Positions 1 through 64,000 of a stretch of DNA of 64,000 nucleotides are shown here, piece after piece. The notes beneath the pieces are model-generated. The model was not told the DNA's origin, searched no databases, and was given only the letters and a program-made list of their open reading frames with translations. This DNA is from Anaerolineales bacterium (GTDB lineage: Bacteria > Chloroflexota > Anaerolineae > Anaerolineales > UBA4823). The stretch covers positions 203,613 to 267,612 of the forward strand of contig PQAL01000033.1 in NCBI GenBank assembly GCA_003105035.1, read 5' to 3'. Both the position numbers and the translations under genes were made by a program. Every line of letters starts with the position of its first letter. Positions within the stretch are counted from its first letter, which is position 1.

Positions 1-199
1 GGACAAATAAGGTCCACTTACTTATGGTGGATAACCAGCTGCCTAACTTACCATATTCCAGCATGAAGGTCAGCTGTATGATTTCTTTGAAGAGCCAGAC
101 ACCCATAGCGGTTGCCAGGCCAACCCCCACTGCTAAACCCCATAAGATGAGGGTGTCCGATAATTTTAAGCGGTTGAACCAGTTGCGAAAGCTTGTCAT
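1..199 (-). CDS. ClC-family chloride channel/transporter, N-terminal part (cut by window edge)
   Basis: The first 66 codons of a minus-strand gene that leaves the window on the left. The peptide begins MTSFRNWFNRL and continues with a Gly/Ala-rich membrane helix (residues about 17-36, LILWGLAVGVGLATAMGVWL) followed by FKEIIQL, the usual arrangement at the start of ClC channels before the first conserved loop. The selectivity motifs lie outside the window, so the family call rests on this short stretch. The ATG is 15 bases downstream of the stop of the Na+/H+ antiporter, so the two probably share a transcript, both acting in ion and pH balance at the membrane. It could be another multi-pass membrane protein. 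Confidence 0.5.
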   Translation of the reverse strand, partial: MTSFRNWFNRLKLSDTLILWGLAVGVGLATAMGVWLFKEIIQLTFMLEYGKLGSWLSTISKWTLFV

Positions 200-214
200 T
201 TACTAAATCATATC

Positions 215-2017
215 TTATGTTAGCTTGTCATCAACCTTAGAGTTGTTTAATGCGTGCTTTACTTCAGGAATTGCCTCACGCTCGCATAGCAGGGTAATTA
301 TGTCGCGCGTATGCAGGACGGTATCGCCGTGCGGGATGATCACCTCGTCACCGCGCTGGATGGAAACCAACACAGCACTGCGGGGGATGTCGAGCTCGGA
401 GATCGATTTCCCAACCGCATCAGAAGAGTCGGATATTGGAACCTCAATAAATTGGGTGCGGGTTTCGGTTTTTACTGGCTGGGCAGCGTAACCTTCACTC
501 AATTGGGCATCCACCTCACTGGCCAGCAGGTCAAACGTCTCGTCAGTAATCACGCCGTCATGACGTAAGCTGAGCAATGCAGATCGCTGGGCGCGCAGGA
601 GCTCACGCCAGCCGGTTTCCAATTCCTCAGCTTCAAGGGTAGGGTCTGCCAGCAGCTGGCCACGCACCTGTTCAGCTAAAAGACTGGCCTGCTCGGTGAT
701 GCCATGTTTTAGTTTATCCCTGGTAAGGCTGGATAGCATCCCGTCATTGTGCAGGCGATCCAGACGTGAATCGGCACTTCGCAATGCGGTTAAGCGGGCG
801 TGATTCAGCTCGTATTCTAGCTGGGCGTCGTTACGCGTGATGATCTTCAAGCGTTTGACCAAGGGTGCCATGGTTGTGCTCTGTACCAACAGGGTAAAAA
901 GAACAACTCCAAACGCCATCGTTTGCAGTAAGTCTGCCTGGGCACCCAGAGCCACCGGCAGGCTGAGCGCCAGAGCCAGGCTGATGGCTCCCCGCAGGTC
1001 TCCCCAATTGAGAATATGCTGCCAGCTCATTGGAATCGGTTCAGCTACTCGTTTTCCCACCCAACATAGGCCATAGACAACCACACAGCGCGCCACAAAG
1101 ACCGCCAATACCGCCCACAAGATGGGTTGCCAGGCATTTACCAGGGTAGTGATATTAACCTGCAAACCAATCAATAAAAATAAGATTGAGTTACTCAGAA
1201 ATGTGGTGTATTCCCAAAAATTAAAAATCACGATACGGCTGGTAGGGCTCATTGATTGCTGGCTGGTATTGCTGGTCACCAAACCCGCAATCAGAACGGC
1301 CAGGATGCCGCTAACCCCAAGCCGATCCGCCAGCAGGTAAGAACCAAAGGCCAAGATCGTGGTCAATGTGGTTTCGATTAGGTAGTTATCTACCCGGGCG
1401 ATGACCTGGGAGATCACCCAGCCTACCGCCAGCCCAACTGCAATGCCGCCAAATGAGACGATCAGGAAGTTCCACATGCCCGCAAACAAGTTGTACTGGC
1501 TGGTAAGGACAGCAGTAAGCACGAGATTAAAAAGCACCACTGCAGTACCATCATTAAATAGGCTTTCGCCTTCGATGAGCACTGCCAGGCGTTTTGGTAC
1601 ACCCAGAGAGCGGAAAAGTACCACCACGGCCACCGGGTCGGTAGCAGACATCAATGCACCAAAGAGCAACGCCATAGGCAAGCTGAGGTTGATTCCTAAG
1701 GCCATGGTGCCAGCAACAATCAGCATGGTGATGACTACACCTGGGACTGCCAGTAGTAGGATGGCTGCATAATTTCGACGTAACTCCTGAATATTCAAGT
1801 GAAAGGCAGCTTCAAAGATCAGGGGTGGTACAAACAAGGCCATGATCATCTCTGGAGTGAGTTCAAACTTAATCGTGCTTTGGAAGGTGATCACCAGCCC
1901 CACGACTACCAATGCAACTGTGTAGGGAATACGCAAGCGCCTTACCGCGATGGCAACGATAGATACGATGACTAATAGCTCGATGATGATGGTTTCAGTG
2001 GACAAGAACTGTTCCAT
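215..2017 (-). CDS. CPA1-type Na+/H+ antiporter with C-terminal RCK_C (TrkA_C) domain
   Basis: A 600-residue cation:proton antiporter that exports Na+ (or K+) in exchange for protons. About 12 hydrophobic segments fill residues 8-410. The family signatures are visible: ATDPVAV at 125-131 and the ion-binding FNDGTAV at 154-160, where Asn155-Asp156 is the transport pair. Residues about 430-510 are a soluble helical region rich in Arg, Glu and Leu, and residues about 525-590 (VGKSISELDIPRSAVLVSIQ...) match an RCK_C ligand-binding domain, suggesting gating by a nucleotide or ion. The ClC-type gene follows directly. Length is typical of NhaP/CPA1 proteins with a regulatory tail. Confidence 0.9.
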   Translation of the reverse strand: MEQFLSTETIIIELLVIVSIVAIAVRRLRIPYTVALVVVGLVITFQSTIKFELTPEMIMALFVPPLIFEAAFHLNIQELRRNYAAILLLAVPGVVITMLIVAGTMALGINLSLPMALLFGALMSATDPVAVVVLFRSLGVPKRLAVLIEGESLFNDGTAVVLFNLVLTAVLTSQYNLFAGMWNFLIVSFGGIAVGLAVGWVISQVIARVDNYLIETTLTTILAFGSYLLADRLGVSGILAVLIAGLVTSNTSQQSMSPTSRIVIFNFWEYTTFLSNSILFLLIGLQVNITTLVNAWQPILWAVLAVFVARCVVVYGLCWVGKRVAEPIPMSWQHILNWGDLRGAISLALALSLPVALGAQADLLQTMAFGVVLFTLLVQSTTMAPLVKRLKIITRNDAQLEYELNHARLTALRSADSRLDRLHNDGMLSSLTRDKLKHGITEQASLLAEQVRGQLLADPTLEAEELETGWRELLRAQRSALLSLRHDGVITDETFDLLASEVDAQLSEGYAAQPVKTETRTQFIEVPISDSSDAVGKSISELDIPRSAVLVSIQRGDEVIIPHGDTVLHTRDIITLLCEREAIPEVKHALNNSKVDDKLT

Positions 2018-2164
2018 GGTTATCCTGACTCTCTGGCGCGCTCATGGAAATCATCTTTACAATTACCGGATGATCCGCATGTCATCTTACCTTAAATCGA
2101 TTTAGCAGGCAAGCAAGAACCAGCACCTCAGGAGGTGACTACCCGGAGAGTAAATTGATGATGA

Positions 2165-2170
2165 TATAAT
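2165..2170 (+). promoter_or_regulatory. Candidate -10 box of the PPK2 gene
   Basis: A perfect TATAAT 20 bases upstream of the chosen start codon at 2191. No convincing -35 box is seen 17 bases upstream. Its position argues against use of the upstream ATG at 2176. Confidence 0.4.
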
Positions 2171-2190
2171 TTTTTATGGAGGGCAAGAAC

Positions 2191-3108
2191 ATGAGCCACA
2201 CCGATGAATTTCGCATAAAGCCGGGTAGCGAGGTAAATCTCGCCAAGATTGATCCGGCATACCATGGTGAATATCAAAATGAAGATGCAGCAAACAACGA
2301 GCTTCAGAAGTATGCCGAACGTTTAAACGAGCTACAAGCCTTGATGTACGCCGAGAATAAACACGCGTTGCTGATCGTTTTACAGGCCATGGATGGAGGC
2401 GGCAAGGATGGGACGATCAGACATGTCATGTCGGCTATGAACCCCCAGGGGTGTTCGGTGGTGGGGTTCAAGGTTCCGACTGAGGAAGAGCTGGCGCATG
2501 AATTCCTTTGGCGAGTGCATCAGCGAACACCCCGTAAGGGGCACATCGCCGTCTTCAATCGATCGCACTATGAGGATGTTCTGGTAGTCAGAGTACATAA
2601 CCTGGTTCCCAGGCGAGTGTGGGAGAAGCGTTATAACGAGATCAACGCCTTTGAACGTCAGCTCACCAACAGCGGCATGACTATCGTAAAATTCTTCCTG
2701 CATATCGATCAGGATGAACAGCTCCGGCGCTTCGGAGACCGGCTGGACGAGCCAGACAAACAGTGGAAGATCAGCGAAGCTGATTATGCTGAGCGAGAAT
2801 TTTGGGATGATTATCAACAGGCTTATATGGACGCCTTGAGTAAGTGTAATTTTAATTATGCACCATGGTACATCATCCCTGCCAACCACAAATGGTATCG
2901 CAATCTGGTGATATCGCAAATCCTGGTTGAGACGCTAGAAAACCTGAAGTTGCACTATCCTGAGCCTGCTACAGACCTGGCAAAGATCCGAAAGCTTTAC
3001 CATACGGAAGTGGCGGAGGCATCGGGTAAGACGGTCCCCGAGCAAATACATGAAGTGAGAAACGGTAAGAAAGAGAAAAAGAAGAAAAAGAAAAAAAAGG
3101 ACAAATAG
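2191..3108 (+). CDS. Polyphosphate kinase 2 family protein (class III-like)
   Basis: Transfers phosphate between polyphosphate and nucleotides. The 305-residue protein has a Walker A-type loop DGGGKDGT at 68-75, the following HVMSAMNPQGCSV, and a Walker B-type FNRSHYEDVL segment about 60 residues later. The phrasing resembles class III PPK2 enzymes that can phosphorylate AMP and ADP; class is inferred, not proven. An upstream in-frame ATG exists at 2176, but the Shine-Dalgarno GGAGGG (2178-2183) sits 8 bases before the ATG at 2191 and a TATAAT box (2165-2170) would place transcription start near 2177, so 2191 is chosen. The C-terminus is an extreme Lys tract (KKEKKKKKKKKDK), unusual for the family. 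Confidence 0.88.
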   Translation: MSHTDEFRIKPGSEVNLAKIDPAYHGEYQNEDAANNELQKYAERLNELQALMYAENKHALLIVLQAMDGGGKDGTIRHVMSAMNPQGCSVVGFKVPTEEELAHEFLWRVHQRTPRKGHIAVFNRSHYEDVLVVRVHNLVPRRVWEKRYNEINAFERQLTNSGMTIVKFFLHIDQDEQLRRFGDRLDEPDKQWKISEADYAEREFWDDYQQAYMDALSKCNFNYAPWYIIPANHKWYRNLVISQILVETLENLKLHYPEPATDLAKIRKLYHTEVAEASGKTVPEQIHEVRNGKKEKKKKKKKKDK

Positions 3109-3250
3109 GGGCTGATCATCAACCAACGACCTGGATATATACCAGTGGGGAAACACCGGGTTAAGCGCCTGCCTTTCTGTCTGGTATGTTTGGAATACGG
3201 TTGCACTTCTAATTATGCGCGTCAAGAAACCAAGTTAACAAACGATGGTT

Positions 3251-3285
3251 AAAAAAAAACAAGGTTAGGTAAAAGCCTAACCTTG
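3251..3285 (-). terminator. Rho-independent terminator of the UbiA-type gene
   Basis: On the minus strand a perfect 10-bp stem CAAGGTTAGG / CCTAACCTTG with a 6-base loop is followed by nine T. It lies about 20 bases beyond the prenyltransferase stop codon. Read on the plus strand it could also stop PPK2 transcription, but there the stem is not followed directly by a T run. Confidence 0.9.
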
Positions 3286-3303
3286 CCTAATAAAAAAAAT
3301 TTT

Positions 3304-4353
3304 TTACCGGAGTGGCCAGAATGTGGGTAGAAATATCCGCAGCAGGGTGTCACCGATCAATCCAAGAATGAATAGGCCGCCAACCAGGCGATTGTGGTTG
3401 AAATTAAACGCCGAGAAAAAGGTGGGCCAGAACGGGAACCCAGGGGGGGCAACCTCAGGACGGGGCTTGGATAAGATTTTTATCGCAGTGATCAAGCGCC
3501 GGATGGCGAAGAATATGATCAGCATCAGGGGAGTGAAATATTGGGGGATAAATATCAGGTATAAAACGACCAGGTAAATCAACACCAGGGCAGCGATATT
3601 TACATAACGGGCAGCTGTCTGGCCGATCCTGACGGGTAATGTTCCAACGCCTTTACTGGCATCTTCCTTCATCTTATCGATGTGCTTGCCTATATTAATA
3701 CTGACTACGCTCAGTCCGAAGGGTACACCTGCCAGCACCACATACCATATATTGTTCAGGTTGCCATTTTGACCAATTGCCAGGACGATGTAAACCCCAG
3801 CTACCATGATCGGGCCCCAGATCAGGAAGATAGCCAGCTCACCCACCCCGAGATATTTTAGCGGATAGGTATAGAACAGCAGTACGAGTGCCCCCAAGGC
3901 GAAAAAGCCAATGACAATCGGATCGAAGTGGGCATAAAAGAGGGCGTATACGCCTGACAGAAAAGCAATCACCCCACTTACCAGGAGCCAGGTCAGTTGC
4001 TGAGGTTTCGTCCAAAAGCCCTGCACCAAGGGATGAACGCCGTATTGGGTGCGGAAGTAGTTATCACTATCCACCCCACGACTGAAATCCGTGTAATCAT
4101 TGAGCAGGTTGTTAGTCCCATGTGCAATGAACAAGCCTACCGTCATAACCAGCCATGGAACGAAGGAGAAATAATCATCCCGCAGTGCCAATAGACCAGC
4201 AATCACACACGTATAGACGGTAACCAGGGTGACTCCTGAGCGGGTAGCTATCAGCCACTTCGATATAACATCCAGCTTCTCCCACTCAGTCTTGCTGTCC
4301 ATCTTTACCAGTGACCAGATGGCAGTTTTCCACATTGAAAAATTTATGTTCAT
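3304..4353 (-). CDS. UbiA-family prenyltransferase (MenA-like)
   Basis: Integral-membrane enzyme that attaches an isoprenoid chain to an aromatic acceptor, as in menaquinone synthesis. The protein has about eight hydrophobic segments. The first Asp-rich motif is NDYTDFSRGVD (after the second helix) and the second is DKMKEDASKGVGT in the middle, both Mg-diphosphate-binding signatures of the family. A longer reading frame reaches 4404, but the ATG at 4351-4353 is preceded by AAGGAGGAG at ideal spacing, giving 349 residues. No quinone biosynthesis gene is adjacent, so the acceptor is unknown. A strong terminator follows. Confidence 0.85.
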   Translation of the reverse strand: MNINFSMWKTAIWSLVKMDSKTEWEKLDVISKWLIATRSGVTLVTVYTCVIAGLLALRDDYFSFVPWLVMTVGLFIAHGTNNLLNDYTDFSRGVDSDNYFRTQYGVHPLVQGFWTKPQQLTWLLVSGVIAFLSGVYALFYAHFDPIVIGFFALGALVLLFYTYPLKYLGVGELAIFLIWGPIMVAGVYIVLAIGQNGNLNNIWYVVLAGVPFGLSVVSINIGKHIDKMKEDASKGVGTLPVRIGQTAARYVNIAALVLIYLVVLYLIFIPQYFTPLMLIIFFAIRRLITAIKILSKPRPEVAPPGFPFWPTFFSAFNFNHNRLVGGLFILGLIGDTLLRIFLPTFWPLR

Positions 4354-4669
4354 AATGATCTCCTCCTTATGCTTATGGCGAAAATTGCACCAATTACCCA
4401 CCAATAAGGAATATCACCGTACATACAACCGCTAGAATTATACCGATATATATAGCACAATTCCAGGAATTTTGCCTGTATTCATCCTTAATTAACCATG
4501 AGATTATGTACTAGATTGGTTGGATCCATTCGTGATTGCCTGTGAAGATCTCAATATATTCGCTTTTGATGATGCCACTCCCGCCTTTCACCCATCAACT
4601 AATCTTGAATTGCTGCAGTAATGAATGATATGTTTAGATAATCAAATCGGCAGGATATAATACTCAGGT
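4354..4669. other. Intergenic region between divergent UbiA and YbaK genes
   Basis: 316 bases without a gene. It must hold both promoters. The only recognisable element is TATAAT at 4656-4661, close upstream of the YbaK-type start at 4670 (SD AGG at 4666-4668). That gives a leader of only a few bases. Nothing else was recognised. Confidence 0.5.
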
Positions 4670-5170
4670 ATGGATCATGCTGTGCTTAACTCCACCCCCG
4701 TTACCCGTGTTCTGGATGAAAAGGGAATACCTTACCGGTTTTTCCGCCATCCTGGTGTGGTTCACACCTTGGAACAGGCTGCACTCGAGCGGGGTCAGAA
4801 GCCTGAGCAAATTATCCGCTCGATCGTCTTCCGCCTCTCGCGGGGTGGTTTTGTGATGGTTCTCGTGGCAGGGGATCACCAGGTGTCGTGGCAGGCGTTA
4901 CGGCGACACCTGGGCACATCACGCATCAGCATGGCGACAGAGGCGGAGGTGCTGGAAGTCACTGGTTATCCAAGAGGGGCTGTCTCACCCTTTGGAACCA
5001 TACAACCCTTGAGACTCCTTGTCGATCGAGGAGTATGCCAGCAGAGAGAAATTTCGATTGGCTCCGGTGTGCGCTATACCACAGTGATCATGCAACAGGA
5101 AGATTTTCAGCGTGCTATTGGGCAAGTGGTATATGGGGATTTTGTTCAAAATAATAATGATTCACCATAG
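4670..5170 (+). CDS. YbaK/EbsC-type aminoacyl-tRNA deacylase
   Basis: A 166-residue YbaK-domain protein, the family that hydrolyses mischarged tRNAs such as Cys-tRNA(Pro) or Ala-tRNA(Pro). Seen in sequence: the N-terminal VTRVLDEKGIPYRFFRHP followed by HTLEQAA, the central RSIVFRLSRGGFVMVLVAGDHQVSW block and the C-terminal GYPRGAVSPFGT motif, the family hallmark (G-x-x-x-G-x-x-P-x-G). Length is standard for a single-domain editing enzyme. Which mischarged tRNA it edits cannot be read from sequence. It stands alone between intergenic gaps and is probably monocistronic. Confidence 0.88.
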   Translation: MDHAVLNSTPVTRVLDEKGIPYRFFRHPGVVHTLEQAALERGQKPEQIIRSIVFRLSRGGFVMVLVAGDHQVSWQALRRHLGTSRISMATEAEVLEVTGYPRGAVSPFGTIQPLRLLVDRGVCQQREISIGSGVRYTTVIMQQEDFQRAIGQVVYGDFVQNNNDSP

Positions 5171-5350
5171 AATCCTACCAATAAATTTATACTAGATTAT
5201 TAAATAACTTCCTGAGGCTATAATTTTCTTCTGAAGGATGAACTCATTGTAAAATATCTCTGATAGCCGATTGTGTATATTTGTCATGTAGCCATGCTTT
5301 AACCAGATTACCAATCTTTCGCAAAACATCTCAAAATTGAGGTAGGCCCA

Positions 5351-5821
5351 ATGGTCAATAAAATCCTGTCAGGAACCAGATATCTGCTAGCGATTGCAGT
5401 GGTTGTTAGCCTTCTCGCCGCCATTACTCTCCTAATCATCGCAGGCGCCGAAACCGTACAAATAATCATTAAAGCATTTTCCACGCGCCTGGATGCTAAA
5501 GCAGAAAAACTAATGGCGGTCACGTTTATCGAAGTGATTGATATCCTTTTACTTGGAACAGTTTTTTACATCACATCTTTAGGTTTATACGAGTTGTTTA
5601 TCGATGAAAACTTACGTACACCTTCATGGTTGCACATCACTGATCTAGATGATCTGAAATCCAAGCTCCTCAGCGTGATCGTAGTGATGCTATCCGTAAC
5701 ATTTTTAGCACAGGTGGTTAACTGGGATGGAGAGCGAAACCTGTTGTTCATGGGGATTGCTATCGCAGCGGTGATATTAGCTATAACATTCTTTATTTTC
5801 TGGAGGAATAATAAGGAGTAG
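5351..5821 (+). CDS. YqhA/UPF0114-like membrane protein
   Basis: A 156-residue protein with four predicted membrane helices: residues about 10-35, 55-85, 110-130 and 134-152. The layout (helix, amphipathic loop, helix carrying GLYELFID, polar loop with the DLKSKLLSVIVVML motif, two further helices) is that of the YqhA/UPF0114 family, whose function is not known. GAGG lies upstream of the ATG at 5351. It is followed after 85 bases by a second small membrane protein on the same strand. Confidence 0.7.
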   Translation: MVNKILSGTRYLLAIAVVVSLLAAITLLIIAGAETVQIIIKAFSTRLDAKAEKLMAVTFIEVIDILLLGTVFYITSLGLYELFIDENLRTPSWLHITDLDDLKSKLLSVIVVMLSVTFLAQVVNWDGERNLLFMGIAIAAVILAITFFIFWRNNKE

Positions 5822-5906
5822 GCAACAGCAGCTAATTACTGACCCTGAGCACGATTCTTGCAACGTCCTTAGCGTATCCTAAATTGTAAAGCGGAGGTAT
5901 CGGCGC

Positions 5907-6488
5907 ATGGAGATCATTACCCCAATTTTGAATGTGGTATTCGGTATCGTCCTGTTGACTACCGGGAAGAAGTTGTACTGGCTTATGGTGGGAGTCGTGG
6001 GATTTTTCTTCGGCTTAGCACTGGCAACTCAGTATTTAGCCTTCGATCCGCCCTGGCTGATCTATGTTGTGGCCCTACTGGCTGGTGTTGTAGGTGCGGT
6101 GCTCAGTATCTATCTGCAAAGATTTGCCATCGCGCTGGTCGGGTTTATCGTCAGCGGTTACGGCGCCTTGTATGTTGCCGGGTTGTTCGGAATCCAGGCT
6201 CAACCATTCAACTGGATGGCATTTATTGTCGGTGGGATCGTTGGCTTATTCCTGGTTGCGAGCGTCTTTGATTGGGCGCTATTTATCCTTTCTTCCTGGG
6301 CTGGTGCAACCCTGATTACCCGTACCGTAACGGGCGGCATTGGCATGGAAGATAATCTGGGGTTAATCGTATTTTTTGTGCTGTTTGTCATCGGTATCAT
6401 ACTACAAGCAGGATTGTTCAAAGAAAAACCCAAGACAGTTTCAGTCGAAGTCAAGCCAGAAGCCTTGCCACCCAAAAAGGATGAATAG
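5907..6488 (+). CDS. DUF4203-like multi-pass membrane protein
   Basis: A 193-residue, very hydrophobic protein with about seven membrane segments and a short charged cytoplasmic tail (KPKTVSVEVKPEALPPKKDE). The start has a good SD (GGAGG, 5894-5898). Repeated Gly-rich helices with GxxG spacing (GVVGFFFGLALA, GGIVGLFLVASV) recall DUF4203 proteins of unknown function. Transcription is probably shared with the YqhA-like gene and ends at the terminator just downstream. Confidence 0.6.
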   Translation: MEIITPILNVVFGIVLLTTGKKLYWLMVGVVGFFFGLALATQYLAFDPPWLIYVVALLAGVVGAVLSIYLQRFAIALVGFIVSGYGALYVAGLFGIQAQPFNWMAFIVGGIVGLFLVASVFDWALFILSSWAGATLITRTVTGGIGMEDNLGLIVFFVLFVIGIILQAGLFKEKPKTVSVEVKPEALPPKKDE

Positions 6489-6528
6489 TCAAGGTTAATT
6501 ATTCTCATATCTTCTGAAAAACATAACG

Positions 6529-6571
6529 AGTGGGCAAATTGACGGGCAATCGTCGTTACCCACTTGTTTTT
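6529..6571 (+). terminator. Probable terminator after the DUF4203-like gene
   Basis: AGTGGG (6529-6534) pairs with CCCACT (6559-6564), with an inner GACG/CGTC helix (6541-6544 with 6551-6554), followed by TGTTTTTATT. It lies 40 bases past the stop codon. Confidence 0.6.
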
Positions 6572-6651
6572 ATTACCCCGATATGTATTTTTTGATGAAT
6601 CACCAGTTCCCAAAACGTTTGTCGTAATTTTTAAATCACCATTAAGAGATC

Positions 6652-6692
6652 AAAAAGACTCCAACCTCGTGGAGAAGGCTTGGAGTCTTTTA
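6652..6692. terminator. Bidirectional terminator between convergent genes
   Basis: AAAAGACTCCAA (6653-6664) pairs perfectly with TTGGAGTCTTTT (6680-6691) around a 15-base loop. The A/T ends make it work in both directions. It separates the plus-strand membrane genes from the minus-strand zinc-ribbon cluster. Confidence 0.8.
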
Positions 6693-6789
6693 TATCTGGG
6701 TAGTTTATCGATCGTGAACTTAATTCATCAGCCCGATAAATTATTACAAGATAAGACAGGCATAATGAACGAGTTTTTCTATTTGATGA

Positions 6790-7110
6790 TCAACGTAACA
6801 GGATGAGTGCAATGATTGAGCTGGCAGATTGGCTGATCTGCGGCCAGTAGTGGATAACAAACGTAGCTAATAAGACCAGGATTAACAGGATGATAATGAA
6901 GATCAGAATCCTGCGCCGAACAAGTGCTCGATCAGCTTTTGGCTTGGCTTTGGGTTTACCTGCTTGCGGGATATCGTGTTGTGTTTGTGCAACAGGCAAA
7001 ACAGCTGAGGCTTCATCCAGAGCTGCGGGGTTAAGATTGCTGCCGCAGAAACCACAGTATCTCGCTTCTGTGCGGACTGGTTGCAAGCAATTTGGGCAGA
7101 TGGTTGGCAT
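6790..7110 (-). CDS. Zinc-ribbon protein with one C-terminal membrane helix
   Basis: A 106-residue protein. Residues 4-24 form a zinc ribbon (CPNCLQPVRTEARYCGFCG, two CxxC knuckles), then a polar linker, a KPKAKPKADRALVRRR basic patch, and one long hydrophobic helix (about residues 68-90) followed by a short outer tail. A longer frame begins at 7161, but GAGGAGAG is correctly placed before the ATG at 7108-7110. It is the last of four same-strand genes with related architecture, three with N-terminal zinc ribbons. Function unknown; probably a cytoplasmic metal-binding module tied to the membrane. Confidence 0.75.
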   Translation of the reverse strand: MPTICPNCLQPVRTEARYCGFCGSNLNPAALDEASAVLPVAQTQHDIPQAGKPKAKPKADRALVRRRILIFIIILLILVLLATFVIHYWPQISQSASSIIALILLR

Positions 7111-7230
7111 ATTTTCTCTCCTCGAGACCCTACTGGCACGAATAAGCTTGTCGCTGATCAATCATGCGGGGTTGTTTATGATCCATGAAGTATGGTTACA
7201 TTTCTCCTAATTACAATCCACCCGAATATC

Positions 7231-8199
7231 TCATGGCCTGGTGACGGTAAAATTATCAAAAAGAATATCAGTGCCAGGGATATCATAGGTACCAGCCAGC
7301 AAGCCGACATTTCCCTGGGTGAGGTCGGAATCGTTTTGCTGGTCGAGTAATTGCCCGTTTACATAGAGGCTGAGTACATCACCAGCACAATCAAAGCGCA
7401 TATGGTTGGGTTGTGTACCCTGTCGGATGGTTTCACTGAATTGCAGCTCGCTATAACCAAGTTGATCAGCTGACCCACCGATCACCTTCAATATGCCATA
7501 ATAGCCATCACTGCTGATCACGCCATAATAAAAATCATCCGCACTCTGATACCGGCATATGATTCCATAATCATTATCGTCCGGGCCGCCATTTTTCGTC
7601 GCATCCACTTCTATGTGTACGTCGCCGAATGAATTATCACCGGGGTTCGCCCAGCTATCTGACAGGTCGGTATAAACAATAATCCGATATGTGTCACTAT
7701 AATAATCTGTAAAGTAATCCGCCTCATCCACGCGATCCCAGCCTGACTCTGGGTCCGAAAAATCATCAAAGAGCAGCAGGTTCGGGTCGGTTGGGGCAGT
7801 GCTGGTCTCTATTAAAGGTATGGTGTCAACCGGGATGATGACTGCCAGGCTCGTCGGTATTGGTATGATTGTTGACGATGAAAACGGCAGGTTTTTCACC
7901 AAACGGGAAGCTGCGAGTGCACCGATTCCACAGCATAAGAAGATCAGCACTACTCCAAAACATCCCACCAACCACCAGATCTTATTACTGTAGATCCCTT
8001 TTGGTTTCTCCGGTGAGATTACCGTTGGAGCAGGCGGTAAGACTTCCGGCTCTCCAGGGATTTGCACCTCACTGATTACAGGTTCGGTGAATAACGGTTC
8101 TACCGGAGATACTTCTGGTTGGACCGGTAATGGTGCACCACAATAGCTGCAAATGACCGCATCGTCGGGATTTTCTTTCGTACAAAATGAGCAAATCAT
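7231..8199 (-). CDS. Zinc-ribbon, membrane-anchored protein with extracytoplasmic LamG/concanavalin-like domain
   Basis: A 322-residue protein. Residues about 3-22 are a zinc ribbon (CSFCTKENPDDAVICSYCG), residues about 23-75 a Pro/Glu-rich linker, about 78-100 a membrane helix (IWWLVGCFGVVLIFLCCGIG), and about 135-322 a beta-rich domain typical of laminin-G/DUF1080-type folds (LFDDFSDPESGWDR ... YGIICRYQSADDFYYGVIS ... LSLYVNGQLLDQQNDS). The domain probably binds carbohydrate or protein outside the cell. The ATG at 8197-8199 starts directly before the zinc ribbon and is preferred to the in-frame ATG at 8235. The zinc ribbon inside and lectin-like fold outside suggest a sensor or scaffold; the ligand is unknown. 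Confidence 0.7.
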   Translation of the reverse strand: MICSFCTKENPDDAVICSYCGAPLPVQPEVSPVEPLFTEPVISEVQIPGEPEVLPPAPTVISPEKPKGIYSNKIWWLVGCFGVVLIFLCCGIGALAASRLVKNLPFSSSTIIPIPTSLAVIIPVDTIPLIETSTAPTDPNLLLFDDFSDPESGWDRVDEADYFTDYYSDTYRIIVYTDLSDSWANPGDNSFGDVHIEVDATKNGGPDDNDYGIICRYQSADDFYYGVISSDGYYGILKVIGGSADQLGYSELQFSETIRQGTQPNHMRFDCAGDVLSLYVNGQLLDQQNDSDLTQGNVGLLAGTYDIPGTDILFDNFTVTRP

Positions 8200-8269
8200 A
8201 AACACCTTTCCATTGTTTGCAGTGTAGTAAAACAAAGACTTATTCTGTAATTATGTTCATCTCGGTTGT

Positions 8270-9133
8270 TCATGGCTGGGTCCATGGAACAGTCACCCAA
8301 TTTGTATACCCATGCTTTTCCACGCCATAGACACGGGCATGCGATGGTTCAGAGCAACCTGGCTCGTCGATAACGGTAAGCATGGTTTCCCAAGATCCAA
8401 CTGGAAGAAACACCAGGTCACCTCCCTGGCACAACCAGGCTTCAACCAGGTAGGGGTATTGCAGGCTATCGTCACCCGCTCTCAGATCGAGCGAATTCCA
8501 GGAGATAGTTACGCGATCACCATCACGCACTGAGGCGACGCCAGTCAGCGGGCCATAATAGGGTGATTGGGGGAGTGGCAAAGAAGCAGGTGCTAGACTC
8601 AGCACTTCACCCTTGATATCCATCAAGGTGGCTTTAAGCCAGCAGGGATTGTTCCCACCAATCGCCTGCACCAGGATCCAGGATCCTGTTTCATTGCGCC
8701 CGATGATATCCAGGGTATTGCCAGTGTACAGGCCATATTTATATAAATACGCTGCCCCAGGTCCATACCGGCAATTCGATTGTTCCTTGACCGTACCCCT
8801 CAGGATGGCATAGGTAGGTGTGATGGTTGGAGTGAAGATGGGTGTGAAGGTAGCTGTTGCAGTATCTGATGGCGAGGGACTGGTAGTTGTAGGTGAAGGC
8901 GTGGTTGTGGAGGATGGCTGAGCAGTTGTTGCAATGGTTGAGGTAAACGTTGGGTAGAGAGTATCTGTTGGGGCTAAGGTAAACTGTGCCGGCAGCGAAT
9001 TTGACACCATAGCCGTAGCAGTAGCTATGGTGATACCTTGGGTCTGAACAGGTGAATTACAGGCTGTGCCCACCAGGATGACCATACTCATTAATGCGAG
9101 AAAGCGTTTAATCCAATAAAATGATCTGAACAT
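8270..9133 (-). CDS. Lipoprotein with bacterial SH3-like domain
   Basis: A 287-residue secreted lipoprotein. The signal peptide ends in a lipobox (VGTAC, Cys25). Residues about 35-105 are a Thr/Ser/Pro-rich low-complexity linker common in exported proteins of this group. Residues about 113-175 read as a bacterial SH3 domain (NCRYGPGAAYLYKYGLYTG ... GSWILVQ). The C-terminal 100 residues carry a beta-rich Trp-containing domain with several Cys, function not recognised. It belongs to the same-strand cluster ending in the PP2C phosphatase and is probably a cell-surface protein. Confidence 0.7.
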   Translation of the reverse strand: MFRSFYWIKRFLALMSMVILVGTACNSPVQTQGITIATATAMVSNSLPAQFTLAPTDTLYPTFTSTIATTAQPSSTTTPSPTTTSPSPSDTATATFTPIFTPTITPTYAILRGTVKEQSNCRYGPGAAYLYKYGLYTGNTLDIIGRNETGSWILVQAIGGNNPCWLKATLMDIKGEVLSLAPASLPLPQSPYYGPLTGVASVRDGDRVTISWNSLDLRAGDDSLQYPYLVEAWLCQGGDLVFLPVGSWETMLTVIDEPGCSEPSHARVYGVEKHGYTNWVTVPWTQP

Positions 9134-9155
9134 TATGTTTATGACTGCGGCGGTG

Positions 9156-10895
9156 TCAATAGGATAACACTTTCACGACCAGAACCGAGATATTATCCTC
9201 TCCACCGCATGAATTAGCCTCTTCGATCAACTGGTCACAGGCTGCCTGCGCTGACGGGGCTGCCAGGACAATTTCCTGGATCTTCTGATCATCAACCAGG
9301 TTCGTCAGCCCATCCGAACAGAAAAGCAGCCTATCTTCAGGAAAAACCTGCTGGAAGAAATAATCCGCATCCGCATCCGGTTTTTCACCCAGGCTGCGGT
9401 AAATAACATTACGCTGGGGATGAACGCGGGCTTCTCCGGGGCTGATCTTGCCGATTGAGACCAGGTGCTGGACAAGTGAGTGATCAGTGGATAGCTGTTT
9501 GATCACGTCCTGGGTGATCAAATATATCCGGCTGTCACCGATATGCCCTAAATATGCCTGGCTGCCGACGATCAACCCAAGCACGAGGGTTGAGCCCATA
9601 TCATTATTAGCATCCTTGCGAGCTTCAAAAACAGCCTGGTTGGCTGAGTCCACGGCGCGTTTGATCCACTCGTCGAATTCTTCATACGAGGGGTTTTGGA
9701 GAGCCACAAGCTCGAACGCGCCGATTTGGGCGATTGCTTCAATCACCTTACTGCTGGCAAGCTCACCCGAAGCATGTCCACCCATGCCATCCGCCACAGC
9801 CACCAGGCAAATCGGTTGGATGATACCCTGGTTCATGCGGCTGAGCTCCATACATAGCAAGCTATCCTCATTATTTTTCCGTACTTTACCTGAATGTGAA
9901 CGCCTGCCGAGCTGGTAATCCAGATTTAGCCGGGATGCTCCTGACGCCTTGGCCAGGCTCAAGTGCCTGGCAAATTCTGCCCCACTTGTAAAGCCTTCCC
10001 CAACCAGTGCTTTTTGGAAGAGCCCATTTAGGACAGAGGGCAGGTATGGGTCAAGGCTGTATGTTGTTTTCCCGGTCATCCAAAAATACATTGCCAATGC
10101 CAGCTGGCGTAGATTGTTGATTTTTTCACGGTCAGTCAGCAAGGGCAGGATACGGGTGCTGGTAAAGCTCCGCCACACGGGCTTCCCATCAACGATCCCG
10201 ATGCTGGATTGATCGAGCTGCTCTCCTAATGCCACACCTTTTGCCTGCATATAATCGAGAGCCTGTGCCAGCTGGATGCCCCAGTCCAATACATCGGGTA
10301 CTTCCGGTTGGAATGGCAGGTCTTTTGAGAAGGGGATTACCATGCAATAGCGGCTACTGGCATTGAATTCCTCATTGAATACAGCCACGGGTGGATGGAT
10401 ATTGGGGTGGACCAAGTGCAGATCGATAACATGGGGAATATAAGAAAATTTATCGCTATCGGTTTCTTTTAAAATTAAAGCAGGTGGCTGAAGATCTAGA
10501 GGTTGGCCACATTGGATGCAGTATTTTTCAACTGCCACGCCGATAGGGATATGGACCGTGCGGCATTCAGGGTTGGAGCATACCCGCACTATAGGATTTT
10601 CGCCCTGAGGTATCTCCTTGACTGTATAGTGATTTTCATGCTCACTTTGGAAGATCAGCGTGGCATATTGGAAGCGCTCACCAAATATCGTTCCATCAGG
10701 CCGCTTGGAGAAACCAGGCAAGCTGACCAAAGGCTCGATGGGCGGGGTTTTACGTGGTTGCTCAGGCGGTAGAGTAGCGGCGGGTACCTCAGCGGGTTTG
10801 ACCGGGGTCGGCTTTGAGAATAATATCGTGCCACACCTGACGCAGAACGCTGCTTCAGGCCGGTTTTCAGCTTTACACTTCGGACAGATCACCAT
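9156..10895 (-). CDS. PP2C-family Ser/Thr phosphatase with N-terminal zinc ribbons and a degenerate kinase-like region
   Basis: A 579-residue cytoplasmic protein. Residues 4-23 are one zinc ribbon (CPKCKAENRPEAAFCVRCG) and about 105-135 a second (CSNPEC...KYCIQCG). Residues about 140-320 keep the helical C-lobe layout of a protein kinase (LDWGIQLAQALDYMQAKGVA) but lack HRD and DFG motifs, so this part is probably a pseudokinase. Residues about 330-579 are a PP2C phosphatase with metal-binding motifs NNEDS, VADGMGGH, GDSRIY, CSDGLTNLV and GGEDNISVL, which should hydrolyse phospho-Ser/Thr. The ATG at 10895 is preferred to 10901 because GGAG abuts the first and is 6 bases from the second. First gene of the cluster transcribed toward 6790. 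Confidence 0.85.
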   Translation of the reverse strand: MVICPKCKAENRPEAAFCVRCGTILFSKPTPVKPAEVPAATLPPEQPRKTPPIEPLVSLPGFSKRPDGTIFGERFQYATLIFQSEHENHYTVKEIPQGENPIVRVCSNPECRTVHIPIGVAVEKYCIQCGQPLDLQPPALILKETDSDKFSYIPHVIDLHLVHPNIHPPVAVFNEEFNASSRYCMVIPFSKDLPFQPEVPDVLDWGIQLAQALDYMQAKGVALGEQLDQSSIGIVDGKPVWRSFTSTRILPLLTDREKINNLRQLALAMYFWMTGKTTYSLDPYLPSVLNGLFQKALVGEGFTSGAEFARHLSLAKASGASRLNLDYQLGRRSHSGKVRKNNEDSLLCMELSRMNQGIIQPICLVAVADGMGGHASGELASSKVIEAIAQIGAFELVALQNPSYEEFDEWIKRAVDSANQAVFEARKDANNDMGSTLVLGLIVGSQAYLGHIGDSRIYLITQDVIKQLSTDHSLVQHLVSIGKISPGEARVHPQRNVIYRSLGEKPDADADYFFQQVFPEDRLLFCSDGLTNLVDDQKIQEIVLAAPSAQAACDQLIEEANSCGGEDNISVLVVKVLSY

Positions 10896-11123
10896 ATGCA
10901 TCTCCTTACCAACACGTAGACCAAAAATTCTATTCTATACAAAATCACCACATACTTAAGTTTGTTATCTCAATCAACCTGACGTACCTGGATCTAGATT
11001 GTGCTTCATCAAGAACCCATTCTGTTGCATCAAAGCCGACAGGGCTATCCATCGAGGTGTCATCTATATTCCTTCAAAATTCCCGAAGCTATTTTTATTC
11101 TAATATAAACTTGTCCTCATAGT

Positions 11124-11366
11124 CTACCCGGTGGTGATGAGCATGGCATGGATGGCATGCTTTTGAAAACGCCAAACCTTCCCTATTTTTAAAGCCGGTA
11201 ACTCTCCTCGCCGTGCCATGGAGCGTATCGTTTCCGGTTGTAGCTGGAGATAAGTCGCGACATCCTCGACGGTCCACAGCGGGTCTGAAGATGAATCGGT
11301 GCTATCCATTTCGTGTTGGCTTATGCTTCCACGCAAGTCATTGACTTCCACGCTGGGATTATCCAT
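11124..11366 (-). CDS. Small helix-turn-helix DNA-binding protein (excisionase/MerR-like)
   Basis: An 80-residue protein. Residues about 30-78 form a winged helix-turn-helix of the HTH_17 type (LWTVEDVATYLQLQPETIRS, then GELPALKIGKVWRF). The reading frame is open up to 11417, but AGGAGG at 11373-11378 fits the ATG at 11364-11366. Such proteins act as excisionases or local regulators. No integrase is adjacent, so a regulatory role is more likely, or it is a leftover of an old element. Confidence 0.75.
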   Translation of the reverse strand: MDNPSVEVNDLRGSISQHEMDSTDSSSDPLWTVEDVATYLQLQPETIRSMARRGELPALKIGKVWRFQKHAIHAMLITTG

Positions 11367-11542
11367 AAGCCGCCTCCTGGCAAGATCATTAACCGGGTTC
11401 ATAAGGGAATGAAGCATATCCTATAAGTTTATACCTGTTATTACTTATTCGCATTGCTATTTACTGGTATGCATGAATCATACCAGAGGAAGAATAAGTA
11501 CACATTGAAAACTATGGCAGGTTTTGTTGATAAGGAAGGCGT

Positions 11543-12703
11543 TCAGCTTGCATCCCTGGAAAGGTCTACCTGACGACCATCGATCCAGACAAGCTTCACC
11601 TGGAGGTCATGATCAAGGAGTACCAAATCCGCCGATGCACCCACAGCCAGGCCATACTGAGTCCTTTGCGGATAGAGCACGCCGGCAGGCACCCGGGTGA
11701 CAGCCAGTATAGCTTCGTCCAATGTGCAGCCTGTAAATCGGATCAGGTTTCGGAGTGCCTGTTGCAAATAAAGCAGGCTGCCGGCCAGGGTTCCATCTGG
11801 GAGCCTGGCAGTTTCGCCGTCATGATGAACGATATGATTCCCCAGCTGATAATCTCCTGTGGGCATTCCCAGGCCAGCCATGGCATCCGACACCAGGCAA
11901 GTTCGTCCGGGGCCGAGAGTTTTCCAGGCAAGCTGAACCGTGGCAGGGTGAAGATGTTGTCCATCGGCAATCAGGCTGCAGGTCAGGCGTTCATCCAGTA
12001 ATAAAGCACTTACTAAACCAGGCTGGCGGTGATCTTGGGCAGGCATGGCATTAAACAGGTGGGTACCTGAACGGATCCCAGCCTTGATACCAGCCTGGGC
12101 CTCTTCGTAGGATGCCATCGAATGGCCTGCCGCAACGCTGACCCCATGCTTCACCAGGCTCATTATCGCCTCCAAGGCACCGGGCAGCTCCGGGGCAAGC
12201 GTAACGAGCCTGACATGTTTCTCAGCTGTCCAATCCTGGTATTCTTGACCTTTAGGTAAACGTATATGGCTTAAATCATGGGCACCGCATTTGCGTGGAT
12301 TGAGGTACGGCCCTTCAAGGTGGAGGCCTAACACCTTGGCGCCTCGATATCCGGGTGGAGGTCCTTTGGAGAGAATTGTCTGTGCTTTCTGCACAGTTGC
12401 TGGCGGTGAGGATACGATGGTCGGTAGAAATGAGGTGGTCCCAAAGGCTGGCAGATATTCACCTACCTTCCAGATTGACTCAGGATTGGTGGTAATATCC
12501 ATCCCCAAAGCACCATTGACTTGCAGGTCGATGAAACCTGGAACCAGATTTTGACCTTGTGCGTCGAAACGTTGGGCATTTGGCGGGCAAGCTACATCAG
12601 ACTCACGGCCGACAGCTGTGATAGTCTGATTGTCGATGCAAAGAGCTGCATGGTTTATCTTGCCTGAGGCTGTATATAGAGTGGCATTCTCTATGTAGAT
12701 CAT
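11543..12703 (-). CDS. nagA: N-acetylglucosamine-6-phosphate deacetylase
   Basis: Removes acetate from GlcNAc-6-phosphate, feeding amino sugars into glycolysis or wall synthesis. The 386-residue length is standard. Amidohydrolase motifs are clear: GFIDLQVNGALG near residue 55, HLEGPYLNP near 128, AAGHSMAS near 192, GTHLFNAMP near 213, DGQHLHP near 245 and the catalytic SDAMAGLG near 270. No nagB or sugar transporter is adjacent, so it is probably supplied from elsewhere in the pathway. The stop codon lies within a downstream stretch without obvious terminator. Confidence 0.93.
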   Translation of the reverse strand: MIYIENATLYTASGKINHAALCIDNQTITAVGRESDVACPPNAQRFDAQGQNLVPGFIDLQVNGALGMDITTNPESIWKVGEYLPAFGTTSFLPTIVSSPPATVQKAQTILSKGPPPGYRGAKVLGLHLEGPYLNPRKCGAHDLSHIRLPKGQEYQDWTAEKHVRLVTLAPELPGALEAIMSLVKHGVSVAAGHSMASYEEAQAGIKAGIRSGTHLFNAMPAQDHRQPGLVSALLLDERLTCSLIADGQHLHPATVQLAWKTLGPGRTCLVSDAMAGLGMPTGDYQLGNHIVHHDGETARLPDGTLAGSLLYLQQALRNLIRFTGCTLDEAILAVTRVPAGVLYPQRTQYGLAVGASADLVLLDHDLQVKLVWIDGRQVDLSRDAS

Positions 12704-12757
12704 TTCTCGATTTGCCTGTAATGCCAGAAAAGGGAATAGACCCGATGTTGATGATGT

Positions 12758-14860
12758 TCAGTACTTGATGGTGATCATTAGAACCCCATGGGTCTTCGTG
12801 CTGAAATAAACCACATTGGGGATGGTGCTATCAAAACTGATCGACAAAACCGTTTGCCCTGATAATTGATTATCAACGAATTTCCAGCTGTCACCATCAT
12901 CAGTAGAATAATATGCACCTGAGCTTGTTCCGGCAAAGATCACTCCCGGTCGATCAGGGTCCAAGGCGATGCAAGTCACAGTCTGGTATGAAAGCCCCAA
13001 GGGCGTAAAATTGCCTGCCTGGTAACGATAGATCCCCGTGTTCGTGCCGGTATACACCACGCCTGGCACACCTGGCGAGGCCGCGACCGAATAAAAATCC
13101 ACGGGCAGGAGTGCCTGGTTCCAGCTTTTCCCTCCATTCGTGGTGTATTGCATACTCCCAGGGGTGTTCGTAGCTGCATATACCAGGTTGGGATCGCTGG
13201 TGTCAACTGCGAGGTCATACACAGATTGTCCACCAAGTTCAGCGGGATACCAATTTAATCCCCCATTTGTGGATTGATACACCCCAGATCCCCCAGTACC
13301 CAGGTAGACGATCGACGGATTTGATGGAGCATATATCATGGTGAGTAAATTTTCGTTAGTCATTGTCACCGAATCAATATGCCCCTCTGACTCGGCAAAG
13401 TCTTCTTTCATGTCTAGCGAGGCATTTGGGTGATCCGCTGGATAAGCTGGATCGGAGGTGTCAGATAGAGGTAGGCCGATTCCTATTTTCACCCACCCCT
13501 TACTGCTGTTCAAGTCGTTCCGGTACATTCCACCGGTATCGGTCAAGGCGTAAAGCAGCCTATGGTTACCCGGATCAAGCGCAAGTTCATGAACAAATTT
13601 ATCTTCCAATCCTAAATTAATCTCTTGCCATGTCTGGCCCTGATTGATCGATTGATACACTCCAGCTCCATACACACTGGCAAAAACGAGATATGGATCC
13701 GTGGGAGAATGAACGACTGAAGTAACCATGGCATTGTTAATACCCGTGTTGCTGCGTTGCCAGCTGACAGTAAAATCCGTACTCGCATAAAGTCCATCCC
13801 CCAACGTTCCAACAAACAAGTTACTAGTCTTTCTAGGATTTACAACGATCGCATACAGGCGATCGGGTAACAAACCAGCATATCCCCAATTTCTACCGCC
13901 ATCGATGGTCTTTAATACCCCATGACTGAACGAAGCGACATAGACAGTATCAGCCGAGAAGGGATCAAGCGCCATGCTATAAACCATCACATTGGGTATG
14001 CCACGATTCGCCCCTGTCCATAAGTCACCACCGTTAATCGTTCGATACACACTATCGTAATGCCATACTCCGTAGTATAAGGTGGAAGCGTAATCTGGCT
14101 GAGGGCTAATGATGATCGATCGCCCTGAAGGATCATTGATTCCTGTATTTACCACCCCCCAGGTGGCACCTGAATTATCACTTCTGAATGCATTGTTTTC
14201 ATGCAATGCAGCAAAGACCTGTTCATGTTGATTGGGATTCACGGTGACGGAATATGCCCAATCCTTCACCCCAATACCCCCCACGTTTTCTAGAGATGGT
14301 TGCCAGGTCTGACCACCATTGCTTGATTTATACAGGATTCCGTTCCAGGGAGGGAAACCGTTATTCGATTCGCCTCGCGTAGCTGCATAGATTATTGATG
14401 GATTAACCGGGTCAATCGCCAGGCTGTAGACAATGGCTGGATTTTGCATGCCAGTGCCAGACCAACTCCAGGTATTTCCCCCATCGACAGATTTATACAC
14501 CTGGTTATGGTAAGTTCCTGCATAGAGTATCCATGGTTTTTTGGGATCAATCGCCAGGGAATAAACTTCTAAGTTCGCAAGATCCCAGCTTACCGATGAC
14601 CAATATTGCCCACCATTGATGCTCTTATACACCCCTGAGCCAAATGTTCCTACATAAACAATATTTGGGTCGATAGGGTCAGCCGCAGCCGCGACGATTG
14701 TCCCCCCATAAGGACCAATCCATTTGGAAGTACCATAGCTGAGAAGGGGTAGATAGAGACTATTTGATGCGTTTTGCCCCACTGAGTTACTTTGCTTCCC
14801 GAGACTTAAAAATATGACAATGATGGCTGGGATGATGAGAAATTTAAGTTTCGCCGGCAT
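12758..14860 (-). CDS. Secreted Asp-box (BNR/sortilin-like) beta-propeller protein
   Basis: A 700-residue exported protein. Residues 1-28 are a signal peptide. The rest is a series of at least ten Asp-box repeats with the pattern S/T-x-D/N-G-G-x-x-W (SINGGQYW, SVDGGNTW, SSNGGQTW, TINGGDLW, TIDGGRNW, SINQGQTW, STNGGLNW, TTNGGKSW, STDDGDSW), alternating with strands such as SLAIDPKKPWILYAGT. This predicts two stacked propellers of the sortilin/VPS10 or GH74-like fold. Catalytic residues of a glycosidase cannot be assigned, so it may be a binding protein. The gene is divergent from the response regulator at 14945. Confidence 0.8.
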   Translation of the reverse strand: MPAKLKFLIIPAIIVIFLSLGKQSNSVGQNASNSLYLPLLSYGTSKWIGPYGGTIVAAAADPIDPNIVYVGTFGSGVYKSINGGQYWSSVSWDLANLEVYSLAIDPKKPWILYAGTYHNQVYKSVDGGNTWSWSGTGMQNPAIVYSLAIDPVNPSIIYAATRGESNNGFPPWNGILYKSSNGGQTWQPSLENVGGIGVKDWAYSVTVNPNQHEQVFAALHENNAFRSDNSGATWGVVNTGINDPSGRSIIISPQPDYASTLYYGVWHYDSVYRTINGGDLWTGANRGIPNVMVYSMALDPFSADTVYVASFSHGVLKTIDGGRNWGYAGLLPDRLYAIVVNPRKTSNLFVGTLGDGLYASTDFTVSWQRSNTGINNAMVTSVVHSPTDPYLVFASVYGAGVYQSINQGQTWQEINLGLEDKFVHELALDPGNHRLLYALTDTGGMYRNDLNSSKGWVKIGIGLPLSDTSDPAYPADHPNASLDMKEDFAESEGHIDSVTMTNENLLTMIYAPSNPSIVYLGTGGSGVYQSTNGGLNWYPAELGGQSVYDLAVDTSDPNLVYAATNTPGSMQYTTNGGKSWNQALLPVDFYSVAASPGVPGVVYTGTNTGIYRYQAGNFTPLGLSYQTVTCIALDPDRPGVIFAGTSSGAYYSTDDGDSWKFVDNQLSGQTVLSISFDSTIPNVVYFSTKTHGVLMITIKY

Positions 14861-14944
14861 AGGTGTGTATTATATACGCAAAACCCTAAATGTTCGTTAT
14901 ACTATAATCACAAAAATCGATTATTTCTTAAGAGAGTTGCTATT

Positions 14945-15649
14945 GTGGCTAAACATATCTTGATAGTTGACGACGATGCATTGATGAGGCGCAGCTTGGC
15001 CTTTAACCTGGAACAAGCTGGCTTCCGGGCCAGCACTGCCGAGAGCGCTGAGACTGCTTTTTCACAAGTGAGGCTGGAACGGCCCGACCTGATTCTCCTG
15101 GATATCAGCCTGCCAGTTATGGATGGCCTGGATGCCATGCGCCAATTTAAAGACCAATTCGATCTCCCCGTGATCTTTGTGACTGCCCGGCGGCGCGAGC
15201 TGGATGAAGCACTGGGTTTGGAGCTCGGTGGTGATGATTACATCACGAAACCGTTCGATTTTAATGTGCTGGTCGCGCACATCAAAGCCGTGTTGCGCCG
15301 GTTTGATCGCACCACTGCCACTCCAGCCATCCCCCCTGACGAGGTGGTGACTGTTGGCGAGCTGATTGTGGATCCTAAAAGTCATGCAGTCACATTACAG
15401 GGAAAAACCATCAATCTCCCCCGGCGCGAGTTCGACCTGCTGCATGCCCTGGCCTTGCAACCGGGGCGTGTGCTTACCGTCGACGAGCTGCTTGGCACCG
15501 TCTGGGGCGCTGAATTCATTGGTCAACCCCAGGTGGTCTATGTTCATATCCGCTGGCTACGAGAAAAAATCGAAGAGGATGCCAACCATCCCCGCCGGAT
15601 CATAACCGTGCGTGGCGTGGGATACAAGCTGGTGGCGGAGGCTTTCTGA
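14945..15649 (+). CDS. OmpR/PhoB-type response regulator
   Basis: A 234-residue two-component regulator with a GTG start. The receiver domain (residues 1-115) shows DDD at 9-11, the phosphorylated Asp53 (LLDISLPVMDG), the Thr of FVTARRR and the Lys of YITKPFD. The C-terminal winged helix (about 135-232) contains LPRREFDLLHALALQPGRVL and RGVGYKL. The stop TGA overlaps the ATG of the histidine kinase (TGATG), so the pair is translationally coupled. HtrA and S41 genes follow, suggesting control of envelope protein quality. Confidence 0.95.
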   Translation: MAKHILIVDDDALMRRSLAFNLEQAGFRASTAESAETAFSQVRLERPDLILLDISLPVMDGLDAMRQFKDQFDLPVIFVTARRRELDEALGLELGGDDYITKPFDFNVLVAHIKAVLRRFDRTTATPAIPPDEVVTVGELIVDPKSHAVTLQGKTINLPRREFDLLHALALQPGRVLTVDELLGTVWGAEFIGQPQVVYVHIRWLREKIEEDANHPRRIITVRGVGYKLVAEAF

Positions 15650-17079
15650 TGTTTCGAACCCTACGTTCTCGTCTTGTGCTCAGCCATGCACTGCCGCTCC
15701 TGGTAATCATCCCGATCATCGGCGTGGCCTTGTCCAATCTGATTCAAACCCGCGTGCTTTTGCCCAGCCTGTCGCGATCCCTGATGACCAATGCGGTGCT
15801 GTTGGCAAATGTGACCGGAGACCAGTCGCAGTTATGGTCAAACCCGGTGTATGCAGAGTATTACCTGACTCACCTGCGGCATGATATCAGTGCACGTGTG
15901 CAATTCCTCACCCCAGGCGGCCAGCTGCTGGCTTCATCTGAGGTAACCGAAGCCCCGCTGATTGGCATGGTGCTTGATTTTGCCGGGGTAGCCCAGGCGC
16001 GCAGTGGGCAGGTGGCCAGTTACACATATAACAACCTTGCTTCGGCAGCTGAGGTCATCGATGTATTTGTGCCCGTGCTCAACCAGAATCAACAGCTGAT
16101 CGGTATCCTACGCATGTCATACACGTATAATAACCTTTCAACTGAATTCACTCGCTCCCGGTACGTGATCGTGGGGATCTTAGCCCTGGGCTTGTTGGTG
16201 GGAACCATCCTGGGTTGGAGCCTGGCGCTAAACCTTAGTAAACCCATCCGAGAGGTAACGCAGGCAATTAATGATCTGGCCCATGGGAACCGCCAGGCAC
16301 AATTGGCGGAGCGCGGTCCGGCTGAGATCCAGCTCCTGGCACAGTCCTTCAACTCGCTGAACGAGCGCCTGACCAATTTAGAGAAAGCTCGCAAGCAGCT
16401 TCTGGCTAACCTGGTACACGAGTTAGGCCGCCCGCTTGGGGCGATCCGCTCGGCAATCCAGGCGTTGGCCAGCGGAGCAGACCAGGATCCCCGATTATTA
16501 GCCGACCTGACGACTGGCATGGACGATCAAGCAGCCAGGCTCCAGCATCTCTTAGATGAACTGGCTCACTTGCATGATCAGGTTCTCGGGCCACTGGAAT
16601 TGGAATATCAAAACTTGAAGATCAGTGAATGGCTGCCGGTCGTGCTGCGACCCTGGCAGGAAGTAGCCCATGATAAACATCTTTCCTGGCAGACCGAAAT
16701 TCCAACCGAACTACCGGAGATATCTGCTGACCCGAACCGCCTAGCTTCGGTAGTGGAGAATCTGGTCAGCAACGCGATTAAATATACCCATTCAGGGGGT
16801 AGTGTATCAGTCAGCGCGGGAGTTGAGCAGGAAGAGATTTTAATCCAGGTGAAGGATAACGGCTATGGGATTGCCACTGAAGAACAGGAGAGGGTATTCG
16901 AGCCATTTTATCGTGGCAATCAGGGGCGACGCTTCAAGCAGGGCATGGGCCTTGGGCTGAGCATCGCCCGTGACATGGTCGAAGCCCATGGTGGATGGAT
17001 CAGCTTGCAAAGCCAACCTGGCGAGGGCAGCACATTTACCATACACCTGCCTGTAAATGGAAAGCAGGTAAATTTCTAA
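15649..17079 (+). CDS. Membrane sensor histidine kinase with HAMP domain
   Basis: A 476-residue kinase. TM1 is at about 13-35, an extracytoplasmic sensor of about 130 residues follows, TM2 is at about 172-195 and HAMP at about 196-245. The dimerisation box has His257 in VHELGRPLGAIRS; HELGRPL replaces the usual HELRTPL, an unusual substitution beside the phosphorylated His. The ATPase domain has N-box LVSNAIKYT, G1 DNGYGIA, F-box FEPFYRG and G2 GMGLGLSIA, so it should be active. It pairs with the preceding regulator; the ligand of the sensor domain is unknown. A perfect terminator follows. Confidence 0.93.
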   Translation: MFRTLRSRLVLSHALPLLVIIPIIGVALSNLIQTRVLLPSLSRSLMTNAVLLANVTGDQSQLWSNPVYAEYYLTHLRHDISARVQFLTPGGQLLASSEVTEAPLIGMVLDFAGVAQARSGQVASYTYNNLASAAEVIDVFVPVLNQNQQLIGILRMSYTYNNLSTEFTRSRYVIVGILALGLLVGTILGWSLALNLSKPIREVTQAINDLAHGNRQAQLAERGPAEIQLLAQSFNSLNERLTNLEKARKQLLANLVHELGRPLGAIRSAIQALASGADQDPRLLADLTTGMDDQAARLQHLLDELAHLHDQVLGPLELEYQNLKISEWLPVVLRPWQEVAHDKHLSWQTEIPTELPEISADPNRLASVVENLVSNAIKYTHSGGSVSVSAGVEQEEILIQVKDNGYGIATEEQERVFEPFYRGNQGRRFKQGMGLGLSIARDMVEAHGGWISLQSQPGEGSTFTIHLPVNGKQVNF

Positions 17080-17107
17080 ACAAGCGGACTACCAATTATC
17101 CGGTCTC

Positions 17108-17145
17108 AAAAAATCCAGGCATAGCAATTGCCTGGATTTTTTGTT
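17108..17145 (+). terminator. Rho-independent terminator of the two-component operon
   Basis: A perfect 14-bp stem AAAAAATCCAGGCA (17108-17121) / TGCCTGGATTTTTT (17129-17142) with a 7-base loop, 28 bases after the kinase stop. Confidence 0.92.
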
Positions 17146-17382
17146 GGTCACAGGTGGAGGTTGGTCTTGTAAATCGCGGTGAATACAACGCGCCACGTTG
17201 AAGCTCACAGTAATCGGTAATGTATTAGTAAGACAGGTAAAAGAACCTGCCTTTTCCATAAAAAGTGATTTCATAAACTTAGCTTAAGCTATCCATAGGG
17301 GATGGATAAGGACAAAATGGTGTTTCCGGTCTATTATGTAGGCTGTTGTAAAAAGGGTTCAAAAATAATATCGGAGGATACC

Positions 17383-18693
17383 ATGAAAACCAAAGTTGTA
17401 AGTTTAGCAAGTATAGCCCTAATATCAGTCATGCTGCTCTCTGCTTGCAGTGGATTAGCCGCCCTCTCGCAGACATCCAGCCAGGTGAATGTCGCCCAAG
17501 CAGCCCAGGGATCCACTGCCATATCGACGCCTGTAAATAGCGCCAGTAGTGGTTCATCCAGCACAGTGAATAATAGCACCACCTTGCAGACAACCACAAT
17601 CCCAAATTCGGACCTGTTGACTGCCTATCAGAACACGCTGGAATCGATTTACGCAAATATTAACCCTCAGGTGGTCAATATCAGCGTTTTAATCCCTGCC
17701 ACCAGCAGTAATTTCCAAAATATCCCTGGTTTCAACAATAATGGGAATAACAACAATAATAATTCACAAGTTCCCCAGTACTCACAGGCATTGGGATCCG
17801 GGTTCTTCTGGGATACCAATGGCAATATCGTGACTAATAATCATGTGGTCGATGGCGCTACCAAGATCGATGTAACCTTGACTGATGGCACCACAGTACC
17901 GGCTACGATCGTTGGTCAGGATCCCTACAGTGACCTGGCAGTAATTAAAGTCTCTCTACCTGCTGATAAAATCCATCCCGTCACCATGGCCGATTCGAGC
18001 CAGGTGAAGGTCGGTGAGATCGCCATTGCCATCGGTAACCCCTATGGTTTTGAAGGTTCCATGTCAGTCGGTAATGTTTCCGGCCTTGGCCGAGATCTGC
18101 CTTCCAGTACTGTCGATCAGACCACCGGTGCTTCCTACTCAATCCCTGATATCATCCAAACTGATGCTTCCATCAATCCCGGTAACTCGGGTGGTGTGCT
18201 GGTCGATATTCAGGGCCAGGTGATCGGCGTTACTTCGGCAATTGAATCGAACAGCGGATCGAGCTCAGGTGTTGGTTTTGCCATCCCGGCAGAGATCGTT
18301 TCGAAGGTCGTCCCTTCCTTGATCAGTACTGGTACATATCAGCATCCGTATCTTGGTATCAGTGGTACCGACATGAGCCCCGATATCGCCCAGGCAATGA
18401 ACCTGCCAGCCGATACACGCGGCGCACTGATTGCAACGGTCGTGGCTGGTGGTCCAGCAGCCAATGCAGGCCTCAAAGCCAGTGAAACAACCGCAACAAT
18501 CAATGGTGTCCAGGGTACGGTCGGTGGTGACGTCGTCACGGCAATCGATGGTACTCCCATTACCAGTATGTCGGATCTGATTGCCTACCTGTCCATCCAC
18601 ACCCAGGTTGGCCAGACCATCAACCTGACTATCCTGCGCAACGGCCAAACTCAGACCGTCCCGGTGACCCTGGGCAGCCGCCCAAGCCAGTAG
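17383..18693 (+). CDS. HtrA/DegP-type S1C serine protease, lipoprotein, with PDZ domain
   Basis: A 436-residue envelope protease for misfolded proteins. The frame is open from 17302, but TCGGAGGA before the ATG at 17383 and the signal peptide that follows (LLSAC lipobox, Cys22) fix the start. After a Ser/Thr/Asn-rich linker (including an Asn-run) comes a trypsin-like domain with His154 (NNHVVDG), Asp184 (YSDLAVIKV) and Ser269 (NPGNSGGVL), so the triad is complete. Residues about 325-430 are a single PDZ domain (YLGISGTDM ... GDVVTAIDGTPI). It lies between the two-component pair and an S41 homologue, a layout that recalls the CssRS-HtrA stress circuit of Bacillus. Confidence 0.94.
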   Translation: MKTKVVSLASIALISVMLLSACSGLAALSQTSSQVNVAQAAQGSTAISTPVNSASSGSSSTVNNSTTLQTTTIPNSDLLTAYQNTLESIYANINPQVVNISVLIPATSSNFQNIPGFNNNGNNNNNNSQVPQYSQALGSGFFWDTNGNIVTNNHVVDGATKIDVTLTDGTTVPATIVGQDPYSDLAVIKVSLPADKIHPVTMADSSQVKVGEIAIAIGNPYGFEGSMSVGNVSGLGRDLPSSTVDQTTGASYSIPDIIQTDASINPGNSGGVLVDIQGQVIGVTSAIESNSGSSSGVGFAIPAEIVSKVVPSLISTGTYQHPYLGISGTDMSPDIAQAMNLPADTRGALIATVVAGGPAANAGLKASETTATINGVQGTVGGDVVTAIDGTPITSMSDLIAYLSIHTQVGQTINLTILRNGQTQTVPVTLGSRPSQ

Positions 18694-18712
18694 ATTTCAT
18701 GGTTTTCTCCTT

Positions 18713-18748
18713 CCGCCTCTCTCAGATAGAAATATTTGAGAGAGGCGG
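18713..18748 (+). other. Hairpin between htrA-like and S41-like genes
   Basis: CCGCCTCTCTCA (18713-18724) pairs perfectly with TGAGAGAGGCGG (18737-18748) around a 12-base loop. There is no T run after it, so it may attenuate transcription or protect the upstream mRNA end rather than terminate. Confidence 0.7.
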
Positions 18749-18773
18749 AGTAGGGTATAGATTGGGGTGAGAA

Positions 18774-20030
18774 ATGAATAATCGTCGTGTTGTACGGATC
18801 TTGCTCATTTTGTTTATCCTGCCCATATTTTTAGGGGTGGGATTTTCTGGCGGCATACTGGTGGATCACTTTTTGATAGGACCCACGGTGGCTTCCGCCC
18901 AAACGCAAACACAGTCCAATTCCCTTGACTTAATAAATCAGGCTTATCAAATCATACAAAAGAATTACGTGGACCATAGCGCCTTGCAAACAACCCAGCT
19001 TGAATATGGAGCAATCAGTGGCATGGTTGATGCGCTTGGTGATACCGGGCATAGCCGGTTCATGACGCCGGAGATGGTGAAATCGGAGAACAACTTCACC
19101 CAAGGTTCATTTGAAGGCATTGGTGCGGAGGTCACTCAAAATAGCAATGGGCAGACGGTCATCGTCGCCCCGTTTGACGGATCCCCAGCCAAGGCCGCGG
19201 GGGTTAAACCCGGCGATATTATTGTCAAAGTAGACGGTACTGATGTCTCTGGTATGAGCCTATCTGACGTGGTTAGCAAGGTGTTAGGACCAGCGGGCAG
19301 CAAGGTAACCCTCTCCTTACAGGATCCTTCCACTGGTGCTACCCGTGATGTAACGATCACGCGTGCAAAAATCACAGTAAAAAATGTCACCTGGATCATG
19401 CTACCCGGCACGACCATCGCTGATATCCGTCTTGCAGGGTTCAGCCAGGGTGTGACTGCTGATCTGCAGAAGGCATTGCAGCAGGCCCAGGCGCAGGGAG
19501 CCACGGGGATCATCCTCGACTTGCGTAATAACCCGGGTGGTCTACTTAGTGAAGCTGTTGGCGTCACCAGCCAGTTCCTGGGCAGCGGTATTGCCCTCCT
19601 GGTCAAAGATGCCCAGGGGCAGGAACAGCCCATTGCAATCAAGCCGGGTGGTGTGGCTTTGAACATCCCTATGGTCGTGCTGATTAATCAGGGAACTGCC
19701 AGCGCAGCAGAAATTGTCTCGGGGGCTTTACAGGATGCCCACCGAGCCACGATTGTCGGGGAAACAACCTTTGGAACCGGGACGGTCTTGAACGCTTTTC
19801 CCCTTTCTGACGGGTCACAAATCCTGCTGGCAACAGAAGAATGGCTTACCCCGAATGGCCGGGTGATCTGGCATAAAGGCATCGCCCCGGATGTTTCTGT
19901 AGCTCTGGCGAATACCGTTTCGCCATTTTTACCAGAAGGCGCACAAGGGACAACAGCTGCACAGCTACATAACAGCCAGGATGCACAATTATTGAAAGCG
20001 ATCGACCTGCTTTCTCAGGGGGCGAATTAA
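18774..20030 (+). CDS. S41 (C-terminal processing) peptidase homologue lacking the catalytic Lys
   Basis: A 418-residue exported protein: signal or anchor helix (residues about 7-28), PDZ domain (about 105-190) with GIGAEVTQN and GVKPGDIIVKVDG, then an S41 core with LDLRNNPGG and GTASAAEIVSGALQDAHRA. The nucleophile Ser310 is in place. The catalytic Lys normally found 25 residues later in FGKG is Thr335 (FGTGTVLN), and the supporting Gln four residues on is Leu339. By alignment with CtpA/Prc enzymes the classic Ser-Lys dyad is therefore missing. It may be inactive, use other residues, or act as a binding protein. SD GGGGTGAG precedes the ATG. It is downstream of and co-directional with the HtrA gene. 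Confidence 0.88.
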   Translation: MNNRRVVRILLILFILPIFLGVGFSGGILVDHFLIGPTVASAQTQTQSNSLDLINQAYQIIQKNYVDHSALQTTQLEYGAISGMVDALGDTGHSRFMTPEMVKSENNFTQGSFEGIGAEVTQNSNGQTVIVAPFDGSPAKAAGVKPGDIIVKVDGTDVSGMSLSDVVSKVLGPAGSKVTLSLQDPSTGATRDVTITRAKITVKNVTWIMLPGTTIADIRLAGFSQGVTADLQKALQQAQAQGATGIILDLRNNPGGLLSEAVGVTSQFLGSGIALLVKDAQGQEQPIAIKPGGVALNIPMVVLINQGTASAAEIVSGALQDAHRATIVGETTFGTGTVLNAFPLSDGSQILLATEEWLTPNGRVIWHKGIAPDVSVALANTVSPFLPEGAQGTTAAQLHNSQDAQLLKAIDLLSQGAN

Positions 20031-20080
20031 GGCGAGAAACAGCTAAGAAGTTAGATTGGTGTACCCTCCCTGGAAGTCCT

Positions 20081-20118
20081 CTCCTCCCTTCCGGGGAGGG
20101 TTGTGTTTAAGGGAGGGG
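20081..20118. repeat. Copy 1 of dispersed CCCTTCC-GGGAGGG repeat
   Basis: TCCCTTCCGGGGAGGGTTG followed by TGTTTAAGGGAGGGG, a short palindrome plus tail. Near-identical copies occur at 58317-58345 and 62171-62200. This copy lies 33 bases beyond the integrase stop codon, where an attachment site would be expected. Confidence 0.7.
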
Positions 20119-20150
20119 AAAAATATCGCAGTATTTGTTGCAATTTCGGG

Positions 20151-21374
20151 TTATTTCGGGGATATATTGAGATTTTCAGCCATATAAGGCAATACTTCGT
20201 CAATTTCGGTTGCATTTTGACCGACTGGGTGCAGTTGAGTGCAGTTTGAGTGCAGTTTTATTGGAGTGATGAGATTATCAATGAGAGTTGCAGCGTTACG
20301 TTGCTGACTGTCAGTCGAATGTGAATATGTATCGAAGGTCATGCTTATTTTTGAATGCCCCAGGATACTAGCAACCGCAGTGGCTGGGATCCCATTATTT
20401 ATCATAATAGATGCAGCCGAGTGACGGCAATCGTGAAATCTAATTCTAGGCAATCCTGGGGGCAGAAGTCGTTTGAAAACCTGAATCATGTAGCTCGCAC
20501 AAATCGGACCACCTATTTCATTCGTGAAGATCAAGTCATAGTCGATCCACTTGTTGCCGGCTGCAATTCGCATTAATCTCTGTCGCTCATAATGATCCCG
20601 CAAAACCTGGATAATCTGTTCTCCAATTGGAACAGTGCGTTTGGAAGATTTCGTCTTCAGCGGTTGGAACATAGCGGATGAGTTAGGGCTTTTACTAAGT
20701 TGCCATTCGATCCTGATGGTATGCTCAATCCAATCGAGGTTCTCCCAACGGAGACCAAGAAGTTCACTCCTGCGCATTCCTGTTGCCAGAGCCAGGTGGA
20801 ACAATGCCACCCATCTATGTCCATCCACAGCTGCAAGGAATTGACTGGCTTGATCTTCAGACAGAATCTTTCTCTTCACTTCTGACTCCTTTGGAGGATG
20901 AGCAGAAGATACAGGATTCCGAATAATTATGCCATCATCTACAGCTGCTCTGAGTGCGCTATGCATCAACTTGTGGATCTTCATCACCGTAGGTATTCCA
21001 ACATCCTGGTCTTGCAGGCGGACATATAAAACTCTCAAATGTGCTGTCTTCAAATCCTTCAGAATGATATTGCCAATATTGGGAGCAATATACATACGAC
21101 ACAGCTGGCTATAATGAGACCAAGTGGATGGCCTCATTGCACCTTTTTCAGCGACCAGCCAATCATCGAGATATCTACCAAGTTTTACTTTGGCACTGGC
21201 GTAGTTCAGTCCATCGTCGATTTGATTCTGGGTGTGCCTGATCCAATCCAGGCAAGCCTGCCGGCTTTTTGCTGTAAAACTCAACCGGTGTCCCTGCAGG
21301 GTGAATTGAACACGCCATTTTCCATTCGGCATCTGAAGTATGGTTCCCTCGTTATTGCCGCGTCTTTTCGCCAT
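20151..21374 (-). CDS. int: Tyrosine recombinase (phage-type integrase)
   Basis: A 407-residue site-specific recombinase. Residues about 1-60 form an arm-binding domain (GTILQMPNGKWRVQFTLQG), about 65-160 a SAM-like core-binding domain, about 175-390 the catalytic domain. All six active-site residues are visible: Arg in ATGMRRSELLGLRW, Lys in LKTKSSKRTVPIG, His and Arg in FHDCRHSAA, His in LGHSKISMT and the nucleophile Tyr in DTYSH. The protein should be active. It is the outermost gene of the element and is transcribed outward. Decayed relatives of its C-terminal part lie at 56.3 kb and possibly 58.2 kb. Confidence 0.95.
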   Translation of the reverse strand: MAKRRGNNEGTILQMPNGKWRVQFTLQGHRLSFTAKSRQACLDWIRHTQNQIDDGLNYASAKVKLGRYLDDWLVAEKGAMRPSTWSHYSQLCRMYIAPNIGNIILKDLKTAHLRVLYVRLQDQDVGIPTVMKIHKLMHSALRAAVDDGIIIRNPVSSAHPPKESEVKRKILSEDQASQFLAAVDGHRWVALFHLALATGMRRSELLGLRWENLDWIEHTIRIEWQLSKSPNSSAMFQPLKTKSSKRTVPIGEQIIQVLRDHYERQRLMRIAAGNKWIDYDLIFTNEIGGPICASYMIQVFKRLLPPGLPRIRFHDCRHSAASIMINNGIPATAVASILGHSKISMTFDTYSHSTDSQQRNAATLIDNLITPIKLHSNCTQLHPVGQNATEIDEVLPYMAENLNISPK

Positions 21375-21525
21375 TTCCTTTACTCCTTATTCGGTTTCAA
21401 GGAAAGGCGACCCGCATATTCAATTGGTAAGGTACAATTCCGCCTTTTGATTTTAACATGCACCGGAAACCTTGGACAGAGCGTACGAGGCGGATTTGCA
21501 GCAACCATGTCAGATATTGAAAACA

Positions 21526-21753
21526 TTATTTGCTGAAATCGTATGCAGAATAAATATTGAGTTTTATGAACGCCTCTAGATCCTCCTGTCGGACGCGGCG
21601 GGATTTGCCGATCCTTACGGTCGGAAGCGCACCCGATTGCATAAGGGCATAGCAGCAGGACCGACTTAGATGAAGTCGAAAAGAAATATCTGAAACCGTC
21701 AATAAAGGCTCAGCATTGATTTTTACATTATTGGACTGTTGATTATTTTCCAT
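21526..21753 (-). CDS. Excisionase-type helix-turn-helix protein
   Basis: A 75-residue HTH_17 protein: LLTVSDISFRLHLSRSCCYA forms the helix-turn-helix and GALPTVRIGKSRRVRQEDLE the wing. Start at 21753 is supported by AGGAG six bases upstream; an earlier in-frame ATG at 21774 lacks one. Its position directly upstream of the integrase on the same strand fits an excisionase or recombination directionality factor. Confidence 0.8.
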   Translation of the reverse strand: MENNQQSNNVKINAEPLLTVSDISFRLHLSRSCCYALMQSGALPTVRIGKSRRVRQEDLEAFIKLNIYSAYDFSK

Positions 21754-21967
21754 TCTATTCTCCTGATACCTCATTCAGCATTATTTACAATATGCACTAA
21801 TCTGTATTTCACCTGCACCATATGACCGAAAAAAGTTCAAAAAACGAAAAAAATTCGTGTGAACCACCCCACCCGCTTGCGTAACTCGACTATCAAACAT
21901 TATTGCTGCCCTCCCCCCTTGCCTGGTAGATTAATCGAGCTGCGCATATATCTCACTATAAATCGTA

Positions 21968-22186
21968 TCATTTTTGACCTTTATTATTTTCTTGTGGCTT
22001 CTCATTGGTGATTCGTCTGTCAGGACTATGAGGCCGGTACGATCGGGCAGCCTCTCCTGCTTCTCGGATGAGCTGTATCAGGTAGTCAGGCACATGACCG
22101 TCCTGTAGCTTGGTCATAAATACTTGCTTCTGGCTGGGTGTGAGATTCCTCATCTCTTCGGATAAGATAGTAAGAAGATCCAGCAT
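21968..22186 (-). CDS. Small hypothetical element protein
   Basis: A 72-residue protein beginning MLDLLTILSEEMRNLTPSQ, mostly helical, with a polar C-terminal tail (NEKPQENNKGQK). GGAG about nine bases upstream supports the ATG at 22186 rather than 22201. It overlaps the next upstream gene by about 100 bases in another frame, so one of the two may have a different end in reality. No family recognised. Confidence 0.5.
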   Translation of the reverse strand: MLDLLTILSEEMRNLTPSQKQVFMTKLQDGHVPDYLIQLIREAGEAARSYRPHSPDRRITNEKPQENNKGQK

Positions 22187-22478
22187 AGGCAATATCTCCA
22201 TTGATCACGCAGGTTAACAAATCGATCGGATCCATCCTTAATCCAAGGACCTCTAGGAATAACTCAGCTCCGTTTGGGTTCAAAAAGAAATAGAGACAAT
22301 CGATGATCGTCAACCAGCTAGATCTCGAATGATGAAGATCCAAAATAGCACGCACAACTACTACGGCCGCCAGGTGAACAAAAGGATCCACTATTGCCAG
22401 CGATGATGTTGGATCCGGTGTCGCATCTAGATCCCAATATGGATGCCTTGCTTGTGATTGTTGCTTATCCTGATTCAT
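22086..22478 (-). CDS. Small hypothetical element protein
   Basis: A 130-residue protein (MNQDKQQSQARHPYWDLDA...) with a central hydrophobic helical region (LAAVVVVRAILDLHHSRSSWL) and no known motif. The start overlaps the stop of the VRR-NUC gene by 14 bases, suggesting coupled translation. No strong SD. The last 100 bases overlap the 72-residue gene in a different frame. Function unknown. Confidence 0.45.
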   Translation of the reverse strand: MNQDKQQSQARHPYWDLDATPDPTSSLAIVDPFVHLAAVVVVRAILDLHHSRSSWLTIIDCLYFFLNPNGAELFLEVLGLRMDPIDLLTCVINGDIAYAGSSYYLIRRDEESHTQPEASIYDQATGRSCA

Positions 22479-22746
22479 CGAAAGACCCATATAACACAGC
22501 TAGTGCTTCATCGATCGAGTTGACAATAGCAACCTGGCCTTGCCAGGCTGAAATCCAGATAATCTCAGCTTCAGTCAACCGGTTTCCACGACCTGCCGGA
22601 TTTTTGATCTCCATTAAAAGGTTGTGATTATGCCAGCCGATCAGGATATCCGGGCAGCCACAACCCACGCCAGCCAGAATATGAACACTTGCTCCTGCTG
22701 CGCGTAAGGCTTTCACGATCTCGGCTTGATTAGCATCCGGTCTCAT
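22465..22746 (-). CDS. VRR-NUC domain nuclease
   Basis: A 93-residue stand-alone VRR-NUC protein. The fold's markers are visible: Glu in NQAEIVKALRAAGA, the metal-binding Asp in GCGCPDILIGWHNH, the E-x-K pair in LLMEIKN, and the C-terminal LTEAEIIWISAWQGQVAIVNS. Such small nucleases occur in phages and satellites beside replication genes and resolve branched or flap DNA. It sits directly downstream of the primase-helicase. Confidence 0.82.
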   Translation of the reverse strand: MRPDANQAEIVKALRAAGASVHILAGVGCGCPDILIGWHNHNLLMEIKNPAGRGNRLTEAEIIWISAWQGQVAIVNSIDEALAVLYGSFDESG

Positions 22747-22811
22747 GCCTCAACCAGCTTGATTTCACGAAAGTTACAGCGTTTTTCATTCAATCTCTCC
22801 ATAAAAATGGT

Positions 22812-22846
22812 CTTTTTAAATGCGAGTTTTAACTTTTAAATGCGAG
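22812..22846. repeat. Two direct repeats, period 20, near the replication gene
   Basis: TTTTAAATGCGAG occurs at 22814-22826 and again at 22834-22846. A related copy in inverted orientation (TTAAATGCGACTTTTAAAT on the minus strand) spans the primase stop codon at about 22925-22943. AT-rich sequence separates them. They could be iterons of a replication origin or an operator. Confidence 0.5.
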
Positions 22847-22940
22847 ATTTTGCCACTTTGTTAAACTTTCCCTTAAAGGAAATTTTTTTGGTAATTAATG
22901 CAAAGTGCCAAAAACTAACATTATGATTTAAAAGTCGCAT
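22836..22940 (-). CDS. Possible 34-residue protein coupled to the primase gene
   Basis: The ATG at 22938-22940 directly follows the primase stop (TAAATG), and AAGGGAG is six bases upstream of it. The peptide (MRLLNHNVSFWHFALITKKI...) is basic and ends inside the downstream TTTTAAATGCGAG repeat. No homology is recognised; it may be chance. Confidence 0.3.
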   Translation of the reverse strand: MRLLNHNVSFWHFALITKKISFKGKFNKVAKSRI

Positions 22941-25169
22941 TTAACACTCCCTTATTTTCAACCCTAAATAAGACTTGTTACCGTCCTTACCACTTAAAAA
23001 GCCATGTTCTTTTAACCGGTTGGTGACCCAGATCTTGGAATGCTTACGGAGCTCATCCTCTCCCTGCTCCTGGCACCAATTTCGCCAGGCTGTATAAAAC
23101 TTATCCTTCTCGATCGAAAAATCGGGGTGTTGCTCGCAGTTCTCGGTGATAAATTGCATCACCTGGTCCTGCTCGGTCCTGTATTCGATGGTCGCCTGTT
23201 TGACCGCCTTGGGCATCTGTAACCCATCATTCTTCCAGAATACGCATCCCAGGATAGCCCAATTTAAGATCCCCGGCATTTCTTTACCAAAGGTATCCAT
23301 GAGCTCTCCCATCGGTCGCTTTACGTCATCTGGGATCGTCACTGGAAAAGGCACCACCCGGATCCGCCTCCAGAAACCCAGATCGGTCCCCTCCACTTTC
23401 GGTTTGTGATTGCCATACAGCCATATCTTGTGGCTGGGTTCAAAAGTGAAGGGATTTGAGAATAGAAAGCGTGCGGTAACTGCATCGCCACCGGTGAGAT
23501 CCTTGGCGAGTGATTCATTGATCTTACGGCTCGCGGCGATCTCAGACGCCAACACTAATCTTGCGCCAGCCATTGCTGCAATGTGAGGATTAGCCACCGT
23601 GCCTAAGTTCCGGTTTGCCATCAGTGCGTCGATGTCGATCCGCTTGGCATAATCACCCAGTAAACGCCTGATCACCTCCGTGAACACACTTTTCCCATTT
23701 TGCCCAAGCCCGAATAAGAAAAACAGGCAATGCTCGTCGATCCGCCCGGTGAGGGTATATCCGACAGCTTTCTGTAAGAAATAAGCTGATTCCTGGTCCC
23801 CGCCAGTGAATAGATCCATGGATTTTTCCCATTCCTGGCATTGCGCTTTTGGGTCGAATTCAACATTCGAGATCTTGGTGAGCATGAGGGCTGGATCATG
23901 GGGCAACAGGTTGCCAGTGGTGAGATCGATAACCCCGTTGGCCACATTGAATAGCATCGGGTGGGTGTCCAGCTCTTCAGGTCTTACCCCCACATAAGGT
24001 TTTACACATGCCAGCATGTTTTCGATGTGAAAACGCGCCTCCGATCGGAGGGCATGTTTGGCGGTCGCCTGGCGAGTTTGATCATCTTTTGCATTATTCG
24101 CCTCAATGTAGATCGCCCGGACTGTTTCATGTGCCAGCCGGTAGATCTCAGCGGAATCGTCCACCATCCAGCGCCGGCCATCCCAGCTCAGCCATTTTTC
24201 CCAGGCAAAGCAATACCTGACCCTATCCCGGTGCATGGCTAAAAATCGTTCTGCGTTTCCCAGGTCAGTGAATGGGTATTCTGATTGCTTATTCTTAATC
24301 CACTCCACGACACCATTGATCTCATCATCTGACACAGGATGATCACCACTATCAAAACGCTCATCCCTGATGGTCTTGAGGGTAGCCCTGATCTCCTCTT
24401 CACCCATGCCGGTCTTCCGTAAGCTGCCTGCAATAGAGGTCAATGACTGATGCCTCTCCCCCTGGTTGATCACTTTTCCCAGACGAGCTGCAGCCGTCTT
24501 AGTTTGGACTGGCAATGACCTCACATGACCGTTCAATTTCGACCGGATCCAGGTTGGCAATTCGATCACTTCGGTATCGCTAGGATTCAGCTCGAATTTA
24601 TATGGATTGGTGGTGGAGCTGGGTGGCACCAGGACGTAACCCGAATTGGCACGAATATCCACTCCTTGCCCTAGAACCCCTGCCCCGGACCTGATATCGG
24701 TCCCCTCTGGGTACAAAAAGTAAAGGTGCTGACCCCGGTTTCCGGTAGCCACTGTCACCGTTTCTATGGGACCTGGATTTTCCTCCCTCATCAGATCCCA
24801 GGTATGAAAGCCGCCCGTCTCGTGATCAATGTCGAGAACAATGATTCCAGATCCGCCGGCTTTTTTATCACCGGTCCTTAGTCCCCAATTTGCATCTGGC
24901 CATCGATCATGCCATTGCTTGATCTGGTCAAGATCCGTCGTGGCTGAATAGAAGCCGTTCTCGACGAGGGGATGTTTTCCAGGACTTGTGCAGTCTGATC
25001 GGCCGCATGAGCAGTGACCGTTCATCATCCAGGTAACAGGGAAGATCGGCCAACCCCTGTTAGCATAGAACCGCAGTTTTGAAAACTTGATATCTTCCAT
25101 GCTCAGCATTGATTCGGGAGGGGTTTTATTTGAAGAACACCCCTCCAATCGATCACCAGGGAATGTCAT
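22941..25169 (-). CDS. Primase-polymerase / D5-type SF3 helicase replication protein (P4-like)
   Basis: A 742-residue replication initiator. Residues about 30-220 are a bifunctional primase-polymerase domain (WPIFPVTW, CSCGRSDCTSPGKHP zinc/Prim-Pol motif, WGLRTG, IIVLDIDHE with the metal-binding Asp pair, GNRGQHLYF). The centre is a D5_N region (CFAWEKWLSWDGRRW) and the C-terminal part a superfamily 3 helicase with Walker A GLGQNGKS and IWLYGNHKP. This set primes and unwinds DNA for autonomous replication of satellites and plasmids. Start is placed at 25169, overlapping the SSB-like gene by 17 bases; translation further upstream (to 25262) would duplicate the end of that gene in another frame and is unlikely. 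Confidence 0.9.
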   Translation of the reverse strand: MTFPGDRLEGCSSNKTPPESMLSMEDIKFSKLRFYANRGWPIFPVTWMMNGHCSCGRSDCTSPGKHPLVENGFYSATTDLDQIKQWHDRWPDANWGLRTGDKKAGGSGIIVLDIDHETGGFHTWDLMREENPGPIETVTVATGNRGQHLYFLYPEGTDIRSGAGVLGQGVDIRANSGYVLVPPSSTTNPYKFELNPSDTEVIELPTWIRSKLNGHVRSLPVQTKTAAARLGKVINQGERHQSLTSIAGSLRKTGMGEEEIRATLKTIRDERFDSGDHPVSDDEINGVVEWIKNKQSEYPFTDLGNAERFLAMHRDRVRYCFAWEKWLSWDGRRWMVDDSAEIYRLAHETVRAIYIEANNAKDDQTRQATAKHALRSEARFHIENMLACVKPYVGVRPEELDTHPMLFNVANGVIDLTTGNLLPHDPALMLTKISNVEFDPKAQCQEWEKSMDLFTGGDQESAYFLQKAVGYTLTGRIDEHCLFFLFGLGQNGKSVFTEVIRRLLGDYAKRIDIDALMANRNLGTVANPHIAAMAGARLVLASEIAASRKINESLAKDLTGGDAVTARFLFSNPFTFEPSHKIWLYGNHKPKVEGTDLGFWRRIRVVPFPVTIPDDVKRPMGELMDTFGKEMPGILNWAILGCVFWKNDGLQMPKAVKQATIEYRTEQDQVMQFITENCEQHPDFSIEKDKFYTAWRNWCQEQGEDELRKHSKIWVTNRLKEHGFLSGKDGNKSYLGLKIREC

Positions 25170-25629
25170 TATCCGGCGGTTCAGTGGGTGGAGGCGGAGT
25201 GGGTGATGGTGGGACCAAGGATGCAGCTGCAACCGATTTAGCCTTGGTGTGAGGAGCTGCAATTACATCCATGATCCGGTTAAAGTCACCACCGTCCTTC
25301 GTGTATCGTTCTACATTGACCAAAACTCTTTTATTAATCAACCTGGAGGCAAGAAAATCCGCAGCTGGATCGAATTCATTGGCTAGGGCTGCTCGAGCCC
25401 ATCGATACAATTTTGATTTTTCGCTGTAATTCGCTGAGCACCAGGCGAGCAGGTCAACACTTCCCTCGGTATATTCCAAACCTTCGATACCGTCGGTCAG
25501 CACGTGGAACATGAGTTTTATTTGTTCGCCAAAATTACCGGTCGTTTTTTCCAGACTGTTGATTGTCGCCCGGTAAGTTCCAGCTGGTATCAATAAGAAT
25601 GTTTTTTTGGGTATAGAAAAATCGCTCAT
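25153..25629 (-). CDS. Single-strand DNA-binding-like protein with SSB-type C-terminal tip
   Basis: A 158-residue protein. The first 120 residues are beta-rich (GTYRATINSLEKTTGNFGEQ, then LINKRVLVNVERYTKDGG), compatible with DUF669-like phage ssDNA-binding proteins. A Pro-rich linker (PPSPTPPPPTEPPD) leads to the terminus DNDIPW, very like the DDDIPF tip by which SSB recruits repair and replication enzymes. This suggests a functional SSB analogue acting with the primase-helicase whose gene overlaps its stop. Good SD (AAAAAGGAG). Confidence 0.65.
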   Translation of the reverse strand: MSDFSIPKKTFLLIPAGTYRATINSLEKTTGNFGEQIKLMFHVLTDGIEGLEYTEGSVDLLAWCSANYSEKSKLYRWARAALANEFDPAADFLASRLINKRVLVNVERYTKDGGDFNRIMDVIAAPHTKAKSVAAASLVPPSPTPPPPTEPPDNDIPW

Positions 25630-25819
25630 TTTGTTCTCCTTTTTCTGATTGTCTAATTTCCATTCGTTTTTGAGTTAATAAGATAGTTGTGTATTTTGTC
25701 AGTGTGTGCTCCAATTCTGGCCTTGGCGGATAACAGTTATCCGGTGAGAAACAAACGCGAATTTTCTTTTGATATTTCCAGCCGGCAACTAAGCCACCTT
25801 GCAGGTTGGTTTTTTCCAT
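25535..25819 (-). CDS. Doubtful 94-residue open frame
   Basis: The ATG at 25819 lies one base after the stop of the upstream HTH gene, which would allow coupling, but there is no SD and the last 95 bases overlap the SSB-like gene. The peptide is basic and has no recognised motif. Listed because otherwise 25630-25820 would be empty. Confidence 0.25.
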   Translation of the reverse strand: MEKTNLQGGLVAGWKYQKKIRVCFSPDNCYPPRPELEHTLTKYTTILLTQKRMEIRQSEKGEQNERFFYTQKNILIDTSWNLPGDNQQSGKNDR

Positions 25820-25820
25820 G

Positions 25821-26033
25821 CTAGGCACTAGTGTGACTTTTTCCGTATATGAGATATTCATCGTCAACATTCATGAGCCCGTAAGGTTGGAACCTGACTG
25901 ATTTTCCAAAGACAATTGCCGGCAACTCGCCTGCACGAATATGAGGGTAAATTTGTACGAAAGAGACCTGAAGGATCTCTGTAACCTGAGCCGGCCGTAG
26001 GAGCTGTTCAGGAGGAATTTGTTGATCTGACAT
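25821..26033 (-). CDS. Small HTH DNA-binding protein
   Basis: A 70-residue HTH_17-like protein: LLRPAQVTEILQVSFVQIYP followed by GELPAIVFGKSVRFQP. AGGAAG precedes the ATG at 26031-26033. It overlaps the end of the ribbon-helix-helix gene by 26 bases, so the two are coupled. Likely a copy-number, excision or early-gene regulator of the element. Confidence 0.65.
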   Translation of the reverse strand: MSDQQIPPEQLLRPAQVTEILQVSFVQIYPHIRAGELPAIVFGKSVRFQPYGLMNVDDEYLIYGKSHTSA

Positions 26034-26211
26034 TGGTAGCTTCCTGATTATCTTGCACTCTCAAAATTTCGTTAGGATCGAGAAGATTTCTTCGCAGTAG
26101 CTCATTGCGAATAAGAAGATACACTTCAGATCTGGGATCCCGTACCTCATCTCTCGCTAATTGTGCAAGAGCCTTTGCCTCGATCTCATTCAGGTAGACT
26201 GTTATTTTCAT
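26008..26211 (-). CDS. Ribbon-helix-helix-type small regulator
   Basis: A 67-residue protein beginning MKITVYLNEIEAKALAQLAR, the beta-strand-helix start typical of CopG/Arc-type regulators, followed by a second helix (SEVYLLIRNELLRRN). GAGAG lies upstream of the ATG at 26209-26211. Probably a transcriptional repressor of the element; it could also be an antitoxin, but no toxin gene is beside it. Confidence 0.6.
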   Translation of the reverse strand: MKITVYLNEIEAKALAQLARDEVRDPRSEVYLLIRNELLRRNLLDPNEILRVQDNQEATNVRSTNSS

Positions 26212-26285
26212 CGTCTCTCGCAAATAAAATCGGTCATAGTTTTTCCTATGACCGATTAAACACTGTGCGAGTACAAATTGAGTAT

Positions 26286-27098
26286 CTATTGAGTTCTAAT
26301 CGAGTTCCAATTTTGTATTATATACTCGAGCCGTTTTAGCGCTTCTGCTCGTGTTTTATATGCCAGCTTATAAAATCTTCCATCCTTCTTGATTAACCCC
26401 AATTCCACTGCTTTTTGTAAGTATCTATAGAACCTGCCCTTTGATACAACCGGATAACCATTTTCACTTCCAAATGTGCTGGATAAAAAGTCATCTATTT
26501 CTCTACCGCCGATATACGGCCTATTTACCCATTCTATGCATGCTTTTAAGTAATTATGTAATTTAAATAATGATTCTGTAGATTCCAAATTCGTATTCTC
26601 GATAGCCACAGGGTGATCATCAGCATTGCTAATAATTTCTAATTTTTGCTTATTATCTAAATCCTCATAGTTAAAACCTAAAATACTATTTCGCAAAGAT
26701 TTCCTGGCATCCGGGTAATCGTGACTAAGGTCTTTTAGTAAGGAGTTGAAAATCTCCCACAGATTTTTTTTTGGCCAACCAACTGGCTCCCAAAATGTAT
26801 ACTCTATTTTAAATCGATGATCGCTCAGTCGTTGACTAGTGACAGTGATAATCTCAGCAGTCTGTCCATTGTACGTGCATTGAATGGCAATAAGTGAATC
26901 GAAGTCAATGGAGAATTCTAAAATTTCCAAGTATTTGTTTTCATCTATTTCTTTTTGACCGTTCATGATGTCTTCGAAATTTTCTGGCTCGGTGTAGATC
27001 TTATTTGGTCGTATGCGTCCCTTCAGCCATTGCCAGAAAGGCTTAATGCTGCGCATATCTTCAAGCTCGAAACAAAATTGGGAGACCTCTACTTCCAT
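26286..27098 (-). CDS. Hypothetical protein with possible C-terminal winged helix
   Basis: A 270-residue acidic protein, start at 27098 chosen because AGGAG is four bases upstream. The last 70 residues (GGREIDDFLSSTFG ... SKGRFYRYLQKAVELGLIKK ... AYKTRAEALKRLEYI) have the rhythm of a winged helix. The rest shows no known family. Base composition is AT-richer than chromosomal neighbours. It is the last minus-strand gene of the element, divergent from the defence operon, so a regulatory role is possible but not shown. Confidence 0.6.
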   Translation of the reverse strand: MEVEVSQFCFELEDMRSIKPFWQWLKGRIRPNKIYTEPENFEDIMNGQKEIDENKYLEILEFSIDFDSLIAIQCTYNGQTAEIITVTSQRLSDHRFKIEYTFWEPVGWPKKNLWEIFNSLLKDLSHDYPDARKSLRNSILGFNYEDLDNKQKLEIISNADDHPVAIENTNLESTESLFKLHNYLKACIEWVNRPYIGGREIDDFLSSTFGSENGYPVVSKGRFYRYLQKAVELGLIKKDGRFYKLAYKTRAEALKRLEYIIQNWNSIRTQ

Positions 27099-27527
27099 GA
27101 TGCTCCTGCTCTGCAATTAAAAAAATTGCCCGCTTTCGCGAACAACCTGAATGCTAAATAATTCAAATTGCCGGCTGCGCACATCAGCTTGGTTCGCTCC
27201 GAATGATCCTTCATCAAGGAGTTTTTTTCGAATGCACCCGGTCACTGCTCCGTGTGGTCATACACTGCGGAGCGATTGGTTTTCCTATATCGTTATCATA
27301 CCATAAAACAGAACAATTATTCTAATTACAAAATAAGAAATCATTGGTTTACCTACAATGTTTTGTAAATCCTTATGGACATTATCCGAATTTAAATACA
27401 TAATGGATAGCTAAGATGTAGAAAATCCATTTTGGGCTATAATCCTTTCAGCGCTATTCAGCATCTGTTACCAGGCAATCCAACCATAAACTTGCGATCT
27501 TTCCAGATTGCTCCTTTGGGGGCGAAT
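27099..27527. other. Divergent control region between element core and defence operon
   Basis: About 430 AT-rich bases without a gene. Seen: an imperfect hairpin with GCTCCG (27247-27252) pairing with CGGAGC (27268-27273), and a TATAAT at 27438-27443 that could be the -10 of the plus-strand operon, though no good -35 is visible. This is the likely switch region for the defence genes. Confidence 0.45.
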
Positions 27528-27584
27528 ATGACTATTATTATAAACAACCTGGACCGGTTGACTTTTCTTACTCATGGAAAGTAA
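27528..27584 (+). CDS. Possible 18-residue leader peptide before the Res gene
   Basis: ATG at 27528 preceded by GGGGG about five bases upstream, encoding MTIIINNLDRLTFLTHGK and ending two bases before the Res start codon. The arrangement would allow translational coupling. It may be chance. Confidence 0.3.
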   Translation: MTIIINNLDRLTFLTHGK

Positions 27585-27586
27585 TC

Positions 27587-30500
27587 ATGGACAATCCTTT
27601 TTTTAGCCACCCTATCCTTAACTCTCCTTACGAATACCCATCACGGCATTGGGAGCTTGATATGGATGGGCAACCGACTCAGCTGATCATTGAGCACCGT
27701 CGCAGCGCTGAGTTTATAACCCCAATTCCAAAACCCAGGAAACGAAAACATTCCACCGCTCCATCAACTGAACAATTGGCAATGATCCTCGATGAGGGGG
27801 AAGGACTTTCCACCAGCGAACAGCAGTACGACCCCACGGGAAATATCAATCTCGTCAGGAATTTTGTGGACCAATGGCGGATGATCCCCGACCCCAATGA
27901 TTGGAAGGTGACCCCCGAGACCGCCCGCCTGCTGCAGCACTGGAGAAAGCACCAGTTCGCGGATATCCGCCCTTTCTTCTGCCAGGTGGAGGCGATCGAA
28001 ACCCTGATCTGGCTGACCGAGGTTGCCCCCAAGGGAGGAAAGCGCGAGAAAGACCTGCTGGAGAGACTGGCAGCCGCGAGCAATGAAGCCAATCCGGGTC
28101 TTGAGCGTATCGCCATAAAGATGGCGACCGGTTCGGGAAAAACAACTGTCATGGCGATGATCATTGCCTGGCAGACGATCAATTCTCTCAGGTACCCCAC
28201 AAGCAACAAATTCACCCGTGGATTCCTGGTAGTGACACCCGGAATCACCATCCGCGACCGTCTGCGGGTTTTACAACCCAACGACCCCGACAGCTATTAC
28301 GACAGCCGCGAGCTGGTGCCCAGCGATATGCTACCAGACCTGCTTAATGCCAAGATAGTGATCACCAATTTCCATGCATTCAAACTGCGTGAGCGCATTC
28401 CACTCTCCAAGGGCACACGCTCCTTGCTGCAGGGTCGGGATGAAGAGCTGAACACGCTGGAGACCGAAGGCCAGATGCGGCAGCGCGTGATGCCGGAGCT
28501 GATGGGAATCAAGAACATCCTGGCTATCAATGATGAGGGACATCACTGTTACCATGAGAAGCCAGGTCCTGAAGAGGAGGAACCACTGACCGGGGATGAG
28601 CGCGAGGAAGCAGAAGCGAATAACGAGGCGGCGCGCTTGTGGATAAATGGCTTGAAGACCGTCAGTACCAAGATTGGCTTGCAGCGCGTGCTTGACCTTT
28701 CAGCTACCCCATTCTTCCTCAGGGGCTCCGGTTATGCGGAAGGGACGATCTTCCCCTGGACGATGAGCGATTTCTCGCTCATGGATGCCATCGAGTGTGG
28801 GATCGTCAAACTGCCGCGGGTTCCTGTGGCGGATAACATCCCCGGGGGTGACATGCCCAAGTTCCGCAATATCTGGGAGCATGTGGGGAAGAAGATGCCC
28901 AGGAAAGGTAGGGGAAAATCCAAAGATCTGGACCCGCTCAGCCTGCCGGTGGAGCTGCAGACTGCTCTGGATGCCTTGTATGGTCACTATGAGCAAACCT
29001 TCGCTCTCTGGCAGCAAGCCGGCATCAGCACGCCACCCTGCTTTATTATCGTCTGCCAGAACACCTCCATATCCAAACTGGTATATGACTTCATCTCAGG
29101 CTTTTTGAGGGAAAACGAAGATGGGTCGTCGGAACTGGTGCCGGGACGATTGGAGTTATTCTGCAATTTTGATGAGTATGGTAATCCATTAGCGCGCCCG
29201 AACACCCTGCTGATCGACAGTGAGCAGCTTGAATCGGGTGAAGCATTGGACCCAAACTTCAGGAAGATGGCAAGGGATGAAATTGAGCGTTTCAGGCGTG
29301 AGATCCTCCAACGCACCGGTGACCAGCACCAGGCAGAAAACATCACCGACCAGGACCTGCTGCGTGAAGTGATGAACACCGTCGGCAAAATGGATCGTTT
29401 GGGAGGTGGCATCCGCTGCGTGGTCTCAGTTTCCATGCTGACCGAAGGTTGGGATGCCAACACCGTCACCCATATCCTGGGGATCAGAGCATTTGGAACC
29501 CAATTGCTGTGCGAGCAGGTGGTCGGGCGTGCCTTACGGCGCCAATCTTATGACCTGGATGAGGAAAATCTCTTTAAGGTGGAATACGCCGATATCCTGG
29601 GGATTCCGTTCAATTTCACTGCCAAACCGGTCATTTCCAAACCGCAGATACCGCGTCAAAATGTTCATGTGCATGCAATGCGACCGGAAAGGGATGCGCT
29701 CGAAATCCAGTTCCCACGCGTGCAGGGCTACCGGGTGGAGCTGCCCAATGAGCGCCTGGAAGCGAAATTTACCGAAGATTCAACCCTGGTGCTAACCCCT
29801 GACCTGGTGGGACCATCCATCACCGTAGATGCAGGGATCATCGGTGAAGGAGTGGATTTAACTCTGAAATATTTGGAGGACGTGCGCCAATCGACCATTC
29901 TATTTCAACTCACCAAACGCCTGCTGTACACGCACTACCGCGACCCAGATAAGGATCCCGAGCTACACCTATTCGGGCAGCTCAAACGCATCACCAAACT
30001 GTGGCTGGATAATCACCTGGTTTGTAAAGGTGGCACCTACCCAGCCCAGCTGATCTACCAGGAATTAGCCGACATGGCATGCCACCGCATCCATACTGCC
30101 ATTACGCGCCGTTTTGAGGATTCCCAGCCTATCCGGGCCGTGCTTGACCCCTACAACCCAACCGGGTCGAGTATGTTCGTCAACTTTTATACCTCCAAAC
30201 CCAGCCGCTGGCAGACCGACTCGCGTAAATGCCATGTGAATTGGGTGGTGACCGATAGTGATTGGGAGGCTGAACTGTGCCGAGTGGTTGAGTCGCACCC
30301 ACGCGTGCGGGCTTATATCAAGAACCAGGGACTTGGGCTGGAAGTGCCTTATCTATACGGCTCGCTGGTACGCAAATACATCCCCGATTTTATCGTTCAG
30401 GTGGACGATGGGCACCCAGACCCGTTGAACCTGGTCATCGAGATCAAGGGATACCGGGGAGAGGATGCCAAGGAAAAGAAAGCCACGATGGAGACCTACT

Positions 30501-30646
30501 GGGTGCCAGGGGTAAACCACCTGGGCACCTATGGGCGCTGGGCGTTCCTGGAGCTCAAGGATGTCTATTTGATAATGGATCAATTTGCCAGCAAGGTTGA
30601 TGAAGAATTGAATAAAGCCAGCCAAAACACGCTGGTACCGTCATAG
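27587..30646 (+). CDS. Type III restriction Res-like SF2 helicase with C-terminal PD-(D/E)XK nuclease
   Basis: A 1019-residue restriction subunit. Helicase motifs: Walker A ATGSGKT at 180-186, DEGH (motif II) at 316-319, SAT (motif III) at 372-374, and the SMLTEGWDANTVTHI / QVVGRALRRQ motifs V and VI near 620-660. The C-terminal domain shows Pro933-Asp934 and Glu952-x-Lys954 (IPDFIVQ ... VIEIKGY), a PD-(D/E)XK nuclease. It resembles the restriction endonucleases annotated as BPTD_3080-like rather than classical EcoP15I Res. It should translocate on and cut unmodified DNA together with the Mod protein encoded 10 bases downstream. Confidence 0.88.
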   Translation: MDNPFFSHPILNSPYEYPSRHWELDMDGQPTQLIIEHRRSAEFITPIPKPRKRKHSTAPSTEQLAMILDEGEGLSTSEQQYDPTGNINLVRNFVDQWRMIPDPNDWKVTPETARLLQHWRKHQFADIRPFFCQVEAIETLIWLTEVAPKGGKREKDLLERLAAASNEANPGLERIAIKMATGSGKTTVMAMIIAWQTINSLRYPTSNKFTRGFLVVTPGITIRDRLRVLQPNDPDSYYDSRELVPSDMLPDLLNAKIVITNFHAFKLRERIPLSKGTRSLLQGRDEELNTLETEGQMRQRVMPELMGIKNILAINDEGHHCYHEKPGPEEEEPLTGDEREEAEANNEAARLWINGLKTVSTKIGLQRVLDLSATPFFLRGSGYAEGTIFPWTMSDFSLMDAIECGIVKLPRVPVADNIPGGDMPKFRNIWEHVGKKMPRKGRGKSKDLDPLSLPVELQTALDALYGHYEQTFALWQQAGISTPPCFIIVCQNTSISKLVYDFISGFLRENEDGSSELVPGRLELFCNFDEYGNPLARPNTLLIDSEQLESGEALDPNFRKMARDEIERFRREILQRTGDQHQAENITDQDLLREVMNTVGKMDRLGGGIRCVVSVSMLTEGWDANTVTHILGIRAFGTQLLCEQVVGRALRRQSYDLDEENLFKVEYADILGIPFNFTAKPVISKPQIPRQNVHVHAMRPERDALEIQFPRVQGYRVELPNERLEAKFTEDSTLVLTPDLVGPSITVDAGIIGEGVDLTLKYLEDVRQSTILFQLTKRLLYTHYRDPDKDPELHLFGQLKRITKLWLDNHLVCKGGTYPAQLIYQELADMACHRIHTAITRRFEDSQPIRAVLDPYNPTGSSMFVNFYTSKPSRWQTDSRKCHVNWVVTDSDWEAELCRVVESHPRVRAYIKNQGLGLEVPYLYGSLVRKYIPDFIVQVDDGHPDPLNLVIEIKGYRGEDAKEKKATMETYWVPGVNHLGTYGRWAFLELKDVYLIMDQFASKVDEELNKASQNTLVPS

Positions 30647-30656
30647 AGGTAAATCA

Positions 30657-33479
30657 ATGGCAAGGAATAACCACAAGACGAAAAAATCTGTTGAATCTAT
30701 CAAACACACCGAGGCTTCACGGACGCACATCCCTACTGCAGAGTTCCAGTCCGTGTTGAGTGAGGAGCTGCAAAGCCCAATCCAGGTTGCTTACCAGCGC
30801 CGGAACCCAGACCTGGACCCGCAGCTGGTGTGGCGGGGCAAGGACTTGCAGGATTGGTCTGATCTGGTCGTGCAAGCCCCACCGCTCTATATCCAGGAGA
30901 AGATCCAGCCCAAGGTGCTAATTGACGACCTGCTTCGCCATACCGAGAAAGCGGAGAAAGCCGGTATCCCCCAACAGCTGGATATGTTTGCGGATTTCAA
31001 CGGACTGCCCAGTGAAGCCGCCAAAACCGAGTTCTACCAGCACGAGGCTAACTGGAGCAACCGCATGATCCTGGGTGACAGCTTGCAGATAATGGCATCA
31101 CTTGCTGAAAGAGAAGGTCTACACGGGAAAGTGCAGTGTATTTATATTGACCCTCCATATGGTATTAAATTCAATTCAAATTTTCAATGGTCAACAACCA
31201 GCCGAGATGTGACGGATGGTAAAGCGGATCACATCACCCGCGAACCAGAGCAGGTAAAAGCATTTCGTGATACTTGGCGAGATGGTGTTCACTCTTACCT
31301 TACATACCTTCGTGATAGATTGACCATCGGACGTGATTTACTCACCGAATCTGGAAGCCTAATTATTCAAATTGGTGATGAAAATGTACATAATATAAGG
31401 GAATTGATGGATGAAGTTTTTGGGACAAGTAATTATGTTGCTACTATTTCATTTACAAAAACTAGTGGTCAAACAAAAACTAGTTATGTACCGATAGCAT
31501 CTGATTATTTAATTATCTATGCCAAGAATAGCAATGTAATGAAATATCGACAGATTTTTGTTCCCAAAACTCTTGGAGGAGAAGGATCGAAAGAACATAG
31601 GAATATTGAGTTAATTGACGGCACAACGCGCTCGACACCAATTACCCAGGATGAAATCAGAGATCTATCTTCCCTACCTATAGGTTCTCGTGTCTATGCA
31701 ACAGGCCCGATAGTTTCACAGGGATCGTCTAGGGAAGGATCTGCTGATATACAGGTAGAAGCTGATGGTAAAAAATTTGTACTTAGTTGTGGACCTCGAC
31801 GACATTGGTCAGTCGGTGTAGATGGCACAAAATTATTATGGAAGATTGGACGCCTTGTTCATGCAGAAGGATTACGGATTTTTAAACGGTTTTTCAATGA
31901 TTTTCCTTATTCACCATTAACGAATGTATGGACAGATACACGTGGTGAAACTGATATGAGTTATGTTGTACAGACATCGACTCGTGTAATTGAACGTTGT
32001 ATATTAATGTTGACTGATCCAGGCGATCTTGTTCTTGATCCAACTTGTGGCTCTGGAACAACTGCATTTGTAGCAGAGCAGTGGGGAAGAAGATGGATCA
32101 CAATTGACACATCGCGAGTGGCTCTAGCGTTAGCACGTGCTAGAATTATGGGTTCAGTATTTCCGTATTATATGCTTTCAGATTCACAAATAGGGCAGCA
32201 AAAAGAAGCTGAACTTAATCATAAAGGTTTTTCAAATAATCCAACATATGAAAATATCAGGCAAGGTTTTGTATATGAACGTGTTCCCCATATTACATTA
32301 AGTTCTATTGCAAACAATAGTGAATTATTTGTGATTTGGGAAGAGTATCAGCATGAATTTAGTTTACTACTCGATCAAATAAATCTGCTCCTACATAAAG
32401 GTTGGCATGAGTGGGAAGTGCCTAAAACTGTAAATATTGATTGGCCTCCTCAAGTAAAAAAAATACATGAAAAATGGTGGCAATTGCACGTCGACCGTCG
32501 AAAAGCAATCGATGCATCTATTGCTGCTAACACAGATAATGAATACTTATATGATCAACCGTTCCAAGAAAATCGAAAGGTTCGGGTAGCTGGACCTTTT
32601 ACAATTGAAAGTCTCTCACCTCATCGCGTCCTAGGGGTGGACGAAAATGATGAGCTGATTGATCAAGTAGCGGAGGGGAAAACCGGCTATGCCCCTGGGC
32701 AGAGCTTCGAGCAAATGATTCTAGAAAACCTCAAAACTGCCGGTGTGCAGCAAGCGCATAAAGAAGACAAGATCAATTTCTTCTCCCTCACCCCCTGGCC
32801 AGGGTATTACATCTCTGCCGAAGGGCGCTACTTCGAGGGTGATGAAGAAAGAGGCCGCGAACGACGGGCAGGGATTTTCATCGGTCCAGAATTTGGCACC
32901 GTAGGTCGGCCCGACCTGGTGGCTGCAGCGCGTGAGGCGGGAGATGCCGGCTTCGATGTGCTGGTAGCTTGCGCGTTCAATTATGATGCACGTTCCACCG
33001 AGTTCAATAAACTAGGTGCCATCCCGGTGCTCAAAGCGCGCATGAATGCCGATTTACATATGGCGAAGGACTTGAAAAGCACAGGCAAGGGCAACCTGTT
33101 CGTCATCTTCGGCGAGCCGGATATCGATATTCTGGAGGCGGAAGATGGGCAGATCCAGGTAAAGATCAATGGGGTAGATGTATTCCACCCCGATACAGGC
33201 GAAGTGCGCAGCGATGGCGCTGAAGGAATCGCCTGTTGGTTTATTGACACCGATTACAACGAAGAGAGCTTCTTTGTTCGGCATGCTTATTTCCTGGGTG
33301 CCAACGACCCCTATTCCGCCCTAAAGACCACACTCAAAGCTGAGATCAACGAAGAAGCCTGGGAATCACTCCACAGCGACACATCACGTCCCTTTGATCA
33401 ACCTGCCTCCGGTCGCATCGCGGTCAAAGTCATCAACCACCTGGGGGATGAGGTGATGAAGGTCTTCAAGGTGAGATGA
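30657..33479 (+). CDS. Type III-like site-specific DNA methyltransferase (Mod), mosaic
   Basis: A 940-residue beta-class amino-methyltransferase. The catalytic motif IV DPPYGIKF is at 165-172 and the AdoMet motif I DPTCGSGTTAF at 461-471, the order typical of type III Mod proteins; the region between and after them should hold target recognition. The C-terminal 250 residues (from FFSLTPWPGYYIS) are a long extension without methyltransferase motifs, containing GIFIGPEFGTVGRPDLV. Bases from about 31.09 to 32.63 kb are strikingly AT-rich with different codon use, while both gene ends match the flanking Res and helicase genes, pointing to replacement of the catalytic/recognition core. SD AGAGG precedes the ATG. 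Confidence 0.9.
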   Translation: MARNNHKTKKSVESIKHTEASRTHIPTAEFQSVLSEELQSPIQVAYQRRNPDLDPQLVWRGKDLQDWSDLVVQAPPLYIQEKIQPKVLIDDLLRHTEKAEKAGIPQQLDMFADFNGLPSEAAKTEFYQHEANWSNRMILGDSLQIMASLAEREGLHGKVQCIYIDPPYGIKFNSNFQWSTTSRDVTDGKADHITREPEQVKAFRDTWRDGVHSYLTYLRDRLTIGRDLLTESGSLIIQIGDENVHNIRELMDEVFGTSNYVATISFTKTSGQTKTSYVPIASDYLIIYAKNSNVMKYRQIFVPKTLGGEGSKEHRNIELIDGTTRSTPITQDEIRDLSSLPIGSRVYATGPIVSQGSSREGSADIQVEADGKKFVLSCGPRRHWSVGVDGTKLLWKIGRLVHAEGLRIFKRFFNDFPYSPLTNVWTDTRGETDMSYVVQTSTRVIERCILMLTDPGDLVLDPTCGSGTTAFVAEQWGRRWITIDTSRVALALARARIMGSVFPYYMLSDSQIGQQKEAELNHKGFSNNPTYENIRQGFVYERVPHITLSSIANNSELFVIWEEYQHEFSLLLDQINLLLHKGWHEWEVPKTVNIDWPPQVKKIHEKWWQLHVDRRKAIDASIAANTDNEYLYDQPFQENRKVRVAGPFTIESLSPHRVLGVDENDELIDQVAEGKTGYAPGQSFEQMILENLKTAGVQQAHKEDKINFFSLTPWPGYYISAEGRYFEGDEERGRERRAGIFIGPEFGTVGRPDLVAAAREAGDAGFDVLVACAFNYDARSTEFNKLGAIPVLKARMNADLHMAKDLKSTGKGNLFVIFGEPDIDILEAEDGQIQVKINGVDVFHPDTGEVRSDGAEGIACWFIDTDYNEESFFVRHAYFLGANDPYSALKTTLKAEINEEAWESLHSDTSRPFDQPASGRIAVKVINHLGDEVMKVFKVR

Positions 33480-35542
33480 TGGAATTCCGCATTGCTGACA
33501 CGTTCGTCGACAGCCTGGGCAAGCTGAGCAACCCCGAGCAGAAGGTGGTTAAGACCACTGTGTTCGATCTGCAGGTCAATCCCGCCAGCCCGGGTATGAG
33601 CTTTCACAGACTGGATCGTGCACAAGACACCAATTTTGCCTCAGTGCGCGTGAGCGATGATATCCGCTTGATCGTCCACCAGGGGGAAAACAGCCTGTTG
33701 ATCTGTTACGTCGGTCACCATGACAACGCCTACCAGTGGGCGTCCAGGCGCAAGCTCGAAACACATCCAACTACCGGCGCAGCCCAGCTGGTGGAGGTGC
33801 GAGAAACCGTTCAGGAGATCATCATCCCCTCTTACGTGGCTGTTGAGATGCCCAAACCTCCACTGTTTGCTGGTAAATCTGAAGCTGAGCTACTTTCCTA
33901 CGGTGTCCCTCCTGAATGGCTGGAGGATGTGCGCTCTGCCACCGAGGACAACTACCTTGACTTGGCTGATCACCTGCCTGCAGAAGCCGCTGAAGCGCTG
34001 CTTGAACTGGCGGTAGGAGGCGAACCTCAACCTTCGCCGGTACCTGCAGCTGTTCTAGATCCCTTCGATCATCCCGATGCACTCAGACGGTTCCGAATCA
34101 TGAGTGGGATGGACGAACTCCTACGCGCTCTTGAGTATCCCTGGGAAAAATGGACCATCTTCTTGCATCCTGAGCAGCAAAAGATTGTAAGCGGAAATTA
34201 TAGCGGTCCGGCACGCGTTTCCGGCTCGGCAGGGACCGGCAAGACGGTAGTTGCGCTTCATCGAGCTATCTACCTGGCAAAGATGAATCCTGAGTCAAGG
34301 ATTCTCCTGGCAACATTTTCCGAGACCCTCGCTAATGCCTTAAAAAATAAAATACGAATGCTGATTCAAAACCAGCCGCGCTTGGCAGACCAGATTGAAG
34401 TCTATGCGATGAACGCTCTCGGTGAGCGGCTTTATAAATTAAATTTGGGGAATGTTCAAATTGCTTCCGCTGAAACTATCCAGGCATTATTATCTGAATC
34501 TTCGAAAATGGTCGGAGGGCACACCTTCAATCTTCACTTTCTAACTACAGAGTGGAACCAAGTGGTTGATGCATGGCAATTGAATACTTGGGAGGCTTAT
34601 CGCGATGTTTTACGGCTGGGCCGTAAAACGCGACTCACGGAGCCACACAGAAAAACTCTATGGTCGATATTCGAGCTAACCCGGTCTGCACTGAAGGAAC
34701 ATGTGCTGATTACCAATGCAGAGCTTTTTAGCCAATTGGCAACGTTTTTCTCAGCAGGTCAACGGGCACCCTTTGATTTTATAGTAATCGATGAATCCCA
34801 GGATATTAATATTCCTCAGCTCAGGTTGTTAGCAGCGCTTGGTGGCGATCATCCAAATAATCTTTTCTTTGCTGGAGACCTGGGCCAACGAATTTTCCAG
34901 CAACCATTTTCATGGTTGGCATTGGGAGTGGATGTGCGTGGCCGATCGAAGACCTTACGTATCAATTATCGCACCTCGCACCAGATTCGCACTCAATCTG
35001 ACAAACTGCTTGGCCCTGAAATTGCCGATGTGGATGGCATCACTGAAACACGCAGCGGAACGATCTCTGTTTTCAATGGACCACCCCCAACGATTGAGTC
35101 ATTTGGCGATGAAGCCTCTGAAATAGAAGCGGTCGCAGTCTGGCTTAAAGAGCGTATTGATGATGGTTTACATCCTGAAGAAATCGGGGTTTTTGTTCGA
35201 TCGGATGCTCAAATTTCAAGGGCAAAAGCTGCGATTGAAAATGCTGAAGTTACCTACAAAGTACTTGACCAGAAGATTGAGACAATGGTTGGACATGCGT
35301 CCTTATGTACGATGCATCTGGCAAAAGGTCTTGAGTTCCGGGCAGTGGTTGTAATGGCTTGTGATGATGAAGTCATACCTTTGCAGGATCGGATAGAACA
35401 GGTAACGGACACATCGGATCTGGAAGATGTCTATAACACCGAACGGCACTTACTCTATGTAGCATGCACGAGGGCACGCGACCATTTGCTGGTTACCGGC
35501 GTGGAGCCAGCATCTGAGTTTTTGGATGATATGAGGATGTAG
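33476..35542 (+). CDS. RelE/ParE-like domain fused to UvrD-type SF1 helicase
   Basis: A 688-residue protein whose ATG overlaps the Mod stop by four bases. Residues about 1-95 read like a RelE/ParE toxin fold (FRIADTFVDSLGKLSNPEQK, then FASVRVSDDIRLIVHQ and LLICYVGHHDNAYQWA). After a linker, residues about 220-688 form a superfamily 1 helicase: Walker A GSAGTGKT at 250-257, DESQD at 439-443, NYRTSHQIR (motif IV), TMHLAKGLEF (motif V) and YVACTRARDHL (motif VI). Tight coupling to Res and Mod implies a joint function in defence. Whether the N-terminal part is a ribonuclease, a gyrase poison or only a regulatory domain is unknown. Confidence 0.85.
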   Translation: MMEFRIADTFVDSLGKLSNPEQKVVKTTVFDLQVNPASPGMSFHRLDRAQDTNFASVRVSDDIRLIVHQGENSLLICYVGHHDNAYQWASRRKLETHPTTGAAQLVEVRETVQEIIIPSYVAVEMPKPPLFAGKSEAELLSYGVPPEWLEDVRSATEDNYLDLADHLPAEAAEALLELAVGGEPQPSPVPAAVLDPFDHPDALRRFRIMSGMDELLRALEYPWEKWTIFLHPEQQKIVSGNYSGPARVSGSAGTGKTVVALHRAIYLAKMNPESRILLATFSETLANALKNKIRMLIQNQPRLADQIEVYAMNALGERLYKLNLGNVQIASAETIQALLSESSKMVGGHTFNLHFLTTEWNQVVDAWQLNTWEAYRDVLRLGRKTRLTEPHRKTLWSIFELTRSALKEHVLITNAELFSQLATFFSAGQRAPFDFIVIDESQDINIPQLRLLAALGGDHPNNLFFAGDLGQRIFQQPFSWLALGVDVRGRSKTLRINYRTSHQIRTQSDKLLGPEIADVDGITETRSGTISVFNGPPPTIESFGDEASEIEAVAVWLKERIDDGLHPEEIGVFVRSDAQISRAKAAIENAEVTYKVLDQKIETMVGHASLCTMHLAKGLEFRAVVVMACDDEVIPLQDRIEQVTDTSDLEDVYNTERHLLYVACTRARDHLLVTGVEPASEFLDDMRM

Positions 35543-35907
35543 CCATTCATATGCAAGCAATACGTCTTATTGGCAGGGGTCACCAGCCAGCAATATAATT
35601 CACAGATATATGTGGAGCTATGAGCATGTTTCTTATGTACGATAAGTCCGTGAAACCACCTGAAATATATGATGGATTTTAATGGTGTTTATAAAAAACC
35701 GGCAGTCAGTTGCAGTTAAATCAGGTAACTCGAACCTAGGCGCAGATCAAGAACCTATCAATGAATCTTTTTCGATAAAGCTAGTAATCTTGAAGCATGT
35801 TGGGTATCCATTGGTTCTTCGACATGGTTGTTTTTTATGTTTTTATTGTTGAGAAGCTCCGGATCCAAATTGTGGAGATCCTTACTTATCCTTCTTGGCA
35901 CGTAGGA
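35543..35907. other. Gap between defence operon and corrinoid gene
   Basis: 365 bases between two convergent genes. A 56-codon open frame (35682-35852, plus strand) has no SD or recognisable motif. No terminator, att-like repeat or tRNA fragment was identified, although the right end of the element may be here. Confidence 0.4.
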
Positions 35908-36540
35908 TTAAATGGCAAGCAAGGACTTCGTCAATGTCACTGCGCTGCTTGCATCCGGCGCATAACCATCTGACCCGAGCTGTTTAGCATATGCTTCATT
36001 TAGTGGTGCTCCACCTACAATCACCTTGACCATGCTGCGTTTTCCTGCGGCGGTTAATGCATCGATAATCTCTTTCATATTCGGCATCGTGGTGGTTAAC
36101 ATTGCAGAGAGGGCAATAATATTTACGCTCTCTGCTATTGCAACGAATTCTTCTTTATCAACGTCGGCTCCCAAATCCATTACGTCAAAGCCCGCACCTT
36201 CCAGCATTAATGCCACCAAGTTCTTCCCGATGTCGTGCAGGTCACCTTTGACTGTGCCAACGGCAATTATTCCAGTAGCTTTAACACCATCCACGTTCAA
36301 ACTTGGTTTGAGTGCAGTTAACCCTACCTGCATAGCACGAGCAGCAACTAACATTTCTGGTATGAAGCACTCGCCAGCCTCAAACTGCCGCCCGATTTCA
36401 GCCATAGCAGTAATCATACCTTCATCGAGCACTGTCTTTGCTGCGAATCCAGAATCCAGAGCAGAGTGAATGTTTATCACAATTTCATTCTGTTGACCAT
36501 ACAAAATATTCTGATAAATTTCCTTAATTATTGGATACAT
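35908..36540 (-). CDS. Corrinoid (B12-binding) protein of a methyltransferase system
   Basis: A 210-residue protein of the MtbC/MttC/MtaC type, which carries the methyl group on cobalt between two methyltransferases. Residues 1-85 are the helical cap domain (IGRQFEAGECFIPEMLVAARAM), residues 90-210 the Rossmann-like B12-binding domain with the cobalt-ligand motif DLHDIGKN and GGAPLNEAYAKQLGSDGYAPDA. Last gene of the long minus-strand operon. Its natural partner is the UroD-type methyltransferase two genes upstream. SD AGGGA. Confidence 0.92.
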   Translation of the reverse strand: MYPIIKEIYQNILYGQQNEIVINIHSALDSGFAAKTVLDEGMITAMAEIGRQFEAGECFIPEMLVAARAMQVGLTALKPSLNVDGVKATGIIAVGTVKGDLHDIGKNLVALMLEGAGFDVMDLGADVDKEEFVAIAESVNIIALSAMLTTTMPNMKEIIDALTAAGKRSMVKVIVGGAPLNEAYAKQLGSDGYAPDASSAVTLTKSLLAI

Positions 36541-36723
36541 TTAGAAATCCCTGATTCTATCGATGGCATTTTACACTTGTCCCTCATTTGTTCACACGGC
36601 CCAATATTATGATAAATATTTGGGATTTTCTCGGAAATAGTAAAAATTATCAAAATCCTTATCCTGGCTATAAAAAGGGCTGTATTTTCATATCTGACTA
36701 TAGAAATATTCCTTCACCGGTAA

Positions 36724-37632
36724 TTATGGTTTGGATATTGACAATAACCAACGTAAAGCCAGATCATAATCACACCACTCATGTAGTTGCCAGCGTTCTA
36801 TTTTCCCGAATTCGGTTATTCCGTGGGTAAATGTATGATTGAATTCTGCAATTGGAGAGGTACTTGAAACTCCCTTAATTAATTGGTACAACCTATAGGA
36901 ATGAATTGCTTCCTGCTCTGGAACGATCAGGTCCTTTTCACTCCAATACAATAAGATCGGTGTATTCGTCAGGTTACCAAAATAATGTATTGGACTACGT
37001 TCATTATATAACTCAGGAACCTTATCTGGAGATCCACCAACTTCGTTAATAATTTTTTGATCGGTACCAAACGCTCGGATGTCTTCAATCTCACTGGTAG
37101 CTAATGATCTTTGCCAGAAAGCAAGATCGATAATTGGATTAAATGCCACGACAGCTGCGACAACCTCCGGATGAGCTCCTGCCAGAACCAAAGCCTCCTG
37201 CCCTCCCATGCTCAGTCCGCAGGCGTATATTCTGTGGCGATCGATTAATACCCCGATCGCTTCGACCTCATCAATTAATTGAACCATATCGGATATTTGT
37301 TCAGGGGAGGCAAGTGAACAAAGCTCAGCTGCCCGGTGATGTCCATGCGGCATCACAATCCCGACCCCGTATTGCTCCGCCATACCGTACCAACCTGAGT
37401 GATATCCCCGAGATAACCCTTTCAAACCAATATGGTAATCTTCTCCTGCTGTCCATGTAATCGGATGAGGCGCGAGTACCAATGGAATCTTTTGTGAAAA
37501 TAATTGCCTGGGAATATACAGATCTGCGATTTGTTTTGAGTGATCTGCCGCGGAAATAAAATTCATCTTTTTTATTATCGAACGATCTGGAGGCAAATCT
37601 GTGGGGGTAGGATTATATAACACCATACTCAT
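36724..37632 (-). CDS. Alpha/beta hydrolase (prolyl-oligopeptidase/esterase type)
   Basis: A 302-residue alpha/beta hydrolase. The nucleophile elbow is GLSMGG, a later Asp lies near YWSEKDLIVPEQ and a His near EFNHTFTHGI, completing a plausible Ser-Asp-His triad. The phrases VLAPHPITWTAGEDYH and GMAEQYGVGIVMPHGHHRA resemble S9-type or xylan-esterase-like hydrolases. No signal peptide, so it acts in the cytoplasm on a substrate imported by the adjacent ABC transporter, perhaps removing an acyl group. Substrate not known. Confidence 0.75.
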   Translation of the reverse strand: MSMVLYNPTPTDLPPDRSIIKKMNFISAADHSKQIADLYIPRQLFSQKIPLVLAPHPITWTAGEDYHIGLKGLSRGYHSGWYGMAEQYGVGIVMPHGHHRAAELCSLASPEQISDMVQLIDEVEAIGVLIDRHRIYACGLSMGGQEALVLAGAHPEVVAAVVAFNPIIDLAFWQRSLATSEIEDIRAFGTDQKIINEVGGSPDKVPELYNERSPIHYFGNLTNTPILLYWSEKDLIVPEQEAIHSYRLYQLIKGVSSTSPIAEFNHTFTHGITEFGKIERWQLHEWCDYDLALRWLLSISKP

Positions 37633-37662
37633 TAATGATCCAATTTAAAATTCAGAGGAAAT

Positions 37663-38826
37663 CTACCTTTTGTATACACCATATTCATAACATGTATCGA
37701 ACATAGCCAGGATATTTTCTGCTGGGATCATATTCTGTATATTGTGAACATTTGCAAAAACGTATCCTCCGCCCGGTGCCAACGCATCGATATTCCTTTT
37801 AGTATGGTCAATTACTTGCTGTTTTGTTCCAAAAGGTAAGATGGACTGGCAATCACAGGCTCCTCCCCAGAATACGATATCTCTACCAAAATCATGCTTC
37901 AAGCCTATTGGATCCATTCCGACCGAAGAGATTTGAATAGGGTTGAGAATATCCACTCCCACCTCGATCAGGGAGGGGATAAATGGTCGAGCTGCTCCGC
38001 AACAATGGAAGAATATCTTCGCTTTTGACATGGAATGGACTATGTCAAAAAGCTTCTTGTATAATGGTTGCACAAATCTCTTATACCAATTCGGGCTGAT
38101 TAATGGTCCATTCTGACTGCTTAGATCATCCCAATAAACATACACATCAAGGATATCACCGATCTCCTCAAGCATACGGATGGTTGTTTGAGAATAAAGC
38201 TCATACATCTTGTTTAATACTGTTTCAGAGAATTTTTGATCACTACCGATCCCGGTAAACCATTCAATCATGGGCATGATACGGGCCGGCTGCTCAAATA
38301 TACCGCCCCCAAACAAGGGACAAACCATAAGGACACGATCTTTGTTTAGGACTTCCAGGCAGTTTTCTCGCAACCCCTTAAAACGTCCTTCGTCGAGAGG
38401 ATCAGGCCAGGCATCATGCTGAAGGAAATCGTTTAATTCTCCCTTTTGAATCGGAAATTCCCGAAAATCAAAATAATGCCCGCCTTTGGGATGAAACAAC
38501 CTCGTACCCCACTGATCCAGGTATGTATCGTATTTCTCACCATGCTCAAATTTCAAGGTATATGTATCCGGGTTTCCTAAATTAACCATCGAAGTGTCTG
38601 AGTGCATTCTTTCAATTACTGACTCATCTGGAATGGCCAACCCCATGATTGCTGCTCCGCCGAGATCGAAAATTGTCTGTGCGGTCGGTTGGAGGCCAAT
38701 CAATTTGCGCACTTCGTCATATGCCTGCCAACATATGCCAGAAACGGTTGTCCCGGAGAAATCAATCGGAACGCGATCAGGTTCCTTATGGTCCAAACTG
38801 GATATAAGGCGCTCTCTAGAGTTCAT
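37663..38826 (-). CDS. Uroporphyrinogen decarboxylase-family (MtaA-like) methyltransferase
   Basis: A 387-residue protein of the UroD fold. It begins MNSRERLISSLDHKEPDRVP, the standard opening of corrinoid-linked UroD-like methyltransferases, and has FFHCCGAARPFIPSL and GGACDCQSILPFGT, where His/Cys could bind the zinc that activates a thiol acceptor. True heme-pathway UroD enzymes differ in these motifs. Together with the corrinoid protein it suggests demethylation of a methylated compound. The methyl acceptor is unknown. SD AAGGA before the ATG. Confidence 0.85.
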   Translation of the reverse strand: MNSRERLISSLDHKEPDRVPIDFSGTTVSGICWQAYDEVRKLIGLQPTAQTIFDLGGAAIMGLAIPDESVIERMHSDTSMVNLGNPDTYTLKFEHGEKYDTYLDQWGTRLFHPKGGHYFDFREFPIQKGELNDFLQHDAWPDPLDEGRFKGLRENCLEVLNKDRVLMVCPLFGGGIFEQPARIMPMIEWFTGIGSDQKFSETVLNKMYELYSQTTIRMLEEIGDILDVYVYWDDLSSQNGPLISPNWYKRFVQPLYKKLFDIVHSMSKAKIFFHCCGAARPFIPSLIEVGVDILNPIQISSVGMDPIGLKHDFGRDIVFWGGACDCQSILPFGTKQQVIDHTKRNIDALAPGGGYVFANVHNIQNMIPAENILAMFDTCYEYGVYKR

Positions 38827-38850
38827 CAGGTATTCCTTGAAATAGTCAGG

Positions 38851-40386
38851 TTAATTTATTATGTCGCGAAATATGTGGTTTTCACTTAACGCGATAAATA
38901 TCTTCCGATATTTAAGAAATATTTTTTCGTAGATATCAGCATTTTCCTTGATCGGCTCTATGGTTTCCTTTATCTTTACAAAGTTTTGTGAGGCTGCCTG
39001 GATGTTCTCATACTCGCCTATGGCTACTGCTCCGCACATGGCTGCTCCCACCAGGGCTGCATCCGTGGTCAATAAGGTCTTGATCGGCTTGTTGAGAATG
39101 TCGGTGTGCATCTGGTTCCAAATTCTGTTCTTGGAGCCGCCTCCGACCAAATGGACGGTATCTATTTGTACGCCGGCTTTATTAATTGCGTCAAGAATCC
39201 ATCGAATTTCTAGAGAGATTCCCTCTAGCAGGGCATGGATCAAATGCTTTCTTTGATGATGGAGATTTAAGCCAACAATGGTGGCCCGGGCATTTTGATC
39301 AATTATTGGAGCTATCATCCCATTAAAGGTCGGGTAGAATATCAAGCCATTCGAACCAGGCGGTACATCTTGAGATTCTAGAATGAGAAGATCGAAAGCA
39401 TCAAGATCCGTTTTTCTTTGCAGCAAGGTTTCCATATCGCCGAGCTGGTCTCTAAGCCATTTGAATGCGATACCTGATGCTTCGGTGTGACCCTCCATCT
39501 CCCACCCCTGTGGATCCACATGTGCTGCGCAATTAATGATTCTTAATGGATCCCTTAAGGGACTAGACAGATAGGCTTGAACGCCTGTCCCGGTACCAAT
39601 ATTGACCATCACCGAACCTGGTTCGACGATTCCGCAACCAATTCCGGCACACTGGCCATCCCCACCTCCGGCTACCAGTGGAATTCCAGGAACCAGGTTC
39701 ATCTCTTGAGCGGTTTGTTTTGATAAATAGCCTACGATCTCGGTTGCATCGACTAACTTTGGCAAATGATCGATAGGAAAGTTCAATCGATTTGCGAGTT
39801 CATTGCTCCATTCTTTATGATCAATATCGCATGGGAAAAGGTAGGTTCCGAGGGATCGATCGCACACTAATTCCTCACAGCCCAACCATTTTAACCACAG
39901 TGTTTGGGGAGGAGCAATCACCTTCAATTTATTCCATATTTGACCACCCTGCTGCTGGAACCACAACAACTTGCTCACGCCAGTGATATAGGTGATTGGA
40001 TGGCCGCTGACATCATAATACGGAGCGTTCCCAATCAACTCATTCATTCGGTGGGTTAATTGGACACCTCGTTTGTCCATCCAGACGACTTGATCGCTTA
40101 GCGGATTTCCGTCATGATCCAAAGGCACTACGGTTCCTCGCTGGATGCTTAGGCTTATGGCTTTTATCAATCGCGGTTCATACCCAGCCACGCTTTTTTG
40201 TACAGCCCGCGTGAGAAGAGACCATGTTTTGTGGGGGCTTTGTTCTACCCGATCTTCCGATAAGAACAATAACTCTTGCTCGCTTGATTCAATGTGGAGC
40301 AGTCCACCCTCACTAGAAAACAGGCCTACTTTAAGAGCAGTAGTTCCTATATCAAGCGATAGTATCAACGGCTCTGTGGATTTCAT
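38851..40386 (-). CDS. FGGY-family carbohydrate kinase (xylulokinase-like)
   Basis: A 511-residue sugar kinase. ATPase-core motifs are LSLDIGTTALKVGLF at the N-terminus, SIQRGTVVPLDHDG, GGGDGQCAGIGCG (phosphate 2 region), NIGTGTGVQAYLS and the adenosine motif HLVGGGSKNRIWNQM. Length and layout match xylulokinase/gluconokinase-type FGGY enzymes; the exact sugar is not predictable. It should phosphorylate the monosaccharide imported by the neighbouring ABC transporter. Confidence 0.9.
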   Translation of the reverse strand: MKSTEPLILSLDIGTTALKVGLFSSEGGLLHIESSEQELLFLSEDRVEQSPHKTWSLLTRAVQKSVAGYEPRLIKAISLSIQRGTVVPLDHDGNPLSDQVVWMDKRGVQLTHRMNELIGNAPYYDVSGHPITYITGVSKLLWFQQQGGQIWNKLKVIAPPQTLWLKWLGCEELVCDRSLGTYLFPCDIDHKEWSNELANRLNFPIDHLPKLVDATEIVGYLSKQTAQEMNLVPGIPLVAGGGDGQCAGIGCGIVEPGSVMVNIGTGTGVQAYLSSPLRDPLRIINCAAHVDPQGWEMEGHTEASGIAFKWLRDQLGDMETLLQRKTDLDAFDLLILESQDVPPGSNGLIFYPTFNGMIAPIIDQNARATIVGLNLHHQRKHLIHALLEGISLEIRWILDAINKAGVQIDTVHLVGGGSKNRIWNQMHTDILNKPIKTLLTTDAALVGAAMCGAVAIGEYENIQAASQNFVKIKETIEPIKENADIYEKIFLKYRKIFIALSENHIFRDIIN

Positions 40387-40407
40387 CCTTCACCCCTATA
40401 ATTTCAC

Positions 40408-41271
40408 CTACACTTCAACTTGACGTAATCGAGTAAATAAGAATCCTGTAAGGATTCCAACGAGAATAACAAATAGAATAGAGGCAGCCGCTGCCTGTCC
40501 AAGATTAAGTTTTACAAAACCTAAATAAAAAATATAGAATGCGAATGTCTCGGTAGAAGATCCCGGTCCTCCTCTAGTTAAGATAAAAACCAGATCATAT
40601 GTTTTAAATAAATCGATCGTCCGTAGGGTGGCAGTAATAACGATCAGTGATGTCATAAATGGCAAAGTCAGGAAACGTATTCTTTGTATACCACTGGCCC
40701 CATCGATTGTTGCTGCTTCAAAGGGCTCTTGTGGTAGCGATAGAAGGCCCGCATAAAATAGGATCATCACAAATGGAGTCCATTGCCACACTTCAACAAA
40801 TATTATCGTTAATAATGCCGTTGAACTATCCGCTAACCAAGGCCGGCCACCGATACCAATAACATTTAGCAAATAATTTACTATGCCTAAATCAGGATGT
40901 AATAATAACTTCCAAATAAGACCTACAGCAATAGGTGATATCATCATCGGTATTAATAGTATCGAGACAAATATATTACGAAATTTGGAGATTTTCATCA
41001 AGCAAGAAGCCAGGATGAATCCTAATACCAATTCTAGGGAGAGTGCTAAGGCAGTAAATTTTATTGTAGTCCACATCGTGGAATAAATTCTTGGATCCGT
41101 CAATACTTCCTTAAAGTTGTTTAATGCGTAAAAAGTCCTTTGATCTGGACGATTTAACATATATTTCGTAATGCTGGTATTAATTGCATATATCAAAGGA
41201 AATATTGCCACCACAAGCATAGCGATAACAGCCGGAATTATCAAGGAGAATTTAATTTTTGAGTATCGCAT
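40408..41271 (-). CDS. Sugar ABC transporter permease (MalF/UgpA type)
   Basis: A 287-residue permease with six membrane helices. The EAA loop that contacts the ATPase reads EPFEAATIDGASGIQRIRFLTLP. The open frame extends to 41331 but the upstream part lies inside the intergenic hairpin at 41304-41334, so the start is placed at MRYSKIKF (41269-41271). It pairs with the MalG-type permease and the binding protein upstream. No ATPase gene of this transporter is in the window. Confidence 0.9.
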   Translation of the reverse strand: MRYSKIKFSLIIPAVIAMLVVAIFPLIYAINTSITKYMLNRPDQRTFYALNNFKEVLTDPRIYSTMWTTIKFTALALSLELVLGFILASCLMKISKFRNIFVSILLIPMMISPIAVGLIWKLLLHPDLGIVNYLLNVIGIGGRPWLADSSTALLTIIFVEVWQWTPFVMILFYAGLLSLPQEPFEAATIDGASGIQRIRFLTLPFMTSLIVITATLRTIDLFKTYDLVFILTRGGPGSSTETFAFYIFYLGFVKLNLGQAAAASILFVILVGILTGFLFTRLRQVEV

Positions 41272-41303
41272 ATCAATCAATATAAAAAAGGTATAAAAGG
41301 ATT

Positions 41304-41334
41304 GGGATGTTGATGTCATAAACATCAACATCCC
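41304..41334 (-). promoter_or_regulatory. Intercistronic hairpin between binding-protein and permease genes
   Basis: GGGATGTTGATG (41304-41315) pairs perfectly with CATCAACATCCC (41323-41334) around a 7-base loop. It lies 27 bases after the binding-protein stop. Such hairpins stabilise the upstream mRNA or partly stop transcription, so that binding protein is made in excess over permease. Confidence 0.8.
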
Positions 41335-41360
41335 ATTTTGTAATATATTGAGCTTAGCTA

Positions 41361-42782
41361 CTATTTATTAAGCAATGGATCACCTTTAACTATTTTATTC
41401 ATCTCTACTGCTGCATCATCCATAGCTTGATGCGGATCTTTCTCCCCTGCCAATGCTTGTGATACATTCAGTGATAGGATATCAATTAGCTGTTGGGATC
41501 CGCAGAAGATCGGGAACGGTTTGCCAGTAGCAATCCATTCCTTTATCGCTGCCTGCCACGGATACTTTGCCATAACCTCAGCATCGTCAAACACATCCGT
41601 GCGGGTAATACCGCCACCTGCTAAGCCTCGCTTCTTAGCAACATCAAATGATTCTACCCATTTGAGGAATTCCCAAGCTGCCTCGGGATTTGGCGCGCTT
41701 TTCGGAATTGCCCAACCCCAACCTCCCTGCATACCATGACCTCCAGGTGTCACTGCTAAACCTAATTTTCCAGCAACCTGTGAGTTAGCTGGGTTATCCA
41801 ATACGGGAGGCATTGGGCTATAGGTAATGATCATTGCAGCGTTACCCTGTGAGAATAATGCCACCTGTTCGTCAAAGTTATATCCTGTAGCTGCTGGTGT
41901 TGTTGCATTTTTAGCAAGATCGAGGAGCACATCAATCGCGTGCATACCCTTCTCATCATTTACGGCTGCATTCCAGTTGGAATCATAATACCAACCATCT
42001 AATCCGAATAGCAGGTGAGAATACTCGCCGTAGGATGGGAAGCGAGCAAGCTGCATCGCTGTTCCATATTGGTCAACCTCTCCATCACCGTTGGTATCCC
42101 GGGTCAGGAATTTGGCTACCTGAGCATATTCATCTACGCTTTCAGGAACTTTAAGGGGAACATTATAAAGTCTTTCGTATTCTTTTTGCAGGACGGGGTC
42201 ATTGAATATGTCGGTGCGGTATACCAGACCCATGGAGTATTGATAATAAGGTAGCATGTATGTGGTTCCGTACACCGAACCAATCATTTCCCATAATGCA
42301 GGTATATAAACAGAAGTATCGAAATTATCTCGAGCGACGTAATCACCAATAGGTGTAAGCCAATCGGCACAAACAAATTCACCTACCCACTGCTTATCAA
42401 CCTCAATTACATCATAGGCTCCCTGCCCAGCTGGCAATGAGAGCTGAGGAACGAGCTTTTCATGCATACCAGCATAGGTCACTTCTTCAACGATGACCTT
42501 TATACCAGTCTTGGCTTCGAAATCTGGAAGCTGGTCCCTCCAGTAGTTCAGGTCCGGTACTGTTTCTTGGAGGGTAGTAATTGTCACACCTTCGAAAGGC
42601 TTAGTGGTCGTCGATTGATTACCAGCTGTTGCAACCGGCTTTGTAGCCTGGACTTCGGTAGTGGGTGCTGGCGGCAAAGTAGTAGCTTTATTGCACGCTG
42701 CAAGGCCTAGAAGTAAGCTCAGGATAAGAATAAGACTTACAACAGCCCAACACTTTCTCAGAATTTCTGATTTAGTAGACAT
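41361..42782 (-). CDS. Extracellular sugar-binding lipoprotein of ABC transporter (family 1)
   Basis: A 473-residue lipoprotein with signal peptide and lipobox LGLAAC, a Thr/Pro-rich linker, and a type-1 solute-binding fold: TLQETVPDLNYWRDQLPDFE, YDVIEVDKQWVGEFVCADWL, GYNFDEQVALFSQGNAAMIIT and AWEFLKWVESFDVAKK. Residues DTNGDGEVDQYG resemble a Ca-binding loop seen in several carbohydrate-binding homologues. It captures a sugar or sugar derivative outside the membrane. SD GAGGAG. Confidence 0.93.
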   Translation of the reverse strand: MSTKSEILRKCWAVVSLILILSLLLGLAACNKATTLPPAPTTEVQATKPVATAGNQSTTTKPFEGVTITTLQETVPDLNYWRDQLPDFEAKTGIKVIVEEVTYAGMHEKLVPQLSLPAGQGAYDVIEVDKQWVGEFVCADWLTPIGDYVARDNFDTSVYIPALWEMIGSVYGTTYMLPYYQYSMGLVYRTDIFNDPVLQKEYERLYNVPLKVPESVDEYAQVAKFLTRDTNGDGEVDQYGTAMQLARFPSYGEYSHLLFGLDGWYYDSNWNAAVNDEKGMHAIDVLLDLAKNATTPAATGYNFDEQVALFSQGNAAMIITYSPMPPVLDNPANSQVAGKLGLAVTPGGHGMQGGWGWAIPKSAPNPEAAWEFLKWVESFDVAKKRGLAGGGITRTDVFDDAEVMAKYPWQAAIKEWIATGKPFPIFCGSQQLIDILSLNVSQALAGEKDPHQAMDDAAVEMNKIVKGDPLLNK

Positions 42783-42870
42783 TTTTTCTCCTCACATAGT
42801 TTTTTTGATAGGCTGATGTTATCGTTACTGTAGATAGGATCTGATGGGTTCTATAGGCTAACTCCTTTCT

Positions 42871-43770
42871 TTATTTAATCGCACCTGCGCTTAACCCTTT
42901 CACTAAGTAACCACGGATTGAAAATGCTAAAAGTGTTACAGGAATGATCATCACAACTATAGCAGCGCTTAGTGGACCATACTGTACACCTCTCTGAGTA
43001 AGATAATTTGACACTGCTATCGGTAACGTTCGTGTATTATTGCCTGTAAGGATTAATGCCATTAAAAATTCATTCCAAGAAAAGAGGAAAGACAATATAG
43101 CAGTGGCTGCAATTCCAGGGGCTGCTAATGGCATATCTACGTATAACAATGCCTGCAGCTGTGTTGCACCATCGACTAAGGCAGCCTCTTCCATATCCCT
43201 GGGAATTACATCAAAATAACTAATTATCATCCATATCGAAAATGGAAGAATAAAAGATAGGTAAGGGATAATTAGCGCCCAATAGGTATCAAATAGTTTA
43301 AATATGTTTGCAAGTAAAAATATAGGTATTAGGATCGCTATTGCTGGCATTGTCCTGTTATTAAGTATCCAACCCTTAAAAAAACCACCTCCAGTTTTAT
43401 ATCGAGAAATTGAATATGCAGCAAATGAGCCAAATAAAATAGCAAAAAAAGTTGTAGTTAATGCAATTATTGCGGAATTTAGAAAATACCTCGCAAAGGG
43501 TGTATCTCGAAATATTTGTTTATAATTTTCTAATGTTGGAGTAAAAAGCCATTTAGGAGGAATTTGATATGCTAAAACTGGTTCCTTTATCGAAGTCAAA
43601 GCTATCCATACAAGGGGAAATAGAACAATAAGGGCTGCTATGATTAAAACAAAATATGCCAATATCGTTGTAATCTGGTTGCTTTTTTTCTGCCCCAACA
43701 AGATTGGAAGAGATAGTTCTCTTTGAACATTTAGTGGCTTGTGGATCGTTCTCTGATTTCCTCTTTCCAT
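42871..43770 (-). CDS. Sugar ABC transporter permease (MalG type)
   Basis: A 299-residue permease with six membrane helices and EAA loop EEAALVDGATQLQALLYVDMP. The C-terminus ends KGLSAGAIK, the usual KGLTAGAVKG-like signature of MalG-type permeases. GGAGAAAT precedes the ATG. It lies upstream of the binding protein in the same operon. Confidence 0.93.
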   Translation of the reverse strand: MERGNQRTIHKPLNVQRELSLPILLGQKKSNQITTILAYFVLIIAALIVLFPLVWIALTSIKEPVLAYQIPPKWLFTPTLENYKQIFRDTPFARYFLNSAIIALTTTFFAILFGSFAAYSISRYKTGGGFFKGWILNNRTMPAIAILIPIFLLANIFKLFDTYWALIIPYLSFILPFSIWMIISYFDVIPRDMEEAALVDGATQLQALLYVDMPLAAPGIAATAILSFLFSWNEFLMALILTGNNTRTLPIAVSNYLTQRGVQYGPLSAAIVVMIIPVTLLAFSIRGYLVKGLSAGAIK

Positions 43771-43783
43771 GTAATTTCTCCAA

Positions 43784-44812
43784 TCAAATCAATACTTCAT
43801 AAATAACATCGATGCACTTGAGAATTGTTTGTTCTCCAGCAGGCACTGGTCGAATCGTTATTTCATTGAAAACATCCAGGTCAATTATTTTTTTTATTTT
43901 TTCCCTGACTTCATCAGGCTCTCCAACAATGGCTAGGTTTTCATACAATTCCGACGGAATTAAAGGTGCGGAATTTTCAGGATCCCGATAAAAGCTACGG
44001 GATTTATAATCATTTTTCCCAAGCACCTTCAGAAACTTGGAAGACATTTCAAAATCGGGCAGTTCGTCTAAATATGCTAACCCCGGATAGCTTGCCCGCA
44101 TTGCTGATAATATTATTGGCGCTACGACTCTTTTTGCAGCTGATTTATCGGGATTTACGGCCACATCGACTCTTAATATCATGTATATATCCGATAAATT
44201 TCTTCCAGATTTGTTAACGCCTTTTTTTACATTCTCCAACGCAGCAAGGATCATTTGAGGACTTGAGATATTTGCTAACATTACTGCATCGCCGATCTCT
44301 CCTGCTAAACTCTGGACAAGGTGTCCATACCCAGTGGCGATCATGATGGGTACCTGCTCTGTCGGTGTAAAATCCAGTGAACGGTCGTTCAGGCAGATGA
44401 CTTCTCCCTGGTAATCAACCATTTTTCCTGCCAGTAATTCCCGGATGATAAACACCGCTTCTCGGATAGCGATTGCCGGCCGGTTCCGTTCGACCCCGAT
44501 GGCTTGGAAACCTCTGCCACCAGCTCCTATTCCAAGCCAGGTTCGGTTCGGGGCTACCTCTGCAAGGCTTGCAATCGCTGCCGCGGTCATAATCGGATGA
44601 CGGGAGTAGGGATCGGTCACACAGGGTCCCAAGGCGATCGATTGGGTATGCTGGGCAACGAGGGATAAACCAATATAACAATCTTTAAAGAATTTCTCAT
44701 CCGGATACCAAAAATGAGAGAATCCGCGATCCTCAACCTGCCTAGCAATACTTACCAGCTCAGAAGGTGAATAGATCGATTCGATCAAGACGCCGTATTT
44801 CATGTTTCCCAT
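43784..44812 (-). CDS. Luciferase-like (LLM) flavin/F420-dependent oxidoreductase
   Basis: A 342-residue TIM-barrel enzyme. Family phrases include VARQVEDRGFSHFWYPDE-like VSIARQVEDRGFSHFWYP, VTDPYSRHPIMTAAAIASL, RTWLGIGAGGRGF and VPIMIATGYGH. The overall pattern is like methylene-tetrahydromethanopterin reductase (Mer) and F420-dependent dehydrogenases, so either a reduced deazaflavin or FMN could be the cofactor. A role in reducing a one-carbon unit delivered by the corrinoid system is attractive but unproven. Start could be 44812 or the second Met at 44803. Confidence 0.82.
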   Translation of the reverse strand: MGNMKYGVLIESIYSPSELVSIARQVEDRGFSHFWYPDEKFFKDCYIGLSLVAQHTQSIALGPCVTDPYSRHPIMTAAAIASLAEVAPNRTWLGIGAGGRGFQAIGVERNRPAIAIREAVFIIRELLAGKMVDYQGEVICLNDRSLDFTPTEQVPIMIATGYGHLVQSLAGEIGDAVMLANISSPQMILAALENVKKGVNKSGRNLSDIYMILRVDVAVNPDKSAAKRVVAPIILSAMRASYPGLAYLDELPDFEMSSKFLKVLGKNDYKSRSFYRDPENSAPLIPSELYENLAIVGEPDEVREKIKKIIDLDVFNEITIRPVPAGEQTILKCIDVIYEVLI

Positions 44813-44820
44813 TATCTTAA

Positions 44821-45891
44821 TTACACCTGATATTTTCCATTTTGCAATACCATCTTGCCATCCAAGAAAATCTTACCTTCCGAGCGTAGATCCTTAATCA
44901 AATCCCAATGCAAGGACGAGTGATTTGTTCCATTGCAAATTTCAAATCCACGACCAATAGCAAGGTGAATTGTTCCCCCGATTTTTTCATCAAATAGAAT
45001 GTCGGAACAGAACCGGTCTACCCCATAATTTAAACCAACCCCAAATTCACCAATAAATTGAGCGCCAGCATCCATGTTGATCAATTCATTCAACAGCTGC
45101 TCGTTCGTATCGGCCGTTGCTTTAACAATTTTTCCGGATGAGAATTGCAAATTTATCCCTTTCGCCATCTGACCGGCATAAACCCCGGGAAATTCAAAAT
45201 AAATTTTTCCTTCAAGAGAGTTTTCAATGGGAGAAGTAAAAATTTCTCCATCAGGCATATTGAAGTGACCATCAGCAACGATATATTTTCGACCGCGTGT
45301 GGAGAAACGAAGATCAGTATTCTTCCCAAGAATCCGAACGCTTTCTGCATTCTGGTAGACCTCCTTGATCTCACCGTAGCGAACCGATTCTTTCTCCCAA
45401 TCAATTAGTGTTGCATTGAAGAAGAAACTCATCATTTCATCCATGCTTGTTTCAGCTTGTTGAGCAAAGGATTCATTGGGTACACGCACTAAAACCCAGT
45501 GCTTAACATGGTTGCGCATGGCTGAGATTGTTCCCATAGCGCGTTTATGAGCGACTATTTTTTGAGCCGGAATACTGCTGAATTCGTGTGGGTTACGCGC
45601 GCCGCGCAATCCAATATAAGCATCTGCCCAATCCATCCCGAATGACTGTAAATCAGGGACCCAATCCAATTGTTCGTCAGAACCGTAAAGCATCAGATCT
45701 CTCTCAAGATAGGCAGATTGAAATTCAATATTTGGCAAGCCACCAGCTTTGATCACCTCTGCATAGACCGCTCTTGCCAAAGGGAATGTATCCGCTTCCA
45801 TCATGGTAATTTGAACCTTGTCCCCTTTTTTGATCTTCGTCGAATAGTTCACGAGAATATCAGCCAATCTTTGCCATTCAGATAGATGCAT
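44821..45891 (-). CDS. M29-family aminopeptidase-like protein
   Basis: A 356-residue protein of the AmpS/AmpT (M29) family, which also includes the ring-opening dioxygenase NicX. Metal-binding residues are in AQFIGEFGVGLN, DEKIGGTIHLAIGRG and NHSSLHWDLIKD. The family fold is clear, but the context (sugar transport, kinase, methyltransferase) does not fit peptide breakdown, so a different hydrolytic or oxygenase-like activity is possible. SD CAGGAG before the ATG. Confidence 0.82.
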   Translation of the reverse strand: MHLSEWQRLADILVNYSTKIKKGDKVQITMMEADTFPLARAVYAEVIKAGGLPNIEFQSAYLERDLMLYGSDEQLDWVPDLQSFGMDWADAYIGLRGARNPHEFSSIPAQKIVAHKRAMGTISAMRNHVKHWVLVRVPNESFAQQAETSMDEMMSFFFNATLIDWEKESVRYGEIKEVYQNAESVRILGKNTDLRFSTRGRKYIVADGHFNMPDGEIFTSPIENSLEGKIYFEFPGVYAGQMAKGINLQFSSGKIVKATADTNEQLLNELINMDAGAQFIGEFGVGLNYGVDRFCSDILFDEKIGGTIHLAIGRGFEICNGTNHSSLHWDLIKDLRSEGKIFLDGKMVLQNGKYQV

Positions 45892-45920
45892 ATCGAACTC
45901 CTGGAAGAATCGGATGTCGT

Positions 45921-46895
45921 TTATTTCAAGTTGCCATTTACGTATAAGGGTAAAAGCTCATTCAGACGATTGCTTAGTTTCATCTGCATGAGGATGGAGA
46001 TAGCTGCATAAGGATGGACCAAACCGATCTCCGTTATCACAGCTGTGATGAGTTCTGGGGGAGTCATATCAAATAAATGACCAATGACTTTGATATGGTC
46101 CGGGTATTTATTCTTAAGAATATCATCACGTTTAAGGGTCTCAATGATATAAGGTAGGCCAATCAAAGTGGCAGGGTCAAACTTCAAGGTATCTGCAGCA
46201 ACATAGAATGGTATTCCATGGGTTTTAGCAACCAACGCAGCTGGATAAGTACCGACTTTATTCAAGACATATCCAGTCGACGAAACTGAATCGGATCCTA
46301 CGAAGCATAAATTACATAGAGGGATGATCTCTCCAATACAAGCATCAACAGAGACCGAGATAGGTATCCCTGCTTTTTCCATTTCATCCACAGTCCAGAA
46401 GCCTTCATAGGTTGGGCTTGATTCGGTTACGATGATCTCAAATGACTTGCCTCGTTTTTTAGCCTCCCTGAAGATACCCCAGACAGACGAGCTCATGCTC
46501 CAGGTAAATACAACATCCCCATTGTTAATCTTTTCAGCGCCATATTTCCAAACTTTGCTGATTGCTGAGTTCGCCCAGATGATAAACTCATCACAGCTTT
46601 GGATAAAAATGTGTCTTAGCTCATTAACTGAGATATCCGTTGCATAAGCTTCTTCTAGCCTGCCAAGCACACGGTGTAAGGCATTCAATGGCGGAGCTAG
46701 GGAAGGCATTACTTTAAGAATCTGAATAACATCCTCGTCTATCGTTTCTACCAAATCTTCTCGACTTGTAAAGGTTGTCTCTGAGACCATCTTTGATAAA
46801 GCAATGATCAGCTCTTTTGCTGTATCAGCAGCCCCACCTATTTCATCATTTTTAATACGCTGTGTTACCTTAAGGATCTCTGGATGATTTGACAT
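45921..46895 (-). CDS. eIF2B alpha/MtnA-like sugar-phosphate isomerase
   Basis: A 324-residue protein of the eIF2B-alpha family, whose bacterial members include ribose-1,5-bisphosphate isomerase and methylthioribose-1-phosphate isomerase. Signature: CFVGSDSVSSTGYVLNKVGT followed by AALVAKTHGIPFYVAADT; the catalytic Asp of GSD is present. AAGGAAAT is eight bases before the ATG at 46895, preferred over 46910. The likely reaction is aldose-1-phosphate to ketose-1-phosphate isomerisation within the pathway of this operon. Confidence 0.82.
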   Translation of the reverse strand: MSNHPEILKVTQRIKNDEIGGAADTAKELIIALSKMVSETTFTSREDLVETIDEDVIQILKVMPSLAPPLNALHRVLGRLEEAYATDISVNELRHIFIQSCDEFIIWANSAISKVWKYGAEKINNGDVVFTWSMSSSVWGIFREAKKRGKSFEIIVTESSPTYEGFWTVDEMEKAGIPISVSVDACIGEIIPLCNLCFVGSDSVSSTGYVLNKVGTYPAALVAKTHGIPFYVAADTLKFDPATLIGLPYIIETLKRDDILKNKYPDHIKVIGHLFDMTPPELITAVITEIGLVHPYAAISILMQMKLSNRLNELLPLYVNGNLK

Positions 46896-46916
46896 TTTAA
46901 TTTCCTTCATCCTAAC

Positions 46917-47774
46917 TTATGTTTTAATCTGAGTTGATTCATATAACTGTTGTGGCTTGATTTCTTCTTTTTGCATCCTTACTTGATTCACAATAGCCAT
47001 AAATTCTTTCACTCGAGAGAGATCGATTGCATTCCAGGTATAACCATCAACTTTCAAACTTGAACCGACAATAACTCCATCTGCAACCTCCAGGTAACTG
47101 GCTATATTCTTTGAATTTGCACCTGTGTTTAGAAAGACAGGAACACCATTTGTTGCTTTTTTTAGTTCCGTAACAGCTTGGAGATTGGGGACATCTCCTG
47201 CCATCGGTCCAGATATCAGGATTGCATCTGCAAGACTTGAAACCACAGCACTCTTTGCCCTTAAGGCTAGACTACGCGTCCCTAATGAAGAAGCAAATTC
47301 CGGTACAATATTATTGAACACATATACATTCTCAGCCCCGATTTGTCTTCGATAACGCATAACTTCTCCAGCATTAGGAGCCCAGATTCCCATATCGGAT
47401 TCATATGTTCCGGTTATAACTTCCCGAATAAAGGAAGCTCCCGTGGCGTGTGCGATGGCGATAGCAGCAAATGGGTCCCATAAAAAATCGATTCCAAACG
47501 GAATCGATTTTGGTTTCACTTCTGTGGCAACACGGGTCATTGCTGCAACCTGCCCGATATCGGCTTTCAAGACGTACGGACGATCATCCTCATTGCACAA
47601 CATAATAGCATCCACTCCACCCTGAATCAGATTCTCAATATCCTTGCGAACCCAGTTTATCAAGCCTTCTATTCCAAGTTCGTTATCATATTTTGGTGTG
47701 CCTGGCAGGGCTGGGACATGCGCCATAGCAATGACGGGTTTATCAACAGCAAACAATTTATGTAAGAACCCCAT
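46917..47774 (-). CDS. BtpA/SgcQ-family TIM-barrel protein
   Basis: A 285-residue protein with the BtpA/SgcQ pattern: KPVIAMAHVPALPGTPKYD, NLIQGGVDAIMLCNEDDRPY, FGIDFLWDPFAAIAIAHATG, and DGVIVGSSLKVDGYTWN. Family members often sit beside sugar kinases and ABC sugar transporters, but their reaction is not established. Second gene of the DeoR-led operon; AAGGAAATAG is upstream of the ATG. Confidence 0.88.
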   Translation of the reverse strand: MGFLHKLFAVDKPVIAMAHVPALPGTPKYDNELGIEGLINWVRKDIENLIQGGVDAIMLCNEDDRPYVLKADIGQVAAMTRVATEVKPKSIPFGIDFLWDPFAAIAIAHATGASFIREVITGTYESDMGIWAPNAGEVMRYRRQIGAENVYVFNNIVPEFASSLGTRSLALRAKSAVVSSLADAILISGPMAGDVPNLQAVTELKKATNGVPVFLNTGANSKNIASYLEVADGVIVGSSLKVDGYTWNAIDLSRVKEFMAIVNQVRMQKEEIKPQQLYESTQIKT

Positions 47775-47813
47775 GATCTATTTCCTTTCTTCAATTATTC
47801 TTCATGATAATTA

Positions 47814-48590
47814 TTATTGAGCAATAATCACTTCAATGCCGATGTCTCGAAAAGACCTGATCTTATCCTCTGCAGCGGTGATATCAGTAATGATCATATC
47901 AATATCGGTTATTGAACCGATTGTTGCAAAGACTGATCGTCCAAGTTTCTCGCCTTCTGCAACTACAATCTTCTGCCTAGCCGTCTTGAGCAATGGTTTC
48001 TTCACCAACGCATCTTCCAGATTGTATTCCGTCAAACCGCTTTTTATATCTATTCCACCAACACCGATGAAGGCCTTATCGACTTGGAATTGGCTGAAAG
48101 TTTCCTGTGCAATGTGGCCAGTCATTGATAATTCCCTAGCGCGGACAATACCTCCAGCCAGAATGAGACGAATATCATTCGCCAGTGAGAATTTAGATAT
48201 TATCTCATTGGCGATCGGCAGGCTCGCGGTAATGATCGTCAGGTTGCGTCGATCTATAATAGCCCGAACGATCTGTAAGGTCGTTGTTCCGACATCAAGC
48301 ACAATGCTATCTCCATTAAGTATCATATCCGCTGCTGCCTTGCCGATTGCTTTTTTTGCCTGGGTAGCATGAGAAGAACGAATACTATAAGGCGGTTCGT
48401 AGCTGCGTCCTAGGTTGCTGACGGCGCCTCCATGGACGCGTCTTAGCAATCCCGATTGCTCGAGTATTTTTATATCTCGCCTGGCAGTCATATCGGACAC
48501 ATCGAATAGGCGGACAATCTCTCCAACGGTTATTTTCCCGTCAGATGCAATGAGTTCAAGGATCTTCTGATATCTTTCTTCTTTTAGCAT
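47814..48590 (-). CDS. DeoR-family transcriptional regulator
   Basis: A 258-residue repressor. Residues 1-57 are the winged helix (RYQKILELIASDGKITVGEI, then SDMTARRDIKILEQSGLLRRVHGGAV). Residues 75-258 are the sugar-phosphate sensor domain with DSIVLDVGTTTLQIVRAI, ILAGGIVRARELSMTG and GVGGIDIKSGLTEYN. It is the first gene of the operon and sits just after a promoter box that is repeated before the Kor operon, so it most likely controls both and responds to a phosphorylated sugar intermediate. Confidence 0.93.
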   Translation of the reverse strand: MLKEERYQKILELIASDGKITVGEIVRLFDVSDMTARRDIKILEQSGLLRRVHGGAVSNLGRSYEPPYSIRSSHATQAKKAIGKAAADMILNGDSIVLDVGTTTLQIVRAIIDRRNLTIITASLPIANEIISKFSLANDIRLILAGGIVRARELSMTGHIAQETFSQFQVDKAFIGVGGIDIKSGLTEYNLEDALVKKPLLKTARQKIVVAEGEKLGRSVFATIGSITDIDMIITDITAAEDKIRSFRDIGIEVIIAQ

Positions 48591-48609
48591 CGAATACTCG
48601 TTGTTCTTA

Positions 48610-48650
48610 TTTGTTTATATTATACAAAAATAATATATAAAGTCAATATG
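48610..48650 (-). promoter_or_regulatory. Promoter/operator box 1 (DeoR operon)
   Basis: Minus strand: -35 TTGACT (48641-48646), 16-base spacer, -10 TATAAT (48619-48624), then ATAAACAAAT. The block is nearly the same as that at 51538-51577. The -10-proximal TGTATAATATAAACAAAT is identical in both, a candidate operator for the DeoR protein. Confidence 0.8.
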
Positions 48651-48658
48651 AACTAACA

Positions 48659-49228
48659 TTAATTTGAGTATTTACTAACTAAACACGACTTCTCAGCCAA
48701 GGCAAAGCCGTTCTCTATTGCCTTGATATTTAGTTGGATCAATGCCTTATGACGATCTGGCACATGGGTGAGGAGGGCATTCCTGATCATCTCCAATGTA
48801 ACTACAGGGACGAGGTAGATCATACTACCAATCAAAACCATATTCGCCAAGCGCACGTATCCCAGATCTTCTGCAATTTGATTGGCGGGAACAAGCAACG
48901 AATTTATGTCATCCCGCTCAAGTTCTCGGTTTATTAGGGAGGAATTGGCGATGATTACACCATTCTGCTTGGTGAGTGGTTCATATTTGTCCAACGAAGG
49001 GAGGTTCATTAAGACCGCAACATCCGGATTACTAACCAGCGGAGAGCTTATATCAGAATGGGAAATGATTACTGTGCAATGGGCAGTGCCGCCTCGCATT
49101 TCCGGACCATAAGAAGGGATCCAGGTTACCTTTCGACCAGCATCCATGGCGGTGTATCCAAGCATCTGCCCAGCGAATAATGCACCCTGTCCACCAAATC
49201 CCGAAATGATGATACTTGTTTCGTTCAT
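48659..49228 (-). CDS. korC: 2-oxoacid:ferredoxin oxidoreductase, gamma subunit
   Basis: A 189-residue gamma-type subunit: IIISGFGGQGALFAGQMLGY at the N-terminus, WIPSYGPEMRGGTAHCTVIIS and RLANMVLIGSMIYL. Together with the delta, alpha and beta genes upstream it completes a four-subunit KGOR/VOR-type enzyme that oxidatively decarboxylates a 2-oxoacid to its acyl-CoA and reduces ferredoxin. Substrate preference (2-oxoglutarate or branched 2-oxoacids) cannot be told. AAGGA precedes the ATG. Confidence 0.88.
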   Translation of the reverse strand: MNETSIIISGFGGQGALFAGQMLGYTAMDAGRKVTWIPSYGPEMRGGTAHCTVIISHSDISSPLVSNPDVAVLMNLPSLDKYEPLTKQNGVIIANSSLINRELERDDINSLLVPANQIAEDLGYVRLANMVLIGSMIYLVPVVTLEMIRNALLTHVPDRHKALIQLNIKAIENGFALAEKSCLVSKYSN

Positions 49229-49237
49229 ATTCGATCC

Positions 49238-50014
49238 TTACCCCTTCACCTTGGAGATCTCACTGTTGACCTTATAGTCCCCGATCGGATAGAACGGCAA
49301 CATACGCTCCTCAATAAAACGAGAAGACTCTTGAGGGGTCAATCCCCAGTTCGTTGGACAGGTCGAAAGCAATTCAACCATAGAAAACCCCAACTCTCTT
49401 TTTTGGTTTTCAAAGGCTAAGCGGATTGCTTTCTTAGCCTTACGAATGTTCAGCGAGTCATGCAAGCTTCGCCTAACTACGTACCCAGCTCCATCCATGG
49501 TGGCGAGGGTTTCTGCCATCCTGACCGGATACCCTGTTGTTTCCACATCCCGACCATTCGGTGATGAGTTGGTCACCATACCAGGCAGGGTGGTCGGAGC
49601 CAACTGGCCGCCAGTCATCCCGTAGATTGCATTATTTATAAAGATGACTGTGATCTTCTCTCCCCTCACAGCAGCATGCATAATTTCACCCATTCCGATC
49701 GAGGCTAAATCGCCGTCCCCCTGGTAGGTATAAATAAGTCGCTCGGGTAGGACGCGTTTGATGCCGGTAGCCATTGCTGGAGCACGACCATGTGCGGCTT
49801 CAACATAGTCATGGTTGAAATAGTTGAAAGCAAAAACCGAGCATCCAACAGAAGCAACACCAATAACATTACTTCCAATATTCATTTCGCCTAGAACTTC
49901 AGCAATGAGTTTGTGGGCTGTTCCGTGGGTACAACCAGGACAATAGTGGACCACTTGTGAATTCAACAAGCTTGGACGCTGGTAAACAATCTGAGTCGCA
50001 TTATTGACGTCCAT
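49238..50014 (-). CDS. korB: 2-oxoacid:ferredoxin oxidoreductase, beta subunit (TPP-binding)
   Basis: A 258-residue subunit with the thiamine-diphosphate motif [19 protein letters not shown] ... [14 protein letters not shown] and Cys residues of the CPGCTHG and SVGCSVF type. The start is the ATG at 50014, whose first base is the last base of the alpha stop (TAATG), with GGAGG just upstream; the in-frame ATG at 50056 would overlap alpha and is rejected. Translationally coupled to alpha. Confidence 0.92.
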
Positions 50015-51165
50015 TATGCCTCCCCCGATCTCATTCGTGCCAACCTGGCTATCCAATCGCGACGAGGTTGAATCTTTTCGGTCGCCTGGTTTTGAGATAA
50101 ACGGTCAATTTCCTTTTCAATTTCGTTGGGGAATGGTGTCATGCCTCCCATCCGCCCATAGAAATCAATTGGGACTCGTCCCTGAACAAGTGAAATGACA
50201 TCCTCCAACATCATCCCAGAATTCATCTCAACGACCAGAATCCGTTGTACTTGCCTCGAAATTTCTCTCATTCTTTGCTTTGGAAAAGGCGCTAATGTGA
50301 TCGGGCGGAATAGCCCCACCTTTATGCCTTTTTCGCGTGAAGTTTGAACTGCCGAGAGTGCAACCCTGGCAGCAGTACCAAAGCTGATGATGGCCAGGTC
50401 GGCATCCTCCATGAAATATTCCGTGTACCTGACTTCCTGATCTGCTATTTCTAGTGAACGTTGAACCAACCTGATATTTGTTATTTCCTCGGTCGATGGA
50501 TCAATATGGATGGATGAAAGGGCATTGGGCTTTCTTCCAGAAAGACCACTGACAGCCCATAATGGTGGCTCTTTTGGCAAATCCCGCATCGGAGGCATTA
50601 AAACTGGTTCCATCATTTGTCCGATGTTCCCATCGATTAGCAGGAAAACTACATTGCGATACTTATCGGCCAGATCAAATGCCAGTGTCATCAGATCGAC
50701 GCCTTCTTGTACGCTTGCTGGAGCCAGCACGATGGGAAAATAATCTCCATGCCCTCCTCCTTTGACCACCTGGTTGTAATCCCCTTGCGAAGGGGATATG
50801 TTCCCTAGCCCGGGTCCGCCTCGCATCACATTCACGATGACCGCAGGAACTTCAGTGCCTGCGATGTATGAAACCCCCTCCATCATCAAGCTAATTCCTG
50901 GGCTTGATGAAGCCGTCATTACTCGCTTACCAGTACAGGCTGCTCCATAGACCATATTGATTGCAGCCAGCTCACTCTCTGCTTGAACAAACGCACGACC
51001 TAGCTCGGGCATGCGTCTCGACATATATTCCAGGAATTCGGTTGATGGGGTGATAGGATACCCAAAAAAACCTTCACACCCAGCCCGAATGGCAGCCTCT
51101 GCCAATGCCTCATTGCCTTTTAAGAATTGAGTTTTTATGTTATTTTGCATTCTCGGTAGTTGCAT
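50014..51165 (-). CDS. korA: 2-oxoacid:ferredoxin oxidoreductase, alpha subunit
   Basis: A 383-residue subunit holding the pyrimidine-binding part of the TPP enzyme: [55 protein letters not shown] and [15 protein letters not shown] are family signatures. The frame is open to 51249 but this would overlap the ferredoxin gene; the ATG at 51165 (or GTG at 51174) follows the ferredoxin stop closely. Part of the delta-alpha-beta-gamma operon. Confidence 0.92.
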
Positions 51166-51170
51166 CTCTG

Positions 51171-51398
51171 TCACAATTTTGTTGCCGACCGATAAACAGT
51201 GATAGCAGCATCTGGACAGACAATCGCACACACGATGCAGCCAGTACACTCTCCGTTTATCAGTTTAGCCGGGTGGTAGCCATGTGGAGTCAGGCTCTCA
51301 AGATCGAGGTTGATAGCAGCCTTTGGACATTCGATCACGCACAATCCACATCCTTTGCAATGATGGTGATCCACAATAATCCAACCATTTCTTGGCAT
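51171..51398 (-). CDS. korD: 2-oxoacid:ferredoxin oxidoreductase, delta subunit (2x4Fe-4S ferredoxin)
   Basis: A 75-residue ferredoxin-like subunit with two 4Fe-4S motifs: CKGCGLCVIECP and CTGCIVCAIVCP. It passes electrons from the TPP site to free ferredoxin. First gene of the Kor operon. CAGGAG is six bases before the ATG. The operon's promoter box is about 140 bases upstream. Confidence 0.92.
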   Translation of the reverse strand: MPRNGWIIVDHHHCKGCGLCVIECPKAAINLDLESLTPHGYHPAKLINGECTGCIVCAIVCPDAAITVYRSATKL

Positions 51399-51537
51399 GT
51401 AAATCTCCTGAGTGAGAGCTAATTCTTCGAGTTTATTCAGTATGGACTTTTAGATTCAAGTTTCTAACCTTCAAAGGTGGCAAGAAAACTGCTTATTAAA
51501 TTGTCTTTATAAAAAAAAGGAGAAATAATTGGTACTA

Positions 51538-51577
51538 TTTGTTTATATTATACATAAATACATACAAAAGTCAATAA
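51538..51577 (-). promoter_or_regulatory. Promoter/operator box 2 (Kor operon)
   Basis: Minus strand: -35 TTGACT (51569-51574), 16-base spacer, -10 TATAAT (51547-51552), then ATAAACAAAT. It matches box 1 at 48610 almost base for base around the -10, with the same spacing. Leader of about 140 bases to the ferredoxin start. Confidence 0.8.
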
Positions 51578-51774
51578 ATTCAAACATTATGTTATAATTC
51601 ATCTTGACGGATGTCTAACAATGGAGAAAGACAAAACCAGAGAGTACCGATCTGCACTTATTTCAGGTATTTGTTGTTACGCCACCTAACTGAACCTATT
51701 ATACTCTGCTGCTGATCTTGTCTGAATCTTATGGCATAATTATTATAGAAGTATTTATACAAAAGCGATGATTG

Positions 51775-52054
51775 AAACGAGTAAGCCTGGCTGCCTGTCA
51801 GCGAACCCGGAAGTAGTGTGAGCCGGGGCAGAGCGATAGGCTGAAAATCCTTATTGAGCTGCAATCTGAAAGCAGACTGAACTGCAATTAGGAACGCCGG
51901 AGTTGCTAACCGTTAGCCGTAGCATATGGCTTGTGATCCATTTTTTGGATGACTACCCATACCCGGAGGTGCTCGCCCTCATGGGCGGGAAACAGGGTGG
52001 TACCGCGAAGAGTGAATGTAGCTCTCGTCCCTGAGATATGACGAGAGCTTTTAT
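51775..52054 (+). promoter_or_regulatory. T-box riboswitch (isoleucine) of the IleRS-like gene
   Basis: The conserved T-box core AGGGTGGTACCGCG is at 51994-52007; its TGGT bulge would pair with the ACCA end of uncharged tRNA-Ile. Stem I base AGTAAG (about 51780-51785) pairs with CTTATT (51850-51855), and the unpaired strand just before it holds ATC (51847-51849), an Ile specifier. The terminator stem AGCTCTCGTC (52020-52029) / GACGAGAGCT (52040-52049) with a T run follows, so control is by transcription termination. The SD and ATG of the synthetase come right after (GGAG at 52060). Confidence 0.9.
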
Positions 52055-52068
52055 TTAAAGGAGAAGTT

Positions 52069-55000
52069 ATGGGATTTAATGAGGTTCCAAACAAAATCAA
52101 TTTTCAAACTCAAGAGCTTGAAGTTCTACAGTTCTGGAAAGAAAAACACTCTTTTGAGAAAATGGTCAATATTCACAAGGGCCAGCCAAAGTGGTCGTTT
52201 ATCGATGGGCCACTAACTGCAAATAATCCAATGGGCGTTCATCATGGATGGGGACGTACATATAAAGATTGGATGCATCGCTTTCGCACGATGCAAGGTC
52301 ATGAGTTGCGTTACCAGTGTGGATTCGATTGCCAGGGGTTATGGGTTGAGGTAAATGTGGAGCGCGCCTTGGGGTTTAAATCGAAAATGGATATTGAGAA
52401 GTATGGTCTTAATCGATTTGTGCTCAAATGTAAGGAGCGTGTATTGCGTTATGCAGCTATCCAGACGGAACAGTCCATACGATTAGGTTTCTGGATGGAT
52501 TGGAACAGCATCGAGATGCTGAATGACTTGGCGGATAAGCTAATGGATAACCCATCTCAGAATATCACAGTTCAAGGAAGGAATGGCTCGTATACCGATA
52601 CGGTTGAGCAGGTAGTAGGACATCTCGGTTTACCTGAGCTGGGTGGATCTTACTTCACATTCTCCAACGAGAATAACTTCATGATCTGGGGCTTCTTAAA
52701 AAAATGTTGGCAAAAAGGTTGGCTGTATAAAGGCGATGATGTGATGCCTTGGTGCCCACGTTGTGCGACAGGCATAAGCCAGCACGAGATCGATACTGAT
52801 GGATACCGGAATCTTACCCACCGGTCAATAACGCTACGCTTTCCTCTGGTGGGACGTCAGAAAGAATCATTGCTGGTGTGGACTACAACACCATGGACGT
52901 TAAGCAGTAATGTTGCTGCTGCTGTCGGGCCCCACCTAACCTATGCCAAGGTGAGACAAAACGATGAAGTGTTTTATCTCTCCAAGGGTACCCTCCACAT
53001 GTTAAAAGGACCATATGAAGTACTAGGAGATATCAAGGGTGCAGATATGGAAGGTTGGGTATATTCGGGACCATTCGATGACATCGAACCAGCTAAAAGA
53101 CCAGGGGGCTACACCTACCTCACTAAGTTAATCCGCGACGTTGAACGAAATGCAGTGCAGGCGCATCAAGTGATCCTATGGGATGCAGTGGGAGAGGAAG
53201 AGGGCACAGGCATAGTTCATATCGCACCAGGTGCTGGAGCTGAAGATTTTCAATTAGGAAAAGAGCATCACTTGCCTATTATCGCCCCACTCAATGATGA
53301 AGGTTATTTCCTCGATGGGTTTGGCTGGCTAAGTGGAATGCATGTGTCTGAAGTGGTGGAGCCAATCTTTGAGGATCTGCACCGTAAAAACCTGCTGTAC
53401 CTTGTGGAAGATTATCACCACCGCTATCCGGTTTGCTGGAGGTGTGGTACTGAGTTGGTTTTCCGCCTGGTGGATGAATGGTTTATCAGTATGGGAAAGA
53501 CCTATGATAAATCACGTGACCAGTTGACAGCAGTAGAAAAAAACGCCTCTTTACGATACCAGATCATGGATGTGGTCGACCAGATCAAATGGATCCCTGA
53601 ATTTGGCTACTCACGAGAGATGGACTGGTTACGCAATATGCATGATTGGATGATCAGCAAGAAACGCTACTGGGGACTGGCATTGCCTATCTGGGAGTGC
53701 CAGGAATGTGGTAACTTCGAGGTGATAGGCGACGAAGGCGAGCTAGAAAAACGGGCTGTTTCTGGCCTGGAGGTGCTAGCTAATCACACGCCACACCGCC
53801 CATACATCGATAAGGTTACCATCGCCTGTACCAAGTGCGGAGCTGAGATGAATAGGGTTCGAGATGTTGGTAACCCATGGCTTGATGCGGGCATCGTATC
53901 ATTCAGTACTTTGAGTTATCGTAAAGATCCAAATTATTGGCGAAAGTGGTATCCTGCTGGTTGGATCAGCGAATCATTTCCTGGGCAATTCCGCAACTGG
54001 TTCTATAGCCTATTAGTAATGGCTACGGTAATTGACGGGACACCACCTTTCCTTGAGAATTTCAGCTATGCAACTCTGATGGATGAGCAAGGGAAGCCAA
54101 TGCATAAGAGCTCTGGTAACATGATTGAATTCAATGAGGCTGCCAGTAAGATGGGCGCGGATACTATGCGCTGGTTATTCTGCCGATTAAAACCAGAGAA
54201 TGACCTGTGGTTTGGATATAAAGCTGGTGATCAGGTTCGCAAGGACTTCATCATCCCATTGTGGAACGTATACAGTTTTTTCAGTAATTATGCTAGATTA
54301 GATGGCTGGCTACCTGTCGGAGAATTTGATCTGGAATTCCCTGAGGGAGCAACTCCTAAGAGCGACAATATACTGGATATGTGGATATTAACTCGCGTAA
54401 ACCAGGTGGTCTACCAGGTTTCTAAGTATGCTGAGGAATCTGATTCGATGAACGCATCCTTGACCTGTGAAGTGTTCCTGGATGACCTAACAAACTGGTA
54501 TTTGCGACGGTCACGTAGGCGATATTGGAAATCGGAGCATGATGCAGAAAAGAATGCTGCATATGCCACGCTATACCATGTGTTGGTTAAATTTACCAAA
54601 ACATTAGCACCATTTATCCCATTCATAACCGAGGTAATATATCAAAACCTTGTGCGCAATGTAAGGTCGGAAGCATATGAAAGTATCCACCACACTACCT
54701 GGCCAAAGGTTGATGCCTTAACTTATGATAATAATTTACTGGAGCAAATGGCACTCGCTCGCAAAATAGCATCTCTCGGTCTGAGCGCGCGAGCGAGTGC
54801 AAATCTCAAAGTTCGCCAACCACTATATAGGGTTTTAGTTTGTGCCGAAAAAACGATCCTGAGCCCAGAGCTTATTGAAATTGTTATGGATGAACTCAAT
54901 GTAAAATCTTTTGAGATTGTTGAAAATGAAACAGAATTAGTAAAATATAAGATATTGCCAGATAATAAGCTCCTTGGACCTAAATTTGGCGCACGTTTTC

Positions 55001-55497
55001 CACGTGTGAGGGAGGCGCTTATGCAAGCCGACCCAGCTATGGTGACCGCTTGTGTGCGGGCTGGAAGGCCGACCAGTCTGATTGTGGATGGCGAAAAAAT
55101 GGAGCTTGAGCCTGAGGCGATCCTGGTAAGTACTGAGGCGCTCCCAGGTCTGGCAGTTGCAATGGATAAGAATATAACCATTGGCATAGATACAACCATT
55201 ACAGCTGAGCTAAAATCGGAAGGTTTGGCTCGTGAACTTGTAAGATTGCTACAAGATATGCGTAAAAAGGCAGGTTTTAACATAGAAGACCGTATCACCA
55301 CTTGCTACAAGGCTCAAGGTGCGTTATTAGAAGTATTTAACACCTGGGGTGAATACATCGCCTCTGAGACACTAACCACCCATTTACTCGATAGCCCTCC
55401 TTTGATAGGCGCATATGTGGAGGAACACAAGATCGAATCCAATGTGGTTACTCTGGCGGTAAAACAGGATCCGAAATTGAGACTTAATATTAAGTAG
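52069..55497 (+). CDS. Isoleucyl-tRNA synthetase-like class I enzyme with variant HIGH motif
   Basis: A 1142-residue class Ia synthetase. The ATP-binding signature normally HIGH is HHGW at 58-61 (PMGVHHGWGRT), and the KMSKS loop is PMHKSSGN at 677-684. The editing domain (LLVWTTTPWTLSSNVAAAVG), the WDLRN-like anchor region and several zinc-type CxxC pairs (CPRC, CWRC, CQEC, CTKC) are present. The Ile T-box upstream supports isoleucine as the substrate. Proteins of this clade are often annotated simply as class I tRNA ligase; it may be the only IleRS or a second copy. Confidence 0.88.
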   Translation: MGFNEVPNKINFQTQELEVLQFWKEKHSFEKMVNIHKGQPKWSFIDGPLTANNPMGVHHGWGRTYKDWMHRFRTMQGHELRYQCGFDCQGLWVEVNVERALGFKSKMDIEKYGLNRFVLKCKERVLRYAAIQTEQSIRLGFWMDWNSIEMLNDLADKLMDNPSQNITVQGRNGSYTDTVEQVVGHLGLPELGGSYFTFSNENNFMIWGFLKKCWQKGWLYKGDDVMPWCPRCATGISQHEIDTDGYRNLTHRSITLRFPLVGRQKESLLVWTTTPWTLSSNVAAAVGPHLTYAKVRQNDEVFYLSKGTLHMLKGPYEVLGDIKGADMEGWVYSGPFDDIEPAKRPGGYTYLTKLIRDVERNAVQAHQVILWDAVGEEEGTGIVHIAPGAGAEDFQLGKEHHLPIIAPLNDEGYFLDGFGWLSGMHVSEVVEPIFEDLHRKNLLYLVEDYHHRYPVCWRCGTELVFRLVDEWFISMGKTYDKSRDQLTAVEKNASLRYQIMDVVDQIKWIPEFGYSREMDWLRNMHDWMISKKRYWGLALPIWECQECGNFEVIGDEGELEKRAVSGLEVLANHTPHRPYIDKVTIACTKCGAEMNRVRDVGNPWLDAGIVSFSTLSYRKDPNYWRKWYPAGWISESFPGQFRNWFYSLLVMATVIDGTPPFLENFSYATLMDEQGKPMHKSSGNMIEFNEAASKMGADTMRWLFCRLKPENDLWFGYKAGDQVRKDFIIPLWNVYSFFSNYARLDGWLPVGEFDLEFPEGATPKSDNILDMWILTRVNQVVYQVSKYAEESDSMNASLTCEVFLDDLTNWYLRRSRRRYWKSEHDAEKNAAYATLYHVLVKFTKTLAPFIPFITEVIYQNLVRNVRSEAYESIHHTTWPKVDALTYDNNLLEQMALARKIASLGLSARASANLKVRQPLYRVLVCAEKTILSPELIEIVMDELNVKSFEIVENETELVKYKILPDNKLLGPKFGARFPRVREALMQADPAMVTACVRAGRPTSLIVDGEKMELEPEAILVSTEALPGLAVAMDKNITIGIDTTITAELKSEGLARELVRLLQDMRKKAGFNIEDRITTCYKAQGALLEVFNTWGEYIASETLTTHLLDSPPLIGAYVEEHKIESNVVTLAVKQDPKLRLNIK

Positions 55498-55660
55498 TTG
55501 CTTTTTCGCCGTCAATGGATTTCGGTATGAATTCAAGCCTTTGGAAAGGAGGAGCATAAATCTGGCTATAATTTCGCCAGCAGGAGAGTGTTAATGTCTT
55601 GTCAGGCTTCTGAATAGTAATAAATTCATTCCTATGTGAACTGGTAGCTCTTTCTGTGGT

Positions 55661-55681
55661 TCGCCTCTCCTTGCTTCGTAC
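55661..55681. repeat. 21-bp direct repeat, copy 1
   Basis: TCGCCTCTCCTTGCTTCGTAC, identical to 58148-58168. The pair brackets the tRNA-like fragments, the integrase relic and the FGE-like gene. Confidence 0.75.
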
Positions 55682-56054
55682 AGGTGCATGTCGGTTGAAA
55701 TTGGTTGCAATATCTCAACACAATATGGCAATTGTGGATTCAAAATGCTAGATTAGCATCAATTTCGTCACAGTTTTGTATAAATAAGCACCACATGCTG
55801 GGAGTGGATATTATCGATAACCAATAAATACCTGATCGCATGACAGTGGATTAATTGATTTTCCCCCATTAGACAGGACTGCAGGCTGCCTTCCCTTGAA
55901 GTTAATTAGTAATACAGGTGCTCAGCATTCATAATAAATCGATGCAGATGAGCTGTTATTCAGTGGATTCAGAAGACATATTGGAGAAATATAGCGCCAT
56001 ATTTTGGATTCTGTGGACTACAGAATACCATATATAAGCTAAAGACAACCAGTT

Positions 56055-56095
56055 CTAGGACTTCGGATCAGACGGTTGTGGGTTCGATCCGTCGA
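56055..56095 (+). pseudogene. Degenerate 3' part of a tRNA-Arg(TCG)-like gene
   Basis: CTTCGGA (56061-56067) looks like an anticodon loop with TCG, followed by a variable region and GTGGGTTCGATC (T-arm with loop TTCGATC). The stems no longer pair properly and no acceptor or D-arm is visible, so it is a fragment. A 19-base part (56062-56080) recurs at 58031-58049 with one change. Fragments like this are left when integrative elements use a tRNA gene as att site. Confidence 0.45.
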
Positions 56096-56230
56096 AGAAC
56101 ACGACAGGTAACCCCGCCGGAGGCGCCTAAATATAGGGTTATATGCTCACTTTTCCCCCACATGTAGCCATGTTGGGGAAACTGAGCGAATATTTTAGCG
56201 CCATTATTAAACTCAAGAAATGGTCAATGT

Positions 56231-56265
56231 GAAAAAAACCGGTCTCCAGAATTTTCAGGAGACCG
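56231..56265 (-). terminator. Terminator of the integrase relic
   Basis: On the minus strand CGGTCTCC / GGAGACCG (56240-56247 with 56258-56265) is followed by GGTTTTTTT. It lies 30 bases beyond the stop codon of the relic at 56295. Confidence 0.75.
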
Positions 56266-56294
56266 ATTATGATCGATTTGATTTAGTAGTCTGC

Positions 56295-56431
56295 TTATGC
56301 TTTAAGTGATTTTAGATCGATCGGGATCGGAGTGAGAATTTCATCCATCAGGCGAGCTGCTCCCTCCTGGGTCCCAGGAATATAGTGAGCATAAGCAGCT
56401 ATTCGGATCGCCAGAGAGTGACCCAGCATCC
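56295..56431 (-). pseudogene. Truncated tyrosine integrase, C-terminal remnant
   Basis: The minus strand encodes MLGHSLAIRIAAYAHYIPG and then TQEGAARLMDEILTPIPIDL up to a stop at 56295. LGHS plus the Tyr of AAYAH is the end of a phage integrase catalytic domain (compare LGHS...DTYSH in the intact integrase at 20151). Everything upstream of LGHS is missing; the frame breaks in a C/T-run (56431-56445). Its terminator is preserved. Confidence 0.85.
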
Positions 56432-56633
56432 CCCCCAAAAAAACAAGAAGATCGTCTTATATATCAGACGAGGGAAGTTATTAGAGGGGCGCTTATCAGC
56501 TGTCGTGTCTCTACGGAAGGATTAATGGTAAATATTTGGAGCTCGAATAAATAATCCCGCATCTTTTCCTTTACGATTGAACCGGTAGACGGTGGTTAAA
56601 GTAAAATGAGTAAAAAAAGGAATCGAGATCATT

Positions 56634-57653
56634 GTGCTTAAGTTAGGCTCCATCTCACTATTCTTGATAGCTTTGGTAATTGTAGGCTGCCAAGCCAATC
56701 CAATTACACCGATTCAAACTCAAACCAAAACAACTACTGCAACTCAAAATCCCTCTCCGATAGCCACCGAAACTCCGACAAACCCGTCTGCAACCGCGAC
56801 GTCCACTAAAATTCCACCCTCGCCGACCCTCAGCTTTACCAGGACGCCAATCCCGGCCACATCCACGCCGACTCCTAGTCCTACCCCCCAGCTTACGACG
56901 CGTAGCCAGGACGACAAGATCATGGTTCTCGTACCCGCGGGCGAGTTCGTGATGGGCAGCCCAGCTGGTGAGGGGGGCGACGATGAAGTCCCGCAGCACA
57001 AGGTCACCCTGGATGGCTACTGGATCGACCGAACGGAGGTGACCAACGCGCAGTTCCGCTCTTTTGTTGAGGCGACCGGCTACAGGATGCCGACGACCTG
57101 CGATTGGGGAGATCCTACGTATGCCGATGCAGCTAAAACGAATCATCCGGTAGTGTGTGTGAGCCGGGATGACGCCCAGGCGTACTGCGAGTGGGCTGGG
57201 GCGCGCCTACCGACCGAGGCTGAGTGGGAGAAGGCAGCGCGGGGAACCGATCGAAATCCTTACCCGTGGGGAATCGGTTTCGACGGGACCCGGCTCAATT
57301 ACTGTGACATCAACTGTGAAGGTGAACAAAGAGACCCGACGTACAACGATGGTTACGCCCAGACAGCCCCAGTGGGTAGCTACCTGACAGGCGTCAGCCC
57401 ATATGGAGCACTAGACATGGCGGGTAACGTGTGGGAGTGGGTGAGCGACTGGTACAACTTCTACTACTATGCCAGGTCGCCTGAGAGCAACCCACAGGGA
57501 CCTAATTCAGGCCAGTATGGAGTGCTTCGAGGTGGCTCTTGGTGGGGCTTTTTCACCAATGCGCGCACAGGCTTCCGTGCCAATTTGGAACCAGATAAAC
57601 GCGAGTCAATCATAGGGTTTCGCTGTGTAGTTCCGTTCACGTCTTCTCCTTAG
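56634..57653 (+). CDS. FGE-sulfatase-domain (SUMF1-like) lipoprotein
   Basis: A 339-residue lipoprotein with GTG start and lipobox VIVGC. A Thr/Pro/Ser-rich linker (about 20-90) leads to a formylglycine-generating-enzyme fold: MVLVPAGEFVMGSP, YWIDRTEVTNAQFRSFVEATG, RLPTEAEWEKAARG, DMAGNVWEWVSDWY and VLRGGSWWGFF ... GFRCV. True FGE enzymes have paired Cys in the segment after RGGSW; here the segment has none, so oxidation of sulfatase Cys is unlikely. It is more probably a binding or scaffold version, as is common for this fold on bacterial surfaces. Confidence 0.88.
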   Translation: MLKLGSISLFLIALVIVGCQANPITPIQTQTKTTTATQNPSPIATETPTNPSATATSTKIPPSPTLSFTRTPIPATSTPTPSPTPQLTTRSQDDKIMVLVPAGEFVMGSPAGEGGDDEVPQHKVTLDGYWIDRTEVTNAQFRSFVEATGYRMPTTCDWGDPTYADAAKTNHPVVCVSRDDAQAYCEWAGARLPTEAEWEKAARGTDRNPYPWGIGFDGTRLNYCDINCEGEQRDPTYNDGYAQTAPVGSYLTGVSPYGALDMAGNVWEWVSDWYNFYYYARSPESNPQGPNSGQYGVLRGGSWWGFFTNARTGFRANLEPDKRESIIGFRCVVPFTSSP

Positions 57654-57735
57654 ATCTGCTTGCCGATATTGACCTTAGGTGGGATGCATTGAGGGAAGCA
57701 CTTGCCAAGGTGTAAATTGATTGAGTAAAAATCGG

Positions 57736-57774
57736 ACCGGCTTTCAGAAAATTGACCTGGAGGCCGGTTTTTTT
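57736..57774 (+). terminator. Rho-independent terminator of the FGE-like gene
   Basis: ACCGGCTTTCAG (57736-57747) pairs with CTGGAGGCCGGT (57757-57768), with two G-T pairs, followed by a run of T. Confidence 0.85.
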
Positions 57775-58030
57775 AATCATCAATGTGCACTAAAATTAGG
57801 TTGCTCATTTAAAATTCAAGCGATTGGCGAGTGAATAGAATCTATTAATTGTGCCAGATAATCCTGATCGGTCAGCTTTACATTTTGCCAAGCGCTTAGA
57901 TCTACCTGGATTCTGGCATAGTTAAGGAAGGGCTGAGCGGGTGATCAAGCCGTAACTACTCACAAGGACCCCCTCCGCCCAAAATTCGGGCAGGTGACCC
58001 CAGCCACGACGATCGGAGAAATCCCATTCC

Positions 58031-58049
58031 TTCGGATCGGACGGTTGTG
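58031..58049 (+). repeat. Second tRNA-Arg-like fragment
   Basis: TTCGGATCGGACGGTTGTG, identical to 56062-56080 except one base. The flanks differ, so only the anticodon/variable part is shared. Confidence 0.5.
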
Positions 58050-58147
58050 CTTCGCCCGATTATTCATTGGAGGGAGGTTTGAATCCGCTAAGTACTCAAG
58101 TTTACAGAAACGCCTCAATCATAGTACATTGCGGATTAAATTGTGGG

Positions 58148-58168
58148 TCGCCTCTCCTTGCTTCGTAC
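58148..58168. repeat. 21-bp direct repeat, copy 2
   Basis: TCGCCTCTCCTTGCTTCGTAC, identical to 55661-55681. Confidence 0.75.
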
Positions 58169-58316
58169 TGTATGCAGTTTGAGTGCAATTTGGGTGCAAT
58201 TATTGTGCAACAGTACGGTGATAACGGACTCTCTGGACTACCTTACCCCCATATATAGCGGTATATAGTACTTCAAGCCACCATATATAGGCAGCGGACA
58301 TACTGGACATCCCTCC

Positions 58317-58345
58317 CTCCTCCCTTCCAGGGAGGGTGTGTTTAA
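58317..58345. repeat. Copy 2 of dispersed CCCTTCC-GGGAGGG repeat
   Basis: CTCCTCCCTTCCAGGGAGGG followed by TGTGTTTAA. Same core as 20081-20118 and 62171-62200; lies in the integrase-relic region. Confidence 0.7.
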
Positions 58346-58479
58346 TAACTACTCGAAATATAGCAATCGTTTTCGCACGTCATTGTTATTCGTGCTAGTC
58401 TGTTATTCGCGTAATTACACCGTAAACGAGCTTTCCTTATCTTTGAGGATTTTTGAAGCGCGTCTCTCTTCATGGTGTA

Positions 58480-60690
58480 TTACGGCTCACTCTGGACTTC
58501 CCACAAAATCACAGTCCCGTCATAGGAACTGGAGGCTAACAACTCTCCGGAGGGCGAAAAAGCCAGGTCTGTCACGTAATCCCCATGACCATAGAGAATT
58601 TTCAAGAGAGTGCCATCCGCGGTACGCCACAGGCGCACGGTGTGATCGTAGGAGCCGGTGGCTAGGGTATCGCCATCTTTCGAGAAGGCCATCCTCATGA
58701 CCCCTGCCAGCTCAAGCTGGTACAACCGCTCGCCATCCGCGACGCGCCAAAGCTCCGCCTGCCCTAGATCCATGCCGTCTTCATTTTTGGACACGGTGGC
58801 CAGGGACTGCCCGTCGGGCGAGAAAACTACTTGCGAGAATCCATGAGTCCATTCGATGCCGTTAATCGAAAGCACGCGCTTGCCCCCCGGCACTTTCCAG
58901 AGCTGGATGGCAGTATCCGGATACCCGAAAATCGCCGCCAAGGCCTTGCCATCGGGTGAAAACGCCAGGTCCTGCACTTCTCCCTGGTAACCTTCCAGCT
59001 CACGGATGAGCGTCTCGTTCCCCAGGTCCCAGAGTCGAAGATACCCTTCCAGGTACCCGATTGCCAACATCTTCCCATCTGGCGAAAAAGAAACGCTGGC
59101 AGGGACGTATGGCGGTGCTCCTTTCCCCAAGACGATTTCCAGGCTCGTCAATCGCTCCCCGTCTTTCACGCCCCAGAAGCTGCCCTGCGCCCACAGCAGC
59201 TGCCCATCCGGGCTAAAGGACACCTTTGCACCACCATACCCTTGATTATATGGATCTTCGATCGTCTTTTCCAGCTGGCCATCATCAGTCCCCCACAAGC
59301 GGGCAGTTAAATGCGGATTGCTGCTGGTCGCCGCCAGGGTCTTTCCATCCGGCGAAAAGGCAACGCCATCTACACTGGTACCATATGCCTCGAATGTTGC
59401 CACTCTAGCAGCGTTGTTGGGGTCGAAAATGTGAATGGCATCGGCTGTCCAGATCAGCAAAGTCCCTTCGTTGGGCGCGTAGGCCAGCTCGAGCGGAGCT
59501 TGTATATCTACCACGGTTTGTTTACCATCTGGGAGCAGCCAGATCATGGCTTGTGGCGCGCCGAGGCTGCCGGCTGGTCCGCGACCCACAATTGCCAGGG
59601 AGTGGCCATCCGGGGCAAATTGCAGGCTGGATACTGATATAAAGCTGCCCTCCAGAGTTAGTAAAAATTTCCCGCTGGAAACATCATACAGCCTGATTTG
59701 ATCCCGGTCGAGCAGTACCAGGGTCTGCCCATCCGTCGAAAATGCGGCTGATTTTCCGCTGAAAGCTTGTAATACCTTATTCTTTACTAAATCGACCAGG
59801 CGCACTGCGCCGGCATTCTCGATTGCCAGGGTCCCGTCGGGTGAAAAGCTCGCTCGCTCTCCTTCCCACTGTTTTAAGAGACTCCCGTCCTCGGTGTTAT
59901 AAGTGTAAATGAGACGATCATCAATAACGGCCAACGGCATGGTGGCGAGCACGCTCCCATCCCGGGAAAATTCCAACGCAGATCCCAGGACTGAAAAGCG
60001 TTCTCCGCCATCTGCAACGCTCCAGAGCTGTACATTACCAGGATATAAGCTCACTGCCAGGCTCTGCCCATCCGGCGAAAAGGCCAGGTCATTCACGCTC
60101 GTCTCCCAGCCTATCGATTTTTCCCACATGACCGTCTCCTGTTCGAGATCGAAAAGGTAGATGCTCTGCTGCATGTTCTCCTCCTGGACGCCACCGCTCG
60201 CGGAGAAGGTTACCGCACGCAGGCTGACAGCCAGGTAGCGTTTGTCAGCAGACAAAACTACCAAGTGTGGAGAGGCAGGCACAACAGTGAACCCCTCTTC
60301 AGGGGAAGGGGTGATGGCGGTAAGCTTGCGCAGCGTGCGCGCCTCGTAAAGGTCGACGCCAAGTGTGGTGGGGATGACCAGCAGCTCCCCGTCCATCGAG
60401 TAGAACGGCGTCCCATCGACCATCCCCTGCCCCAACCGCTCGAATTGAATTATCTCAGCTGCATTCTGCAGAGTGATTGTTCCATTGGCTATCTCTGTAG
60501 GAACCGCTGTGGCACTGGGTGTGGGCGTATCAAGAGCTACCTTTGAAGGCAGTGGGGTGATGGTGCTGGCGGGCGTGTACCGTGCAGTGGGGTTGGACGA
60601 TTGCGCAGGCTGTGAGCTGCAGCTGGCGAGCACCACTGAAATTGTGATCACAACCAGAGTTCGAAAGATGGTCTTCGTCAGAGCCTCCAT
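58480..60690 (-). CDS. WD40-repeat lipoprotein
   Basis: A 736-residue exported lipoprotein (lipobox VLASC, Cys24) with a Ser/Thr/Pro linker and then about 13-14 WD40-type blades from residue 90 to the end, each with LAFSPDGQSLA-like strands (VNDLAFSPDGQSLAV, VDGVAFSPDGKTLAA, VQDLAFSPDGKALAA, VTDLAFSPSGELLAS) and several closing in VRLWR or VILWE. This predicts two propellers acting as a protein-binding platform outside the cell. AGGAGG before the ATG at 60690 fixes the start. No enzymatic motif. Confidence 0.9.
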   Translation of the reverse strand: MEALTKTIFRTLVVITISVVLASCSSQPAQSSNPTARYTPASTITPLPSKVALDTPTPSATAVPTEIANGTITLQNAAEIIQFERLGQGMVDGTPFYSMDGELLVIPTTLGVDLYEARTLRKLTAITPSPEEGFTVVPASPHLVVLSADKRYLAVSLRAVTFSASGGVQEENMQQSIYLFDLEQETVMWEKSIGWETSVNDLAFSPDGQSLAVSLYPGNVQLWSVADGGERFSVLGSALEFSRDGSVLATMPLAVIDDRLIYTYNTEDGSLLKQWEGERASFSPDGTLAIENAGAVRLVDLVKNKVLQAFSGKSAAFSTDGQTLVLLDRDQIRLYDVSSGKFLLTLEGSFISVSSLQFAPDGHSLAIVGRGPAGSLGAPQAMIWLLPDGKQTVVDIQAPLELAYAPNEGTLLIWTADAIHIFDPNNAARVATFEAYGTSVDGVAFSPDGKTLAATSSNPHLTARLWGTDDGQLEKTIEDPYNQGYGGAKVSFSPDGQLLWAQGSFWGVKDGERLTSLEIVLGKGAPPYVPASVSFSPDGKMLAIGYLEGYLRLWDLGNETLIRELEGYQGEVQDLAFSPDGKALAAIFGYPDTAIQLWKVPGGKRVLSINGIEWTHGFSQVVFSPDGQSLATVSKNEDGMDLGQAELWRVADGERLYQLELAGVMRMAFSKDGDTLATGSYDHTVRLWRTADGTLLKILYGHGDYVTDLAFSPSGELLASSSYDGTVILWEVQSEP

Positions 60691-60807
60691 AATTTATCCT
60701 CCTCCAAACAGCCTGCGCGAATCAGGTGCGGTGGGGCACCCGGCTCGCACAAGGTTCCAGATCCAACCGCTGATCATAGCGATTGTGCGTGGACATTGGG
60801 TCTGGTT

Positions 60808-61500
60808 CTACGGCCTTTCGGTAGGAGGTGGGCAATCGGGGCATAGGTTGGTTTCTGGGCGGAAGTTGAAGGACTGGATTAGTGTGTTATACAGCGCCTC
60901 GGCCTGTGTGTGCACATCTGGCGAGCCCTCCATCGGCATGATCGTCAGGTGATACAGGCGGTCGTTATGCAAGACGACCACCTGGCGGTTGATATCCTGT
61001 CCGGTGAGGCCATCCAGCATGATCGCCTGCTCTTGATCAATTTCCAGAGAGGCGCGCTTAACCTCCAAACTAGGGACGCTATAATCTGCAATGAGTTGGT
61101 CTGCGGCTTGCTCGACGGTCCTGCCGTTTGAAGGCTCGACATGGATGAATAAACTGGGGTCTAATGAGTTCAATACCGAGCGTTTCATCAACATAATATC
61201 CATATCGCTTGAAAAAACGATATCATACCCAACCGGGTACTGCAAACAATATCCCTGGATATCGTTTATCAAGAGCCGCGTCTCATCGGAATTTCGGAAG
61301 CAAATGGCTTCAATTTTATCAATTACCTCGGCCTGAGTGACCACTGCAGTAGCCATCGGGCTAGCCGGAGCCGGGGCGTCAGTCGGAACCGAGGTGTTAG
61401 TTGGAGCCGAAGTGATGGTTGGTTGTTCTGAGCTGGCTGCTTGAGTGCAGGCTGATAGTGCCAGAATGGCAAAAAATAGAATGAAATGTTTGATCTTCAT
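60808..61500 (-). CDS. Hypothetical lipoprotein
   Basis: A 230-residue lipoprotein: signal peptide with lipobox LALSAC (Cys18), a short Thr/Pro/Ala linker, then a domain of about 180 residues (FRNSDETRLLINDIQGYCLQYP, IHVEPSNGRTVEQAADQLIA, RQVVVLHNDRLYHLTIMP) resembling PsbP/Mog1-like or other small alpha-beta folds. No firm family. Ends in CPDCPPP. Same strand as the WD40 gene and 120 bases upstream of it, perhaps co-transcribed. Confidence 0.7.
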   Translation of the reverse strand: MKIKHFILFFAILALSACTQAASSEQPTITSAPTNTSVPTDAPAPASPMATAVVTQAEVIDKIEAICFRNSDETRLLINDIQGYCLQYPVGYDIVFSSDMDIMLMKRSVLNSLDPSLFIHVEPSNGRTVEQAADQLIADYSVPSLEVKRASLEIDQEQAIMLDGLTGQDINRQVVVLHNDRLYHLTIMPMEGSPDVHTQAEALYNTLIQSFNFRPETNLCPDCPPPTERP

Positions 61501-61579
61501 GGCATTCTCCTCTTATTGTCTATCTCTAATTTGAACGGTTGAGTTGGCTCTCATCCATCAGCGCATTTCCTGGGTATAT

Positions 61580-61680
61580 CTATGCATTATTCTCCACGAC
61601 GAAAGCATTCAACATATCCTTGATTGAAATAATACCGATTAAGTGGTTGCCGGCAGCTACGGGTAGCTGCTGAGCACACT
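61580..61680 (-). pseudogene. CBS-domain protein remnant
   Basis: The minus strand encodes QQLPVAAGNHLIGIISIKDM followed by LNAFVVENNA and a stop at 61580-61582, the second half of a CBS domain. The frame breaks in the A7/T7 run at 61679-61686 and no start is present, so the gene is decayed. Confidence 0.65.
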
Positions 61681-62170
61681 TTTTTTAAGCGAGCGGTGAT
61701 ACCCATGAATCTGATGATGAGAAGCCTCTTTGTTCCTTCGCATCATATCCTGCTGAAGCCTTGCTACAACGATAAAGGTTCCTGCCATAACGATCTATTG
61801 GTATGAACCGAGTTTCGGTGTAATTCCCGATTATATACCGGCCTTGAGGACAGGCATGGTTCCCAGCATATTAGTTATTGGCTGATATGTGTCAGACTAA
61901 ATTATTAGACGTGAAAATTACCTTTTTGTTCCATGATTATTATCGGATAATTCAAATGTGTTGAACATTTTGACAAACCTCGCCCAATGTCAATAATGAC
62001 TTCATGGAAAGACAACATGTATGACCTGATCCAACGGGTCGCCTTTCTTTGTATGATATGCAGTGCCCTTCGGGAACAATTCGGGAACAGATAGCCTGAA
62101 ATATCCTGGCGAATCATTGACTAAATCGACGTACTAGATGGCTATATTTGCCTGATTCGGGTACAAGATT

Positions 62171-62200
62171 TTCCCTTCCGGGGAGGGTGTGTTTAAGGGA
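62171..62200. repeat. Copy 3 of dispersed CCCTTCC-GGGAGGG repeat
   Basis: TTCCCTTCCGGGGAGGGTGT followed by GTTTAAGGGA. Closest in sequence to copy 1. Confidence 0.7.
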
Positions 62201-62389
62201 ATGGAATACCACCCAGAACGTAGTAGATTTATTTTGGTTTCTATGGGTCTATCTGATTTACACCCAGATAGAATTTTCTATATATGCGATTAAACAAGGC
62301 ACGACCCAGATATTGATGGTTTATGAGAGGGGAAACTCCTTTTCAAAAACTTAGTATCCAGCCTTACTCAGTATTAGTCACCTTGCTTG

Positions 62390-62558
62390 CGTGAATAAAC
62401 CTCCCCGCTTCGAAGCCCCATCGTTAATTGACCCTCCACCTGGTTGCCCGTTTGCCAACCGCTGCCCTCAGGCGAGTGATCCATGCCGCAGCAGCATACC
62501 AGATCTGATCTATCTGGATGCCGGCCATTGGGTGCAGTGTTTTTTGTTTCACAAGTAA
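62390..62558 (+). pseudogene. C-terminal remnant of an oligopeptide/dipeptide ABC transporter ATPase
   Basis: The plus strand reads PPPGCPFANRCPQASDPC followed by a short spacer and GHWVQCFLFHK, then a stop at 62556-62558. This is the Cys-rich tail of OppD/OppF-type ATPases (PxGCxFxxRCPxAxxxC ... GHxxxC). No Walker motifs precede it and an in-frame stop lies about 45 bases upstream, so only the 3' end of a gene survives. Confidence 0.8.
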
Positions 62559-62712
62559 AATAAACAACATTTACGATTAATGACAGGCAATGATGACCTG
62601 GTGGGTTGACAGGTACACCCTCCAGGGATTTCTGGGGTTATAGCAAGCAGAAATCCAATTGGCATTCTGTTCTTTGGATCCAACATCACACCCTGGCACG
62701 CAATGGGGATAT

Positions 62713-62790
62713 ATGACCAAACCAACACGATGGATCCTTGTCACCTTCGATCGCGATAAAAACCGCTTGAGAACGTGGAGTTCACTGTGA
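62713..62790 (+). CDS. Possible 25-residue leader peptide overlapping the SDR gene
   Basis: ATG at 62713 with GGGGAT just upstream encodes MTKPTRWILVTFDRDKNRLR plus five residues and ends in TGA at 62788-62790, overlapping the SDR start GTG (62787) as GTGA, the classic coupling arrangement. No homology recognised. Confidence 0.4.
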   Translation: MTKPTRWILVTFDRDKNRLRTWSSL

Positions 62791-63806
62791 GTGACCGGCT
62801 GCTTATAACAGGAGCTTCAGGGCTGGTTGGGGCGAACCTTGTCCGTGCACTATTAGCGCAGGGCAGGAATGTACGTGCCTTGATCCATCATGATCACCGA
62901 GCTCTGGATGGTTTAGATGTGGAAACCATTTCCGCAGACGTGCGTGACCAGGCATCTCTGGAGCGTGCAATGGCTGGGATTGAGGTAGTCTATCATCTGG
63001 CTGGGTCAATCTCTTTGGAGATGGATAGTGGGTCGGAGATGATGGAGATCAATACCATTGGCACTCGCCTTGTGGTGAATGCGTGCATGAAATGCGGCGT
63101 GCAGCGCCTGATACACTTCAGCACGATAGACGCTTTAAAAAAGGATAGCCTGGGTACACCCGTGGACGAGGAACAACCGCTAATCGATGCAGATCTCACT
63201 GATGATGAGTTAGCACGCATCCCGCCCTATGATTTATCGAAGGCGCGGGCCGAGCGCGAGGTGCTGGCAGGGATTGGGCGTGGATTGGACGCAGTGATTG
63301 TGCGACCCACCGCTATGCTTGGGCCATATGATTTTAAGCCCTCACTTATCGGACAAGCATTGCTGCAATTGGCTAACGGGAAGATACCTGCCCTGGTTAA
63401 AGCTGGTTTCGATTGGGTCGATGTGCGCGATGTAGTGGCGGGAGTTATGCGGGCTGAACGAGACGCTCCAGCGGGGTCATCTTACATGCTGGGTGGAAAT
63501 TGGCACACCCTCAGAGAGGTGGCAGTGATGGCAGCAGCTTTCTCACAGCGAAGCGCGCCGCGACTCACCGTGCCTTTCTGGCTGGCAGATTTATTCGCCC
63601 CGGTGATGTTAAAGCTGGCAAGCTTTAATAACACACATCCGATTTATACCCGCGTCACCCTCGAAGCCCTGCGCGGTGATCGGCATGTAAGTTCAGCCCG
63701 GGCTGAACGCGAGCTGGGTTACACAGCTCGTCGATTATCTGAGACGGTGCGGGATACGCTCACCTGGTTCCAGGAACAGGGCTACTTGCGAGGAGGTACA
63801 CCTTGA
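62787..63806 (+). CDS. NAD-dependent epimerase/3-beta-hydroxysteroid dehydrogenase-like SDR
   Basis: A 339-residue extended short-chain dehydrogenase. The Rossmann motif is GASGLVGANLV near the start, HLAG at about 75, STID at about 113, and the catalytic Tyr-x-x-x-Lys is PYDLSKARAE near 150. Start is the GTG at 62787, with GGAG six bases upstream; a GTG at 62775 lacks a proper SD. The next gene, of the steroid 5-alpha-reductase family, overlaps its stop, so the pair may act on a steroid-, terpenoid- or polyprenol-like substrate. Other epimerase/reductase roles cannot be excluded. Confidence 0.88.
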   Translation: MSDRLLITGASGLVGANLVRALLAQGRNVRALIHHDHRALDGLDVETISADVRDQASLERAMAGIEVVYHLAGSISLEMDSGSEMMEINTIGTRLVVNACMKCGVQRLIHFSTIDALKKDSLGTPVDEEQPLIDADLTDDELARIPPYDLSKARAEREVLAGIGRGLDAVIVRPTAMLGPYDFKPSLIGQALLQLANGKIPALVKAGFDWVDVRDVVAGVMRAERDAPAGSSYMLGGNWHTLREVAVMAAAFSQRSAPRLTVPFWLADLFAPVMLKLASFNNTHPIYTRVTLEALRGDRHVSSARAERELGYTARRLSETVRDTLTWFQEQGYLRGGTP

Positions 63807-64000
63807 GCCAGGATAAACTGCAATTTGCTTTAATCCTGACTGGAATTGTAGTGGCAGCCGGAGTCTTCGTTGCGCTATTCTTTATCAGTGCGCCATACGG
63901 TAGGCACGCCCGTCGTGGCTTCGGGCCGATGATCCCGAACCACCTCAGCTGGATGATCATGGAAACCCCGTCAGTGGTCTTGTTTGCCGTGTTATTCGCC
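63803..64000 (+). CDS. Steroid 5-alpha-reductase-family membrane protein, N-terminal part (cut by window edge)
   Basis: A TTG start at 63803 overlaps the SDR stop (TTGA) and has a perfect AGGAGG six bases upstream (63791-63796). The first 66 residues include a membrane helix (FALILTGIVVAAGVFVALFF) followed by ISAPYGRHARRGFGPMIPNH and LSWMIMETPS. The APYGRHxR...GP and W-x-x-x-E-x-P-S pattern is that of the 3-oxo-5-alpha-steroid 4-dehydrogenase family. The catalytic C-terminal half is outside the window. Confidence 0.75.
   Translation, partial: MSQDKLQFALILTGIVVAAGVFVALFFISAPYGRHARRGFGPMIPNHLSWMIMETPSVVLFAVLFA

Follow-up and report, generated by a model that had tools for sequence, protein, structure and literature searches.

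A type III-like Res-Mod operon closed by a RelE-UvrD protein, with a variable cargo slot in its relatives

The classical type III restriction systems EcoP1I and EcoP15I combine a beta-type Mod with a Res that carries an SF2 helicase and a PD-(D/E)XK nuclease, and the classical gene order is mod-res. In Gabija (GajAB) a UvrD-like protein is encoded beside a nuclease gene, and to our knowledge GajB has no RelE domain; in Cami1, which has a CRISPR role and whose structure is cA4-bound, a RelE-fold part lies within a larger chain. The closest parallel to the locus described here is ARMADA type II (ArmABCD), a DNA-methylase/helicase defence operon closed by ArmD, in which a RelE fold is joined to a UvrD/GajB-like helicase and which a 2025 preprint presents as an essential subunit (PMC12458937). 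Protection is reported there to need all four genes, to be lost in an ArmD Walker A mutant and to occur without growth arrest; the RelE domain is mentioned in two places in the main text, in which no RelE mutant was seen (PMC12458937). An extra effector within a restriction operon is also described for type Ic systems with PrrC (PMC3710099, PMC12707154), where, however, the effector PrrC combines a tRNA nuclease of the HEPN type with an ABC ATPase.

The locus lies in a window of 64,000 nucleotides, the whole stretch of DNA that was analysed, and has the following features.

20151..21374, minus strand: tyrosine integrase, left side of the probable carrying element (Pfam Phage_integrase 5.5e-31)
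22941..25262, minus strand: Prim-Pol/D5 primase-helicase, probable carrying element (Pfam Prim-Pol 3.2e-39, D5_N 3.1e-35)
27587..30646, plus strand: Res, SF2 helicase with C-terminal PD-(D/E)XK nuclease, BPTD_3080 family, 1019 aa
28124-28147, plus strand: Res motif I, key residues conserved in 39-40 of 40 sequences
30383-30448, plus strand: Res PD..ExK, key residues conserved in 39-40 of 40 sequences
30657..33479, plus strand: Mod, type III-like DNA methyltransferase, DPPYG then DPTCGSG, 940 aa
33476..33479, plus strand: Mod/RelE-UvrD junction, ATGA overlap, main cargo slot in relatives and empty here
33476..35542, plus strand: RelE-UvrD (ArmD-like), 688 aa, last gene of the operon (Pfam UvrD-helicase, UvrD_C)
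33479..33796, plus strand: predicted RelE-fold domain, residues 2-107 (AlphaFold model, Foldseek, VIA-align, conservation)
33665-33667, 33719-33721 and 33731-33733, plus strand: R64, H82 and Y86, present in 85 of 85 sequences
33797..34159, plus strand: linker and conserved middle region, residues 108-228 (alignment; model confidence low in parts)
34160..35533, plus strand: SF1A UvrD-like helicase core, residues 229-686 (Walker A 34223-34246)

An earlier note on this DNA had described three genes in one orientation, the first two 10 bases apart and the last two overlapping by 4 bases, and open reading frames are found at exactly these positions on the plus strand. The operon genes are probably transcribed together; scans for promoters and terminators gave matches at the level of shuffled sequence, and an Rfam scan gave none at gathering score.

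Res matches the NCBIfam model NF046055 (BPTD_3080 family) over residues 7-1003, with 1329 bits against a cut-off of 800, and carries DExH-helicase motifs I, II and VI together with PD...ExK. The models of classical type III Res do not recognise it, PADLOC REase_III giving 21 bits at best and Pfam RE_endonuc scoring 18.8, below its cut-off of 23.4, and we therefore call it type III-like only; the general ResIII model is passed (35 against 22.5), and no PDB match was found at 0.001. Mod is recognised by PADLOC MTase_III (PDLC03632, 1322 bits) and by Pfam N6_N4_Mtase, and matches EcoP15I Mod with 54 bits. Its DPPYG precedes DPTCGSG, which is the beta-type order, and both motifs are invariant in 53 of 53 sequences. 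The intact nuclease site and complete methyltransferase motifs that had been proposed for this pair are thus borne out by key residues that are invariant, or nearly so, across 40 Res and 53 Mod sequences. The conservation and distance sets comprise 39 Res, 52 Mod and 84 RelE-UvrD sequences from 84 loci, plus the window (40, 53 and 85), rows with less than 85% coverage or with stops being left out. The locus resembles classical type III systems in its beta-type Mod and in the make-up of its Res, but differs in the distance of this Res from the classical models, in having Res before Mod, in its third gene and in the cargo slot of its relatives. The BPTD_3080 entry itself names one protein, not a system, and many members are without RelE-UvrD in the stretch examined.

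The third gene had been read as a RelE-like domain joined to an SF1 helicase, and both parts are recovered. The key SF1A residues (Walker A, DExQD and the motif VI arginines) are retained in 85 of 85 sequences, and Foldseek ranks UvrD, PcrA and Rep as the top matches to a model of the complete protein that is of intermediate quality. The N-terminal domain is predicted to adopt the RelE-superfamily toxin fold: the AlphaFold model of this part (pLDDT 88.6) matches YafQ with Z 12.0 over 86 residues (rmsd 2.1), YoeB with Z 10.7, RelE with Z 9.8 and Cami1 with Z 8.4. Pfam gives no match for this N-terminus, and residues 1-225 searched as a profile against PDB sequences match none; hhalign of the RelE part gives meaningless alignments with E. 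coli K-12 YafQ and RelE, and with YoeB a forced, low-probability alignment (3.5) that contains a residue match at R65 and H83. Conservation is highest in the RelE part (0.85, against 0.75 for the helicase), and R64, H82 and Y86 are present also in the three ARMADA-type rows of the alignment. The alignments for the structural work drew on 39 and 31 of 80 loci plus the window, and the tree on every second row and five more. A stand-alone toxin-antitoxin system was rejected: the domain belongs to a helicase protein, the Mod gene runs into its start, no ORF of at least 60 aa that could encode a separate antitoxin lies beside the fusion, and no plus-strand ORF of that size begins between 35542 and 36026.

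Judged by sequence homology to ArmD, the RelE-UvrD fusion itself is not new. The window protein shares 31% identity over residues 6-674 with its homologue in a plasmid operon that has an ARMADA type II-like order by annotation and size, only its DruE/YprA-like gene and its last gene having been tested; this order is absent from the window. ArmD is partnered by two helicases, one BrxHII-like and one YprA-like, and by a PglX-like methylase. In the window the partners are a type III-like Res and Mod, whose Pfam and listed PADLOC matches include no ArmA, ArmB or ArmC family, and membership of ARMADA type II was rejected despite the ArmD-like protein. GajB models are among the best PADLOC matches to RelE-UvrD (88 bits), yet no GajA OLD-family nuclease adjoins it, its neighbours being Res, Mod and, downstream on the other strand, the gene for a B12-binding protein, and Gabija membership was likewise rejected. 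Since ARMADA-like operons also use RelE-UvrD, the protein is not specific to restriction pairs.

A census covered the best 80 among at least 548 relatives. In 71 of these loci, or 71 of the 73 that are informative, Mod (fragments included) is encoded upstream in the same orientation, and seven of the nine others have less than 1.2 kb of upstream DNA; a fortuitous neighbourhood was rejected on this count. The two exceptions, L089 and L113, keep an open RelE-UvrD frame with no Res-Mod within 10 kb, and just upstream lie an integrase in L089 and Gabija-like genes in L113, as might be the case in rearranged remnants. No good Mod match occurs in the L089 genome, and pieces of Mod lie on other contigs of the L113 genome. 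In nine plasmid contexts the neighbours are Res and Mod in five and ARMADA-like giant helicase and methylase genes in four, and placement beside random genes, which would have told against the proposed system, was not seen. The distance matrices of the three proteins correlate at r 0.71-0.85 (39 sets), RelE-UvrD and Res at 0.85, and none of 2000 permutations was as high, although such tests on related sequences overstate significance. Conversely, RelE-UvrD is absent from six of 12 close Res-Mod pairs and from all 29 divergent ones, some of them on short contigs (20 of 21 Res matches were fetched, G338 being left out). As such pairs exist, RelE-UvrD is an add-on that is dispensable to Res-Mod. 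The suggestion of a working component finds support in the conserved neighbourhood of the third gene, in the way its protein co-varies with those of the other two genes, and in its position at the operon end. We are confident that the three components are inherited together as a genuine unit that has a cargo slot and most likely serves defence.

The most unusual feature of the operon is the slot between its second and third genes, which could not be seen from the window sequence alone because it is empty there. The interval from Mod to RelE-UvrD exceeds 400 bases in 54 of 70 loci; cargo is found less often between Res and Mod. Within the operon intervals 122 of 126 ORFs of at least 150 aa are co-directional; outside them the share falls to 95 of 167 on the downstream side of RelE-UvrD and to 22 of 37 on the upstream side of Res, and RelE-UvrD closes the operon as its last gene. 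The cargo includes complete defence systems, with IetAS, SIR2-HerA and Dsr1 among its contents; PADLOC matches were obtained for seven of ten chosen representatives, scanned singly, and the remainder are candidates (Pfam and PADLOC summaries cover the first 25 families). Close loci seldom have cargo in common (one of 14 pairs at 80-90% identity). Because co-directional modules precede RelE-UvrD in many relatives, it is the constant last gene, behind a slot whose contents are exchanged.

The statement that the operon lies inside a mobile element holds for its left side, where the integrase and primase-helicase are both upstream and on the opposite strand. No right end and no flanking direct repeats were found among 20 of at least 60 repeat families, and an empty site is not demonstrable, since relatives of the host gene adjoining the integrase are at best 43% identical. 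Six phage records have RelE-UvrD matches, none covering 80% of the protein.

Among the matches listed from open-licence PMC literature, none describes the combination of Res, Mod and RelE-UvrD, and none a cargo slot within it. The earlier note's view that no described system has exactly these genes stands for the set as a whole but not for its parts, as the BPTD_3080 family in NCBIfam, the Mod in PADLOC and ArmD are already named. We found no publication in which RelE-UvrD ends a Res-Mod operon of the BPTD_3080 family and is preceded by a variable slot.

We tentatively favour an antiphage type III-like restriction system in which RelE-UvrD forms a second stage and the operon serves as a chassis. 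Mod would mark host DNA, and Res, with Mod, would recognise unmarked incoming DNA and then translocate along it or cut it. For the third protein, where we are a shade more hesitant, the mechanism would be recruitment to the resulting single-stranded or broken DNA, on which the ATP-driven motor would work, while the RelE-fold domain, with its mRNA-interferase-like residues, would attack RNA, most simply the invader's transcripts as they are made or translated. As its chassis role implies, many relatives carry other defence modules, in the same direction, in the interval from Mod to RelE-UvrD. GajB, a characterised relative of the motor, is reported neither to unwind nor to bind DNA in vitro (PMC10681800), and the RelE-UvrD motor may therefore be an ATPase subunit only. 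The earlier note's idea of a second effector for failed restriction is conjectural, and the non-abortive mode of action reported for ARMADA argues against suicide as a default outcome.

A somewhat unlikely alternative is that RelE-UvrD is a DNA-processing partner, its helicase unwinding or clearing Res-cut DNA for host nucleases and its RelE fold serving only for docking or nucleic-acid binding. The retained SF1A residues and the Foldseek ranking are consistent with this, as is the report that ARMADA acts without growth arrest (PMC12458937), but pure docking would not obviously need the RelE part to be the best conserved, with R64, H82 and Y86 exceptionless. Less likely still is a PrrC-like guard, in which Res-Mod silences a RelE toxin that phage inhibitors of restriction set free, so that infected cells stop translating. 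A type Ic operon that houses PrrC offers a precedent (PMC3710099, PMC12707154), no separate antitoxin ORF of at least 60 aa adjoins the fusion and the slot holds other defence modules as well; however, the ArmD-bearing ARMADA is reported to protect without growth arrest (PMC12458937), and L089 and L113 keep an open RelE-UvrD away from Res-Mod, with no good Mod match in the one genome and Mod pieces on other contigs in the other. That RelE-UvrD is a hitchhiker, a further independent defence gene using the operon promoter, is very improbable: Res-Mod pairs without it, the two loci that carry it without Res-Mod nearby and the independent systems in the slot all fit, but cargo rarely persists between close loci, yet RelE-UvrD stays after the cargo and co-varies with Res.

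These observations show that the RelE-helicase subunit of ARMADA type II is common to a quite different and widespread restriction family, and its role is therefore testable with three genes instead of four with giant helicases. The slot provides a simple marker for finding defence modules. We consider it improbable that RelE-UvrD acts generally as a switch between DNA-restriction machinery and effectors further downstream. Fixed in last position after Res-Mod and after the ARMADA helicase-methylase set, it would sense the DNA that the first line produces and, by RNA cutting or through its motor, license the module in the slot. If this were true, immunity would be modular here, with the operon as a chassis whose effectors can be exchanged.

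The operon consists of three open reading frames on one strand, and the coordinates, 10-base gap and 4-base overlap given for them in an earlier note match exactly:

Genes of the operon in the window
27587-30646, + strand, gene 1, Res (helicase-nuclease), 1019 aa
30657-33479, + strand, gene 2, Mod (methyltransferase), 940 aa
33476-35542, + strand, gene 3, RelE-UvrD (RelE-fold domain and SF1A helicase), 688 aa

Res and Mod are separated by 10 bases, and Mod and RelE-UvrD share an ATGA overlap, leaving empty the interval that in many relatives holds extra genes (the cargo slot). Res belongs to NCBIfam NF046055, 'BPTD_3080 family restriction endonuclease' (1329 bits; cut-off 800), and a single PADLOC type III methyltransferase model covers nearly the whole of Mod (1322 bits). 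In RelE-UvrD, Pfam finds a UvrD-type SF1 helicase and has no match to the N-terminus. The key catalytic residues of all three proteins are invariant or nearly so across 40 Res, 53 Mod and 85 RelE-UvrD sequences, the window included. Integrase and Prim-Pol/D5 primase genes lie to the left of the operon, and a search for the ends of the carrying element did not find them. Two genes of this probable element, at 26286-27116 and 25153-25629, diverge from the operon and have no Pfam match.

Relatives of RelE-UvrD were collected by scanning one genome per species, which gave at least 548, and the best 80 were analysed. In 46 of these 80, both Res and Mod precede RelE-UvrD on its own strand, and in 24 Mod alone is seen, the Mod match starting less than 70 bases from the edge of the available stretch in 17 of them; these counts include fragments, such as the visibly broken remnants at loci L090 and L093. 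Neither gene is nearby in the other 10, seven of which have less than 1.2 kb of upstream DNA. Since those seven can be set aside, and the contig of L055 carries Res and Mod ∼10 kb further upstream (L154), Mod is upstream in 71 of 73 informative loci among the best 80 of at least 548 relatives. In L089 and L113 neither Res nor Mod occurs within 10 kb, and an integrase gene (L089) or Gabija-like genes (L113) immediately precede RelE-UvrD, as in possible remnants. Among viral contigs, Mod is upstream in 8 of 11 loci; of the other three, L219 begins within the gene, and the upstream DNA amounts to 0.9 kb in L221 and to 5.8 kb, with no Mod, in L223. Pairwise distances in 39 near-full-length sets correlate at 0.71 (Res-Mod), 0.75 (Mod-RelE-UvrD) and 0.85 (Res-RelE-UvrD), values reached by none of 2000 label permutations in a test that shared ancestry inflates. 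The tree rows cover 12 named phyla.

Among plasmids, 92 records match RelE-UvrD, 43 of them over at least 80% of the protein, and of nine contexts inspected five carry Res and Mod and four a giant helicase with an N6-type methylase gene, partners other than those in the window. The window order occurs on plasmids of two Pseudomonas, Sphingomonas and Shinella, with broken frames in some, and in Tistrella mobilis (L011:10001-18050) RelE-UvrD adjoins Res and Mod yet is on the opposite strand.

Viewed from Res, the association is looser. Res above the family cut-off is present in 32 of 301 genomes of the window's phylum and in 18 of 321 genomes of a second class, and longer stretches were inspected for partners at 33 of 33 and 20 of 21 matches respectively. 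Twelve of 24 close Res loci (at least 57% identity) are informative, in that the end of Mod is reached with at least 5 kb after it, or RelE-UvrD is present; the remaining 12 are cut short, extend less than 5 kb past Mod, or have an incomplete Mod. RelE-UvrD is present in 6 of the 12, the window included, or in 5 of 11 if L184, a short stretch with broken frames, is left out. Within the available stretches it is absent from all 29 loci whose Res is of the divergent groups (29-49% identity), several of these loci being on short contigs. Because so many Res-Mod loci lack it, we conclude that RelE-UvrD is an add-on to one branch of the Res family, itself nearly always found after Res-Mod. Some Res-Mod loci, several of them from the divergent Res group near 30% identity, have the reverse order, with Mod before Res (L147; L140, L143, L149 and L150).

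The distance from Mod to RelE-UvrD, in the 70 loci with Mod on the same locus, is below 100 bases in 13, 100-400 in 3 and above 400 in 54, reaching 9,876 bases. Within the operon intervals, 122 of 126 ORFs of at least 150 aa are co-directional with the operon (104 between Mod and RelE-UvrD, 18 between Res and Mod), whereas outside it the figures are 95 of 167 after RelE-UvrD and 22 of 37 before Res; RelE-UvrD thus behaves as the closing gene, with the extra genes internal to the operon. In 39 of 53 cargo-bearing loci the nearest upstream ORF (mechanically called, at least 80 aa) ends within 30 bases of the RelE-UvrD start or overlaps it. Res-Mod gaps of 0.5 to 2.4 kb are also found in pairs without RelE-UvrD, and this second slot is therefore independent of it.

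The cargo sorts into 80 clusters, of which 23 recur. Of ten hand-picked representatives scanned singly, three had no PADLOC match and seven matched PADLOC models, namely IetA and IetS (L065), SIR2 and HerA (L052), Dsr1 (L066, 1647 bits), PDC-S06 (L101) and a type IIG enzyme (L083). Further cargo types identified through Pfam include GmrSD, Fic, RhuM, YhcG nuclease and ABC-3C components. Cargo turnover is fast: a common cargo family is shared by 1 of 1 locus pairs at >90% RelE-UvrD identity, 1 of 14 at 80-90%, 10 of 91 at 75-80%, 23 of 350 at 70-75%, and 21 of 922 at lower identity. Partial second starts of the RelE-UvrD gene lie in the cargo interval at L119:5877-6092 (58%, residues 1-76; L179 at the same place) and L046:8769-8900 (61%, residues 2-45), looking as if modules had arrived through recombination or together with a second copy of the gene's beginning.

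Our search of open-licence PMC literature found no account of the Res-Mod-RelE-UvrD set or its slot. The classic embedded effector is PrrC within a type Ic R-M operon (PMC3710099, PMC12707154). A closer comparison is ARMADA type II, the four-gene ArmABCD defence system. On a Klebsiella plasmid (L197) the gene order, judged by annotation, fits this set; the giant helicase there scores 337 bits against DruE models, and its last protein shares 31% identity with the window RelE-UvrD over residues 6-674. The latter is thus a homologue of the subunit ArmD within a different system. A rough tree separates window-type from ARMADA-type proteins, on long branches and with unsettled bootstrap. An ARMADA-like RelE-UvrD gene also lies near a type III-A CRISPR cluster on a Thermus plasmid (L005:7989-17977). 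In the ARMADA report (PMC12458937, bioRxiv 2025), deletion of any gene abolished protection, as did an ArmD Walker A mutation, and a Walker B mutation lowered it. RelE-UvrD might be proposed as a plain suicide effector; that report describes ARMADA as non-abortive, with cells bearing it remaining viable, which counts against such a role (PMC12458937).

The N-terminal region of RelE-UvrD (residues 1-115) is modelled by AlphaFold from 32 sequences with a mean pLDDT of 88.6, and its top PDB folds are RelE-superfamily toxins: YafQ is best (Z 12.0, rmsd 2.1 over 86 residues), followed by YoeB (Z 10.7) and ribosome-bound RelE (Z 9.8), with ParE-labelled chains mostly scoring about 9 to 9.5 and Cami1 reaching 8.4 through its RelE-like part. 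Arg64, His82 and Tyr86 are kept in 85 of 85 sequences, and are invariant in 38 of 38 once three ARMADA-type proteins join the alignment. A forced alignment with YoeB, low in probability, places Arg64 and His82 on Arg65 and His83, catalytic residues of that toxin; alignment with YafQ and RelE gave nothing usable. Mean majority frequency is highest in the RelE part (0.85), against 0.75 in the helicase and 0.72 in the linker, and such extreme conservation argues against the fold being a mere docking part. The model of the complete protein has middling quality (pLDDT 73.3, pTM 0.45), its closest folds being UvrD, PcrA and Rep. The L003 protein (L003:10004-12097) is labelled a 3'-5' exonuclease in its record, as in several other plasmid records; this may be an annotation artefact, because the Pfam matches are to helicase families.

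We infer that RelE-UvrD serves as a second stage after Res-Mod. Res and Mod would discriminate self from non-self by methylation, and RelE-UvrD would act downstream of them, on translocated or cut DNA, through its motor and its RNase-like domain.
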